Below are positions 1 to 44,468 of a DNA stretch of 44,468 bases, piece by piece. The notes beneath the pieces were generated by a model that worked only from the letters and a program-made list of their open reading frames with translations, was not told the origin of the DNA and did no database searches. A program made the position numbers and the translations under genes. The DNA comes from Ruminococcus sp. (GTDB lineage Bacteria; Bacillota; Clostridia; Oscillospirales; Acutalibacteraceae): NCBI GenBank assembly GCA_017405065.1, contig JAFRBD010000081.1:1-44468 (forward strand), given 5' to 3'. Position 1 is the stretch's first letter. Every line of letters begins with the position of its first letter.

Positions 1-902
1 CCGTTGATCACACAGCCCTGCGCGATCAGCGAATCCTTCACGTCGCAGTTCAGACCGTAGCGGGAAGGAGCGTCGTCGCGGACCTTGGTGTAGATAGGAC
101 GCTTGTAGTCGAACAGCTTGTAACGGATGTCGCGGTCCATGTTCTTCATGTTGGCGTCGTAATACTGCTTGACGGAGCCGATGATCTCGCAGAAGCCGTC
201 AAACTCGTAGCCGTATACTCTGTGGCGGTCGAGAGACTTTTGCAGGACGTCGCGTACGAAGCTGTATTTGGATTCGGACATCGCCTGACGGATCAGCGCC
301 ATGAGAACGGTCTTCTTGATCAGCATCACACCCAAGGTGAGGCAGCATACGCTGTCGTCCACGGGAGAAGCCATGATCTTGGTGACTTTGCCGTCGTCGC
401 CGACTTCAAGGATGCAGCGGAAATCGTCGGTGATCTCCTTGACGACGCGCTTGTTGTAGACGAAAGTGATGTCGGAGCGGTTCTTCTCGGCAAAGCGGAA
501 GATCTTGGAATAATCCATATTGTGTACGCAGTCCGAGGGAGCGATCAGCACATAATCCTCGTCGCCGTGTTCGATATAACCGTGCAGGTTGAAGATGGTC
601 TCCACCAGCGTTTTGAAGCTGTGCTCGCCGTAAGGCGGCAGGATGCTCATACCGCTTCTGCGGCGCGCCAGATCCCACGCGGAGCCGGAGCCGACATGAT
701 CCATCAGCGACATGAAATTGGATTTTGCAACGATACCGACATTGTTGATGCCGGAGTTGGACATATTAGAGAGCGGGAAGTCGATCATACGGTACTTGCC
801 GCCGAAAGGAATGGAACCTGTGGTACGATAAGCGGTAAGCTCAGGCAGGTGCTTTTCGTTGGTGTTCGCGAAGATAAGACCTAAAATTTTATTGGTAGCC
901 AT
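1..902 (-). CDS. glgD: Glucose-1-phosphate adenylyltransferase regulatory-type subunit GlgD (3' end outside window)
   Basis: This is the paralogue of GlgC that accompanies it in Firmicutes and forms the ADP-glucose pyrophosphorylase complex for glycogen synthesis. About 300 N-terminal residues are present and the C-terminal part runs off the left edge. The start ATG is the complement of 900-902, two bases after the glgC stop, so the two are translationally coupled. The protein begins MATNKILGLIFANTNEKHL and has the nucleotidyltransferase signature PFGGKYRMIDFPLSNMSNSG. The glycine-rich GGxGxRL loop of GlgC is replaced by LIFANTNEKHL, which is typical of GlgD and suggests weak or no catalysis, with a regulatory or structural role (known for the family). 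An antisense reading frame of similar length covers it and is not real. Confidence 0.93.
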   Translation of the reverse strand, partial: MATNKILGLIFANTNEKHLPELTAYRTTGSIPFGGKYRMIDFPLSNMSNSGINNVGIVAKSNFMSLMDHVGSGSAWDLARRRSGMSILPPYGEHSFKTLVETIFNLHGYIEHGDEDYVLIAPSDCVHNMDYSKIFRFAEKNRSDITFVYNKRVVKEITDDFRCILEVGDDGKVTKIMASPVDDSVCCLTLGVMLIKKTVLMALIRQAMSESKYSFVRDVLQKSLDRHRVYGYEFDGFCEIIGSVKQYYDANMKNMDRDIRYKLFDYKRPIYTKVRDDAPSRYGLNCDVKDSLIAQGCVIN

Positions 903-904
903 GC

Positions 905-2101
905 TTACACCTCCATATCCTGATCAATCATCGCTTTGCAGGGGACGGTCACACCTTCGCCGATCTTCAAGCCGTCGCCGACGACGGTGATGCCCCAGTC
1001 GTCACGGTTCTCCATTTCGGTGGGAGCCGCACCGACTTTTGCGTTTCTTCCGATCGTGGTATTTTCGGCAATGATGGAAAACTCAACATGAGCGCCGTCC
1101 TCGACGACTACGCCGGGGAAGAGGATGGACGAGTTGATGACCGCGTCCTTGCCGATGATAACGCCGGGGAAGATGATGGAAAATTCCAGCTTGCCGTCGA
1201 TGTTGCAGCCGTCGGAGACCATGGAGTTCTGGATCTCAGCAGTCTCTCCGATATGGTGAGGCGGCATCATCGGGTTGCGGGAATAGATGTTCTTTAAATC
1301 GAGGGTGACCTTGGGGTCGAGCAGATCCATGTTCGCTTCCCACAGGCTGTCGATCGTGCCGACGTCCTTCCAGTAGCCCTCAAAGGGATAAGCGACCATC
1401 TTTTCGCCGGAGTTGAGCATCAGGGGGAGTACGTCCTTGCCGAAGTCGTTGTGGCTGTCGGGATTCTGCGCGTCCTTGATCAGATACTCTCTGACGGTCT
1501 TCCAGGTGAAGACGTAGATGCCCATGGATGCGTTGGTGCTCTTAGGATGAGCGGGCTTTTCTTCAAATTCATAGATGGTGCTGTCGTCGTTGGTATTGAG
1601 AATACCGAAGCGCGATGCCTCTTCCATCGGCACGTCCATCGCGGCGATGGTGCAGGCGGCGTTCATCTCTTTATGGAAGTCCAGCATGGCGGCGTAATCC
1701 ATCTTGTAGATGTGGTCGCCGGACAGGACGACGATGTAATCGGGATCGTAGCGGTCTACAAAGCCGATATTCTGATAAATCGCGTTGGCGGTGCCGGAAT
1801 ACCAGTCGGAGCCTTCTTTGGACTCATAGGGCTGCAGGCAGGTGACGCCGGAATGGATACCGTCTAAGTCCCACGGCTGACCGTTGCCGACATATTCGTT
1901 CAATTCAAGCGGCTGATACTGCGTGAGCACGCCTACCGCCTCGATACCGGAGTTGATACAGTTCGACAGGGGGAAGTCGATGATCCTGTACTTGCCTCCG
2001 AAGGGGACGGCGGGCTTTGCGATCTTTTTGGTCAACACGCCGAGACGCGAGCCCTGACCGCCTGCTAACAGCATCGCCACAACTTCTTTTTTAGGTATCA
2101 T
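905..2101 (-). CDS. glgC: Glucose-1-phosphate adenylyltransferase (ADP-glucose pyrophosphorylase), catalytic subunit
   Basis: It makes ADP-glucose from glucose-1-phosphate and ATP, the committed step of bacterial glycogen synthesis in the cytoplasm. The 398-residue length is normal for the Firmicute enzyme. The N-terminal nucleotidyltransferase domain has the pyrophosphorylase loop [14 protein letters not shown] (about residues 12-25), the substrate motif [19 protein letters not shown] and [12 protein letters not shown]. The last ~120 residues show the hexapeptide-repeat left-handed beta helix (repeats such as VIIGKDAVI and TTIGRNAKV). The start at 2101 is preceded by GGAGG on the minus strand. 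It lies between glgB, 114 bp upstream, and glgD, which overlaps it almost completely in spacing. Confidence 0.97.
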
Positions 2102-2215
2102 GTGTGTCCTCCAAAATTTGTACCATGCCCCGAGAGCATCGGGGCACGGACATTAGTATCAGGTTGGGATTGCCGTGGCTCCGGGGAGCCTTACCGTGAC
2201 AATCAAATGTACGAA
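2102..2215 (-). other. glgB-glgC intercistronic region with two hairpins
   Basis: Two compact inverted repeats sit between glgB and glgC. One has arms TGCCCCGA/TCGGGGCA (2124-2131 and 2137-2144). The other has arms GGCTCC/GGAGCC (2177-2182 and 2185-2190), flanked by further complementary bases. Neither is followed by a T-run on the minus strand, so they look like mRNA stability or processing elements within one transcript rather than terminators. The glgC ribosome binding site GGAGG follows. This role is inferred. Confidence 0.5.
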
Positions 2216-4399
2216 TTATTTATCTTCTTTTTTCTTCGCGGGAGCCTTTTTGGCAGCGGGCTTCTTTGCGGGAGCCTTTTTCTTGACGTCTTTTTTGACC
2301 TCGTCTGCCTTTTCTGCGACAGCGTCGGCGGCTTTTTCGACCTTCTTCTTAGCGGTGTCCGCCTTGGCTTTGACGTCCTTCTTTACGTCGTCGGCTTTCT
2401 TCTTGGCTGCCGCCTTTTTGGCTGCGCGGGTAGCGGCTGCCTTCTTGGCTGCTTCCTTGCGCTTTGCCGCCTTCTCTTCCGCTGCGATCTCCTTGGGGCT
2501 CTTTTCCTTCTTGACGAGCTTGAGGTACAGCGCGCTCATCGGAGGCAGGTTGAGATAGATCGCCTGCTCAAAGCCGTGCATCTCTTCCGCGACGGAACGG
2601 ATCTCGGTACCGTTCGATTTGCCGGTGCCGCCCCACTGCTCGTCGTCGGAGTTGAATACCTCAGCATATACGCCGAAGTCCGGAACGCCGATGCCGTAAT
2701 TCTCGCGGTACATGGGCTGGAAGTTGCAGACGACGATGATGTTGTTGCCTTCCTTATCGATGCGGCGGAACGCGATGACGCTCTGCTGATAGTCGTCGTG
2801 ATGGATCCAGTTGAAGCCTTCCCATGTGAAGTCGACCTGATGCATGCAGGTGTTCTCTTTGTAGAATTCGTTCAGCGCGCGGAAGAAGTCGTTGAGCTTC
2901 TTATGCTTTTCAAAACCTAACAGACCCCACTGCAGCTCCTCGGTGCTGTTCCACTCGTCGAACTGACCGATCTCGGCGCCCATAAAGGTGAGCTTCTTGC
3001 CGGGATGAGCCATCATGTAGCTCATGAATACGCGTACGCCCGCGAACTTCATATCATAATCGCCGGGCATCTTATTGATCAGCGAACCCTTGCCGTAGAC
3101 GACCTCGTCATGAGAGATCGGGAGCAGGAAGTTTTCGGAGAAAGCATACAGGAAGGAGAAGGTGATGGAGTTGTGATGATACGGTCTCCACAGCGGATCG
3201 AGGGACATGTAGGACAGCATGTCGTTCATCCAGCCCATGTTCCACTTGTAGTCAAAGCCAAGTCCGCCGTCGGATACGGGACGGGATACCATCGGCCAGG
3301 AGGTGGATTCCTCGGCGATCATCATAACGGTCGGATGATGCAGATGAACGGCGGTGTTCAGTCTCTGGATGAACTCTACCGCTTCGAGATGCTCGTGACC
3401 GCCGTACTTGTTGGCTACCCACTCGCCGTCGCGGCGGTTGTAGTCGAGGTACAGCATGGAGGCGACCGCGTCGACGCGGATGCCGTCTACATGATACTTG
3501 TCCAGCCAGAACATCGCGGAGCTGACGAGGAAGGAGATGACTTCATAGCGGGCATAGTCGAATACATAGGTGCCCCATTCCTTGTGCTCGCCCTTGCGGC
3601 TGTCCTCATACTCATAGCAGTGGATGCCGTCGAAGCGTCCCAGACCGTGCGCGTCCTTGGGGAAGTGAGCGGGTACCCAGTCGAGGATGACGCCGATGCC
3701 CTGCTGGTGGCACTGGTCGATGAAGTGCATGAACATATCGGGGGAACCGTAGCGGGAGGTAGGCGCATAGTAACCGGTTACCTGATAGCCCCAGCTGCCG
3801 TCGAAGGGATATTCGGTCATGGGCATGAACTCGATATGAGTGTAGCCCATCTCCTTGACGTAGGGGATCAGCTCTTCTGCGAGCTTGTTGTAGTCGAAGG
3901 TGTTGCCGTCGGCGTATTTACGCCATGAGCCCGCGTGTACCTCATAGATGTTGACGGGGTTCTCAAAGTGGTTATGCTCCATCTTGTACTTGTACCAGCC
4001 CTCGTCGTTCCACTGATACTTGTTGTAGTCATAGATGATGGAGGCGTTGTCGGGGCGGGTCTGGGTATGGAAAGCGAAGGGATCGGACTTGAGGATCTTC
4101 TCAAACCAGGGGGTCTCTACGCAGTACTTGTAGATCGCCGTTTCGCCGAGGTTGGGGATCCATGTTTCCCAAACGCCGCCTTCGGAAATTTTGTGCATGT
4201 GGTGTGCGTTCTGATCCCATCCGTTAAAGTCGCCGACAACGGAAACGGTCAGTGCGTTAGGCGCCCACACACGGAACATGGTGCCCTGACAGCCGTCGAT
4301 CCACCAGTCATGCGCGCCTAAAAAGTCATAGGCTCTGACAGCGTCGCCGCCGTGAAACAAATCAAGAGGGAATCTTTCATCGTTTAAAACATAATTCAT
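2216..4399 (-). CDS. glgB: 1,4-alpha-glucan branching enzyme GlgB with a Lys/Ala-rich C-terminal tail
   Basis: It transfers alpha-1,4 glucan segments to form alpha-1,6 branches in glycogen. The start was set at 4399 (MNYVLNDERFPLDLF) because AAAGGAG lies nine bases upstream; an ATG 39 bases further upstream has no such site. The N-terminal CBM48 (about 40-140) is followed by the GH13 barrel with DWVPAHFPKDAHGL, GIRVDAVASMLYLDY (nucleophile Asp), MIAEESTSWP (acid Glu) and PISHDEVVYGKGSL. The core ends near residue 630, the usual length. It is followed by about 97 residues made almost only of Lys, Ala, Asp, Glu and Val (KKAAAKKKADDVKKDVKAKA-type), resembling the C-terminal tail of histone H1. 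That tail is not part of the known branching-enzyme fold. It is the first gene of glgB-glgC-glgD. Confidence 0.96.
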   Translation of the reverse strand: MNYVLNDERFPLDLFHGGDAVRAYDFLGAHDWWIDGCQGTMFRVWAPNALTVSVVGDFNGWDQNAHHMHKISEGGVWETWIPNLGETAIYKYCVETPWFEKILKSDPFAFHTQTRPDNASIIYDYNKYQWNDEGWYKYKMEHNHFENPVNIYEVHAGSWRKYADGNTFDYNKLAEELIPYVKEMGYTHIEFMPMTEYPFDGSWGYQVTGYYAPTSRYGSPDMFMHFIDQCHQQGIGVILDWVPAHFPKDAHGLGRFDGIHCYEYEDSRKGEHKEWGTYVFDYARYEVISFLVSSAMFWLDKYHVDGIRVDAVASMLYLDYNRRDGEWVANKYGGHEHLEAVEFIQRLNTAVHLHHPTVMMIAEESTSWPMVSRPVSDGGLGFDYKWNMGWMNDMLSYMSLDPLWRPYHHNSITFSFLYAFSENFLLPISHDEVVYGKGSLINKMPGDYDMKFAGVRVFMSYMMAHPGKKLTFMGAEIGQFDEWNSTEELQWGLLGFEKHKKLNDFFRALNEFYKENTCMHQVDFTWEGFNWIHHDDYQQSVIAFRRIDKEGNNIIVVCNFQPMYRENYGIGVPDFGVYAEVFNSDDEQWGGTGKSNGTEIRSVAEEMHGFEQAIYLNLPPMSALYLKLVKKEKSPKEIAAEEKAAKRKEAAKKAAATRAAKKAAAKKKADDVKKDVKAKADTAKKKVEKAADAVAEKADEVKKDVKKKAPAKKPAAKKAPAKKKEDK

Positions 4400-4513
4400 A
4401 ATCTGACTCTCCTTTACGGTAAAGAATTCGTACATCATATAGGGTCGTGATCCCGGATCTTGACCGTGATCCGAAACCGCAACATAGTATTCCGTACATA
4501 ATTATACAACTCT

Positions 4514-4542
4514 ATAATACCAGACCTTTTTGACAATTTCAA
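4514..4542 (-). promoter_or_regulatory. Predicted sigma-A promoter of glgB operon
   Basis: On the minus strand, -35 TTGAAA (complement of 4537-4542), a 17-base spacer and -10 TATTAT (complement of 4514-4519) lie about 115 bases before the glgB start. Spacing and sequence fit the vegetative consensus. Confidence 0.7.
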
Positions 4543-4746
4543 GTAAAAACGGAAATTAAATTCCAAATATTTAGTGCATTTTTTATAAAAAGTGACAATG
4601 ACGTAGTCATTATCAACAATGATTTTTTAAATATTTCTCTGTTATGTACAAATGCCTGCTGCGGGATACCGTAACAGAACCGTCAGCGGGAAGACTTTCG
4701 CAAAAAACTTTATTTTTCCTATTTCACAAATACCGTTCATTTCCTC

Positions 4747-4775
4747 TTGACATTCGGCGCAGGTTATATTAGAAT
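4747..4775 (+). promoter_or_regulatory. Predicted strong sigma-A promoter upstream of the rny leader
   Basis: Perfect -35 TTGACA (4747-4752), 17-base spacer and -10 TAGAAT (4770-4775). Transcription would start near 4782, giving a leader of about 450 bases before rny. Confidence 0.75.
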
Positions 4776-4822
4776 AAGCGATGGTATGATAGTAGTGTTA
4801 TTATAACTATTATTATGCTCTC

Positions 4823-4860
4823 TGAACCCGCGTAAGGGACGCGGCGTTCATCCCTTTTTT
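4823..4860 (+). terminator. Early intrinsic terminator / attenuator in the rny leader
   Basis: Outer arms TGAAC/GTTCA (4823-4827, 4846-4850) and inner arms CCGCG/CGCGG (4828-4832, 4840-4844) enclose loop TAAGGGA, then TCCC and six T (4855-4860). It lies only ~45 bases after the predicted start of transcription. GCTCTCT at 4817-4823 overlaps the terminator's 5' arm by one base and is complementary to AGAGAGC at 4874-4880, giving a possible alternative fold. Confidence 0.7.
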
Positions 4861-4988
4861 ATTAGACTCTCTTAGAGAGCCGTTATATATAGATATTTTA
4901 CCTTTATTGCCATTACCTACTGCGATCTTTACGGTCGCGCCGCTAACCTTTTATTATTAAGCAGCCGTTGAATAAAACGCAAAGTCAT

Positions 4989-5035
4989 AGACTCCTTTTC
5001 GGAAAGGGGCTGTCGCCCGTTGGCGACTGAGGAAT
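4989..5035 (+). repeat. Half copy of dispersed hairpin repeat (family A) in the rny leader
   Basis: Two adjacent hairpins, CTCCTTT-TCGG-AAAGGGG (4992-5009) and GTCGCC-CGTT-GGCGAC (5012-5027), are followed by TGAGG. The order and spacing match the left arm of the full element at 6962-7105 (CTCCCTT..AAGGGAG, then GTCACC..GGTGAC, then TGAGGG). The stem bases differ in a paired, compensatory way (A-T changed to G-C in the second hairpin). Confidence 0.65.
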
Positions 5036-5234
5036 CGCATCGATTGACTGAGCGTCAGCGAGGAATTTTCCTGTCTTAACGACAAAATGAATCTTTCCCT
5101 GCTTAGTTTAAGATATAAGCGGAATTACAGATTTGATGTCTTCGGACATTTGGTGATACAAAACTGAATATCTGAGTAACGGCACCGTGAGTTGAGTTTG
5201 ATCAGGAAGAATCAAATCAAGGAGGTGTCAATGT

Positions 5235-6788
5235 ATGAATCTTGCTTTGAGCATTATTCTCATTGGCGTCGCTCTGATTCTCGGTGCAGGCGTAGGCGTT
5301 ATTATCGGTAACGCTTATCGCAAGAAAGTCGCCGAGGCGGAGATTGGCAGCGCGGAGCAGGAAGCGAAGCGTATCGTCACCGACGCGATGAAAACAGCCG
5401 AAGCAAAGAAAAAGGAAGCGATCCTTGAAGGCAAGGACGAGATCCACAAGCTCAGAAACGAGAGCGATAAGGAGATCGCCGAACGCCGCAAGGAGGTACA
5501 GCGCCAGGAGCGCCGTATCCAGCAAAAGGAAGAGACTCTTGACCGCAAGCTCGATAATGTCGAGAAGAAGGAAGAAAGAGCCAACAAGAAGATCAAAGAA
5601 GCCGAAGGTAAGCTCGCCGAGGCGGAAACAATCAAAAAGAGCCAGTTTGAAATGCTCGAGAGGATCTCGGGCTACACCGTAGATCAGGCGAAAGCCTATC
5701 TGTTAAGCCAGCTTGAAAGTGAGCTGGGCAGGGAGAAATCCCTGAAGATCATGGAGTATGAGCAGCAGCTCAAGGACGAGTCCGACAAACGCGCCCGCAA
5801 CATCATCTCCCTCGCGATCCAGCGCTGTGCCGCCGATCAGGTAGCCGAGGCTACCGTTTCGGTCGTACCGCTGCCGAACGACGAGATGAAGGGTCGTATC
5901 ATCGGACGTGAGGGCAGAAACATCCGCGCGATCGAAACGATGACGGGCTGCGACCTGATCATCGACGATACGCCCGAAGCGATCACTCTCTCCTGCTTTG
6001 AGCCTGTTCGGCGCGAGGTCGCCCGCGTCGCGCTTGAAAAGCTCATCGCCGACGGTCGCATCCATCCCGCAAGAGTGGAGGAGACAGTCGAAAAGGCGCG
6101 CCGTGAGGTGGAGGCAAGCATCAAGCAGGCAGGTGAGCGCGCGGTGCTCGACGCCGGCGTACACGGTCTGCATCCCGAACTCGTCAAGATCTTAGGCCGT
6201 CTGAAATACCGTACCAGCTACGGTCAGAACGTCCTGATACATTCCCTTGAGGTCTCGTATATCTCCGGAATGATCGCCTCCGAGCTGGGGCTTGATCCTA
6301 CCGTTGCCAAGAGAGCGGGTCTGCTCCACGACATCGGCAAGGCGCTCGATCACGAGATCGAAGGCTCCCATGTGGAGATCGGCGTAGATATCGCCCGCAA
6401 GTACAAGGAGAGCGACGCGGTCGTCCATGCGATCCATGCTCACCACGGCGACGTTGAAGCCAAGACGGTCGTTGCCTGTATCGTTCAGGCAGCCGACGCC
6501 ATCTCGGCGGCGCGTCCCGGCGCGCGCAGAGAGAACCTCGAGAACTACATCAAGCGCTTACAGAAGCTCGAAGAGGTCGCGTCCTCCTTCAAGGGCGTCG
6601 AAACCTCGTATGCGATCCAGGCGGGTCGTGAGATCCGTATCATGGTCAAGCCCGAGCAGGTCAAGGATGACGCCATGCCCGCTCTCGCGAGAGATATCTG
6701 CAAGAAGATCGAGGAGGAGCTCGAGTATCCCGGCCAGATCAAGGTCAACATCATCCGCGAATCCCGCGCGGTCGGCTACGCAAAGTAA
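5235..6788 (+). CDS. rny: Ribonuclease Y
   Basis: This membrane-anchored endoribonuclease starts bulk mRNA decay in Firmicutes. Residues 1-30 form one hydrophobic anchor ([20 protein letters not shown]). Residues ~35-200 form a long charged coiled coil, followed by a KH RNA-binding domain ([17 protein letters not shown], about 217-280) and an HD domain with [21 protein letters not shown] (metal-binding His-Asp). The 517-residue length is standard. ATG 5235 was chosen over the out-of-frame ATG at 5231 because AAGGAGGTG is seven bases upstream and the 5231 frame does not give the protein. It appears monocistronic, with a long upstream leader and a terminator at 6876. Confidence 0.98.
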
Positions 6789-6875
6789 GCAACGCGTTGC
6801 TCTTTCCCGCCTTTTGTAAAGGTTACTGTTAACGGAACTGCATCAACGGCGGGCGGAAAGCCATCATTTAACAGG

Positions 6876-6905
6876 AAAAGCACTGCTTCACGGCAGTGCT
6901 TTTTC
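6876..6905 (+). terminator. Intrinsic terminator of rny
   Basis: An 11-base stem AAAAGCACTGC / GCAGTGCTTTT with loop TTCACG is followed by a T-run, about 90 bases after the rny stop. Confidence 0.9.
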
Positions 6906-6913
6906 AGTTGAAA

Positions 6914-7204
6914 ATGTAAAATGGAAAATGTAAAATGAACGGCGGGCGCAGCCCGCGCTTGAAGGCTCCCTTTCCTAAGGGAGCTGTCACCGCAGGTGAC
7001 TGAGGGTTGCCGAATGCAGTTATTTGTTTAGGAAAACCGTATCAGCAGGAAACGTTTTTCAACCCTCCGGCTCTTCGAGCCACCTCCCTTGGGAAAGGGA
7101 GGCTTTTCGTTTCCTTCGATTCCTCATGATGAAAGATGTAAAAAGAACGGCGAGTTCCGCTCCTTTATAACTACTTTATTTCTCCATTTTCCATTTTTAA
7201 TTTG
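6914..7204. repeat. Flanking short repeats around family A element
   Basis: On the left, AAAATGGAAAATG-type sequence (6914-6937) faces its reverse complement (CATTTTCCATTTTTAA, about 7190-7201). Separately, ATGTAAAA(T/A)GAACGGCG occurs as a direct repeat on both sides (about 6927-6943 and 7136-7152). This suggests a nested or duplicated repetitive segment. The stop codon of the neighbouring radical SAM gene lies inside the right copy. Confidence 0.5.
6962..7105. repeat. MITE-like palindromic repeat, family A (full copy)
   Basis: Left arm 6962-7009 and right arm 7060-7105 are imperfect inverted repeats of ~46 bases with ends AAGGCTCCCTTTCC and GGAAAGGGAGGCTT. Each arm folds by itself: CTCCCTT/AAGGGAG then GTCACC/GGTGAC on the left, and GGCTC/GAGCC then CTCCCTT/AAGGGAG on the right. 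No transposase is encoded, which fits a miniature inverted-repeat element. The sequence recalls a repeat I have seen in gut Ruminococcaceae genomes, but that is memory, not a search. Confidence 0.8.
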
Positions 7205-8063
7205 CATAGTTCCACTCCGGGACATACTTTTTATCTGACGAATCAAGCTCCTGCGCGAAGCCGTCGAGACCGAGATCAAAGAAGCTGTCTAATACCTTCT
7301 GATATTCGCGTTTGGTCAGCTTTCTGTCGATATCGGGATAGTCCGCCGCTTTCCCCGCGGGGAAGTACTGCGCCATCAGGCTGACGGGCGTCGATGTGCC
7401 CCAATTCTGTTTGATCAGCTTCAAAACGCCGATGCTGTTTTTGGTGTGGGAGGGGAGGACGAGATGACGGATGATGACGCCGCGCTTCATGACGCCGTTT
7501 TCAATGACGTTCTCCGGCTGCTGACGGAGCATTTCGCCGATCGCCGCTTCAGCCGTTTCAACATAATCGCCGCAATTTGATAATCGCTTTGCCAAGGCGT
7601 TGTCGCTGTATTTGAAATCGGGCAGATAAATATCGATGACGCCGTCAAGCATTTTGAGGGTCTCGGTCGAATCGTATCCCGAGCTGTTCCAGATCAGCGG
7701 CACCCGGGGTCGATAGTATGTGAGGCTTTCCGTGATCGCGTGTACATAATGCGACGGGGTTACGAATTCGATGTTCTGTGCGCCGAGCGCTTCCAGCTTT
7801 CTGTATTCCTCGCTGAGTTGATACGGCGTGACGACCGTGCCCGTATCCTGCGCGGATATCTCATAATTCTGACAGAATACGCACCGCAGGTTGCATCCGC
7901 TGAAAAAGATCGTGCCCGCGCCCGACTTACCGCTGATGGGCGGTTCCTCGTCAAAGTGCAGCGCCGCGCGGGCGATCTTCGGCAGTTCGCCGACGCCGCA
8001 GTACCCGAAGCGGTTATCCGAGCGCTCAATATGGCATCTTCTGGGGCAGAGATCGCAAAGCAT
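7197..8063 (-). CDS. Radical SAM protein, PflX / pyruvate formate-lyase-activase-like (COG1313 type)
   Basis: It belongs to the radical SAM proteins related to pyruvate formate-lyase activating enzyme. The radical SAM cluster motif CxxxCxxC is seen as FFSGCNLRCVFCQNYEISA, near residues 55-73. A further N-terminal Cys group (MLCDLCPRRCHIE.. GYCGVGE) is typical of the PflX branch and may hold another cluster or zinc. The length of 288 is normal. No pyruvate formate-lyase or other glycyl radical enzyme is near, so the target is unknown. The start at 8063 has AAGGAT upstream, and this site lies within a hairpin (8072-8091). The gene follows a small DUF6514-like gene with a 49-base gap and is probably co-transcribed. 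The C-terminus (WNYAN) overlaps repeat sequence and may have been altered by it. Confidence 0.85.
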   Translation of the reverse strand: MLCDLCPRRCHIERSDNRFGYCGVGELPKIARAALHFDEEPPISGKSGAGTIFFSGCNLRCVFCQNYEISAQDTGTVVTPYQLSEEYRKLEALGAQNIEFVTPSHYVHAITESLTYYRPRVPLIWNSSGYDSTETLKMLDGVIDIYLPDFKYSDNALAKRLSNCGDYVETAEAAIGEMLRQQPENVIENGVMKRGVIIRHLVLPSHTKNSIGVLKLIKQNWGTSTPVSLMAQYFPAGKAADYPDIDRKLTKREYQKVLDSFFDLGLDGFAQELDSSDKKYVPEWNYAN

Positions 8064-8071
8064 TATATCAC

Positions 8072-8091
8072 ATCCTTATGACAATAAGGAT
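8072..8091 (-). promoter_or_regulatory. Hairpin covering the ribosome binding site of the radical SAM gene
   Basis: A perfect 8-base stem ATCCTTAT / ATAAGGAT with a 4-base loop. In the minus-strand mRNA the 3' arm contains AAGGAT, the ribosome binding site eight bases before the ATG at 8063. Sequestration of the site is inferred. Confidence 0.55.
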
Positions 8092-8112
8092 AACACAAAA
8101 TCATCGGAATTG

Positions 8113-8394
8113 CTATACCTCAAAGCAATAAAGGAAGTTTTCGATCGCTTCATCCAGATGAACGGGAGAGAGCCGCTCCTGATTGAAAGATTCGATCAGT
8201 GCCTCGAGCTTCACCCTGTCAAGGGAGATATCCCCGATGACGCGGATGACGGAATCACCCCGGTAAACTGAAATACCGTAGGTTTCATAGGCTCCGCTTT
8301 CTCGGTCATATTGGTGTTCCGTGTACAGTTCGTAGGATATCACGATTCGCCCCTTGTGAAGTATTTTCACACTATAGTGCGATTTTATCACCAT
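8113..8394 (-). CDS. Small conserved protein, DUF6514-like
   Basis: A 93-residue soluble protein, predicted mostly beta in the first two thirds (ISYELYTEHQYDRESGAYET, then YGISVYRGDSVIRVIGDIS) with a C-terminal helix (RVKLEALIESFN) and the ending SPVHLDEAIENFLYCFEV. This layout recalls the DUF6514 family of clostridial small proteins, whose function is unknown to me; the assignment is from memory and tentative. An AAAAGG site precedes the ATG. It is upstream of the radical SAM gene on the same strand, and its own upstream region carries a 16-base palindrome (8426-8441). Confidence 0.6.
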   Translation of the reverse strand: MVIKSHYSVKILHKGRIVISYELYTEHQYDRESGAYETYGISVYRGDSVIRVIGDISLDRVKLEALIESFNQERLSPVHLDEAIENFLYCFEV

Positions 8395-8425
8395 CCTTTG
8401 CCTTTTGCAAGCTTTTCTACAAAAG

Positions 8426-8441
8426 TGTAATGAACATTACA
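8426..8441. promoter_or_regulatory. Perfect palindrome upstream of the DUF6514-like gene (possible operator)
   Basis: TGTAATG-AA-CATTACA is a perfect dyad 32 bases before the start of the minus-strand gene at 8394. The TGTA-N8-TACA form is common for dimeric repressors. No regulator is assigned. Confidence 0.4.
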
Positions 8442-8500
8442 GCTTTCGACGGGATATCTCTGTTTTTGTAACCGAAACCGACTATCCTTGCGGAATCCGC

Positions 8501-8529
8501 TTGAATTGACGCGGCGGTTATGCTATGAT
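8501..8529 (+). promoter_or_regulatory. Predicted promoter of the ABC transporter operon
   Basis: -35 TTGAAT (8501-8506), 17-base spacer, and -10 TATGAT (8524-8529) preceded by TGC (extended -10). The repeat at 8593-8745 then lies inside the 5' untranslated region of the ABC operon. Confidence 0.6.
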
Positions 8530-8592
8530 GAAAATAAGCTATTAGATGAAAACAGTTAGGTGATCGCCGAATAATACATTTTCCGTATTTGA

Positions 8593-8745
8593 TGTCATTG
8601 CGAGGGAGCTTGCGACCGTGGCAATCCCACAAAGAGGGACTGAACGTTTCTCTTACTTCAAACATTATTAATGATAAGGGGATTGCTGCAGCCTGCCGTT
8701 TCACGGCACCTCTCTTAACGAGAGGCTTCGGGCTTCGCAATGACA
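8593..8745 (+). repeat. MITE-like repeat, family B, copy 1
   Basis: A 153-base element with terminal inverted repeats TGTCATTGCGA / TCGCAATGACA. Its first 47 bases are identical to the reverse complement of the other copy at 27022-27175, and its last ~20 bases also match, while the middle differs. An internal hairpin near the right end (CTCTC/GAGAG) is also present in copy 2 with changed but still paired bases. No transposase. Minus-strand reading frames here are artefacts. Confidence 0.85.
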
Positions 8746-8823
8746 CTTTTACTGTAATGTCGATTTGATCGGTGTTTATTGTTAGTTGATAGATATTTTT
8801 ATACACAAGATGTAGGATTACAT

Positions 8824-9840
8824 ATGGAAAATATGATTTATGCAGAGAATCTGCGCAAGGAATTTAAAAAAATCATCAAGGAACCCGGCGTAAAGGGAGC
8901 GGTCAAGTCGCTGTTCAAGCCGAAAAAGGAGATCGTCACCGCGGTGGACGATATTTCCTTTACCGTGCCGAAAGGAGAGATCCTCGGCTTTATCGGTCCC
9001 AACGGCGCGGGTAAGAGCACGGTCATCAAGATGCTGACCGGCATCCTCATGCCTACCTCGGGCATGTGCCGCATCAACGGACAGATCCCGCAGAAGGACA
9101 GAAAGAACTATGTGTGCGAGATCGGCGTCGTGTTCGGTCAGCGCACGCAGCTCTGGTGGGATCTGGCGCTCAGAGAGACCTACGCTGTTTTAAAGGAGAT
9201 CTATCAGGTCCCCGACGAGCAGTATCATCAGCGGATGGCTTTTTTGAACGAGGTGCTGGAGCTGGACGACTTCATCACCAGCCCCGTGCGCACCCTGTCG
9301 CTCGGACAGCGGATGCGCGCCGATATCGCCGCCTCGCTGCTCCATTCGCCGAAGGTGCTGTTCCTCGACGAGCCGACCATCGGTCTGGACGTCGTCGTCA
9401 AGGAGAATATCCGCAACGCGATCCGCAAGATCAACGAGGAGGAGGGGACGACCGTTATCCTCACCACCCACGACCTCGCCGATATCGAATTCCTCTGTGA
9501 GCGCATCGTGATGATCGACAGGGGCAAAAAGGTTTTTGACGGCAGTCTGTCCGGATTGAAGCATAATTTCGGCGACGTACGCACGCTCACGTTCGAGTTG
9601 GTGAACGCGCCCGACTTCAAGCTGCTCGATTATCACCGCCGTTTTCATCTGACAGAGGACGAGATCGGCGCTGAGCGCGACGGCAGTACGGTGAAGGTGC
9701 GCTTTGATACCGCCGAAGTGAGCGTCGAGGACGTCGTCTCCTATACGCTGTCGACCGTCCATGTCAAGGATCTGAATATCAAGGACGTCGAGATCGAAGA
9801 GATCATCAAGCGCCTGTACCGCCGCGAGGTGAGCCTATGA
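8824..9840 (+). CDS. ABC transporter ATP-binding protein (COG4586 type)
   Basis: The ATPase subunit of an ABC-2 type exporter. Walker A GPNGAGKST lies at residues 58-66, the signature LSLGQ at 158-162 and Walker B LFLDEPTIGLD at about 179-189, with the switch His in TTHDL. The 338-residue length and the N-terminal insertion (VKGAVKSLFKPKKE) before the core match the COG4586 family, which is encoded with two permeases (COG4587 and COG3694), exactly the order found here. ATG 8824 was preferred over an upstream TTG because AGGA lies just upstream and homology begins here; ATG 8833 is possible. The stop overlaps the next start (ATGA). The substrate is unknown; no drug or lantibiotic genes are adjacent. 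Confidence 0.93.
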   Translation: MENMIYAENLRKEFKKIIKEPGVKGAVKSLFKPKKEIVTAVDDISFTVPKGEILGFIGPNGAGKSTVIKMLTGILMPTSGMCRINGQIPQKDRKNYVCEIGVVFGQRTQLWWDLALRETYAVLKEIYQVPDEQYHQRMAFLNEVLELDDFITSPVRTLSLGQRMRADIAASLLHSPKVLFLDEPTIGLDVVVKENIRNAIRKINEEEGTTVILTTHDLADIEFLCERIVMIDRGKKVFDGSLSGLKHNFGDVRTLTFELVNAPDFKLLDYHRRFHLTEDEIGAERDGSTVKVRFDTAEVSVEDVVSYTLSTVHVKDLNIKDVEIEEIIKRLYRREVSL

Positions 9841-10664
9841 GCAGGATCAAGCGATTTTTCCGCACCTATCGTCCGTTCACGAGAGCGGGCATGCAGGAGA
9901 TGGTCGCCTACCGCGCGAACTTCTTCTGCTTTCTGATCGGCGAGATACTGTCCGCTTTCATCATGTACTTTGTGTGGAAGGCGGTCTTTCTCAGCTCCGA
10001 CAGCGAGACCTTCATGGGCTTTACCATGGAGGATATGGCGGTGTATCTGTTCATCACCTTCCTGACCGGTTACCTGACCTACTCCGACGGCGCGTTCGCG
10101 GTAGGGGAGGAGATCATTGAAGGTTCGATCGCCATGCGCATGATCCGTCCCTGCTCCTTTGAGATGAGCTTTCTGTTCCATGAGCTCGGCAATCGCCTCA
10201 TTTCGGCGGCGATGATCTTTGTCCCGATGGTCGCCGGTGTGGAAATCTACCGTTATGCGGTCAGCGGAGAGATCCGTTTTCAGATCGGCTGCTTCCTATT
10301 ATATATAGTGAGTTTGCTGCTCGCGTACATGATCTCCTTCTATTTTAATGTGTGTTACGGCTTTATGGCGTTTTTCTTCAAGAACCTGTGGGGGACGACG
10401 CTGATCAAAGAAACGCTTGTCAGCTTCCTGTCCGGTGCGATCGTTCCGCTGGCGTTCCTGCCCTCGTGACTGGCTGCCGTATTGAATATCCTGCCGTTCG
10501 CGTCGCTGTCGTATACGCCCGTGATGATCTATATGGGGATGTATTCGACCCCGCAGATCCTGTGGTGCTTTGCCTTGCAGCTTTTCTGGCTGATCGTGAT
10601 GTTCGGTTTGACAAAGCTGATCTGGCGCAGCGCGGTCAAGCATTTAGCGATACAGGGAGGCTGA
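9837..10664 (+). pseudogene. ABC-2 permease (COG4587 type) interrupted by an in-frame TGA
   Basis: The first permease of the exporter. Frame 1 reads 210 residues to a TGA at 10467-10469, then continues without a frame change to a natural stop at 10662-10664, giving a 275-residue protein if the TGA is read through. The sequence around the break is AIVPLAFLPS-stop-LAAVLNILPF. A Trp (TGG) is the natural residue there, because related permeases have a P-x-W-L motif before NILPF (family knowledge). Six hydrophobic segments are visible over the full length, two of them after the break. TGA serves as a normal stop in neighbouring genes, including the ATPase just upstream. A nonsense mutation or base-call error is most likely. 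The following base is C, a context known to favour read-through, so partial function is possible. Confidence 0.8.
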
Positions 10665-10668
10665 GAAT

Positions 10669-11460
10669 ATGCGCAGATATATACGCCTCCACCGCATCTT
10701 TATCGCCCAATACCTGAAAAAGCTGATGGAATACAAGGTCGATTTCCTGCTCGGGGCGATCGGTCTGCTGATCACGCAGGCGTTCCAGATCCTGTTCATC
10801 GGCATCATCTTCAGTCAAATCCCCGCTCTGATCGGCTACACCTTTCCGCAGATATTATTTATCTACGGCTTTTCACTGATCGCGAAGTCGCTCGATCATC
10901 TGTTTACCGATAACCTTTGGATGGTCGGCTACCGCATCGTCCGCAAGGGAGAATTCGATAAATACCTCACCCGTCCGATCAATACGCTGTATCATGTGAT
11001 CGCAGAGAATTTCTGCGTGGACGCGTTCGGCGAGATGCTGACCTGCGCGCTGCTGCTCGGCTGTTCCATCCCGCAGCTTGAGTTGCCGTTCCACTGGTAT
11101 ACCATCCCGCTGGCGCTGGTCGTCACGGTGTTTGCGACGCTGATCTATACCTCGCTGAAGATCATGACCTCCGCAATCTCGTTCTGGACAAAATCGAGCG
11201 GTCACATCACCCATATGCTGTATATGGCGAACGACTTCGCAAAATATCCCGTTTCCATTTACCATAAGGCGGTGCAGGTGATCATCACCTACGTGATCCC
11301 CTTTGCCTTTACCGCTTATTACCCGGCGAGCTATTTTTTGACCGGCGAGAATCCGCTGTTCTGCATCGGCGGAACGGTGATCGCCGGTACGGTGATGTTC
11401 GCGCTCGCGCTGTTTGTATGGAACAGAGGGCTGAAAGCCTATGAGAGCGCGGGATCGTAA
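10669..11460 (+). CDS. ABC-2 permease (COG3694 type)
   Basis: The second membrane subunit of the exporter, 263 residues with about six transmembrane segments (for example FLLGAIGLLITQAFQILFIG, IPLALVVTVFATLIYTSLKI and TVIAGTVMFALALFVW). GGGAGG lies eight bases upstream, inside the end of the first permease gene, so the pair is coupled. It is intact, so only the first permease is broken. The substrate is unknown. Confidence 0.88.
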   Translation: MRRYIRLHRIFIAQYLKKLMEYKVDFLLGAIGLLITQAFQILFIGIIFSQIPALIGYTFPQILFIYGFSLIAKSLDHLFTDNLWMVGYRIVRKGEFDKYLTRPINTLYHVIAENFCVDAFGEMLTCALLLGCSIPQLELPFHWYTIPLALVVTVFATLIYTSLKIMTSAISFWTKSSGHITHMLYMANDFAKYPVSIYHKAVQVIITYVIPFAFTAYYPASYFLTGENPLFCIGGTVIAGTVMFALALFVWNRGLKAYESAGS

Positions 11461-11486
11461 GACAGATGCGCCGTTTTCGGTAATCG

Positions 11487-11602
11487 GTAGGGGACGGCGG
11501 TTCCCGACGTCCCGAGTATGACGGGCGTTACTGTTGTCGAAAGCGCCGGATAGGACACAAACCTACCTGCCATGCGGGACGTCGACAAGCGCCGTCCCCT
11601 AC
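11487..11602. repeat. Palindromic repeat element, family C
   Basis: Outer arms GTAGGGGACGGCG (11487-11499) and CGCCGTCCCCTAC (11590-11602) are perfect inverted repeats. Inner arms CGACGTCCCG (11505-11514) and CGGGACGTCG (11575-11584) also pair. The 116-base unit, with no coding capacity, resembles a miniature inverted-repeat element. Only one copy is in this window. Confidence 0.65.
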
Positions 11603-11644
11603 AAGATTTCACTGATCACTCATCGCTCATTATAGGTGTATCAT

Positions 11645-12739
11645 ATGAAAAATCCGTTTCTTTCCGTATCGGAAACCGACCGAACAGAATACTTATCCGC
11701 TCGCTGTTCGCTCAACCGCGCCGTGCTTGCGAAGCTCCCGATTTACGGGATCGAGGACGGGATCGAGGGGATGACCTTCAAGGAGATCTTTTCGACCCCC
11801 GCTATCGTCGCCGGGATCCGCCGCGCGTCAAAGCGCTACGGCGTCGATCTGAGCGATAAGCCCGACTATCTGCTGCCGCAGCTGCTGGACAGGTCGCTCG
11901 TTTCAGATAACGCGCGTTATCGTCAGATGGGGGAGACGGTCGTCAAAAAATTCGGCAGCCGCCTCGGTCTGATCCTGCTGACCCTGAAAACGGGCTTGCA
12001 GGAGAACCGCGCCGCGCGCGACGACTGGGACGACGCGTGCTGGGAGTTCTGGAGCGCTCTTGACACCGTGATTTTTACGGGCGGTCTGGCAAGCTCCATG
12101 CTCGGCAGACGCTTTAAAGAGCATATCCTGACGATCTTTGACACGGCGCGGGTGAAGCCTTACCATATCATGCTGTTCGACAACGGCACCTATATCGGTG
12201 TGATGGGCGTCGCCCAGCGGCTGATGGCGGACGATACCGTGTCGCTGGTGATGGATTTCGGTCACACCGGCGTCAAGCGGGCGGTCATCAAAAAAGCGGG
12301 AGGGGAGATCGCGGAGTTTTCTCCGCAGGAGAGTCTGCCCTCTCTGCATATGCAGAGCCGTTTTGACAGTGAGGATGAAAAGCGTCGGGAGGCGATCGCT
12401 CTCCACCGCTATATCGTCACGACGATCGCCAAATCCTATCGCATCGGACTGAACGACGCGCCCTTGAGCAATACGGTGCTGATCAGCATCGCGAATTACA
12501 CCCATAACGGTATGCTGAACAGTGTGCGCGGCGGTTACGCAAAGCTCTGCGTGATCGGTTCGGATTACGCGAGAGTGCTGGAGGACGATCTGTCCGGCGA
12601 GCTTCACCGGGATATCAAAGTCCGTCTGGTGCATGACAGCACCGCTTCGGCGCTGTACTTTTCAGGCGTCGACAATTCCGTGTGCATCACGCTCGGAACG
12701 GGCTTCGGCGTCGGGTTCCCGGATATCAGGCTGAACTGA
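11645..12739 (+). CDS. Uncharacterised protein with actin/hexokinase-like (ASKHA, ROK-like) features
   Basis: A 364-residue soluble protein. The sequence shows glycine-rich nucleotide-site motifs: FTGGLASSMLG (about 143-153), VMDFGHTGVKRAVIKK (about 204-219) and, at the C-terminus, VHDSTASALYFSG followed by CITLGTGFGVGFP. This pattern is that of the ASKHA superfamily (sugar kinases, ROK proteins, acetate kinase, actin), but I do not recognise a family with a known substrate. ATG 11645 was chosen because AGGTG lies six bases upstream. The neighbours (ABC exporter upstream, pullulanase downstream) do not fix the role, although a sugar-kinase-like function would fit the starch context (inference). 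Confidence 0.6.
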   Translation: MKNPFLSVSETDRTEYLSARCSLNRAVLAKLPIYGIEDGIEGMTFKEIFSTPAIVAGIRRASKRYGVDLSDKPDYLLPQLLDRSLVSDNARYRQMGETVVKKFGSRLGLILLTLKTGLQENRAARDDWDDACWEFWSALDTVIFTGGLASSMLGRRFKEHILTIFDTARVKPYHIMLFDNGTYIGVMGVAQRLMADDTVSLVMDFGHTGVKRAVIKKAGGEIAEFSPQESLPSLHMQSRFDSEDEKRREAIALHRYIVTTIAKSYRIGLNDAPLSNTVLISIANYTHNGMLNSVRGGYAKLCVIGSDYARVLEDDLSGELHRDIKVRLVHDSTASALYFSGVDNSVCITLGTGFGVGFPDIRLN

Positions 12740-12767
12740 CGGCGAGCAGGGGTTCGGGCCGATCGTT

Positions 12768-12848
12768 TCGAGTTGTTAGTTTTGAGTTGACAGATCGTGC
12801 ATTGTGACAATAATCATTCTGTCAACTGAAAACTCGAAACTAAAACTC
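12768..12848. repeat. Imperfect inverted repeat between the ASKHA-like gene and the pullulanase
   Basis: Arms 12779-12794 and 12818-12833 (GTTTTGAGTTGACAGA against TCTGTCAACTGAAAAC) pair at 15 of 16 positions, with weaker pairing outside. There is no clear T-run on either strand. It may be another small dispersed palindrome or a weak terminator. The rest of the 325-base gap holds the AT-rich pullulanase promoter region. Confidence 0.5.
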
Positions 12849-12993
12849 CGCCAACTCTCAACCACCATCTGCCCGCCGTAATTTTGTGCAAATAAAGAAT
12901 TGCATTGTCACAATTAACAAAAAAATGACAAAAAGATTGTGAAAAAAATCATCGTGAAATCTTGTTTTTTTCATTTATTTATTTTTGCAGTTA

Positions 12994-13030
12994 TGCTATA
13001 ATGATTGTAATTGGAATAGTATGCTGTTCC
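12994..13030 (+). promoter_or_regulatory. Predicted extended -10 promoter and adjacent inverted repeat before the pullulanase
   Basis: TGC-TATAAT (12994-13002) is a consensus extended -10 element in an AT-rich tract with no good -35. The inverted repeat GGAATAG-TATG-CTGTTCC (13013-13030) begins at or just after the expected start of transcription. It could be an operator or a 5' mRNA stem; one pair would be G-U in RNA. The GGAGAGG ribosome binding site follows before 13065. Confidence 0.6.
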
Positions 13031-13064
13031 ATAGTACGTATTTTTTTATTAAGGAGAGGATTAC

Positions 13065-16000
13065 ATGAAAATTCGTAGGATTATCTCCGTAGTTCTGACT
13101 GTGCTGATGCTGATGTCAGTCTTCACCGTAGCGGCTTCCGCCGCTGAGGCTGATCTGGCTGAGTCCGGCTACGCCAACCAGACCTATCTTGAGAACTACG
13201 CCACTAAGGCGGCTGCGGCAAACGATCTCGGCGCTACTTATACGCCGACCGCCACTACCTTTAAGGTATGGGCTCCCGAAGCTTCCTCCGTGCAGGTAAA
13301 AATGTTTACCACCGGTACCGACGCTGAGTCGGGCGCTGCCGTTCTCGGCACCTCCGCCATGACTTATGACAGCACCACCGGTATCTGGTCGCTCACCAAA
13401 ACCGGCGACTTAAAAAACACCTACTACACCTATCTCGTGACCCGCAGCGGCGTTGTCAGCGAGACTGTTGACCCCTATGCCAAGGGCGTCGGCGCGAACG
13501 GCGACCGTTCCATGGTCGTCGATCTCGACTCCACAGACCCTGTCGGCTGGGATCAGGACAGCCATGTGCTGTTCAATAACCCCGGTGAAGCGGTCGTATG
13601 GGAGATCCATGTCCGCGATTTCTCCATCGACGTTTCCTCCGGCGTATCTGAAGCCAACCGCGGTAAGTACCTCGCGTTCACCGAGGGCAACACTACCGTT
13701 AACAACGGCGGCGCCGTCGCTTCCTGCGTAGACTATCTCGTAGAGCATAACGTCAACTGCGTACAGCTCATGCCGATCGAGGACTTTGCCTCCATCGACG
13801 AGACCGACAACCAGATCAAGCGCAACTGGGGTTACGATCCCAAGAACTATAACGTTCCCGAAGGTTCCTACTCCTCCGATCCTTACGACGGCAATGTTCG
13901 TATCAAGGAATTCAAGATGCTGGTCCAGGCGCTGCATGACCGCGGTATCTCCGTTGTCATGGACGTTGTTTACAACCACACCTTCGTCCGCGAGGGTTCT
14001 CCCTTCTCCAAGACCGTTCCGAAATACTTCTATCGTATGTCCAATATGAACAGCAACACCTACCACAACGGTTCCGGTCTGGGCAACGTACTGTCCTCCG
14101 AAAAGGCGATGACCCGTAAGTACATCCAGGATTCTCTGCTTTATTGGACTAACGAGTATCATATCGACGGTTTCCGCTTCGACCTGATGGGCTGCTTCGA
14201 CACCACATCCGTCAAGGCTTGGCGTTCCGCGCTGGATCAGATCAGCCCCAAGATCCTGATGTACGGCGAGCCCTGGGCGGGCGGCTCCGATAACGGTATC
14301 TCCTCCACTCAGGCAGTCGGCAAGACGACTCTGAGCCAGCTGACCAGAGTCGGCGGCTTCAACGAGGGCTACTCCGACGGCTTAAAGGGCAGCCATGAGA
14401 CCGCTACCGGTACCGGCTTCCTCAACGGCGGCGCTGCTACCGAGGTGCTGAAGGCTGCGGGCGGTACATCCTCCGAGATGACCGGCGCAAAGCCCGAGCA
14501 GCTGATCAACTACACCGACAACCACGATAACTTCACGCTCTTTGATAAGATCCTTGCCGCGAACAAGACCTCCGGCTTCAAGACGGCAAAGGACGATCCC
14601 ACACTGTATAACACCAACAAGAATATCGTCAATAATCCCAGCGCTCAGGTTCTCGGTCAGATGAAGGTCGCGCTGACCTCCGCTCTGACCACACAGGGCA
14701 TTCCGTTCACCGTAGCGGGTACTGAGTTCTGCCGCACCAAGTACGGCGATCAGAACTCCTATCGTTCTCCCGACAACATGAACGCGATCGACTGGAGCCG
14801 CGCGAATACCTATCAGGAAATCGCCAACTACTATGCGGGTCTTGTCGCGATCCGTAAGGCTTGCTCCGCGTTCGGCGACACCACCGCTCAGAATGTTTCC
14901 ACTATCTCCGGCGCTACCGCATGGCAGATCACTAACAACAAGTCCGGCGAATGGAACAAAGTCATCGTCGCGCTGAACAACTCCTCTTCCGCGAAGAGCA
15001 TCAGCCTGTCCGGTTCATGGAATGTTGTTGCCAACGGCACCAAGGCGGGTACAACCTCTCTGGCCACCGCTTCCGGTTCCTACAGCATCCCCGCTTGGAG
15101 CGGCGTCGTATTGGTTGATTCCGCATCCTTCGGCAACTACACCCAGCCCGCTCTGGGCACCTCTGAGCTTACCGTAGAGCATTATACCCGTGACAGCGAG
15201 TCCGGTTCTTATTCCAAGGTTAAGACTGAAAACTTTGAGTACAAAGAAGGTCAGACATGGCGTGCTTCTCAGGATAATTCGATCCTGTTCGACCATCAAC
15301 TGACCAAAACCGAGTCTTCCGCTGCCGGCAACGCTACATTCGGCACGGTTACTGCTAATCAGAATATCACTGTTAAGTATTATTACACCAGAACCATCGG
15401 CTCCGGCGTTTTGACTGTCAACTTTATCGATAAAGCTACCGGCGGACAGGCGAAGGCTCCGATGAAGTATCGTCTGAAGAACGGCGACAAGTTCTCCATC
15501 CCCGCGACCCGTGTACAGGGCTATCAGCTCGATACTTCCAAGATCCCGGGTAAAACCGTAGATACTTTCGATTCCGCCAATCCCCCGACCTTTAACTTCT
15601 ATTACAACAAGCTCCCGTATACCAGCACCAAGGTGCATTATTATAATTCCAAGGGCTGGTCGTGGGTCAACTGCTACGCTTATGACGATCAGGGCAACGA
15701 GGCTCTCGGCGCGTGGGCGAATCAGGGCAAACGCGACAAGAGCGCGATGAAGGACGATCCCAATGAGTCTGATTCCAAGTGGCTCGTAGTCGACGTTCCC
15801 ACCGCGGCATGCTACGTCATGTTCCACAACACCAACGCGAACGCGCAGGTTCCCGATCAGGGAGAACCCGGCTACGAGGTCGCCGGTGAAGCGTGGATCA
15901 GGGATAACGTCACCAGCTTCAACTGCACCATCATCACCTCCCATATCGATCTTGCTACCGGTGAGAAGGTTTCCGCTGACGTGACCAATTCCTATACCAA

Positions 16001-17273
16001 TGTTCGTTCCAACCAGACCTACACGACGACTCCCGATACCTCTCTTGGCCGCGAATACATCACGCCCGCTCTGGCTTCCGGCTTCTATCAGCCCGGCGTC
16101 CTCAACGTCGTTTATCTCTACACCGGCGAGGTGCAGCACAGCGATAAGCTCAAGTACGGCGACGTCGATCTCGATACCTATGTCACCATTATGGATGCTA
16201 CCTATCTGCAGAGAGCGCTGGCGCATTTAGTCGCTCTGAATGACGATCAGCAGACGGTTGCCGATGTTGACGCGAATGACGCGGTCGGCTCTACCGACGT
16301 CACCTATATCCAGCGCTACCTCGCTGAGATGAAGGTCAAGGGCAACCGCACCGGTCAGATCGTCGGTGCAACTCCCGTAGGTGAGCATACTTATGAAGAG
16401 TTTGCGAATGCGTACAATGCGCTGAACACCCTGTTCGCGAAATACACGCCCGCTTCCAAGTATGCTTCCGAGCCCGGATATCAGCAGGCACAGGCGGCTC
16501 TGAGCACCTACGCTGCGATCGCGTTGGATCCTTCCGCCGATCCCGATGATATCGACGCCGGCTACAACGCCTGCACTGCGGCATATGCGGCTCTGAGCGC
16601 TGTTCCGATCCAGGGCGGCGATGATGAAAAACGCGAATCCTTCCTGCTGACCGATAACTTCGGTTGGGGCAGCGCGTATGTATACGCGTGGGATGCTGAC
16701 GGCAACAAGATCAACGGCGAGTGGCCCGGCGCCTCTCAGGCTGAGACCCAGACCAACGAATACGGCCAGACCCAGTTTGTCTGCCATATCCCCGAAGGCG
16801 CTGTCGGCGTTATCCTGAATAACGGCAGCGGCGCTCAGACGGAAGATATCACCGACTTCACTTATGACGGTTACTGGATGGACGGCACCCAGAACGACCT
16901 CGGTCACTATAAGGTCACCGGCTGGAGAAACGGTGAAGGCGGTGACGATCCCATTCCCGATCCCGATCCCGATCCCAGTTACTTCCTTCTGACCGATAAC
17001 TTCGGTTGGGGCAGCGCGTATGTATACGCGTGGGATGCTGACGGCAACGCGATCAGCGGCGAGTGGCCCGGCAACGCGCAGGCTGAAACGATCACCAACG
17101 ATTTCGGCCAGACGCAGTTTAAATGCTATGTGCCCGCCGGCGCTGTCGGTATCTGTGTGAACAACGGCAACGGCGCTCAGACGGAGGATATCACCGACTT
17201 CAGCCATGCAGGCTATTGGATGGACGGTACTCTGAATGATCAAGGTCATTACACAGTTACTGCTTGGGATTGA
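13065..17273 (+). CDS. Secreted dockerin-containing pullulanase (GH13) with starch-binding modules
   Basis: A 1402-residue secreted starch-debranching enzyme. In order: a signal peptide (1-27, ending ASAAEA); a CBM48-like domain (~45-150); and a GH13 barrel with DVVYNHTF, GFRFDLMG (nucleophile D373), MYGEPW (acid E402) and NYTDNHDN (D488). GEPW is the pullulanase/isoamylase form of the acid motif. Then come a beta domain to ~690, MucBP-like beta repeats (~690-850), a starch-binding-like domain with WSWVNCYAYDD (~856-945), another MucBP-like region and a type I dockerin (~1028-1090) with calcium loops DVDLDTYVTIMD and DVDANDAVGSTD. A helical FIVAR-like linker (~1105-1180) and two CBM26-like repeats (~1190-1287, 1305-1402), joined by PIPDPDPDP, end the protein. 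The dockerin indicates attachment to a cohesin scaffoldin, as in the Ruminococcus bromii amylosome. It is monocistronic, with its own promoter and terminator. Confidence 0.95.
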   Translation: MKIRRIISVVLTVLMLMSVFTVAASAAEADLAESGYANQTYLENYATKAAAANDLGATYTPTATTFKVWAPEASSVQVKMFTTGTDAESGAAVLGTSAMTYDSTTGIWSLTKTGDLKNTYYTYLVTRSGVVSETVDPYAKGVGANGDRSMVVDLDSTDPVGWDQDSHVLFNNPGEAVVWEIHVRDFSIDVSSGVSEANRGKYLAFTEGNTTVNNGGAVASCVDYLVEHNVNCVQLMPIEDFASIDETDNQIKRNWGYDPKNYNVPEGSYSSDPYDGNVRIKEFKMLVQALHDRGISVVMDVVYNHTFVREGSPFSKTVPKYFYRMSNMNSNTYHNGSGLGNVLSSEKAMTRKYIQDSLLYWTNEYHIDGFRFDLMGCFDTTSVKAWRSALDQISPKILMYGEPWAGGSDNGISSTQAVGKTTLSQLTRVGGFNEGYSDGLKGSHETATGTGFLNGGAATEVLKAAGGTSSEMTGAKPEQLINYTDNHDNFTLFDKILAANKTSGFKTAKDDPTLYNTNKNIVNNPSAQVLGQMKVALTSALTTQGIPFTVAGTEFCRTKYGDQNSYRSPDNMNAIDWSRANTYQEIANYYAGLVAIRKACSAFGDTTAQNVSTISGATAWQITNNKSGEWNKVIVALNNSSSAKSISLSGSWNVVANGTKAGTTSLATASGSYSIPAWSGVVLVDSASFGNYTQPALGTSELTVEHYTRDSESGSYSKVKTENFEYKEGQTWRASQDNSILFDHQLTKTESSAAGNATFGTVTANQNITVKYYYTRTIGSGVLTVNFIDKATGGQAKAPMKYRLKNGDKFSIPATRVQGYQLDTSKIPGKTVDTFDSANPPTFNFYYNKLPYTSTKVHYYNSKGWSWVNCYAYDDQGNEALGAWANQGKRDKSAMKDDPNESDSKWLVVDVPTAACYVMFHNTNANAQVPDQGEPGYEVAGEAWIRDNVTSFNCTIITSHIDLATGEKVSADVTNSYTNVRSNQTYTTTPDTSLGREYITPALASGFYQPGVLNVVYLYTGEVQHSDKLKYGDVDLDTYVTIMDATYLQRALAHLVALNDDQQTVADVDANDAVGSTDVTYIQRYLAEMKVKGNRTGQIVGATPVGEHTYEEFANAYNALNTLFAKYTPASKYASEPGYQQAQAALSTYAAIALDPSADPDDIDAGYNACTAAYAALSAVPIQGGDDEKRESFLLTDNFGWGSAYVYAWDADGNKINGEWPGASQAETQTNEYGQTQFVCHIPEGAVGVILNNGSGAQTEDITDFTYDGYWMDGTQNDLGHYKVTGWRNGEGGDDPIPDPDPDPSYFLLTDNFGWGSAYVYAWDADGNAISGEWPGNAQAETITNDFGQTQFKCYVPAGAVGICVNNGNGAQTEDITDFSHAGYWMDGTLNDQGHYTVTAWD
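16632..17273 (+). repeat. Tandem CBM26-like modules with near-identical DNA
   Basis: Two ~98-residue modules start at about 16638 and 16983. A tract of ~57 bases encoding TDNFGWGSAYVYAWDADGN is identical in both copies, while the later parts differ at many codons. This indicates duplication with recent partial homogenisation. Confidence 0.8.
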
Positions 17274-17313
17274 TCGACTGACGTCCTTTCACAATTGAAT
17301 TCGCTTTGACTAA

Positions 17314-17345
17314 GGGAGCAGGCTTCGGTCTGCTCCCGATTTTTT
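17314..17345 (+). terminator. Intrinsic terminator of the pullulanase gene
   Basis: Stem GGGAGCAG / CTGCTCCC (17314-17321, 17330-17337) with a TTCG-containing loop, followed by GATTTTTT. Confidence 0.92.
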
Positions 17346-17369
17346 ATCATGCGGGATTAAGAGCTTGAC

Positions 17370-17398
17370 TTGAAATATCCTTCTTTTTATGGTATACT
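17370..17398 (+). promoter_or_regulatory. Predicted promoter of the STAS-kinase / phosphatase operon
   Basis: -35 TTGAAA (17370-17375), 17-base spacer, -10 TATACT (17393-17398). A leader of ~185 bases follows, in which I see no protein gene and no recognised RNA element. Confidence 0.65.
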
Positions 17399-17588
17399 AA
17401 TCTCTAATTAAAAGGATCAGCGACGTATTATACTGATTTCTAATAAAAGGGTTTAATCAGGTGTTAGCGGAAAATTTCGCAGAGCGAGGCGGAAAAGTTA
17501 TGCAGAATTTTATGCAATAGATCGCCAAGCATTTTAGTTAGAGTTTTGTATTACGATAGTATAAATATCATTTATCATGGAGGTTCCT

Positions 17589-18758
17589 ATGAAATATGAC
17601 TTTGATAACGGCGTGCTGACGGTCTATATGCGCGACCGCATCGATTCCGAGAATGCAAGACATGTAGAGAAAGAAGTCTTTGACTGTGTCAACAGCCATT
17701 CGCCCGATGTATTGATCGCCGATGCGGAAAACCTCATCTATATCAGCAGCGCGGGCTTGAGGATCATCCTCAAGCTGATCAAGACCGTGCCCGACTTCCG
17801 CATGATCAATGTGTGTTCCGACGTCTACGAGATATTGGAGATGACGGGATTCTCCGAACTGATCACGGTGGAGAAAGCGTACAGGATCTTTGATGTTTCG
17901 AACTGTGAGATCATAGGGGAGGGCGCGAACGGTAAGATCTACCGTGTCGCGAACGATCTGATCCTCAAAGTCTATAAAGACGCCGACTCTCTGGAGGATA
18001 TCAAGCGCGAGCGTGAATTGTCCCGCACCGCGTTCATCCTCGGCATCCCGACGGCGATCCCATTCGACGTGGTGAAGGTCGGCAACACCTACGGCTCCGT
18101 ATTTGAACTGCTCAACGCGAAGAGCTTCGCGGAGCTGCTTCGCGACGACAGCTCCAAGGTCGATTTTGTCGCCGAGGAGACCGTAAAGCTCGCCAAGACG
18201 CTCCATTCTACCAAGGCGCCCGATCATCTGCCTCTCCAGAGCGATGTAGCGCGCGAATGGCTCGCCGAAGCAAAGTCTGCGTTCAGCGACGATGTGTATC
18301 AAAAGATCAAGACTCTGATCGGATCCATCCCCGAGACCGGTACCATGCTCCACGGCGATCTGCATATCAAGAACATCATGATGCAGGGCGACGAGGCGCT
18401 GTTGATCGATATGGACACGCTCTGCACCGGTCATCCGATCTATGAGCTGGCGTTCATCTATAACGCCTACGAGGGCTTCGGTCTGTGTGATAAGAGCATC
18501 TTCAAAAGCTTTCTGATGGTCGACGCCGACGTTGTCGCGAGATTGCTGCACCGTATTTTTGCGCTGTATCTGGATACCGACGACGAGAGCGTGATCGCCG
18601 ATGTGAAGGAAAAGGCTTCTGTGATCGGCTTGCTCCGCGTTCTGCGCCGCGTGATCCGTATCGGTGAGCAGGATACGCCTTCGGGCAGCGAATTGATCGA
18701 GGCTTGCAGGAGCCGCATCATCTGCGCGACCGAGCATTTAGATACGCTGACCTTTTAA
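17589..18758 (+). CDS. STAS domain fused to an aminoglycoside/choline-kinase-like phosphotransferase
   Basis: A 389-residue cytoplasmic two-domain protein. Residues 1-~100 are a STAS (anti-sigma-factor-antagonist) domain with the motif YISSAGLRI; S54, two residues before the Gly, aligns with the phosphorylated Ser of SpoIIAA and RsbV. Residues ~108-380 are a kinase-like phosphotransferase: the glycine loop GEGANGKIYRV, Lys in LILKVYKD, the catalytic loop LHGDLHIKNIM and the metal motif LLIDMDTL, followed by GHPIYELA. All key residues are present, so it is probably active. ATG 17589 was chosen because GGAGG lies five bases upstream; an ATG at 17577 would overlap that site. The next gene encodes a PP2C-HATPase fusion, so this STAS domain is likely its substrate. 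What the kinase domain phosphorylates is unknown. Confidence 0.85.
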   Translation: MKYDFDNGVLTVYMRDRIDSENARHVEKEVFDCVNSHSPDVLIADAENLIYISSAGLRIILKLIKTVPDFRMINVCSDVYEILEMTGFSELITVEKAYRIFDVSNCEIIGEGANGKIYRVANDLILKVYKDADSLEDIKRERELSRTAFILGIPTAIPFDVVKVGNTYGSVFELLNAKSFAELLRDDSSKVDFVAEETVKLAKTLHSTKAPDHLPLQSDVAREWLAEAKSAFSDDVYQKIKTLIGSIPETGTMLHGDLHIKNIMMQGDEALLIDMDTLCTGHPIYELAFIYNAYEGFGLCDKSIFKSFLMVDADVVARLLHRIFALYLDTDDESVIADVKEKASVIGLLRVLRRVIRIGEQDTPSGSELIEACRSRIICATEHLDTLTF

Positions 18759-18777
18759 TTAAGTATTTGGAAATAAT

Positions 18778-20805
18778 ATGAAACCTATCAACAAATTCCG
18801 TTCGAGCTTTGCCGTTAATATCACCGTATCCATGGTGATCCTGCTGCTGGTGTTCGGTCTGATCGTTTCGGTGATTGGTTATATCAGCTTTACCCAGTCG
18901 TTCAAAAGCGAGTATGCGGATACGACCTATCATATGGCGGATACGGCTGCGACGCTGGTCAACGGCGATGAGATCGACAGCTATCTGCAGAACGGCGGCG
19001 ACAGCGAGAGCTATCGGCAAACGGCGCGATATCTCGATAGTTACTGCCGGAAAATGGACGTCACCCTGATCTATGTGATCAAGGTGGATACCTCCGATTA
19101 CGGCAGATTCACGTCGATATTCAACGCGGTCGGAACCGACTCCGGCTACACGCCGTGGGAATTGGGCTATCAGCGCGAAACCACCAATGAGGAATATGCG
19201 AATACCTACCGCGATCTGTATGAGGGCAAGATCGCATACGGTACGGTCTACCGTGTCAATGATCTGCGCGGTAAGACGCCTCACATCACGACCCTTGTGC
19301 CTGTCAAGGATTCCGCCGGAGAGGTCGTTTCCATCCTGTGCATCCAGCGACCGATGGAGGCGCTGACAAACGGCAGACGTCCCTATCTGGTGACGATCGC
19401 TTTTTCTACGATCATCCTGATGCTGCTTGCCGCTATTGTATCGAGCGCATATATCCGCCGCCATTTTGTTTCCCCCATCCGCAGGATCATCGATGAGGCG
19501 CATCGCTTTGCGACAGAGCATGTCGCGGGCGAAAAGCTCGGAAAAGATATCAGCCGCATCGAAGATATTTCCGATCTGGCGGGTTCTATCGATCTGATGG
19601 AAGAGGATATGCTGACATACATTGCCGAGCTGACCGATGTAACCGCGGAAAAGGAGCGTATCGGAACGGAGCTGATGCTGGCTTCTGCGATCCAGTCCGG
19701 CTCGATCCCGCATACCTTCCCTGCTTTTCCCGACCGGAATGATTTCGATATCTTCGCGACCATGCAGCCCGCCAAGGCGGTCGGCGGCGATCTGTATGAT
19801 TTCTTCCTGATAGATGACGACCATCTTGCGCTCACGATCGGCGACGTTGCCGGAAAGGGCGTTCCCGCCGCGCTGTTTATGATGGTCACCAACATTCTTA
19901 TCAACGAGCACACCAAATCCGAGATCTCGCCTGCCGACGCCCTCAGCCTGATCAACGACCGTATCTGCGATCACAATCCGATGGAAATGTTTGTGTCGGT
20001 TTGGCTGGGCGTATTGGAGCTGTCTACCGGAAAGCTCATCTGCGCCAACGCCGGTCATGAAACGCCTGCTATCATGCGGCGCAACAGTGAATTCAAGCTG
20101 TATAAGTCCAAGCACGGTCTGGTGTTAGGCGCTTTCAAGGGCGTACGCTATCAGAATACCGAGATCCGCCTTGAGCCGGGCGATAAGCTGTTCCTGTATA
20201 CGGACGGCATTCCTGAGGCGACGGATCGATACAACTGCATGTTTACGCTTGAAAACATGCTGATTTCGCTGAATATGAACAAAAACAAAAGTCCTCAGTG
20301 TATCATTGAGGGGATCGAAAGGAGCGTTGCCGAATTTATCGGTGAAGAACCGCCTTTCGATGATCTGACAGCAGTTTGTCTGGAATTGAAAGAAACCGGA
20401 GTTCAAAAAATGGTGATAGACGCAACACGTGAAAACCTTTCATTAGTCAATCGGATGATAGAAGAATATTTGGCGGACAAAAACTGTTCCTTCAAAACAC
20501 GTACCCAAATCGAACTTGCCGTAGAAGAGATCTATGTCAATATAGCGAGCTACGCGTATCCGAACGGGGGAGGAAAAGCCGAGATTATCCTTGAGAAGAA
20601 CCCCGGGCAGTTTGTGATGGTATTCAAGGACAAGGGGATCCCCTATAATCCGCTGGAAAAGCCCGATCCCGATACGACCCTCAGCGCGGAGAAACGAAAT
20701 ATCGGAGGACTCGGTATTTTTCTTGTCAAGAAAAATATGGACGAAGTGACCTATGAGCACAAGGACGGTTACAATATCCTCACGATCAAGAAAAACCTCG
20801 CATGA
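18778..20805 (+). CDS. Membrane sensor with SpoIIE/RsbU-type PP2C phosphatase and C-terminal HATPase (RsbW-like) domain
   Basis: A 675-residue protein. A transmembrane segment (about 14-38), an extracellular sensor region (~40-200) and a second membrane segment (~203-226) are followed by a HAMP-like/coiled linker. Residues ~310-540 are a PP2C-type phosphatase with metal motifs GGDLYDFF, GDVAGKGVPAALF and FDDLTAV. Residues ~545-675 are a GHKL ATPase of the anti-sigma kinase type, with the N-box ELAVEEIYVNIASYAYP, DKGIPYNP and GGLGIFLVKK. One protein therefore holds both the phosphatase and the kinase that normally act in opposition on a STAS protein. It lies 19 bases after the STAS-kinase gene, which provides that STAS partner. 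No sigma factor gene is adjacent. Confidence 0.9.
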   Translation: MKPINKFRSSFAVNITVSMVILLLVFGLIVSVIGYISFTQSFKSEYADTTYHMADTAATLVNGDEIDSYLQNGGDSESYRQTARYLDSYCRKMDVTLIYVIKVDTSDYGRFTSIFNAVGTDSGYTPWELGYQRETTNEEYANTYRDLYEGKIAYGTVYRVNDLRGKTPHITTLVPVKDSAGEVVSILCIQRPMEALTNGRRPYLVTIAFSTIILMLLAAIVSSAYIRRHFVSPIRRIIDEAHRFATEHVAGEKLGKDISRIEDISDLAGSIDLMEEDMLTYIAELTDVTAEKERIGTELMLASAIQSGSIPHTFPAFPDRNDFDIFATMQPAKAVGGDLYDFFLIDDDHLALTIGDVAGKGVPAALFMMVTNILINEHTKSEISPADALSLINDRICDHNPMEMFVSVWLGVLELSTGKLICANAGHETPAIMRRNSEFKLYKSKHGLVLGAFKGVRYQNTEIRLEPGDKLFLYTDGIPEATDRYNCMFTLENMLISLNMNKNKSPQCIIEGIERSVAEFIGEEPPFDDLTAVCLELKETGVQKMVIDATRENLSLVNRMIEEYLADKNCSFKTRTQIELAVEEIYVNIASYAYPNGGGKAEIILEKNPGQFVMVFKDKGIPYNPLEKPDPDTTLSAEKRNIGGLGIFLVKKNMDEVTYEHKDGYNILTIKKNLA

Positions 20806-20829
20806 TCCCGAACGAACCGATAAGAAGGC

Positions 20830-20856
20830 AGAGCCTCCGCGTGCTGCGGAGGCTCT
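20830..20856. terminator. Hairpin between convergent genes (probable bidirectional terminator)
   Basis: An 11-base stem AGAGCCTCCGC / GCGGAGGCTCT with loop GTGCT lies between the convergent phosphatase gene and cotJC. T-runs are poor on both sides, so efficiency is uncertain. Confidence 0.6.
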
Positions 20857-20868
20857 CTTGCATGACGA

Positions 20869-21486
20869 TTACTTTTTCTTTTTAAAGCAGCGGGTATCGA
20901 AGCTCGGATTGAACGCGTAGAAGTTTTTGCTGTTAAGCTGATCTGTCAGCAGCCTGAGATTCTCGCCGAATCGCTGATAATGAACGACCTCTCTGGCTCT
21001 GAGGAAGCGGATCGGATCGATGACGTCCGGGTCGTCGCAGAATCGCAGGATGTTGTCATACGTCGTTCGCGCTTTCTGTTCGGCAGCGAGTGATTCATGA
21101 AGATCGGTGATCGGATCGCCCTTGCTCGCGACGGAGAACGCGTCGAACGGTACGCCTGCCGCCGAAACGGGATATACTCCGGTGGTGTGATCGACAAAGT
21201 AGGCGTCGAAGCCCGCTTTTTTGATATCCTCCTCGCTGAGATTCCTGGTCAGCTGATAGACGATCGCGCCGATCATCTCAAGATGATTCAGCTCTTCCGT
21301 ACCGATATCGGTCAGCGTTGCTTTCAGCTCAGGCAGCGGCATCGCGAATCGCTGAGAAAGATAGCGCAGCGAAGCGCCCAGCTCACCGTCGGGACCACCG
21401 TACTGTGTGATGATGATCTTTGCCAGGGCGGGATTGGAATTCTTGATTTTCACCGGGTATTGCAATTGCTTTTCGTATACAAACAT
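20869..21486 (-). CDS. cotJC: Spore coat protein CotJC / manganese-catalase-like
   Basis: A member of the CotJC family, related to dimanganese catalases and located in the inner spore coat of sporulating Firmicutes. The 205-residue protein has the ferritin-like helices with expected Glu/His ligands in GELGASLRYL, GTEELNHLEMIG, AAEQKARTTYDN and REVVHYQRFGE. GGAGGG lies seven bases before the start. It is the last gene of cotJA-cotJB-cotJC. The conserved order argues that this genome retains sporulation functions. Confidence 0.93.
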   Translation of the reverse strand: MFVYEKQLQYPVKIKNSNPALAKIIITQYGGPDGELGASLRYLSQRFAMPLPELKATLTDIGTEELNHLEMIGAIVYQLTRNLSEEDIKKAGFDAYFVDHTTGVYPVSAAGVPFDAFSVASKGDPITDLHESLAAEQKARTTYDNILRFCDDPDVIDPIRFLRAREVVHYQRFGENLRLLTDQLNSKNFYAFNPSFDTRCFKKKK

Positions 21487-21489
21487 CTC

Positions 21490-21738
21490 TTAACCCTCCG
21501 TATCCCACGGCCACGGGTCTTTGACCCAGCTCCATGTGTTGACGCCGCCGTCTCTTTTGGTCAGCGGACCGAATCTGTCTTCGTATTCTTTGACAAGCGG
21601 TTTCAGTTGGTCGACATATTCCTCGCGCTTTTGCAGCATCGCCTTATCGCCCGGATGGGTGTCGAGGAAAAGGTCGATGTCGGTGATCGCGAATTTACAG
21701 GTGCCGATCTTCCTGAGAAGCATATCTCTCTCAGTCAT
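21490..21738 (-). CDS. cotJB: Spore coat protein CotJB
   Basis: An 82-residue CotJB-like protein starting MTERDMLLRKIGTCKFAITD. The start at 21738 is supported by GGAGGG seven bases upstream; a longer frame upstream of it overlaps cotJA and is not used. Typical CotJB features are present: FAITDIDLFLDTHPGD, a helical middle and a tryptophan-rich end (NTWSWVKDPWPWD). It overlaps the end of cotJA by eight bases and is followed three bases later by cotJC. Confidence 0.9.
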   Translation of the reverse strand: MTERDMLLRKIGTCKFAITDIDLFLDTHPGDKAMLQKREEYVDQLKPLVKEYEDRFGPLTKRDGGVNTWSWVKDPWPWDTEG

Positions 21739-21931
21739 TGTCCGTCCCTCCGCATTTGCTGCCGCAGAACGGTTTGTGGAGCGCTTTGAATAAGGTGCCG
21801 TTCTCATAGCCGAGCACCGCCTTGCACATTTCGGGCGAGTAGGGCTGGAAGGGCACATACGCCATCGTTTCCGTGACGTCCTTGGGAAGCGGCGTGACGC
21901 CGTATCCCTCCATTACCGTTTTCATATCCAT
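21731..21931 (-). CDS. cotJA: Spore coat-associated protein CotJA
   Basis: A 66-residue CotJA-like protein, first in the operon. The start at 21931 (MDMKTVMEGYGVTP) has AAGGAGA eight bases upstream. It contains the family's YVPFQPYSPEM segment and ends with a Cys-rich stretch (FCGSKCGGTDND). In Bacillus subtilis the cotJ operon is transcribed by sigma-E; I could not convincingly identify a sigma-E promoter here, only a CATA-containing candidate upstream. Confidence 0.88.
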   Translation of the reverse strand: MDMKTVMEGYGVTPLPKDVTETMAYVPFQPYSPEMCKAVLGYENGTLFKALHKPFCGSKCGGTDND

Positions 21932-22086
21932 GGATCGATTCTCCTTGTATCGTGTTGTTGCAGCCGTCTGAATCGGTTTTCTGTCAGACTGCGCTACAAT
22001 ACATACTATGAAGAATAACGGCAAATGCGATTAATGATTGATTATCGGTCGTCGTTGTGATAAAATAACCGAGGGTGGTGTGTAAA

Positions 22087-22929
22087 ATGATGATTGATTC
22101 ACATGTTCATATCGGTACGACGATGGAGTTCGATCTGCGTCCCGAATATGTATTGTATTCCATGGAACGCTACGGGATCGGTTTTTCGCTGGTTTCCAAT
22201 ATCGAGGCGGCTGAGGTCGATCATAACGGAAAGCCGATCGCCGTACAGACGTCACAGAACGACGCGTTCAAAAAGACATTGGAATTCGCAGCAAAGTATC
22301 CGGACAAGATCGGCGTACTGCCTTGGATGAAGCTCCGTACGGAAAAGCCCGACGCTGAGTTCGTCCGCTTGATCGAAGAAAACCGTTCGTTGATTTACGG
22401 TATCAAGCTGCATCCCTTCCATTCGCGCGTCGCGCCCGACGATCCGTCCGTCGAGGCGGTGTATGAGATCGCGCAAGCGTATCATTTGCCGATCGTATCC
22501 CATACCGGAGGCTGTGAAGAGGCGCGCTCCGTCCGTTTGTACAATGCCGCCAAAGCACATCCCGCTATCGCTTTTGTAATGGCGCATATGGATCTCGGCA
22601 CCGATAACAGGGAAGCGATAACCCTGCTCGGAGAGGCGGATAACCTTTACGGCGATACGACATGGGTGTCGGTCAAATCGACGCTGGACGCGATCGGTCG
22701 ATGGGGGAGCGGTAAGATCCTGTTCGGCTCCGATAATCCGATCGACGGTCCCGACACCTATCTGCATAACAGAAGCGGCGACCGCTCGCTGTATCAGCAG
22801 TACTTCAACGAATTCCGCGCGATGATCAGCCCCGAGGATTACGACAATATCATGTACCGGAATGCCGCGAGGCTGTTTAAGATCCCATCGGATCCGAAAC
22901 AGTCGCCGCAAGCGGCTGCGGCACTTTGA
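22087..22929 (+). CDS. Amidohydrolase 2 family metal-dependent hydrolase
   Basis: A 280-residue TIM-barrel hydrolase. The metal-binding HxH motif is in MIDSHVHIG at the N-terminus, with further ligands likely in KLHPFHSR, VSHTGG and the catalytic Asp in LFGSDNPIDGP. These are the features of the Amidohydro_2 family (decarboxylases and hydrolases such as ACMSD relatives). The substrate cannot be told. The start was placed at ATG 22087; GAGGGTGG lies upstream. It is divergent from cotJABC and followed by an acetyltransferase. Confidence 0.85.
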   Translation: MMIDSHVHIGTTMEFDLRPEYVLYSMERYGIGFSLVSNIEAAEVDHNGKPIAVQTSQNDAFKKTLEFAAKYPDKIGVLPWMKLRTEKPDAEFVRLIEENRSLIYGIKLHPFHSRVAPDDPSVEAVYEIAQAYHLPIVSHTGGCEEARSVRLYNAAKAHPAIAFVMAHMDLGTDNREAITLLGEADNLYGDTTWVSVKSTLDAIGRWGSGKILFGSDNPIDGPDTYLHNRSGDRSLYQQYFNEFRAMISPEDYDNIMYRNAARLFKIPSDPKQSPQAAAAL

Positions 22930-22966
22930 TAGCTTGGATTATTATTTTGAAAAGGAAAAGACAGCA

Positions 22967-23413
22967 ATGTTCAGACGAATCACCGAAAACGATTGGGAGC
23001 TTTACCGCAAGTACGTTGACGCGTTTTATCACACCGACGCGGTCAACGCTCCCGTTCCCGTTGAAAATTATCGCGTTACCTTTGACGAGATGCTCCGCTC
23101 CGACGCATACGTCAAGGGATATATCTTTGAATATGAGGGCACGCCCTGCGGCTTCACCTTATTGTCGAAAACCTTCTCTCAGGAGGCGGGCGGCTGTTCC
23201 GTCACTATCGAAGAGATCTATCTTGAAGAAGAGTTCCGGGGAAAGGGGCTGGCGACCGCTTTCTTTGAATGGCTGAAAGCACAGCCGAATATCATGCGGC
23301 TCAGGATCGAGGTCGAAGATGACAACGAAGGCGCAAAGCGGCTGTATGAGCGCATGGGCTTTGAGCTGCTGCCGTACCTGCAAATGGTCATCGACAGGCA
23401 GCGACAGCCATAA
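22967..23413 (+). CDS. GNAT family N-acetyltransferase
   Basis: A 148-residue GNAT fold protein. The acetyl-CoA loop appears as EEEFRGKGLATAFF (R/Q-x-x-G-x-G/A) near residues 90-103, followed by EVEDDNEGAKRLYERMGFE, the usual beta4-alpha4 end of the family. ATG 22967 was chosen, with AAAGGAAAA upstream; a longer frame runs back into the amidohydrolase gene. The substrate is unknown. It is likely co-transcribed with the amidohydrolase, which ends 37 bases upstream. Confidence 0.88.
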   Translation: MFRRITENDWELYRKYVDAFYHTDAVNAPVPVENYRVTFDEMLRSDAYVKGYIFEYEGTPCGFTLLSKTFSQEAGGCSVTIEEIYLEEEFRGKGLATAFFEWLKAQPNIMRLRIEVEDDNEGAKRLYERMGFELLPYLQMVIDRQRQP

Positions 23414-23581
23414 AAAGACATCGATACGATGCTGTATTCGGTTTAACAGATTATTCATATTTATTTCAAAAATCCTTTATTTTTGTTTCAAACGCTTTTC
23501 ACATAATAGGGATATGATATGGGTGTACGAAAGAACAAGGGTACAAAACAGAAACACTGAGCACAGCAGGAGGTAAATACT

Positions 23582-25279
23582 ATGTCTGATTATCCTTTTG
23601 AAAACTTCAATAACAGCACGCCGGAAGACAACGCTTCCGCAGCTGAGCCTGAGAGTGAGCAGAGCGCTTCTCCCGAATCCGATTATGAAAATATCTACGC
23701 GAACAGCGCCGATTACAAAGAAGCGGAACAGACGGGACACGTCAAAGCGTCCGACGAGAACCCTTATCTGAATACGGATAATGCTTCTCAGCAAGGGGGC
23801 GCGTCCGCTCCGGAGTCGTCCCGGGCGACAAATGATTACGAAGACGGCTTTTATCATCAGCGCTTTTCATCACAAACCGGTTCTCATGTGAACTATACCC
23901 GTCCTTCAGCGGGTTATGTGGATCCGCAGACGTCACAGCCCGATCCCGCGCGCTATACGGCGACCGCCGCGCCCCGCGCCTCTCAGCCGTACGAGACCCG
24001 CATTTCCTCGAGCGATCCGAAGCCCCGCAGGAGAAAGAAAAAAGGCGTCAGGATGACGAAAGGCGGTATCGCGCTTCTGTTGGTCGTATGCGTTCTTCTC
24101 GCGGGCGCGGCAGGCTTCGGCGGCAGTATCCTTGCCGCAAAGCTGAATCAGCCTCAGCTTGAAGAGACCGACAGCAACACCATGGTGATTCACAAGGTCG
24201 ATACCGAGGCGAAGGTTGCCGGTACCGAGGCGCTGGTCGATAAGACGACCGCCGAGATCACTGCAGAAGTCGCAGATACGGTAGTTGAGATCACGACTGA
24301 GGTCATGCAGACCAGCTCCTTCTACGGTCAGTATATCGCGCAGGGCGCAGGCTCCGGCGTGATCATCAGCAATGACGGCTATATTCTCACCAATAACCAT
24401 GTGATCGACGGCGCTTCCTCTATCAAGGTGACGACCCGCGGCGGCGACAGCTATGACGCAAAGCTGATCGGTACCGACGCAAAGGTGGATATCGCGGTGC
24501 TGAAGATCGAAGCGACCGACTTGCCCACCGCCGTATTCGGCGATTCCGATAAGCTGACGGTCGGCTCCAAGGCGGTCATCATCGGCAACCCGCTCGGAAC
24601 TCTTGGCGGCTCCGTGACCGAGGGTATCATCTCGGCGCTTGACCGTTCCATCGTCATCGACGACAAGACCATGCACCTGATGCAGACCGACGCGGCGATC
24701 AACCCCGGCAACTCCGGCGGCGGCATGTTCAACGGTCAGGGAGAACTCGCGGGCATCGTTGTCGCGAAGTCCTCCTCCGAGGAGATCGATAACATCGGCT
24801 TTGTCATCCCGATCAACAACGTGCTGGATATCCTCGGCGACCTCAAGGACTACGGTTATGTCCGCGGCAGAGCCGATACCGGTATGACCTTTATCGACCT
24901 GTCAAACCAGATGTACGCCTATTATTACTACGGAAATAATTCCGCCGGCGTGTATATCAGCTCCGTTGAAAACGGCTCCAACGCCGCGCAGGCGGGTTTC
25001 AAGCAGGGCGACCGCGTGATCTCCGTCGACGGTAAAGAGATCTCCGAGGCAAGCGAGATCGAATCCTTGATTTCAGAAAAATCAGCGGGAGATACCGTGA
25101 CCTTTGATCTCGAGCGCGGCGGCAGCAAGGGTACGCTGGAGCTGACGCTGCAGGAGGACGTTCCCGACGCGGTGAACAGCGGCAACAGCAGCAGCAATTC
25201 CGACAACGGCAACTCTTTCGGCAACGGCGACGGTCAGACTCCTCAGAGACCCGATCCGTTCGGCGGCCTGTTCGGCTGA
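23582..25279 (+). CDS. HtrA/DegP-type membrane-anchored serine protease with PDZ domain
   Basis: A 565-residue surface quality-control protease. A long acidic, low-complexity cytoplasmic N-terminus (1-~145) is followed by a basic stop and one transmembrane segment (about 162-187). The trypsin-like domain has its triad at H273 (LTNNHVID), D303 (KVDIAVLKI) and S378 (NPGNSGGGMF). A PDZ domain (~440-530) carries VISVDGKEI, and the tail is rich in Gly, Asn and Ser. GGAGGT lies seven bases before the start. This is the arrangement of HtrA/HtrB/YycK of Firmicutes, where it degrades misfolded exported proteins. Confidence 0.95.
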   Translation: MSDYPFENFNNSTPEDNASAAEPESEQSASPESDYENIYANSADYKEAEQTGHVKASDENPYLNTDNASQQGGASAPESSRATNDYEDGFYHQRFSSQTGSHVNYTRPSAGYVDPQTSQPDPARYTATAAPRASQPYETRISSSDPKPRRRKKKGVRMTKGGIALLLVVCVLLAGAAGFGGSILAAKLNQPQLEETDSNTMVIHKVDTEAKVAGTEALVDKTTAEITAEVADTVVEITTEVMQTSSFYGQYIAQGAGSGVIISNDGYILTNNHVIDGASSIKVTTRGGDSYDAKLIGTDAKVDIAVLKIEATDLPTAVFGDSDKLTVGSKAVIIGNPLGTLGGSVTEGIISALDRSIVIDDKTMHLMQTDAAINPGNSGGGMFNGQGELAGIVVAKSSSEEIDNIGFVIPINNVLDILGDLKDYGYVRGRADTGMTFIDLSNQMYAYYYYGNNSAGVYISSVENGSNAAQAGFKQGDRVISVDGKEISEASEIESLISEKSAGDTVTFDLERGGSKGTLELTLQEDVPDAVNSGNSSSNSDNGNSFGNGDGQTPQRPDPFGGLFG

Positions 25280-25315
25280 TCAATTGAAGCTGATTAATTG
25301 AATATGACTATATGT

Positions 25316-25344
25316 TTAAAGGGGCTGCGAAGGCAGCCCCTTTC
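25316..25344 (+). terminator. Terminator of the HtrA-like gene
   Basis: Stem AAAGGGGCTGC / GCAGCCCCTTT with a four-base loop, about 40 bases after the stop. Confidence 0.75.
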
Positions 25345-25355
25345 GCTATATATAG

Positions 25356-25389
25356 AAAAGCTCCCCTGCCAACGACAATAGCAGGGGAG
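25356..25389 (-). terminator. Terminator of murC
   Basis: A 9-base stem CTCCCCTGC / GCAGGGGAG (25361-25369, 25381-25389). On the minus strand it is followed by CTTTTC, just after the murC stop. Confidence 0.75.
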
Positions 25390-25402
25390 AGATCATTGAC
25401 GA

Positions 25403-26782
25403 TCAGTCGTCTTCTTTTTGCAGCGCCTTTAAGATCATGTTCGCGCACATGTAGACGTTGCCGCCGCCGAGGGTGATGACGAGGTCGTCCTCTTCTGCGT
25501 GCTCGACGATGTACTTCGTGATATCCTCAAAGGTATCGATGCATACGCTGCCGGGCACCTTTGCGCCGAGATCGGTGTTGTAGATGTTGTAGGTGTTGGT
25601 CTCGCGGACAGGTAAAATCTCCGAAATGATCGCGACGTCGGGGATGCTCAGCGCCTTGGCAAAGTCGTCCAGCAGCAGAGCGGTGCGGGAGAAGGTGTGC
25701 GGCTGGAACACTGCCCATACCTTCCTGAAGCCCATCTCCATCGCAGAGCTGAGGGTAGCGGTCAGCTCGGTGGGATGATGCGCGAAGTCGTCCGCTACGG
25801 TGACGCCGCCGGGTGCGCCGAGGATCTCAAAGCGTCTGTGAACGCCGGTGAACTTGCCGAGGTTCTCCGCGATCTGCGCGGGAGAGGCGCCCAGATAATG
25901 CGCGGTGGCAGCCGCCGCAAGGGCGTTGTAGATATTATGTCTGCCGGGAACCATCAGGTCGATCTCACAGAGCTTTTCGCCCTTATACATCAGGTCAAAG
26001 GTTTTATACGCGCCTTTGACGTCGCGCAGATTCGCGGCATAGTAATCGTTGGTTTTTCTGAAACCGAAGGTGATCATCGGGATCGTGACGTCCTCGATCG
26101 CGTCAAGGATGTTCTCGTCGTCGCCGTTGTAGACGATCAGCCCCGTGGTCAGGTGGCAGAATTTATTGAAGCTCTTTTTGATGTTGTCGAGCGTCTTGAA
26201 GTAGTCAAGGTGATCGGCGTCGATGTTGGTGATGACGGAGATATACGGCGTCAATTCAAGGAAGGTATCGACGTATTCGCACGCCTCACATACGATGATA
26301 TCGCTGTGACCGACGTAGCTGTTGCCGCCTAAAAACGGCAGCTTGCCGCCGATGATCGCGGAGGGATCAAAGCCGGAGCCGATCAGCGTCTGGCTGAGCA
26401 TCGCGGTAGTTGAGGTCTTGCCGTGGGTGCCTGCAACGGCGATGGAACGCTTGTAGCGGCGGGTGACGATACCGAGCATCACGCTGCGCTCGATGGCGGG
26501 GATACCCTTTTCCTCAGCTGCGACAAGCTCGGGATTGTCCTTTTTGACCGCTGCGGTATAGACGATCAGCTCGGCGCCTTCGATATTCTCCGCCTTATGT
26601 CCCATGTGTACGGGGATGCCGTAGCTGCGGATGCGGTCGAGGGTCTCGCTCTCGTTCGCGTCGGAGCCGGTCAGCTCAAAGCCCTCGCTGTGCAGGATCT
26701 CCGCCAGCGGACACATGCCGGAGCCGCCGATGCCGATGAAATGGATTCGTTTGATATGATCTAAAAGATGATCCTTGTTCAT
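25403..26782 (-). CDS. murC: UDP-N-acetylmuramate--L-alanine ligase
   Basis: It adds L-Ala to UDP-MurNAc, the first amino acid of the peptidoglycan peptide, in the cytoplasm. The 459-residue length is standard. It has the N-terminal Rossmann motif FIGIGGSGMCPLAEIL, the ATP-binding GTHGKTSTTAML, the central domain NIDADHLDYFKT, and the C-terminal domain with FTGVHRRFE and VADDFAHHPTE. It stands alone between convergent htrA and divergent rlmD, with its own promoter and terminator. Confidence 0.98.
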   Translation of the reverse strand: MNKDHLLDHIKRIHFIGIGGSGMCPLAEILHSEGFELTGSDANESETLDRIRSYGIPVHMGHKAENIEGAELIVYTAAVKKDNPELVAAEEKGIPAIERSVMLGIVTRRYKRSIAVAGTHGKTSTTAMLSQTLIGSGFDPSAIIGGKLPFLGGNSYVGHSDIIVCEACEYVDTFLELTPYISVITNIDADHLDYFKTLDNIKKSFNKFCHLTTGLIVYNGDDENILDAIEDVTIPMITFGFRKTNDYYAANLRDVKGAYKTFDLMYKGEKLCEIDLMVPGRHNIYNALAAAATAHYLGASPAQIAENLGKFTGVHRRFEILGAPGGVTVADDFAHHPTELTATLSSAMEMGFRKVWAVFQPHTFSRTALLLDDFAKALSIPDVAIISEILPVRETNTYNIYNTDLGAKVPGSVCIDTFEDITKYIVEHAEEDDLVITLGGGNVYMCANMILKALQKEDD

Positions 26783-26869
26783 AGTTTACCCCTCAATTAT
26801 GATATATGTCATTCCTTATTTTATGTATCATCGCGCAACAGGTTCAAATTCCCTAATACGCTACTCTAT

Positions 26870-26898
26870 ATCATACCACTTCAGGAAAAAAAGTGCAA
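26870..26898 (-). promoter_or_regulatory. Predicted promoter of murC
   Basis: On the minus strand, -35 TTGCAC (complement of 26893-26898), a 17-base spacer and -10 TATGAT (complement of 26870-26875). Confidence 0.65.
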
Positions 26899-26958
26899 TA
26901 GTGAAAACAAATAGTAAATCATATTTCACAATCGGAAAAATAACAAATTTGACTATTG

Positions 26959-26964
26959 TATAAT
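26959..26964 (+). promoter_or_regulatory. Possible -10 element for rlmD
   Basis: A consensus TATAAT without a good -35 lies upstream of the repeat at 27022-27175. If used, the repeat would be in the rlmD leader. No other gene signal is seen in 26783-27195. Confidence 0.35.
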
Positions 26965-27021
26965 GGATTCATAAGGTTCCCTTAAGATTGATTGCCGATC
27001 CATTCGGCGATATAGTAACGG

Positions 27022-27175
27022 CGTCATTGCGAAGCCCGAAGCCGCTCTTTCAGGAGCGGTGTCTCGAAGATGCAGGCTGCGTCAATCCCCTTGTCGGAGT
27101 TGCCGGCTGCAGTGAGTGAAAGCTTCATTCCCTCTTTGTGGGATTGCCACGGTCGCAAGCTCCCTCGCAATGACA
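27022..27175 (-). repeat. MITE-like repeat, family B, copy 2 (inverted)
   Basis: A 154-base element, the reverse complement of the copy at 8593-8745. It has the same TGTCATTGCGA-type ends (one end reads CGTCATTGCGA), a 47-base identical segment and a conserved inner hairpin with compensating base changes. It lies 20 bases before the rlmD start codon, and an open frame runs through it into rlmD, which can mislead start prediction. Confidence 0.85.
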
Positions 27176-27195
27176 GCGAATTATCAAGGTGTATT

Positions 27196-28557
27196 ATGTA
27201 CCGTAAAAACGAAATCATCGAACTGAATATCACTTCGCTGACCTCTGACGGCGACGGCGTCGGCAGGGCGGGGGAGATGGTCTTTTTCGTCCCGAATACC
27301 GCTGTCGGCGATACCGTCCGCGCTAAAGTGCTCAAGGTAAAGAAGAACGTCGTCTATGCCCGCGCTCAAGAGATCGTCACGCCCTCGCCTGATCGGATCG
27401 AAACCGATTGCCCCGTATCCTTTTCCTGCGGCGGCTGTGTGTACCGCCATATCTCCTATGAAGCGGAGTGCCGCGCCAAGCGGCAGAAGGTCGTTGACGC
27501 GGTCACGCGTATCGGTAAGCTGGACGCCTCCTTGGTCAAAGATATCATTCCCTCAGAGAATATTGACGGCTATCGCAACAAGGCGATGATCCCCGTCGGA
27601 TTGAACCGCGACGGCGAGGTCGTGATGGGTTACTATGCCCGTCACAGTCACCATATCATGCACTGCCTGTCCTGTCGGCTCTCGCCGCCCGTATTCAACG
27701 AGATCATCGAGGATGTTTACGCGTTCCTAAAGCACCGTCCCTCGCTCGTCTATACGCCGCAGAACCGAAAGGGTATCCGTCATATCTATCTGCGTTATGC
27801 CGAAACGACGGGCGACGTGATGTTCTGTATCATCGCGGGCAGCCGTCATTTTGATGGGGAAGAGGCATTGTATAATTCTTTAATAGAAAAATATCCATCA
27901 ATCAAAAGCATCGTCCTTAACGTCAACGCCGAGGACACCAACGTGATCCTCGGAAGGCATTCGTATACCGTTTACGGCAGCGATACGATCGCTGATACGC
28001 TGTGCGGTCTGCGCTTTGAGATCGCGCCCGAGGCGTTCTACCAGATCAACCGCTCTCAGGCGGAGCGCCTGTATGAAAAGGCGAAGGAGTATGCGCGTTT
28101 GAGCGGCAAAGAGACCCTGATCGATCTCTACTGCGGCGCAGGCACCATCGGTCTGAGCATGGCGGATCGATGCAAGCGCCTGATCGGCGTAGAGATCGTC
28201 CCCGAGGCGATCGAGAACGCCAAGCGCAGCGCGGAGCAGAACGGTATCAAAAACGCGCGCTTTCTCTGCGGCGACGCGGCTAAGGCGGCGGAGCAATTGC
28301 GTAAGGAGGGTATCCGTCCCGACGTTATCGTCGTTGACCCGCCGCGCAAGGGTCTGACGCCGGAGCTGATCGATACTATTGTACAGATGAAGCCCGACAG
28401 AGTCGTCTATGTTTCGTGCGATCCCGCTACATTGGCAAGGGATCTGAAGCTGTTCACCGAGCAGGATTATTCCGTAAAAGAAATAACTGCCTATGACCTC
28501 TTCCCGCGCACCGGTCATGTGGAGAGCGTGGTTATGATGTCAAGAGTTGGGAGGTAG
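27196..28557 (+). CDS. rlmD: 23S rRNA (uracil-5-)-methyltransferase, RlmD/RlmCD type
   Basis: It methylates a uridine in 23S rRNA using S-adenosylmethionine. The 453-residue protein starts at ATG 27196, with AAGGTG close upstream; the frame extends 42 residues further back, but that part is repeat sequence. It has an N-terminal TRAM domain (IIELNITSLTSDGDGVGR), iron-sulfur cysteines in DCPVSFSCGGC (C72, C78, C81) plus C157 or C160, the SAM-binding LIDLYCGAGTIGLSMA, and IVVDPPRKGL. The catalytic Cys is in VYVSCDPATLARDL. The annotation of uridine position (1939 or 747) cannot be settled by eye. Confidence 0.94.
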   Translation: MYRKNEIIELNITSLTSDGDGVGRAGEMVFFVPNTAVGDTVRAKVLKVKKNVVYARAQEIVTPSPDRIETDCPVSFSCGGCVYRHISYEAECRAKRQKVVDAVTRIGKLDASLVKDIIPSENIDGYRNKAMIPVGLNRDGEVVMGYYARHSHHIMHCLSCRLSPPVFNEIIEDVYAFLKHRPSLVYTPQNRKGIRHIYLRYAETTGDVMFCIIAGSRHFDGEEALYNSLIEKYPSIKSIVLNVNAEDTNVILGRHSYTVYGSDTIADTLCGLRFEIAPEAFYQINRSQAERLYEKAKEYARLSGKETLIDLYCGAGTIGLSMADRCKRLIGVEIVPEAIENAKRSAEQNGIKNARFLCGDAAKAAEQLRKEGIRPDVIVVDPPRKGLTPELIDTIVQMKPDRVVYVSCDPATLARDLKLFTEQDYSVKEITAYDLFPRTGHVESVVMMSRVGR

Positions 28558-28561
28558 TTTT

Positions 28562-29011
28562 ATGGAGCCGATTGTTTTTATCATTCTCTTTGTAGCCTGT
28601 GTCCCACTTGTTTTATTGATAATATTTGTACCTGTAATTAAAGATAAAAAAGCACGGAACGGTGTTACGAATTACGATACTTTTTCAAAGAACTATTCTT
28701 TTGTTTTAGATTGTAGCAAAGAGAAAGCTATTGAATTATTGTTACAAAAGAGTGTTGCCGATACTCTCAATTATTCATTTGATCAAAATTCGATGATAAT
28801 TCAATTTGAACACTTAAACGCGATTATTGAGTATCAACTTATGTTTTATACTTTTGAAAACAGAACTTTTTTAAAGGTAACGCGAATACAAATGATACAT
28901 GACAAGAGCAATATTCCGTTTATGATCAATCGCTTTTTTATAGAAAAATGTGGCGCTGAGCCCGTGGATTACCAATGTTTTAGGAGTTTAGAAAGCTCGG
29001 TAAATGAATAG
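28562..29011 (+). CDS. Hypothetical AT-rich single-pass membrane protein
   Basis: A 149-residue protein that I do not recognise. Residues 3-27 form one strongly hydrophobic segment (VFIILFVACVPLVLLIIFV) and the rest is soluble and mixed in charge. GGGAGG lies six bases upstream, overlapping the end of rlmD, and the start is four bases after the rlmD stop. The codon and base use is clearly more AT-rich than in its neighbours, and it adjoins a toxin-antitoxin pair, so it was probably acquired by transfer. Confidence 0.6.
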   Translation: MEPIVFIILFVACVPLVLLIIFVPVIKDKKARNGVTNYDTFSKNYSFVLDCSKEKAIELLLQKSVADTLNYSFDQNSMIIQFEHLNAIIEYQLMFYTFENRTFLKVTRIQMIHDKSNIPFMINRFFIEKCGAEPVDYQCFRSLESSVNE

Positions 29012-29035
29012 GGCGGCTCTTACGAACCGCCTTAA
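29011..29035. terminator. Weak hairpin between convergent genes
   Basis: GGCGG / CCGCC arms (29012-29016, 29027-29031) are followed by TTAAATATT. The stem is weak, and it may serve both strands. Confidence 0.4.
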
Positions 29036-29041
29036 ATATTA

Positions 29042-29356
29042 CTATATAATTGATTGTATATCTCTTCTGCTATAGAGGAATCGTCTGACCTCCATAACAT
29101 CGTCGATGACTACATAGAACACCGCGTAGTTATTGATGTTGATTCGGTAATATGGATGTTTGCGCTCTCTTTTGGATTGGGTCGGCTGAAAGCTCAACGG
29201 GTTATCTAACCGTTTGATAATAGCCTGCTCCGTCAGATCAATGAGTTTGAGCGCGGCTGTAGGGTTTTGCAAATCATTGGATATATAATCGACGACCTCC
29301 GCCATATCTTCATAAAAGAGAGGCAGATATCTCAGCTGAAATTTGATATCATCCAT
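29042..29356 (-). CDS. Type II toxin, RelE/ParE family
   Basis: A 104-residue basic protein with the RelE/ParE fold pattern: LRYLPLFYEDMAEVVDYI at the start, a central helix pair (NPTAALKLIDLTEQAIIKRL) and C-terminal beta strands with YYRININNYAVFYVV and VRRFLYSRRDI. RelE-type enzymes cut ribosome-bound mRNA, and ParE-type ones inhibit gyrase; which applies is not clear. It overlaps the antitoxin gene by eight bases and ends two to three residues after the RRD motif, as usual. Confidence 0.87.
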   Translation of the reverse strand: MDDIKFQLRYLPLFYEDMAEVVDYISNDLQNPTAALKLIDLTEQAIIKRLDNPLSFQPTQSKRERKHPYYRININNYAVFYVVIDDVMEVRRFLYSRRDIQSII

Positions 29357-29606
29357 TGACTCGACCTCTCAGCTTTGAAAAAACATCCTCGTGAGTCATG
29401 CGCTTGGCGGTATTCTCTGCCTGATAGTCCGCTTCGTCCAATTTCATTTCCAGCGCGTCTTTCAACTTGGAATACTGTTCGATACTCATCACGACCATCG
29501 AGCCGTACCCGTTTTTGGTCAGATAAACTTCTTCTCCGCTGAGGACGAGTTGTTCGATCTCGGGGTATTTGTTTCTTAAATCCGATACGGGTCTGATATT
29601 CAGCAT
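29349..29606 (-). CDS. Type II antitoxin, Phd/YefM family
   Basis: An 85-residue antitoxin. The N-terminus LNIRPVSDLRNKYPEIEQLVLSG and YLTKNGYGSMVVMSIEQY match the Phd/YefM DNA-binding domain. The C-terminal ~35 residues are the charged toxin-binding tail. It is first in a two-gene operon with the RelE/ParE toxin, the standard order, and probably represses its own promoter at 29637-29665. Confidence 0.88.
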   Translation of the reverse strand: MLNIRPVSDLRNKYPEIEQLVLSGEEVYLTKNGYGSMVVMSIEQYSKLKDALEMKLDEADYQAENTAKRMTHEDVFSKLRGRVNG

Positions 29607-29636
29607 AGTATTTCACCTCGCTATTATTTTATCTTT

Positions 29637-29665
29637 ATTTTATCATAATATTATCAAAGTGTCAA
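29637..29665 (-). promoter_or_regulatory. Promoter of the toxin-antitoxin operon
   Basis: On the minus strand, -35 TTGACA (complement of 29660-29665), a 17-base spacer and -10 TAAAAT (complement of 29637-29642). The spacer holds ATAATATTAT, a perfect short palindrome that could be the antitoxin operator. Confidence 0.7.
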
Positions 29666-29880
29666 GAGTGGAGGGCGAATCGGCGACTTATTACCGATGG
29701 ACATATTCCCGTGCTCAGGCAAATGGGGTAGACCTTACTCCAAGAACTGCCTTGCGGTGATGACATCTTTTTCATTGCCTCGACCCACTGCGAGAGCGTA
29801 TGCCGGATGACACGTTGTCAAGGACAATTATAAATCCGTAACAGAATTATAATCCAACGCCATACAAAGAAATTTTACAT
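29666..29880. other. Gene-free stretch
   Basis: I see no convincing gene, RNA or repeat here. A short plus-strand frame lacks any supporting signal. It may be the remnant of an inactivated gene at the edge of the toxin-antitoxin insertion. Confidence 0.4.
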
Positions 29881-29930
29881 AAAAACACGTCACAGATGTT
29901 TGTGCTGCCAAATCTGTGACGTGTTTTTTG
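29881..29930 (-). terminator. Strong terminator of the minus-strand glycosyltransferase gene
   Basis: A perfect 16-base stem (29882-29897 with 29912-29927; inner arms GTCACAGAT / ATCTGTGAC) lies about 70 bases after the stop. A- and T-runs on both sides make it work on either strand. Confidence 0.85.
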
Positions 29931-29999
29931 CGTTTTTTTGATCACGTTGTAAATGATACCCAATTCGGTGACTGCGGATAATGATGTTATTCCGGTATG

Positions 30000-31082
30000 T
30001 TATCGCTTCCTTTTGATCGTACCCTCATAGTGATTGTATATGCCGTTTTTTCCGTTCACAAGCCTGAGAATGAATATCCTCAGAATCCCGATCACCGCTC
30101 TGAACGACATTGTCCTGAGGATATACCGGCGGGTTTTGCTGTCCGATTGTTTCATCGCATAAATGCAAGTATGCGCAAAACGATCCCATAATAATCTTTT
30201 TAACTTTTTTTGATGATAGATTTTGTATTTTTTGTTCGCCTTGATGATCTGCCTGATCCACTCTTTCATTTTGACGCTGTATCCGGTAAACAAATACAGA
30301 AATTTGAAGTGGTAGGGAATGATGTCTTCCGTTAATGTGAGATGCAGCGGATCGAGCTGCTGTTGAATGATCCGATAGGCGCAGCGGCATTGTTCTTCGT
30401 ATTTCGCGGAAGAGATCGCTTCGCCGTGGTTGCGGTATTTCATCAGATACTTCTGAACATTGGTGATCTTCGCGTATTCCGAGCATGTTACCCACATACG
30501 ATAATCCTGCGCGTATCGGTAATCTTCGTCATATGTGATATCATACTGTAAAAGCAGTTTTCTGTTAAACATGGCGCCGGGGTGGAATACCGTGGGATTG
30601 TTGCTGAACAGTAAGCAGATCTTATAATAATCCATATCCGGGATCAGGGTGTTGAAATCCGAAAGAGAGGTCACTTCACCCTTATCGTCGATGAACTCAA
30701 CACAGGTACCGCATACGATCGTATCCGGATTCTCTTTCAAAAAGGCTGCCTGTTCCGCAAAACGCTCAGGGTAACATACGTCGTCGGAATCCATGCGTGC
30801 GATGAACTCGCCGCGGCAGAGCGCAAGCCCGATATTCAGCGAGCGCGCCAGTCCCATGTTTTGTTCGTTGGTGATCAGCCTGATCCTCGGATCGGAATAG
30901 GATTCGATAAAGGCGGGCGAGTCATCGGTCGATCCGTCGTCGATGATGATGAATTCAAAGTCGGTGTACGTTTGCGCCAGTACGCTGTCGATCGCCTCTT
31001 TTAAATACGGAACAGGCGTATTGAAGTTGCTCATCAAGACGGAGATAAGCCCCTTTTCCATCGGTGTTGTTTTGGGTATCAT
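30000..31082 (-). CDS. Family 2 glycosyltransferase
   Basis: A 360-residue GT-A fold transferase, probably acting on surface polysaccharide or glycolipid. It shows the N-terminal ISVLMSNFNTPVPYLKEAID, nucleotide-binding FIIIDDGSTDDSP and the metal motif ARMDSDDVCYPER. A C-terminal basic helical region (KANKKYKIYHQKKLKRL) may contact the membrane. The start at 31082 is supported by GGGAGGA six bases upstream; the frame extends 75 residues further without support. It diverges from a second GT2 gene at 31480. Donor and acceptor are unknown. Confidence 0.88.
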   Translation of the reverse strand: MIPKTTPMEKGLISVLMSNFNTPVPYLKEAIDSVLAQTYTDFEFIIIDDGSTDDSPAFIESYSDPRIRLITNEQNMGLARSLNIGLALCRGEFIARMDSDDVCYPERFAEQAAFLKENPDTIVCGTCVEFIDDKGEVTSLSDFNTLIPDMDYYKICLLFSNNPTVFHPGAMFNRKLLLQYDITYDEDYRYAQDYRMWVTCSEYAKITNVQKYLMKYRNHGEAISSAKYEEQCRCAYRIIQQQLDPLHLTLTEDIIPYHFKFLYLFTGYSVKMKEWIRQIIKANKKYKIYHQKKLKRLLWDRFAHTCIYAMKQSDSKTRRYILRTMSFRAVIGILRIFILRLVNGKNGIYNHYEGTIKRKR

Positions 31083-31479
31083 TTGTTTTCCTCCCCCGCT
31101 TGGATGACGTTCTCCGTAATCATACTGCCATTCAGTATAGTACAAATCAGCCGGGATTTCCATTATCAATTTAGATAAATATTTCGGAAAGAATTGATTG
31201 TTTATGTACGCGGATGTTGGAATTGAGGGTTTTCTCCCGTATATACAGTGATAAAAATTTTGTTGAAACAGCATAATATTGTACGAAAATTTTGTTATTC
31301 TTTCCAATAATTCTTAAACAGAAAAACATCTGCCTCGTAATGTGGTAAAATAATAAACAAAGTATCGGCGATAACAGTTATCGACAGTATCGGTCTGTTG
31401 GGCTGTTATCGCCTTTTCCACTGACCGGAAAAGAATGATTCTGATATTCTTTCCGCGGAAGTCGGCAAAACGGAGGAAC
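31083..31479. other. Divergent intergenic region between two glycosyltransferase genes
   Basis: This AT-rich region holds the starts of both divergent genes. The only strong structure is the hairpin set at 31367-31413. I could not assign a convincing promoter on either strand. Confidence 0.4.
31367..31413 (+). promoter_or_regulatory. Alternative hairpins ahead of the plus-strand glycosyltransferase (possible attenuator)
   Basis: Perfect 11-base arms GGCGATAACAG (31367-31377) and CTGTTATCGCC (31403-31413) are followed by TTTTCC. The 5' arm can instead pair locally as CGATAAC-A-GTTATCG (31369-31383). Mutually exclusive folds near a T-run suggest attenuation of the gene at 31480. Confidence 0.45.
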
Positions 31480-32505
31480 ATGGTTTTGGTTAGTGTCATT
31501 ATACCTGTTTTCAATGTAGAAAAGTATTTAGCCAAGTGTATTGACAGTGTTCTGGCACAGACATACAAGGATCTTGATATTATTCTTGTTGACGACGGCT
31601 CCACAGACTCCAGCGCGGAGATCTGTAGACGATATGTTGAAAAAGATAAGAGAATAAGATTGTTCCATACCCGCAACGGCGGGCTTTCCGCTGCGAGAGG
31701 TCTGGCGTTAGATAATCTTCTGCCTCAAAGCGAGTGGATCGCCTTTATCGACAGCGATGACTATATCGAACCCGAAATGATCGGAAATCTGTTGAGAGAC
31801 GGCGGCGGTTCATGTATTATCGAATGCGGGATCGTCAATGAGTATAAAAACAAGCAGGTCGTTGAATCGCCGAAGGCGGGAACATATGCCACACAAGAGG
31901 CTTTTGTGATGCTTCTGAACGGCAAGATCCGGAATTACGCATGGGATAAACTATATCGCAGGGAGCTGTTTCAGCATATCCATTTTCCTTTGGGAAGAAA
32001 TTATGAGGATGTGTCGGTGCAGCATTATCTCGTAGCGGCAAGTAAAAGCGTGACGATCGTAGACGGGGACTATTATCATTATTTGCGAAGAACCGGTTCT
32101 ATCACAGGTCAGCATAGGCTGAAGACCCTTTTTGATAGATGGATCGCCTATTTTGAAAGATATGAGTACTGCATGGGTATCTCGTATCTGGCTCGGGATG
32201 AGGCGACCCGGACTATCCTTTTGCGGGCTCTGTCCGGCTGTGCAGAAGCCATTTGGGAATGGTATTATCATAATCCGAAAGAGGAGAGAGCGCGCGTGAA
32301 ACCGCTTCTTCGCGGTATTTCGCGCTTTTATCGCAAGCATATGCCCTTGTTCGGCTTTTCGGGTATGAGCGCCGGAGAACGATTCATAGGAGTCCTGATC
32401 CGTTCCGACAGCAGAGCTTCTTTGATGACGGCGTATTGTGTCTTTCATCTGTATATGAAGTTGTTTCATAAAAATAAAGATGATTTGTCTCAGCTTTTTG
32501 ATTGA
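31480..32505 (+). CDS. Family 2 glycosyltransferase (capsule/exopolysaccharide type)
   Basis: A 341-residue GT2 enzyme of the EpsJ/WaaE-like kind. The start MVLVSVIIPVFNVEKYLAKC was chosen at 31480 because the conserved domain begins there and GGAGG lies just upstream, although the spacing of three is short. Motifs are LVDDGSTDSSAEIC and AFIDSDDYIEPEM (metal-binding DxD-like). The second half is helical, with an NYEDV-type acceptor motif. No polymerase, flippase or other polysaccharide genes are next to it, so this is a lone pair with the divergent GT2 at 30000-31082. Confidence 0.9.
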   Translation: MVLVSVIIPVFNVEKYLAKCIDSVLAQTYKDLDIILVDDGSTDSSAEICRRYVEKDKRIRLFHTRNGGLSAARGLALDNLLPQSEWIAFIDSDDYIEPEMIGNLLRDGGGSCIIECGIVNEYKNKQVVESPKAGTYATQEAFVMLLNGKIRNYAWDKLYRRELFQHIHFPLGRNYEDVSVQHYLVAASKSVTIVDGDYYHYLRRTGSITGQHRLKTLFDRWIAYFERYEYCMGISYLARDEATRTILLRALSGCAEAIWEWYYHNPKEERARVKPLLRGISRFYRKHMPLFGFSGMSAGERFIGVLIRSDSRASLMTAYCVFHLYMKLFHKNKDDLSQLFD

Positions 32506-32575
32506 TCTTGATTGATCGTCGGATCGGTGCCGGACAACAACGGGTTCTGCTTCGGTCGGTATTGTTTGATTTCCG

Positions 32576-32629
32576 TTAGGGTGACTGTAATAATCAAAAC
32601 CACGGTTCGGATTATTACGGTCACCCTAA
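32576..32629. repeat. 20-base inverted repeat between the glycosyltransferase and HTH-NTPase-CYTH genes
   Basis: Arms 32576-32595 and 32610-32629 match over 20 bases (TTAGGGTGAC...; one T-C difference, which would be a G-U pair in RNA), with a 14-base loop. There is no T-run on either strand, so it is not a classic terminator. It could be a protein-binding palindrome or a small mobile remnant. Confidence 0.55.
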
Positions 32630-32713
32630 AATCATTCGTCATGAAACGGGATGAATACTTTTGTCAGAACAGAAAACGGTCTTGAATTCTACCGAAATTA
32701 GACGAAGATGGTA

Positions 32714-32742
32714 TTCACAAATCCGAAAAAAGATGTTATACT
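32714..32742 (+). promoter_or_regulatory. Predicted promoter of the HTH-NTPase-CYTH gene
   Basis: -35 TTCACA (32714-32719), 17-base spacer, -10 TATACT (32737-32742). The start codon is only ~22 bases downstream, so the transcript has a short leader. Confidence 0.55.
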
Positions 32743-32764
32743 CAGGTCGTCAGGAGGGGTGAAG

Positions 32765-34075
32765 GTGAACGATTATTCATTCGGCAGCTTTCTGTATGAG
32801 AAAAGAAAGCAAAGCGGATATACACAAAGCGAATTGGGCGAGATGCTTGGCGTAACGGGCAAAGCTGTTTCAAAATGGGAAAACGGAACCGCAAAACCGA
32901 CTACGCAGGCAATCAGAAAGATAGCGGCTCTTTGGGGCGTTTCGATCGATGAATTGCTGACGATGAGGGAGGAGCCAAAGATGAATATAACAAAAATCGT
33001 GATCACGGGAGGACCCTGCGCGGGAAAAACGACCGGCATGAGTTGGATCCAGAACGCATTTACCGAACGCGGCTATATGGTGCTGTTTGTGCCGGAGACG
33101 GCGACCGAGCTGATCACAGGCGGCGTCGCTCCGTGGACTTGCGCTTCTGACGAGGATTTTCAAAGATGTTTATTGCGATTACAGATGGAAAAGGAAAAAG
33201 TGTTCCTTGAAGCGGCAAAAACCATGGATGCGGAAAAGATCCTGATCGTATGTGACAGGGGCGCTTTGGATAACAAGGCATACATGACGCAAGCGGAATT
33301 CATCCGTACGCTCAGCAGCTTCGGAGCAAATGAAGTCGAGCTGCGCGATGAATACGACGCGGTATTTCATTTGGTGACTGCCGCAAAGGGCGCTGAAGAA
33401 TTCTATACGACAGCCAATAACGCCGCGCGGACGGAATCCATAGAAGAGGCGGCAGCCCTTGACGATCAATTGATCAACGCATGGACAGGACATCCTCATT
33501 TCAGGATCATAGACAACAGAACGGATTTTGAAGGAAAAATGAAACGCCTGATCACGGAGATAGCGTCTTTCCTCGGCGAACCGGAGCCGTTTGAGATCGA
33601 GAGAAAGTATCTGATCGAATACCCTGATATCAAGCGGCTTGAGACTTTGCCGAATTGTGAAAAGGTCGAGATCATCCAGACCTATCTGATTTCCGGTCAA
33701 GATGAAGAGGTGAGGATCCGTCAGCGCGGGGTTAACGGACATTATATCTATTTTGAAACGCGCAAAAAGAAGATCAGCGAGCTGAAACGGGTCGAAGTGG
33801 AACGTCGGCTGACCAAGGATCAATACCTGCAAAGATTGATGGACGCCGACACGGACCGCCGACCGATCCGTAAAGACCGCTACTGCCTGTCGGACGGCAG
33901 TCAATACTTTGAGATCGATGTTTATCCGTTTTGGAATGATAAAGCGATCATGGAAATAGAACTGTCAAACGCAGAAGAAGAGATCCGCTTTCCGAAAATG
34001 ATCATGGTGATCCGTGAGGTTACGGATGACGATCAGTATAAGAATTCTTCATTGGCAAGGATAACGAAGGAATAA
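32765..34075 (+). CDS. Three-domain fusion: XRE-type HTH, NadR/Ttd14-like P-loop NTPase, CYTH triphosphatase domain
   Basis: A 436-residue soluble protein. Residues 1-65 are an XRE/Cro HTH (SGYTQSELGEMLGVTGKAVS, then KWENGTAKPT). Residues ~74-270 are a P-loop NTPase of the AAA_28/NadR kinase type, with Walker A GGPCAGKTT (82-90) and ILIVCDRGALD (159-169). Residues ~274-430 are a CYTH domain with the diagnostic ExExK motif as E277, E279, K281 (FEIERKYLI), then basic and acidic strands EVRIRQR, YFETRKK and EVERRL. CYTH enzymes bind or cleave triphosphates (tripolyphosphate, thiamine triphosphate); AAA_28-CYTH pairs are known, as in fly Ttd14. The HTH makes it a likely DNA-binding, nucleotide-responsive regulator (inference). 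The GTG start at 32765 has AGGAGGGG five bases upstream. A second good start exists at 32981. Confidence 0.85.
   Translation: MNDYSFGSFLYEKRKQSGYTQSELGEMLGVTGKAVSKWENGTAKPTTQAIRKIAALWGVSIDELLTMREEPKMNITKIVITGGPCAGKTTGMSWIQNAFTERGYMVLFVPETATELITGGVAPWTCASDEDFQRCLLRLQMEKEKVFLEAAKTMDAEKILIVCDRGALDNKAYMTQAEFIRTLSSFGANEVELRDEYDAVFHLVTAAKGAEEFYTTANNAARTESIEEAAALDDQLINAWTGHPHFRIIDNRTDFEGKMKRLITEIASFLGEPEPFEIERKYLIEYPDIKRLETLPNCEKVEIIQTYLISGQDEEVRIRQRGVNGHYIYFETRKKKISELKRVEVERRLTKDQYLQRLMDADTDRRPIRKDRYCLSDGSQYFEIDVYPFWNDKAIMEIELSNAEEEIRFPKMIMVIREVTDDDQYKNSSLARITKE
32966..32983 (+). promoter_or_regulatory. Internal ribosome binding site and ATG inside the HTH-NTPase-CYTH gene
   Basis: AGGGAGGAG (32966-32974) lies six bases before an in-frame ATG at 32981, exactly at the junction between the HTH and the NTPase domain (residue 73). 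A shorter 364-residue NTPase-CYTH product could be made from the same gene. Confidence 0.6.
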
Positions 34076-34145
34076 AGGACGTTTTATAAACCGATCCGGA
34101 AAAATGATCGGACGACGATTCATAGATCGAAAAGGAGGATCATAG

Positions 34146-34778
34146 ATGAGCTTTTTTAAAAAGCTGTTTAAAAAGGACGCCCGGCAGAAAGCGCCTGAAC
34201 AGGACGACCTGTCCGCGACTCTGCCGACGGACGTCGGCGAATTGATTGACCGGCAGAAGCAGCGTTATCAAATGCTGGCAAATGGCAAAAGCCCGGGCGA
34301 GCCGCTTTCGGAAGAGTACCTGCTCGGTATATTTGCGAAATGGTTTGCTCCGCACAAGGATTTTTATTCCGTACCCGGCAGCGAAAAAAGCAGCGCGTAT
34401 TTTCATACGCTGAACGCTGCGAGAGACGAGATGATCGCGGATCAGGCGCTGTTTCATGAAGCGACGAAATGGACGGCTGATCAGCTTGCCGATCTGGTCA
34501 ATCATCCGAAGCCGGCTATTACCGGTATGATGATATGCGGACTGGTTTTTCAGTTGGGCAACTTTGCGGTGATCAAGGACGCGGTATATTGTGTCGATTT
34601 TTCGACAAGGGTTCCTCATTGCATCGCGCTTTATCTGCTGCTGATCGCGCAGGAACTGCCTGAAAGCAAAAGAACGATGATCCTCGACGCGGGAGACGGA
34701 GTGAATAAACGACCGTTATCCGAGGCGCTGGATACGATAAGCGTTTGTGATCCCTCATGGAAATACCAGATCTTTTAA
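34146..34778 (+). CDS. Hypothetical protein
   Basis: A 210-residue protein that I do not recognise. It has a short basic start (MSFFKKLFKKDARQK) that could sit on the membrane surface, then a helical body. Two hydrophobic stretches (AITGMMICGLVFQLG, IALYLLLIAQEL) look like buried helices rather than clear transmembrane segments. AAAAGGAGG lies upstream, so translation is well supported. It follows the HTH-NTPase-CYTH gene by 70 bases on the same strand and shares its terminator, so it is a candidate partner. Confidence 0.65.
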   Translation: MSFFKKLFKKDARQKAPEQDDLSATLPTDVGELIDRQKQRYQMLANGKSPGEPLSEEYLLGIFAKWFAPHKDFYSVPGSEKSSAYFHTLNAARDEMIADQALFHEATKWTADQLADLVNHPKPAITGMMICGLVFQLGNFAVIKDAVYCVDFSTRVPHCIALYLLLIAQELPESKRTMILDAGDGVNKRPLSEALDTISVCDPSWKYQIF

Positions 34779-34818
34779 CCGATATGGTCGGCGGTTGTGA
34801 TTCGATTATCGAATGAAT

Positions 34819-34849
34819 ACGGGCGGTCGTTCGATCGCCTGTTTTTTTG
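34819..34849 (+). terminator. Intrinsic terminator after the hypothetical gene
   Basis: Stem GGCGGTC / GATCGCC (one G-U pair), loop GTTC, followed by TG and seven T. Confidence 0.8.
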
Positions 34850-34913
34850 TCCGCTCATGCCGCTGTGCGGCAACGAGCGGCGATGTGAAGGTCGAGCAGA
34901 AATCGCTTTCTTG

Positions 34914-34942
34914 TAGACAAACGGCAAGATGATTGGTATAAT
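34914..34942 (+). promoter_or_regulatory. Promoter of the YdjC/ChbG gene
   Basis: -35 TAGACA (34914-34919), 17-base spacer, -10 TATAAT (34937-34942). 24 of 29 bases are identical to the promoter at 35800-35828, including spacer bases. Confidence 0.75.
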
Positions 34943-34973
34943 AATCATTGATTCGACTGGATGAGGTGAGAGG

Positions 34974-35732
34974 ATGGCGCGTATCATTATCAACGGCGAT
35001 GATTTCGGGATGAACGAAAGGTGTTCCCGCGCGATCGCAGAGGCTTTCCGAAAGGGATTGATCACCGATACGACCGCTATGATGAACGGTGAATGGATCG
35101 ATGAGGCGCTGGAGCTGGCGCGCGAAAACGGATTTGACGACAGGATCGGCATACATCTGAATCTGACGGAGGGCAAACCGCTGACGGAAAAGATTTGTCG
35201 TTTTTCCGACTTTGTGGCGGACGGATCGTTCAACAAACAAGCCATGAAGCTGAACCGTGAGCTGACAGCCGCAGAAGAAGAGGCGGTTTATGCGGAACTT
35301 GCGGAGCAGATACGGCGGTTGGAGAAGGCGGGTATCGTGATCACCCACGCCGATTCACATCATTACGTCCACAATTCACTGTATCTCTTGCCGGTCGTCA
35401 AGCGTGTCTGCAAAGACCGGGGGATCGCTAAACTCAGACTGCGCAGAGATCTCTGCGCGCTTGACGCGGTCAAGGCTTTTGATACTGCAGTCTATAACGT
35501 CTCTTTGCGTGAATCGGGCTTTATCACGACGGAGCATTTCGGCAGACCGGAGGATATTGCGGGACGCGATATCCCCGACGGCGCCGAACTGTTGGTTCAT
35601 CCCGATTATGACAGGGACGGTATCCTGATCGACCGAAGAGGCATAGCGGACGGTTATCCTGTCGGTGACGCTTTGCCCGATTTCGGCAGTCATAACGACG
35701 CAGAGCTGATCGACTATTCTCTATGGCAGTAA
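34974..35732 (+). CDS. YdjC/ChbG family carbohydrate deacetylase
   Basis: A 252-residue metal-dependent deacetylase of the YdjC family (ChbG removes an acetyl group from chitooligosaccharides in E. coli). The metal and catalytic residues are seen in IIINGDDFGMNERCS (D10, D11), GIHLNLTEGKPL, and HADSHHYVHNS near residue 124, with LLVHPDYD near the C-terminus. The length is standard. It has its own promoter and terminator. The natural substrate here is unknown, and no chitobiose transport genes are adjacent. Confidence 0.92.
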   Translation: MARIIINGDDFGMNERCSRAIAEAFRKGLITDTTAMMNGEWIDEALELARENGFDDRIGIHLNLTEGKPLTEKICRFSDFVADGSFNKQAMKLNRELTAAEEEAVYAELAEQIRRLEKAGIVITHADSHHYVHNSLYLLPVVKRVCKDRGIAKLRLRRDLCALDAVKAFDTAVYNVSLRESGFITTEHFGRPEDIAGRDIPDGAELLVHPDYDRDGILIDRRGIADGYPVGDALPDFGSHNDAELIDYSLWQ

Positions 35733-35740
35733 TATGACGA

Positions 35741-35777
35741 CGACCCCGGACAGAATGTTGTTCGGGGTCGGTTTTTA
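35741..35777 (+). terminator. Intrinsic terminator of the YdjC/ChbG gene
   Basis: A 12-base stem CGACCCCGGACA / TGTTCGGGGTCG (one G-U pair), then GTTTTT. Confidence 0.9.
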
Positions 35778-35799
35778 TGGTATTCTGTGATAATCGATA

Positions 35800-35828
35800 T
35801 AGACAAACGATGAGATAATTGTTATAAT
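35800..35828 (+). promoter_or_regulatory. Promoter of the eight-gene operon beginning with ADP-ribosylglycohydrolase
   Basis: -35 TAGACA (35800-35805), 17-base spacer, -10 TATAAT (35823-35828). It is nearly the same as the promoter at 34914-34942: both have AACG directly after the -35, AGAT mid-spacer and ATTG near the -10. Confidence 0.75.
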
Positions 35829-35890
35829 CAAAACAGATTTGCCGATTAACCTGATATTCGTATGACGTCGGACGACAAAGGAGAATCATC

Positions 35891-36934
35891 ATGACAGAAG
35901 AATTAAGGCTCAGCCGTTATAAAGGTTGTCTGCTGGGCGGCGCTGTCGGCGACGCTTTAGGCTATCCTGTTGAATTTTTAGGAGAGACGTCCATCTTTTA
36001 TCAATACACAGAGCAGGGGATCAGAGAATTGAGTGAAGCGGGGAATCCCGCGCGTATTTCCGACGATACCCAGATGACCCTGTTCGCGGCGGAGGGCATC
36101 ATGATGGGCGACGTCCGTACAGCCTATCTGGAGTGGCTCGGTACGCAGGGCGATACGTCGCATATGGATACAAAGCATCCGAAAACCCGCCTTTTCAGGG
36201 AGCCCCGCCTTCACGCGATGCGCGCTCCGGGCAATACCTGCATGTCCGCCTTGATAAGGGGAGGCGGAAGCATGAAGGAGCCTTTGAATCACAGCAAGGG
36301 ATGCGGAACCGTGATGCGTGCCGCTCCGTCGGGTCTGGCGTGCGGAGTCGCCGGTGAAAAAGGCGACGCCGCGGTGTACCGCAATGCTGTTTCTGACGCC
36401 GCGATCACGCACGGTTCTCCGATGGCTTGGTGCAGCGCCAACGCTTTGGCGCAGATGGTGCATGAGATCATCCGGAACCGTCCCGAAAGAGATTACCGCC
36501 TGGAAGACGTTGTCACCATGAAGAAGATCACAGCGGGCCCCGCGCTGACGGCGGTTGCCGATGAAGCCGCAGAAAAACTGGAGCTTGCCGTCAGCTTGGC
36601 GCTTGATCCTTCGGTCGGCGATCTGGACGGCATCCATATGCTCGGCGAGGGCTGGGTAGCGGACGAAGCGCTGTATATCGCGGTATTCTGCGCGGTGCGG
36701 TATCAGGACGACTTTGCCGCTGCGATCCGTGCCGCGGTCAATCACAGGGGCGACAGCGACTCCACCGGAGCCGTATGCGGCAATCTGCTCGGCGCGTGGC
36801 TGGGCGAGAAAGCCGTCAGAGAGGCGTATGACCTGAATGATCTGGAGCTGGCGGATGTGATCGAGGATACCGCCGAAAGGCTTTATCGCTTTGCCGCCGA
36901 ACAAAACCGGCCGCGTCATGAGGAAGGGATATGA
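35891..36934 (+). CDS. ADP-ribosylglycohydrolase family protein (DraG/ARH-like)
   Basis: A 347-residue all-helical hydrolase that removes ADP-ribose from proteins, nucleic acids or small molecules. It starts with the family's RYKGCLLGGAVGDALGYPVE. Metal-binding residues are in ISDDTQMTLFAAEG (DDT) and NHRGDSDSTGAVCGNLLGAW (GDxDSTG); both motifs are intact, so it should be active. GGAG lies seven bases upstream. It is the first gene of the tight operon that runs to 42438 and overlaps the MBL gene by four bases. No ADP-ribosyltransferase is in the window, so the substrate is unknown. Confidence 0.93.
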   Translation: MTEELRLSRYKGCLLGGAVGDALGYPVEFLGETSIFYQYTEQGIRELSEAGNPARISDDTQMTLFAAEGIMMGDVRTAYLEWLGTQGDTSHMDTKHPKTRLFREPRLHAMRAPGNTCMSALIRGGGSMKEPLNHSKGCGTVMRAAPSGLACGVAGEKGDAAVYRNAVSDAAITHGSPMAWCSANALAQMVHEIIRNRPERDYRLEDVVTMKKITAGPALTAVADEAAEKLELAVSLALDPSVGDLDGIHMLGEGWVADEALYIAVFCAVRYQDDFAAAIRAAVNHRGDSDSTGAVCGNLLGAWLGEKAVREAYDLNDLELADVIEDTAERLYRFAAEQNRPRHEEGI

Positions 36935-37707
36935 AAGTATCGGTTTTAGCGGAGAATACCTCCTGCAGTCCGTCCTTCGGCTGTGAGCATGGGCTGTCGT
37001 TACATATTGAAATCAATGGGCATCGTATCCTGTTTGATATGGGTCAGACGACGCTTTTTGCCGATCATGCGGAGAAGCTCGGCGTCGATCTGTCGCGTGT
37101 CGATCATGCCGTGCTGTCCCATGGTCATTACGATCACGGGGGCGGATTGAGACGCTTTTTGCAGCTGAACGATCATGCGCCCGTTTATCTGAGCCGCTTT
37201 GCCTTTGAGCCGCATTATAACGGTGAAGGGAAATACATCGGTCTGGATACCGATTTGATGAAGTCGGACAGGTTTGTTTTTATCGGTGAAGAATACGAGA
37301 TCACAGAGGGGATCGCGCTGTACTCCTGCAACGACAGAAAAAAAGTCCAAAGGATCGACTGCGCGGGTCTTTCCGCGGAGCGGGACGGCAGAAGGATCCC
37401 TGAGGATTTTCGCCATGAGCAGTATCTTCTTATTTCTGAAAACAAAAAAAGAATACTGGTCAGCGGATGCTCGCACAAGGGGATCGTCAATATCATGAAT
37501 TGGTTTCATCCCGATGTACTGATCGGCGGTTTTCACTTGATGAAAATGCCCATGGGAAATCCGCTGGCAGACCTCGCGCGGGAACTGGACGCTTTTGATA
37601 CCGCGTATTATACCTGTCACTGTACGGGAGCCGGGCAGTATGCTTATATGAAGCCGTATATGAAAAACCTGCATTATCTGTCCGCGGGACAGACGATTGT
37701 CATATAG
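36931..37707 (+). CDS. MBL-fold metallohydrolase (COG1237 type)
   Basis: A 258-residue metallo-beta-lactamase fold protein. The metal motif is LSHGHYDHGGGL (HxHxDH) near residue 60; further ligands are likely the His in SGCSHKGIVN and in TCHCTGAG. The N-terminus VLAENTSCSPSFGCEHGLSL is that of the COG1237 group, some members of which are annotated as dihydropterin-type synthases; the true reaction is unknown. Its ATG overlaps the stop of the ADP-ribosylglycohydrolase gene (ATGA), which implies coupled translation. Confidence 0.88.
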   Translation: MKVSVLAENTSCSPSFGCEHGLSLHIEINGHRILFDMGQTTLFADHAEKLGVDLSRVDHAVLSHGHYDHGGGLRRFLQLNDHAPVYLSRFAFEPHYNGEGKYIGLDTDLMKSDRFVFIGEEYEITEGIALYSCNDRKKVQRIDCAGLSAERDGRRIPEDFRHEQYLLISENKKRILVSGCSHKGIVNIMNWFHPDVLIGGFHLMKMPMGNPLADLARELDAFDTAYYTCHCTGAGQYAYMKPYMKNLHYLSAGQTIVI

Positions 37708-37716
37708 GGAGAAAAA

Positions 37717-38325
37717 ATGAAACAGGAAGATTTATTGTTTTACGGAGAATTTGCGCCGAAGCTGCAGGAGATCGAGGAGCTGCTGATGCGCGAGATACAG
37801 GCGATGCTTGACAGCATCAGCACCGATCCCGAGACCGCGCCGGCGGAGCATATCAAGTGCCGCGTCAAGGGCGCCGAAAGTCTGAAGGAGAAGCTCAGGA
37901 GGAACGGCTTGCCTGAAACGGCGAGGGCGGGACTGGAGAACCTGTCCGACCTTGTCGGCGCGCGCGTCATCACGCATTTTATCGGCGATATCTACGCGGT
38001 TTTGGAGCTGATCCGGCTGAATAAGAGCTGGCGTGTTGTCGCCGTAAAGGACTATATCGCCAATATGAAGCCTAACGGATATCGCAGCCTGCATGTCCTG
38101 CTGAACGTCCCGTTCGGCGTGGGCGGTATCCCCGATATCAATGTGGAGATACAGCTGCGCACCATCGCGATGGATTGCTGGGCGAGTCTGGAGCATCAGC
38201 TCAAATACAAGAAAAGCATCAAGAACACCGCCTTGATCGTCGATGAGCTCAAGCGCTGTGCCGACGAGATGGCTTCCACGGATCTGTCCATGCAGACCAT
38301 ACGCGATCTGATACAGAGAGGATAA
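37717..38325 (+). CDS. Small alarmone synthetase, RelQ-like GTP pyrophosphokinase
   Basis: A 202-residue protein made of a single RelA/SpoT synthetase domain, which makes (p)ppGpp from ATP and GDP/GTP. The motifs are RVKGAESLKEKL, LSDLVGARVI, DYIANMKPNGYRSLHVLL and VEIQLRTIAMDCWASLEHQL. Hydrolase, TGS and ACT domains are absent, as in RelQ/RelP. It lies nine bases after the MBL gene and eight bases before a response regulator, so alarmone production is probably co-expressed with the two-component system. Confidence 0.92.
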   Translation: MKQEDLLFYGEFAPKLQEIEELLMREIQAMLDSISTDPETAPAEHIKCRVKGAESLKEKLRRNGLPETARAGLENLSDLVGARVITHFIGDIYAVLELIRLNKSWRVVAVKDYIANMKPNGYRSLHVLLNVPFGVGGIPDINVEIQLRTIAMDCWASLEHQLKYKKSIKNTALIVDELKRCADEMASTDLSMQTIRDLIQRG

Positions 38326-38333
38326 GGGGATCA

Positions 38334-39005
38334 ATGATGAAGGTATTATACGCAGAGGACGAGCGGCAGCTGTCGGTCGCCGTCACCGAGATATTGAAGA
38401 TGGAGGGCTTTGAGGTCACCGCCGTTTATGACGGCCAGGAGGCTCTTGACGTTTTGGAAAAGAGTTTCTTTGACGTGGTGATCCTCGATATCATGATGCC
38501 GAAAAAGGACGGTATCGAGGTGCTGGAGACCATGCGGAAAAACGGCAACTTCACCAGCGTGCTGATGCTGACCGCCAAGGCGACGGTGGATGACCGCATT
38601 ACGGGACTGTCGACGGGCGCCGACGATTATCTTGCCAAGCCCTTTGCCATGAAGGAGCTGATCGCGCGCCTGAATTCGCTGATCCGCCGCAGCAGCTCTT
38701 ACCGCCATACAACGGTCAAATATCGGAATATCGAGCTTGATACCAATACCTGTGAGCTGAGATCGGATAAGGGCAGCCTGCGGCTGAACAATCCCGAGGC
38801 GGAGCTTCTGGCGTTCCTGATCCATCATGCCGGTGCTTCCTATACAGCCGAACAGATCAACGAGCTTGTATGGGAAGGAAAGGAAAGCCCTGAGAAGGCA
38901 GAACTGTATCTGTTCTATCTGAAGAATAAGCTCAGACAGATCCGTTCAGCCGTGAATGTGCGTATCGAAAACGATACCTACGCTTTGTGTGAGGAAGAGT
39001 CATGA
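38334..39005 (+). CDS. OmpR-family response regulator
   Basis: A 223-residue regulator. The receiver domain (1-~120) has phospho-acceptor D52 (VVILDIMMPKKDG), acidic residues E8-D9, and the Lys in DDYLAKPFAM. The C-terminal winged-helix DNA-binding domain (about 130-220) has the NPEAELLAFLIHHAG and LYLFYLKNKLRQI helices. Two adjacent ATG codons are possible starts. Its 3' end overlaps the histidine kinase gene by four bases. Confidence 0.95.
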   Translation: MMKVLYAEDERQLSVAVTEILKMEGFEVTAVYDGQEALDVLEKSFFDVVILDIMMPKKDGIEVLETMRKNGNFTSVLMLTAKATVDDRITGLSTGADDYLAKPFAMKELIARLNSLIRRSSSYRHTTVKYRNIELDTNTCELRSDKGSLRLNNPEAELLAFLIHHAGASYTAEQINELVWEGKESPEKAELYLFYLKNKLRQIRSAVNVRIENDTYALCEEES

Positions 39006-40252
39006 AGAAACTGCGCAAAAAGATCGTATTCGGCGTATTCTTATCCGCTACGGTCGTTTTCGTTCTGACGATCGTTTTGGTGTCGGTCTCGCTGAACGTG
39101 CAGATCACCCGCCGCGCCGATAACATGACAAAGCTGATGGAGGAGAACAACGGTATTCCTCCCGCCAAAAACGAATTTGAGAGAATGGATGACGAACTGG
39201 GGATCCGTATCGCCGACTATAACGAGGAATCGCCCTACCGCCTGCGCTTTTTCACTGTGTTTTATGATAAAGACGGTTATTTGTCCAGCGACGTCACGCA
39301 TATCGCGGCGATCGATGAAAATACCGCCGTCGAGATGGCGGATATCGTTAAGAGCAGTTCCAAACCGACGGGGAATTATGAAAACTACCGTTATCGTATC
39401 AGCGAGAACGGCGATATGGTCATATTTGTCGATTATTCCTATGAGTATCAGGCGACAGAATGGCTGACGCTGCTGCTCGCTCTGATCGCACTGGGGTTCA
39501 TTGTGATGATCACCGTGGTGTTCTATTTTCTTTCCAAGCGGATCGTCAAGCCGTTTGAAGAGAATGCGCGTATGCAAAAGCAGTTTATCACCGACGCCAG
39601 TCATGAACTGAAAACGCCGCTCGCGATCATATCCGCCAACGCGGAGGTGCTCGCCTATAAGACGGGTGAGAATGAGTGGATCGATAATATCACCGCTCAG
39701 GTCGACCGTGTCAGCGGTCTGGTCAATGAGCTGCTGACCCTCAACCGTCTCGAAGAGGTGGAGGAGATCACGGATATCGAGCCTGTTGATCTCAGCGCTC
39801 TGGTGACGGATACGGCGTCGTCCTTTGACGAAGTGTTCCGAAGCAAAAATGTCGGAAGAGTCGATGATATCGCGTGCGGTGTGTTCCTGAACGGCAACAA
39901 GGCTCAGCTCGAGCGACTGATCTCCGTTTTGTTGGAAAACGCTTCTAAGTACGTTACGGAAAACGGGGATGTAGCGATTAAGCTCAGGAAGGATACGAGA
40001 TATACGACGCTTCATATCTTCAACAGTTGCGAGATCGATAAAGAAGTTGATTACAGCCACTTGTTCGATCGCTTTTACCGTCCCGATTCATCCCGCGCGT
40101 CTTCGACGGGCGGTCACGGCATCGGCTTGTCTATCGCCAAGCGGATCGTTACGCTGCATAACGGAACGATCGAAGCGGTACCTTCCGAAGACGGTTTGAG
40201 CATCAACGTGAAGCTGTCCAATAAGCTCAAAATGAGCAAGCAGAAAAGGTGA
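39002..40252 (+). CDS. Membrane sensor histidine kinase
   Basis: A 416-residue kinase. Transmembrane segment 1 (about 8-31), an extracellular sensor domain (~32-150), transmembrane segment 2 (~153-177), a short linker, then HisKA with ASHELKTPLAII (phosphorylated H201) and a HATPase domain with LLENASKYV (N box), RPDSSRAS and GGHGIGLSIAKRIV (G box). It pairs with the response regulator gene that it overlaps. The signal is unknown. Confidence 0.95.
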   Translation: MKKLRKKIVFGVFLSATVVFVLTIVLVSVSLNVQITRRADNMTKLMEENNGIPPAKNEFERMDDELGIRIADYNEESPYRLRFFTVFYDKDGYLSSDVTHIAAIDENTAVEMADIVKSSSKPTGNYENYRYRISENGDMVIFVDYSYEYQATEWLTLLLALIALGFIVMITVVFYFLSKRIVKPFEENARMQKQFITDASHELKTPLAIISANAEVLAYKTGENEWIDNITAQVDRVSGLVNELLTLNRLEEVEEITDIEPVDLSALVTDTASSFDEVFRSKNVGRVDDIACGVFLNGNKAQLERLISVLLENASKYVTENGDVAIKLRKDTRYTTLHIFNSCEIDKEVDYSHLFDRFYRPDSSRASSTGGHGIGLSIAKRIVTLHNGTIEAVPSEDGLSINVKLSNKLKMSKQKR

Positions 40253-40256
40253 GTGG

Positions 40257-40733
40257 ATGGAAATAAGAATCAGACGATTGGAAAGCAATATGATCACGAT
40301 CGGTACCGGTATCATCGCTTTCGGTTTTTGGTCGTTTATCAAATTTGTGTTGACCTTTTTTATCATGGGGTCGGAGTATGTAGGCATCACCGATGATCAA
40401 TACCGCACCTTTTTGATGATCTTTGTGTGGGCGTTTGCCGCGTTAAGCGCTCTGGTATATCTGTGGATCGGACTGTCCGCAAGAGCGGAGGGGAAAGGAA
40501 AGCACAAATCTGTTTTGTATTTGATCATGCTGGGCGTGATCATCCTGTTCAGTTCCGTTGTGATCGTTTTAGAGATCTTGTCGCTGACGTCCTTGACCAA
40601 GCTGGATGAAATGATCGTAACGCTGATCATTGATGTGACGCGGATGGTATTCCTCGTTGAGCTGATGATCTATTCGATCACCCTCAGAATCCTCAGAAAA
40701 CGGCAGAGAGCGGGGGAGGGGAGCAAAGCATGA
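40257..40733 (+). CDS. Hypothetical membrane protein with four transmembrane segments
   Basis: A 158-residue protein with four hydrophobic segments (around residues 15-37, 48-69, 82-108 and 120-145), a short charged loop (RAEGKGKHK) and a basic C-terminus. I do not recognise a family. It starts four bases after the kinase gene and overlaps the next gene by four bases, so it belongs to the operon. A role as a membrane partner of the downstream protein or of the kinase is possible. Confidence 0.75.
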   Translation: MEIRIRRLESNMITIGTGIIAFGFWSFIKFVLTFFIMGSEYVGITDDQYRTFLMIFVWAFAALSALVYLWIGLSARAEGKGKHKSVLYLIMLGVIILFSSVVIVLEILSLTSLTKLDEMIVTLIIDVTRMVFLVELMIYSITLRILRKRQRAGEGSKA

Positions 40734-41899
40734 ATTCGGATTTTCATTATTACGCGACCTATTGCGCCGCGATCCTCGCCGGTTATTCGCATGAAGAGGC
40801 GCAGGATATCGCGTACAGCGATCAATTGGTGGATTTTTGTACCCGTACGCTGCTTATCAAGCTGAAAGGCCCCGCATCTGCGGCGACGACTCAGCTTCAG
40901 CTTGAACTGATGGACGCGCGTACCGGCAGGATCGGTCTGCAGGATATCACGCGAATCTGGTCCTCGTTCCATTTTCTGCCTTATGATCTGCAGGCACAAC
41001 CGCCGAAACGCTGTTTCAGACGTTACAAACAAAAGTATCGGCTGATCTGCAAGCCGAACGGCGAGCTTCTCGTTCCTACCGTTGACCTTGCAAAGAATAA
41101 ATCCCTGCAGGCGGTCGGTCTTGCCATGCATGTGCTGGCGGATACATGGGCGCATCAGAATTTTGCGGGAACGCCTTCGCTGGTGATCAATAACACGAAC
41201 CGGTATTTTTATGAGTTGTTTGAGGAAGGCGACGGTTACCGTGAAAAGAAGATCAGCTTCCGTCACAGTGTTTCCGCTCCCGACGATCTTTCAAACAGCG
41301 TTTATACAAGCAGCTTGTACAGCAACAGCGAGAATTCGATCATGAATCTCGGTCACGGAAGAGCGGGCCATCTGCCGGATTACAGCTTTATCCGCTACAA
41401 ATACCTGCCCGCATGGGGCGACTATGAAGAGATCGTCAAAGATAACCCCTCGGATTATTGGCATGCCTTCATTCAAATGATCTATGCGATGAAGTATCTG
41501 CGCGGTGAGTATGAGAGCTTCGAGCCGCATCGCTATGATGCGCAGGCTGCCGAGCCGTATCGTGATGAGATCGAACGGATCATCAGAACGCGTCAGACGG
41601 ATGCGTCGGAGGATTGGAAGGCGCTGGGTAAAAAGCTGTCCGGAGCTGAACCGGAACCGTTTGATATCGATCGGTATCAGGATGAATACAGCAAAGCGCC
41701 GAAGGATGAAAAGGACGACACCTTTATCGGCAGGTTCATTCTTGCCGCTTTGGCGCAAAAAAGTATGGTGACGAACCGTATTTATCAGTCCGGAAGCAAG
41801 CTCGCGGGGTATTCGATCGATTACAGCGCGAAAGGCTTTAAAGGCATAAAGGATTTTAAAATGCTGATCAAAAACGCTGCGGGAGGGAAGAAGTCATGA
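40730..41899 (+). CDS. Conserved protein, DUF6765-like, with a possible metal-binding HxxxDxxxH motif
   Basis: A 389-residue soluble protein. The start DFHYYATYCAAILAGYSHEE and the following AYSDQLVDFC recall the DUF6765 family (assigned from memory). The middle contains MHVLADTWAHQNFAG, in which H134, D138 and H142 form H-x3-D-x3-H. This motif and the N-terminal His/Asp resemble the zinc ligands of zinc-dependent phospholipase C and S1/P1 nucleases (family knowledge). A GHGRAGHLPDY segment and a later WHAF may add ligands. No signal peptide is seen. It overlaps both neighbours by four bases. A metal-dependent hydrolase function is inferred only. Confidence 0.7.
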   Translation: MNSDFHYYATYCAAILAGYSHEEAQDIAYSDQLVDFCTRTLLIKLKGPASAATTQLQLELMDARTGRIGLQDITRIWSSFHFLPYDLQAQPPKRCFRRYKQKYRLICKPNGELLVPTVDLAKNKSLQAVGLAMHVLADTWAHQNFAGTPSLVINNTNRYFYELFEEGDGYREKKISFRHSVSAPDDLSNSVYTSSLYSNSENSIMNLGHGRAGHLPDYSFIRYKYLPAWGDYEEIVKDNPSDYWHAFIQMIYAMKYLRGEYESFEPHRYDAQAAEPYRDEIERIIRTRQTDASEDWKALGKKLSGAEPEPFDIDRYQDEYSKAPKDEKDDTFIGRFILAALAQKSMVTNRIYQSGSKLAGYSIDYSAKGFKGIKDFKMLIKNAAGGKKS

Positions 41900-42438
41900 G
41901 TTTGTTTCAACACATCAAGAGCTTTGTGACAGGCTTGTTTCTGATTGCGGTCGCGGTCGTTTTCTTTCTGATCCCCCGGAACGCCTATGACACTATTTAC
42001 ATCATCATCAGTTTGATCGTGCTGGTGTACGGTCTCCGCCTGTTATGGTTCTATTTCACGATGGCGCGTCATATGGTGGGCGGAAAGATCACGCTGTATC
42101 AGGCGATCATCGTGCTGGACGCGGCATTGTTCACGATGACGATCGCCAAGATGTCCGACTACATCGTGCTGGCTTACCTGCTCGGTGTATACGCGTTTGC
42201 CGGCGTGATCGATATTCTCAGAGCGTTTGAAGCCAAGAAGAACGACTCGCCTGTTTGGAAAAAGAAGATCATGATCGGATTTGCCGAATCGGGGTTTGCG
42301 ATACTGCTGGTAGTTGTCGCGCTTATCCTGCGGGATATCAATTTCCTTGTCTACGGCTTTGCCGTCAGTTTGGCTTCCTCCGGTATCCTCAGGATCTATG
42401 ACGCTTTCCGAAAGACGGCGGTCGTCTATATCCAATAA
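41896..42438 (+). CDS. HdeD/DUF308-like membrane protein
   Basis: A 180-residue protein with six hydrophobic segments, arranged as three similar pairs with the HdeD/DUF308 pattern (short helices with G/Y-rich turns such as YIIISLIVLVYGLRLLWF and DINFLVYGFAVSLASSGILR). Members of the family are linked to acid or stress tolerance in some bacteria, but this is not established here. It is the last gene of the eight-gene operon and is followed by a strong terminator. Confidence 0.75.
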   Translation: MSLFQHIKSFVTGLFLIAVAVVFFLIPRNAYDTIYIIISLIVLVYGLRLLWFYFTMARHMVGGKITLYQAIIVLDAALFTMTIAKMSDYIVLAYLLGVYAFAGVIDILRAFEAKKNDSPVWKKKIMIGFAESGFAILLVVVALILRDINFLVYGFAVSLASSGILRIYDAFRKTAVVYIQ

Positions 42439-42458
42439 TTGTCACCCAAAGAAAATAA

Positions 42459-42508
42459 GACGCCGTGAAGAGAGAAGACTGCATCTTCTGTTCTTCACGG
42501 CGCCTTTT
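42459..42508. terminator. Bidirectional terminator at the end of the eight-gene operon
   Basis: Outer arms CGCCGTGAAGA / TCTTCACGGCG (42461-42471, 42492-42502) and inner arms AGAAGA / TCTTCT are followed by CCTTTTG. On the minus strand it can also terminate the dockerin gene at 42542. Confidence 0.85.
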
Positions 42509-42541
42509 GTTGTGTCCGTTTATATTTTGTGTACAGCTGCT

Positions 42542-43456
42542 TTACAGGAAAGCGCTCTCAGCCGAAGTATATGCCGAGGTCATTTCTCCGATGGGATAAT
42601 CGATTTCCAGCATCGCTATTTTGCGCTGTATCAGCGTCGCATCGGTGATGTCGAGCTTTTTGCCTGCAATACATCCTCTCAGTTGGATGAGTCCATCGGG
42701 ATCATCCGTCAATTGAGCGATCATACGCTGGATGACCGTCACGTCAAAAACCGTGACCCGTCCGTCGCCGTCTGCATCGCCGATAAGATAGCGATACAGA
42801 TATTCGGCTTTGATGTTATTCTCTTTTGCGTACTGCGCCGCGTAGGAATCTCTTTCACAGCGGATGATCAGCTCGTTGTCATTCTCAAATGCGTTGTCCG
42901 CGATGCTTTCGATATTGTCGGACAGATACGCATAGCGCAGTCCGGTGCATTCGCCGAACGCTCGGATTCCGATCGTCTTTACAGAGTCGGGAAGAGCGAT
43001 CTGTGTCAGAGATGAGCAGTTGTAAAAGCACTGCTCGGGGATAAGATCGATACCGTCCTCGATCGTCAGGACTTCAAGTCCCGTGCATCCTTGGAAAGCG
43101 CCGAAAGACAGCGCGACATTTGAGGGAATACTCAGCTCTGTGAGTGAGGAGCAGCCGTAAAAGGCACAATTGCCGATATCTACCAGTCCCGTCGCCTTGT
43201 ACAGATCCAGGGACGTCATCGATAGGCCGTAGAAGGCGTAATGATCGATGTACACGACCGGCGCACGCAGCAGTTTTTCGGGGATCGTCACATCCGTATT
43301 GCTGCCGTCATAATCGTGAATGGTAGCCTCACCGTTTTCGTTGATGTCAAAGGTGAACCCGTTAAGCTCCAGATAGCTGTCGGCGGCATGCGCGACAGCT
43401 GATGTGCTGAAAATGAGCAGGATCAGAGAGATACAGATACATATTAATCGTTTCAT
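42542..43456 (-). CDS. Secreted leucine-rich-repeat (BspA-type) protein with C-terminal dockerin
   Basis: A 304-residue exported protein. The start was set at 43456 (MKRLICICISL) with GAGG eight bases upstream. The signal peptide is residues 1-~25 (cleavage after AVAHA). Residues ~45-220 are BspA-like leucine-rich repeats of the pattern IGNCAFYGCSSLTELSIPSN and IGIRAFGECTGLRYAYLSDN. Residues ~228-290 are a type I dockerin. Its first loop is canonical (DADGDGRVTVFD). The second lacks the calcium aspartates (RGCIAGKKLDITD) but keeps the ATLIQRKIAML helix. It has no catalytic domain, so it may serve adhesion within or to the cellulosome/amylosome complex (inference). It follows the 48-residue peptide gene with a 13-base gap. 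Confidence 0.9.
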   Translation of the reverse strand: MKRLICICISLILLIFSTSAVAHAADSYLELNGFTFDINENGEATIHDYDGSNTDVTIPEKLLRAPVVYIDHYAFYGLSMTSLDLYKATGLVDIGNCAFYGCSSLTELSIPSNVALSFGAFQGCTGLEVLTIEDGIDLIPEQCFYNCSSLTQIALPDSVKTIGIRAFGECTGLRYAYLSDNIESIADNAFENDNELIIRCERDSYAAQYAKENNIKAEYLYRYLIGDADGDGRVTVFDVTVIQRMIAQLTDDPDGLIQLRGCIAGKKLDITDATLIQRKIAMLEIDYPIGEMTSAYTSAESAFL

Positions 43457-43469
43457 ATGCAAAACCTCG

Positions 43470-43616
43470 TTAAAGCTCTTCTTCTTCCTCAGGAGGTAAG
43501 TCCCAACCTCCTGAGTTGATTTGACTGCTGAAATCCTCCGGGCTCCCCAAAATGACGTCTTTTAAACGAAAATGAACCAAGGTGAGTTCGGGGCAACTAT
43601 ATTCTTTTTTGCTCAT
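43470..43616 (-). CDS. Small peptide gene, 48 residues
   Basis: An unannotated short gene that reads M-S-K-K-E-Y-S-C-P-E, then LTLVHFRLKDVILGS, PEDFSSQINSGG, and the acidic end WDLPPEEEEEL. It is supported by an unusually strong ribosome binding site (AAAGGGAGGGG) five bases before the ATG and by its place in a tight operon: 39 bases after the preceding secreted-protein gene and 13 bases before the LRR-dockerin gene. There is no signal peptide. A single Cys, a Gly-Gly pair and a run of five Glu are notable. It could be a regulatory peptide, a precursor of a modified peptide, or a chaperone-like partner; nothing in the window decides. Confidence 0.65.
   Translation of the reverse strand: MSKKEYSCPELTLVHFRLKDVILGSPEDFSSQINSGGWDLPPEEEEEL
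43488..43515 (-). promoter_or_regulatory. Hairpin at the end of the small peptide gene
   Basis: Perfect 10-base arms CTCAGGAGGT / ACCTCCTGAG (43488-43497, 43506-43515) with an 8-base loop. In the mRNA the 5' arm contains AGGAGG, a ribosome-binding-like site with no start codon nearby. It is ~30 bases before the LRR-dockerin start and may set the level of that gene. Confidence 0.5.
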
Positions 43617-43655
43617 ATTAACCCCTCCCTTTCTTAGTGTTTTGGGTCAGTCTCC

Positions 43656-44468
43656 TCAGGGAGCTGAAATGAATTCGGTCATAGAAAAGCCTGCGGCAAG
43701 ATCCTTTTCAGATTCTGATTTCAGACATACATAGACAGAGTTGCTCAGGGTCACCTGACCGTCTTTGATCATATAAGCGGTCGCTTTCATCAGATAGCGG
43801 GAGTTGGAATTGGAATAATCTCTGGTTTCGTTCTCGCCTTCACCGACGATCGTGCAATTGTTCGGGAAACAATGACTCAGCTCGATGCGGTCTTTGTTGG
43901 TCAGATTATGGACGTTGATCGGGCTGTACAGCAGACTTCTTGTCTTAACGGCGGATTGACCGGTCTTATTTGTCGTGGTATACGTGGTATTTCCCGCAGA
44001 GATCGCTGCTTTCAGCGGTTCGGCGTCAGAGGCGTATCCATAGTCGTTCGAAGGATTGAAGGAGCTTGTCGCCTTAAACTTCGCGCACGCTTCAAAGACG
44101 ACGCCGCACTGATAGTCCTCGTTGTTCTGGATCGTTTCGCCGTTATCCTCAAAGGCGATCTCGAAGTCGGTGAACAGCAGGTCGGTCGATCCGTTGGCAG
44201 GGATCTCGTTATTCTCATCCGTCCAGCGGTTGCGGCTGTAGTCCAGATGCGTCAGCGTGATGGACGCGGACTCCGTCGGCGTTGCGGCGGGCGTTTCCGG
44301 GGCGGAAGGGTCAGAAGACGACCAATCACCGGCAATATACTTTGAGTTGTCATGATAGTATTCGGTCAGTATAAGCGTCTGACCGTCCTGAACCGTTTGA
44401 TCATCGTCTTCCGTATAATTCCAAACATTTGACTCAAATGCTGCGTCCCATACGCCGCCGGTAATATC
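43656..44468 (-). CDS. Probable exported surface protein, C-terminal 270 residues (5' end outside window)
   Basis: An open frame runs from the right edge to a TGA at 43656-43658 without a start in the window. The visible 270 residues are rich in Asn, Thr, Ser and Asp and low in Lys, as in secreted or surface proteins, with a Pro/Thr linker (DPSAPETPAATPTESAS) between two parts. The second part (ITLTHLDYSRNRWTD, then ELSHCFPNNCTIVGEGENE) looks like a beta-sandwich domain with two nearby Cys. I recognise no family. It is upstream of the small peptide gene and the LRR-dockerin gene and probably in the same operon. Confidence 0.75.
   Translation of the reverse strand, partial: DITGGVWDAAFESNVWNYTEDDDQTVQDGQTLILTEYYHDNSKYIAGDWSSSDPSAPETPAATPTESASITLTHLDYSRNRWTDENNEIPANGSTDLLFTDFEIAFEDNGETIQNNEDYQCGVVFEACAKFKATSSFNPSNDYGYASDAEPLKAAISAGNTTYTTTNKTGQSAVKTRSLLYSPINVHNLTNKDRIELSHCFPNNCTIVGEGENETRDYSNSNSRYLMKATAYMIKDGQVTLSNSVYVCLKSESEKDLAAGFSMTEFISAP

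What the first reader, a model, noticed from the sequence alone, without database searches (positions are those of the whole stretch)
35891..42438. Eight-gene operon combining ADP-ribose removal, alarmone synthesis, a two-component system and a putative membrane/metal enzyme set
ADP-ribosylglycohydrolase, MBL hydrolase, RelQ-like synthetase, response regulator, histidine kinase, a four-helix membrane protein, a DUF6765-like protein and an HdeD-like protein are joined by overlaps or gaps under 10 bases, from one promoter to one strong terminator. The mix of two nucleotide-based signals with a sensor pathway and unknown membrane proteins looks like a stress- or envelope-response system not described to my knowledge.
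Basis: partly seen in the sequence, partly recalled or inferred. Interest (0 to 1): 0.75.

Follow-up and report, generated by a model that had tools for sequence, protein, structure and literature searches.

The report
Alarmone–sensor operon with membrane enzyme cassette
In a Ruminococcus-type gut bacterium, a widespread gene trio that couples a stress sensor to the alarm molecule ppGpp has been joined end to end with a second conserved trio for a probable membrane-linked metal enzyme, suggesting one sensor controls both.

Summary
The eight genes are there as described, closely packed between a good promoter match and a strong terminator hairpin. But the eight-gene unit is not the conserved thing. 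It is two separate three-gene modules joined together, plus two late additions.

Module 1: small alarmone synthetase (SAS)–response regulator–histidine kinase. All 35 genus genomes with a close SAS have the regulator directly downstream. TCS-linked SASs form a well-supported clade that leaves out B. subtilis YwaC (RelP) and, on a long and unsure branch, YjbM (RelQ). "RelQ-like" is not supported. relPRS of S. mutans is a published operon of this kind (PMC4963387, passages).

Module 2: four-helix protein–DUF6765–DUF308, found in several families and often with its own upstream gap. DUF6765 keeps eight invariant His/Asp residues, resembling a zinc phospholipase C.

The modules are fused in 16 of 35 genomes (18 not, 1 unresolved). 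MBL adjoins in two, ARH only here.

Best reading: one sensor drives both ppGpp synthesis and a membrane-associated hydrolase. Functional coupling is inferred, not shown. New variant of a known kind.

The parts
35741..35770 (+). terminator-like hairpin behind the upstream YdjC-like gene; marks the 5' border of the unit
35800..35828 (+). sigma-70-like promoter (TAGACA-17-TATAAT, extended TG)
   Evidence: consensus match only
35891..36934 (+). ADP-ribosylglycohydrolase (ARH/DRAG-like); accessory, beside the SAS only in this genome of the 35 read
36931..37707 (+). MBL-fold hydrolase related to PDB 2p4z and TM1679 (3h3e); accessory, beside the SAS only here and in G021 of the 35 read
37717..38325 (+). 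small alarmone synthetase (RelA_SpoT domain) of a TCS-linked clade; module 1
38334..39005 (+). response regulator, receiver plus divergent winged-helix domain; module 1
39002..40252 (+). membrane sensor histidine kinase with about 120 residues between its hydrophobic segments; module 1
40257..40733 (+). four-helix membrane protein without a Pfam family (TM4); module 2
40730..41899 (+). DUF6765, predicted metal-dependent hydrolase with invariant H6 D35 H81 H134 D138 H142 H209 D217 and no predicted membrane segment; module 2
41896..42438 (+). DUF308 (HdeD-like) membrane protein; module 2
42454..42511 (+). strong terminator-like hairpin ending the unit

Best explanation
The unit is two separately conserved modules joined into one operon. 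Module 1 (SAS-RR-HK) is a self-contained sensor-to-alarmone circuit: the membrane kinase senses an envelope or membrane condition, phosphorylates the regulator, and the regulator controls its own operon, so (p)ppGpp synthesis follows the signal by enzyme amount rather than by RelQ-type pppGpp feedback. Module 2 (TM4-DUF6765-DUF308) is a membrane-associated hydrolase unit: DUF6765 is a soluble, phospholipase-C-like metal enzyme held at the membrane by two multi-pass partners. In part of this Ruminococcus-type genus module 2 came under the promoter and kinase of module 1, so one signal slows growth through (p)ppGpp and switches on membrane remodelling. ARH and MBL were added later in front and are probably passengers. 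Shown: gene content, the conservation of each trio, the separate SAS clade, the fusion and its spread, the invariant His/Asp set. Inferred: that the regulator controls this operon, that the signal is an envelope signal, the enzyme's activity and substrate, and physical contact between the module 2 proteins.
For: SAS-RR linkage: 35 of 35 genus genomes with a close SAS (57% identity or more) have RR directly downstream and 34 of 35 also HK, the exception (G143) ending at a contig edge. Of the second SAS group in the genus (43-48%), 14 of about 16 were fetched and 14 of 14 have RR and HK; of the third (40-43%), 6 of 22 were fetched and 0 of 6 have either. Outside the genus: of 29 order loci read, 3 have RR after the SAS and 3 have HK before it; of 28 further phylum loci 9 have RR right after the SAS, one of them (L281) only 27% like the window's. 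Tree: on one side of a 100* branch 61 of 62 rows are TCS-linked, on the other 2 of 50 (L256, and L281, which I had labelled unlinked). Careful tree: the linked clade has 100/100 support and a stem of 1.26, with B. subtilis YwaC outside. SAS genes elsewhere are under TCS control: VraRS in S. aureus, WalKR in B. subtilis (PMC10117726, passages); RelRS in S. mutans, thought to sense oxidative stress (PMC7674665, passages). Module 2: TM4 and DUF308 accompany DUF6765 in 43 of 54 loci with DUF6765 at 54% identity or more and in 0 of 26 remote ones. All 59 aligned DUF6765 keep the eight His/Asp; 18 of 59 touch Pfam Zn_dep_PLPC at E<1, best 7e-4. Two other kinds of TCS adjoin module 2 (L065/L069; L075/L076/L078), and a membrane GDPD, an Mbeg1-like protein and a kinase fused to DegV are among its neighbours. 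The fusion is kept in 16 of 35 genomes with TM4 identity down to 29%. DUF6765 and SAS-TCS occur together more than by chance: 27 of 50 against 21 of 111, p 1e-5.
Against: 18 of 35 genus genomes with module 1 lack the fusion, and many module 2 copies stand apart, so the coupling is not obligatory. Co-occurrence is weak once 13 linked genomes are removed: 14 of 37 against 21 of 111, p 0.026, with no correction for kinship; for the close SAS alone 7 of 22 against 28 of 126, p 0.41 (genome lists typed by hand, and two of the 13, G143 and G008, are counted as linked from broken contigs). Three near-identical loci have lost all but 40 codons of DUF6765 in the fused copy while keeping TM4 and DUF308, so the enzyme is dispensable there. 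No shared regulator site was found; upstream sequences were only read by eye. The window's own DUF6765 has no hit to Zn_dep_PLPC and no solved structure matches meaningfully. Of 20 neighbours of module 2 scanned, most have no evident lipid or signalling role, for example prephenate dehydrogenase, GNAT, RNase_T, P5CR and a family 9 glycosidase.
Confidence: 0.5

Rival explanations
1. Only module 1 is a regulatory circuit. Module 2 is downstream by chance or for convenience of expression and is not part of the response.
For: 18 of 35 genus genomes carry module 1 without module 2 behind it. Many module 2 copies have a gap of 100 bases or more upstream and unrelated neighbours. Co-occurrence apart from linkage is weak.
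Against: Fusion in 16 of 35 genomes, with gaps of a few bases and TM4 identity down to 29%, means it has been kept for long or regained. Two other kinds of TCS sit beside module 2 elsewhere.
Confidence: 0.3
2. TM4 and DUF308 are sensory or regulatory partners of the histidine kinase, and DUF6765 is an optional effector; module 2 feeds the sensor rather than being its output.
For: In G047, G089 and G086 the fused copy keeps TM4 and DUF308 while DUF6765 shrinks to 40 codons; the overlap with DUF308 is kept.
Against: This looks like one event in three near-identical loci. Module 2 without a kinase next to it is common, so TM4 and DUF308 do not need this kinase.
Confidence: 0.12
3. A single eight-gene stress or phage-response system that joins ADP-ribose removal with alarmone signalling.
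For: All eight genes are co-directional and tightly packed in this genome.
Against: ARH adjoins the SAS in 1 of 35 and MBL in 2 of 35 genus genomes with a close SAS, while relatives of both lie elsewhere in the genus. In 6 of the 34 fetched loci less than 1.5 kb upstream was available. The defence library was not searched, so a defence role was not tested directly.
Confidence: 0.05

Closest known systems
relPRS operon of Streptococcus mutans (RelP synthetase with the RelRS two-component system)
   Same: A small alarmone synthetase gene in one operon with a response regulator and a kinase (PMC4963387, passages seen).
   Different: The S. mutans proteins were not compared here. In this lineage a membrane cassette is fused behind the kinase and the operon opens with ARH and MBL genes. 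The SAS clade leaves out B. subtilis RelP.
RelP (YwaC, SAS2) and RelQ (YjbM, SAS1)
   Same: Same synthetase domain; among solved enzymes YwaC is the best match (5e-35) and YjbM a weaker one (8e-27). At the RelQ positions F42, T44 and N148 the window has H, K and D, as YwaC does.
   Different: Falls in a separate clade of TCS-linked SASs.
PF20551 DUF6765
   Same: Full-length match, E 6e-73.
   Different: Flanked by TM4 and DUF308, which were not found in any of 26 loci with remote DUF6765.
PF00882 zinc-dependent phospholipase C
   Same: Weak similarity in 18 of 59 relatives and an HxxxDxxxH core within eight invariant His/Asp; the likeness to the zinc ligands of phospholipase C is from recall.
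   Different: The window protein has no hit; the best relative has E 7e-4 and the two scores seen, 16.9 and 11.9 bits, are under the cut-off of 26.8.

Membership tests
relPRS-type SAS-TCS operon | SAS, RR and HK genes adjacent and co-directional | tested here: met
   Window gaps 8 and -4; RR adjacent in 35 of 35, HK too in 34 of 35 genus genomes with a close SAS
relPRS-type SAS-TCS operon | co-transcription and control of the SAS by its own TCS | not testable with these tools
   No expression data; RelRS control of relP is reported for S. mutans (PMC7674665, passages)
relPRS-type SAS-TCS operon | orthology of SAS, RR and HK to S. mutans RelP, RelR and RelS | not tested
   No S. mutans sequence was fetched
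RelQ (YjbM) | allosteric-site residues F42, T44, N148 | tested here: not met
   H, K, D at these positions
RelP (YwaC) | same clade as YwaC | tested here: not met
   YwaC falls outside the TCS-linked clade, which has 100/100 support
RelA_SpoT synthetases | synthetase domain match over cut-off | tested here: met
   PF04607 100.8 bits against 27; aligns with solved enzymes
DUF6765 (PF20551) | profile match over cut-off | tested here: met
   246.8 bits against 26.6
Zn_dep_PLPC (PF00882) | profile match over cut-off | tested here: not met
   No hit for the window protein; best of 59 relatives E 7e-4; in two relatives scored singly 16.9 and 11.9 bits against 26.8
Zn_dep_PLPC (PF00882) | zinc site and lipid hydrolysis | not testable with these tools
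DUF308/HdeD | profile match over cut-off and multi-pass membrane protein | tested here: met
   34.5 bits against 25; five hydrophobic peaks. No NCBIfam family at E 0.1 or better
ADP-ribosylglycohydrolase | profile match over cut-off | tested here: met
   186.7 bits against 26.2; far below the NCBIfam DRAG and Tri1 cut-offs

The most novel reading that the evidence does not exclude
There is a third, old branch of small alarmone synthetases in Bacillota, neither RelP nor RelQ, that is almost always encoded with its own two-component system. In one Ruminococcus branch that dedicated circuit has taken over a membrane-bound, phospholipase-C-like enzyme unit, so one kinase sets both (p)ppGpp level and membrane lipid turnover.
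Probability: 0.35. Interest if true: 0.7.

Novelty: new variant of a known kind. Interest (0 to 1): 0.5.

Why it matters
The papers I saw describe control of small alarmone synthetases mainly in Bacillus, staphylococci and streptococci. A clade that travels with its own kinase and regulator gives a direct, testable answer for other Bacillota: the signal is wired in by the neighbouring TCS. The fusion with the DUF6765 unit would also give a functional handle on DUF6765 and on the four-helix protein; the search of the held library found no paper naming DUF6765.

Tried and rejected
RelQ identity: rejected on allosteric-position residues and tree. The residue signature does not separate TCS-linked from unlinked SASs: D at the third position is found in all but one of the rows, in both groups, so it only argues against RelQ.

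Structure of DUF6765: not possible, the predictor was off. Profile hits, invariant columns and a profile search of solved structures were used; the last gave one meaningless hit at E 8.4.

Regulator binding site: upstream regions of 31 SAS genes were printed and read by eye; promoter-like sequences are visible in several, no common regulator motif was established, and no motif finder was run.

Origin of the fusion: the SAS-RR-HK tree needs 3 to 4 changes of state and allows one gain with two losses (L157 was set aside there as a contig edge, but one search shows 710 bases behind its kinase without TM4, so it counts as not fused here). The DUF6765 tree needs 6, of which starred branches force 2, and one row (L019) was labelled alone although its contig is cut. 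A single origin is left open.

A single eight-gene system: rejected on neighbourhoods. Defence role: not tested, padloc was not searched.

Plasmid SASs: 28 plasmid records match, all under 60% identity; only the best, on a Ruminococcus albus 7 plasmid (43%), was looked at, and no TCS gene is annotated in the 8.6 kb around it.

TCS-like genes not counted as linkage: RR and HK on the opposite strand in front of the SAS in L214 and L258; a 60-residue HK-like match at E 9e-5 in L279.

Papers: (DUF6765) returned none. Searches were searches on SAS, relP and SAS-TCS operons; for most results only the listing was seen. Passages were read in PMC4963387, PMC7545056, PMC7674665, PMC10117726, PMC3153485 and PMC5794853, and in the last also section 6 in full.
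Full report
What was checked. The eight ORFs, their strand, their order and their tight spacing are as stated. Domain searches confirm the family labels except for the four-helix protein, which has none, and the RelQ label, discussed below. A hairpin lies behind the upstream YdjC-like gene, a good sigma-70-like promoter match follows, and a strong hairpin closes the unit. The genome is a 2.52 Mb draft in 160 contigs; 161 genomes of the genus, this one included, were searched. The nearest relative, G021, has a contig of the same length (52,265 bases) as a goat-ileum record named Ruminococcus sp. RGIG2388, so the window very probably comes from a Ruminococcus-type gut bacterium. The own genome also has a long Rel; no TCS gene was found in the 13 kb fetched around it.

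Two modules. Searching the genus with four of the proteins (DUF6765, SAS, ARH, MBL) and reading the neighbourhoods splits the unit. Module 1 is SAS-RR-HK. In the genus, 35 of 161 genomes have a close SAS (57% identity or more). All 35 have the regulator directly downstream, within 14 bases or overlapping, and 34 of 35 the kinase as well; the exception, G143, ends at a contig edge. A second SAS group (43-48%) has about 16 members; 14 were fetched and 14 of 14 show SAS-RR-HK. A third (40-43%) has 22; 6 were fetched and none shows a TCS. In 394 genomes of the order, 128 have an SAS at 1e-25; of the 29 loci returned, 3 have RR after the SAS and 3 have HK in front; a second SAS of G493 also has RR and HK. 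In 398 genomes of the phylum, 48 match at 1e-30; of the 28 new loci returned, 8 have an RR after the SAS (7 with HK also seen) and a ninth, L281, has a distant RR, 27% identical. These loci have at most 1.5 kb on each side, so TCS genes further off would be missed.

SAS phylogeny. A tree of 112 SASs splits at a 100* branch into 62 rows and 50 rows. Of the 62, 61 are TCS-linked: 59 with RR behind the SAS, of which L146 and L264 show RR only, and 2 with the TCS in front. The unlinked one, L260, lies 200 bases from a contig end, on the side where its sister L255 has its RR-HK genes. Of the 50, 2 are linked: L256, and L281, which carried the label 'none' in the tree. With B. subtilis YwaC and YjbM added, the linked clade keeps 100/100 support and a stem of 1.26, and YwaC lies among unlinked SASs; YjbM does too, but on a very long branch whose place is unsure. 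Loci were taken mainly by similarity to the window SAS, not by linkage. At the three RelQ positions named in PMC5794853 (Phe42, Thr44, Asn148: passages; that RelP lacks the RelQ set: section 6) the window has H, K, D where YjbM has F, T, N and YwaC has H, K, D. So the SAS is not RelQ-like in this respect. It scores best against YwaC among solved enzymes yet is not in the YwaC clade.

Module 2. TM4 and DUF308 accompany DUF6765 in 43 of 54 loci whose DUF6765 is at least 54% identical to the window's. Of the other 11, four are cut by contig ends (L048, L072, L079, L083) and in four (L055, L058, L060, L078) the upstream ORF clusters with TM4. None of 26 loci with remote DUF6765 (27-36%) has either partner at this sensitivity. 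The triad occurs in records named Ruminococcus, Lachnospiraceae, Saccharofermentans, Erysipelotrichaceae and one Atopobiaceae, mostly metagenome-assembled, so the names are not certain. All 59 aligned DUF6765 keep H6, D35, H81, H134, D138, H142, H209 and D217; 18 of 59 have a weak match to zinc-dependent phospholipase C. No hydrophobic segment is predicted in DUF6765, so it is probably cytosolic; that its partners tether it is inference.

The fusion. The kinase is directly followed by TM4 in 16 of 35 genomes, not in 18, and 1 (G143) is cut; its DUF6765 contig begins with a kinase fragment in front of TM4, so it is probably fused too (L017). Eleven of the 16 show the whole triad, two end at a contig edge after TM4 (G077, G008), and three (G047, G089, G086) keep TM4 and DUF308 but only 40 codons of DUF6765, with both of its ends and the ATGA overlap with DUF308. 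In the tree of module 1 all 16 fused rows lie in one supported clade of 25 rows that also holds 8 unfused. Elsewhere module 2 has other signalling neighbours: a GGDEF regulator with two hybrid kinases in L065 (same gene clusters in L069), and a PF06580-type kinase with a regulator in L075 (same clusters in L076 and L078). A few of its neighbours touch lipids or membranes: a membrane glycerophosphodiesterase, an Mbeg1-like protein, a kinase fused to DegV, a mechanosensitive channel; most of the 20 scanned do not. The lipid role of Mbeg1-like and DegV proteins is from recall.

The additions. ARH relatives occur in 32 of 161 genus genomes, this one included, and MBL matches in 77 of 161 (66 at E 1e-30). 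Next to the SAS, ARH is found only in this window and MBL in this window and G021, of 35. In 6 of the 34 fetched loci less than 1.5 kb upstream was available. In G021 the order is YdjC-MBL-SAS, so ARH probably entered last.

How it most likely works. In better-known Bacillota SAS expression is set by TCSs: VraRS in S. aureus and WalKR in B. subtilis (PMC10117726, passages), RelRS in S. mutans (PMC7674665, passages). The simplest reading of module 1 is the same logic with its own dedicated TCS. Putting module 2 behind the kinase would give the same signal two outputs, slowed growth and membrane remodelling. The main weakness is that the second output rests on gene order: DUF6765 is present in 27 of 50 genomes with an SAS-TCS against 21 of 111 without (p 1e-5), but after removing 13 linked genomes only in 14 of 37 (p 0.026, kinship ignored), and for the close SAS alone in 7 of 22 against 28 of 126 (p 0.41).

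Novelty. The operon type has a published precedent, so this is a new variant of a known kind. In searches I saw no report of an SAS clade tied to TCSs across families or of the DUF6765 fusion; most results were seen as listings only, the library is open-access only, and PMC3153485 (passages) names further SAS groups such as cloRel in Firmicutes that I did not compare, so the clade may already have a name.

Noticed in passing
window 32708-34075 (+): One protein joins an XRE-type helix-turn-helix, an AAA_28 NTPase domain and a weak CYTH match.
   Followed up: partly
window 42542-43462 (-): Convergent neighbour with BspA-type leucine-rich repeats and a sub-threshold dockerin match.
   Followed up: partly
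L065:6728-9454: Histidine kinase and receiver fused to a DegV domain (E 2e-44), 17 bases upstream of the TM4 gene of a DUF6765 triad; same gene cluster in L069.
   Followed up: partly
L141, L142, L143 between TM4 and DUF308: DUF6765 reduced to a 40-codon ORF that keeps both ends of the protein and the overlap with DUF308.
   Followed up: yes
G141:C1:90429-91586: A second, separate DUF6765 (67%) in a genome that also has the fused copy.
   Followed up: no
L254, L255, L256: SAS genes with the two-component genes in front instead of behind.
   Followed up: partly
L281: An SAS outside the TCS-linked clade with a distant response regulator 45 bases downstream.
   Followed up: partly
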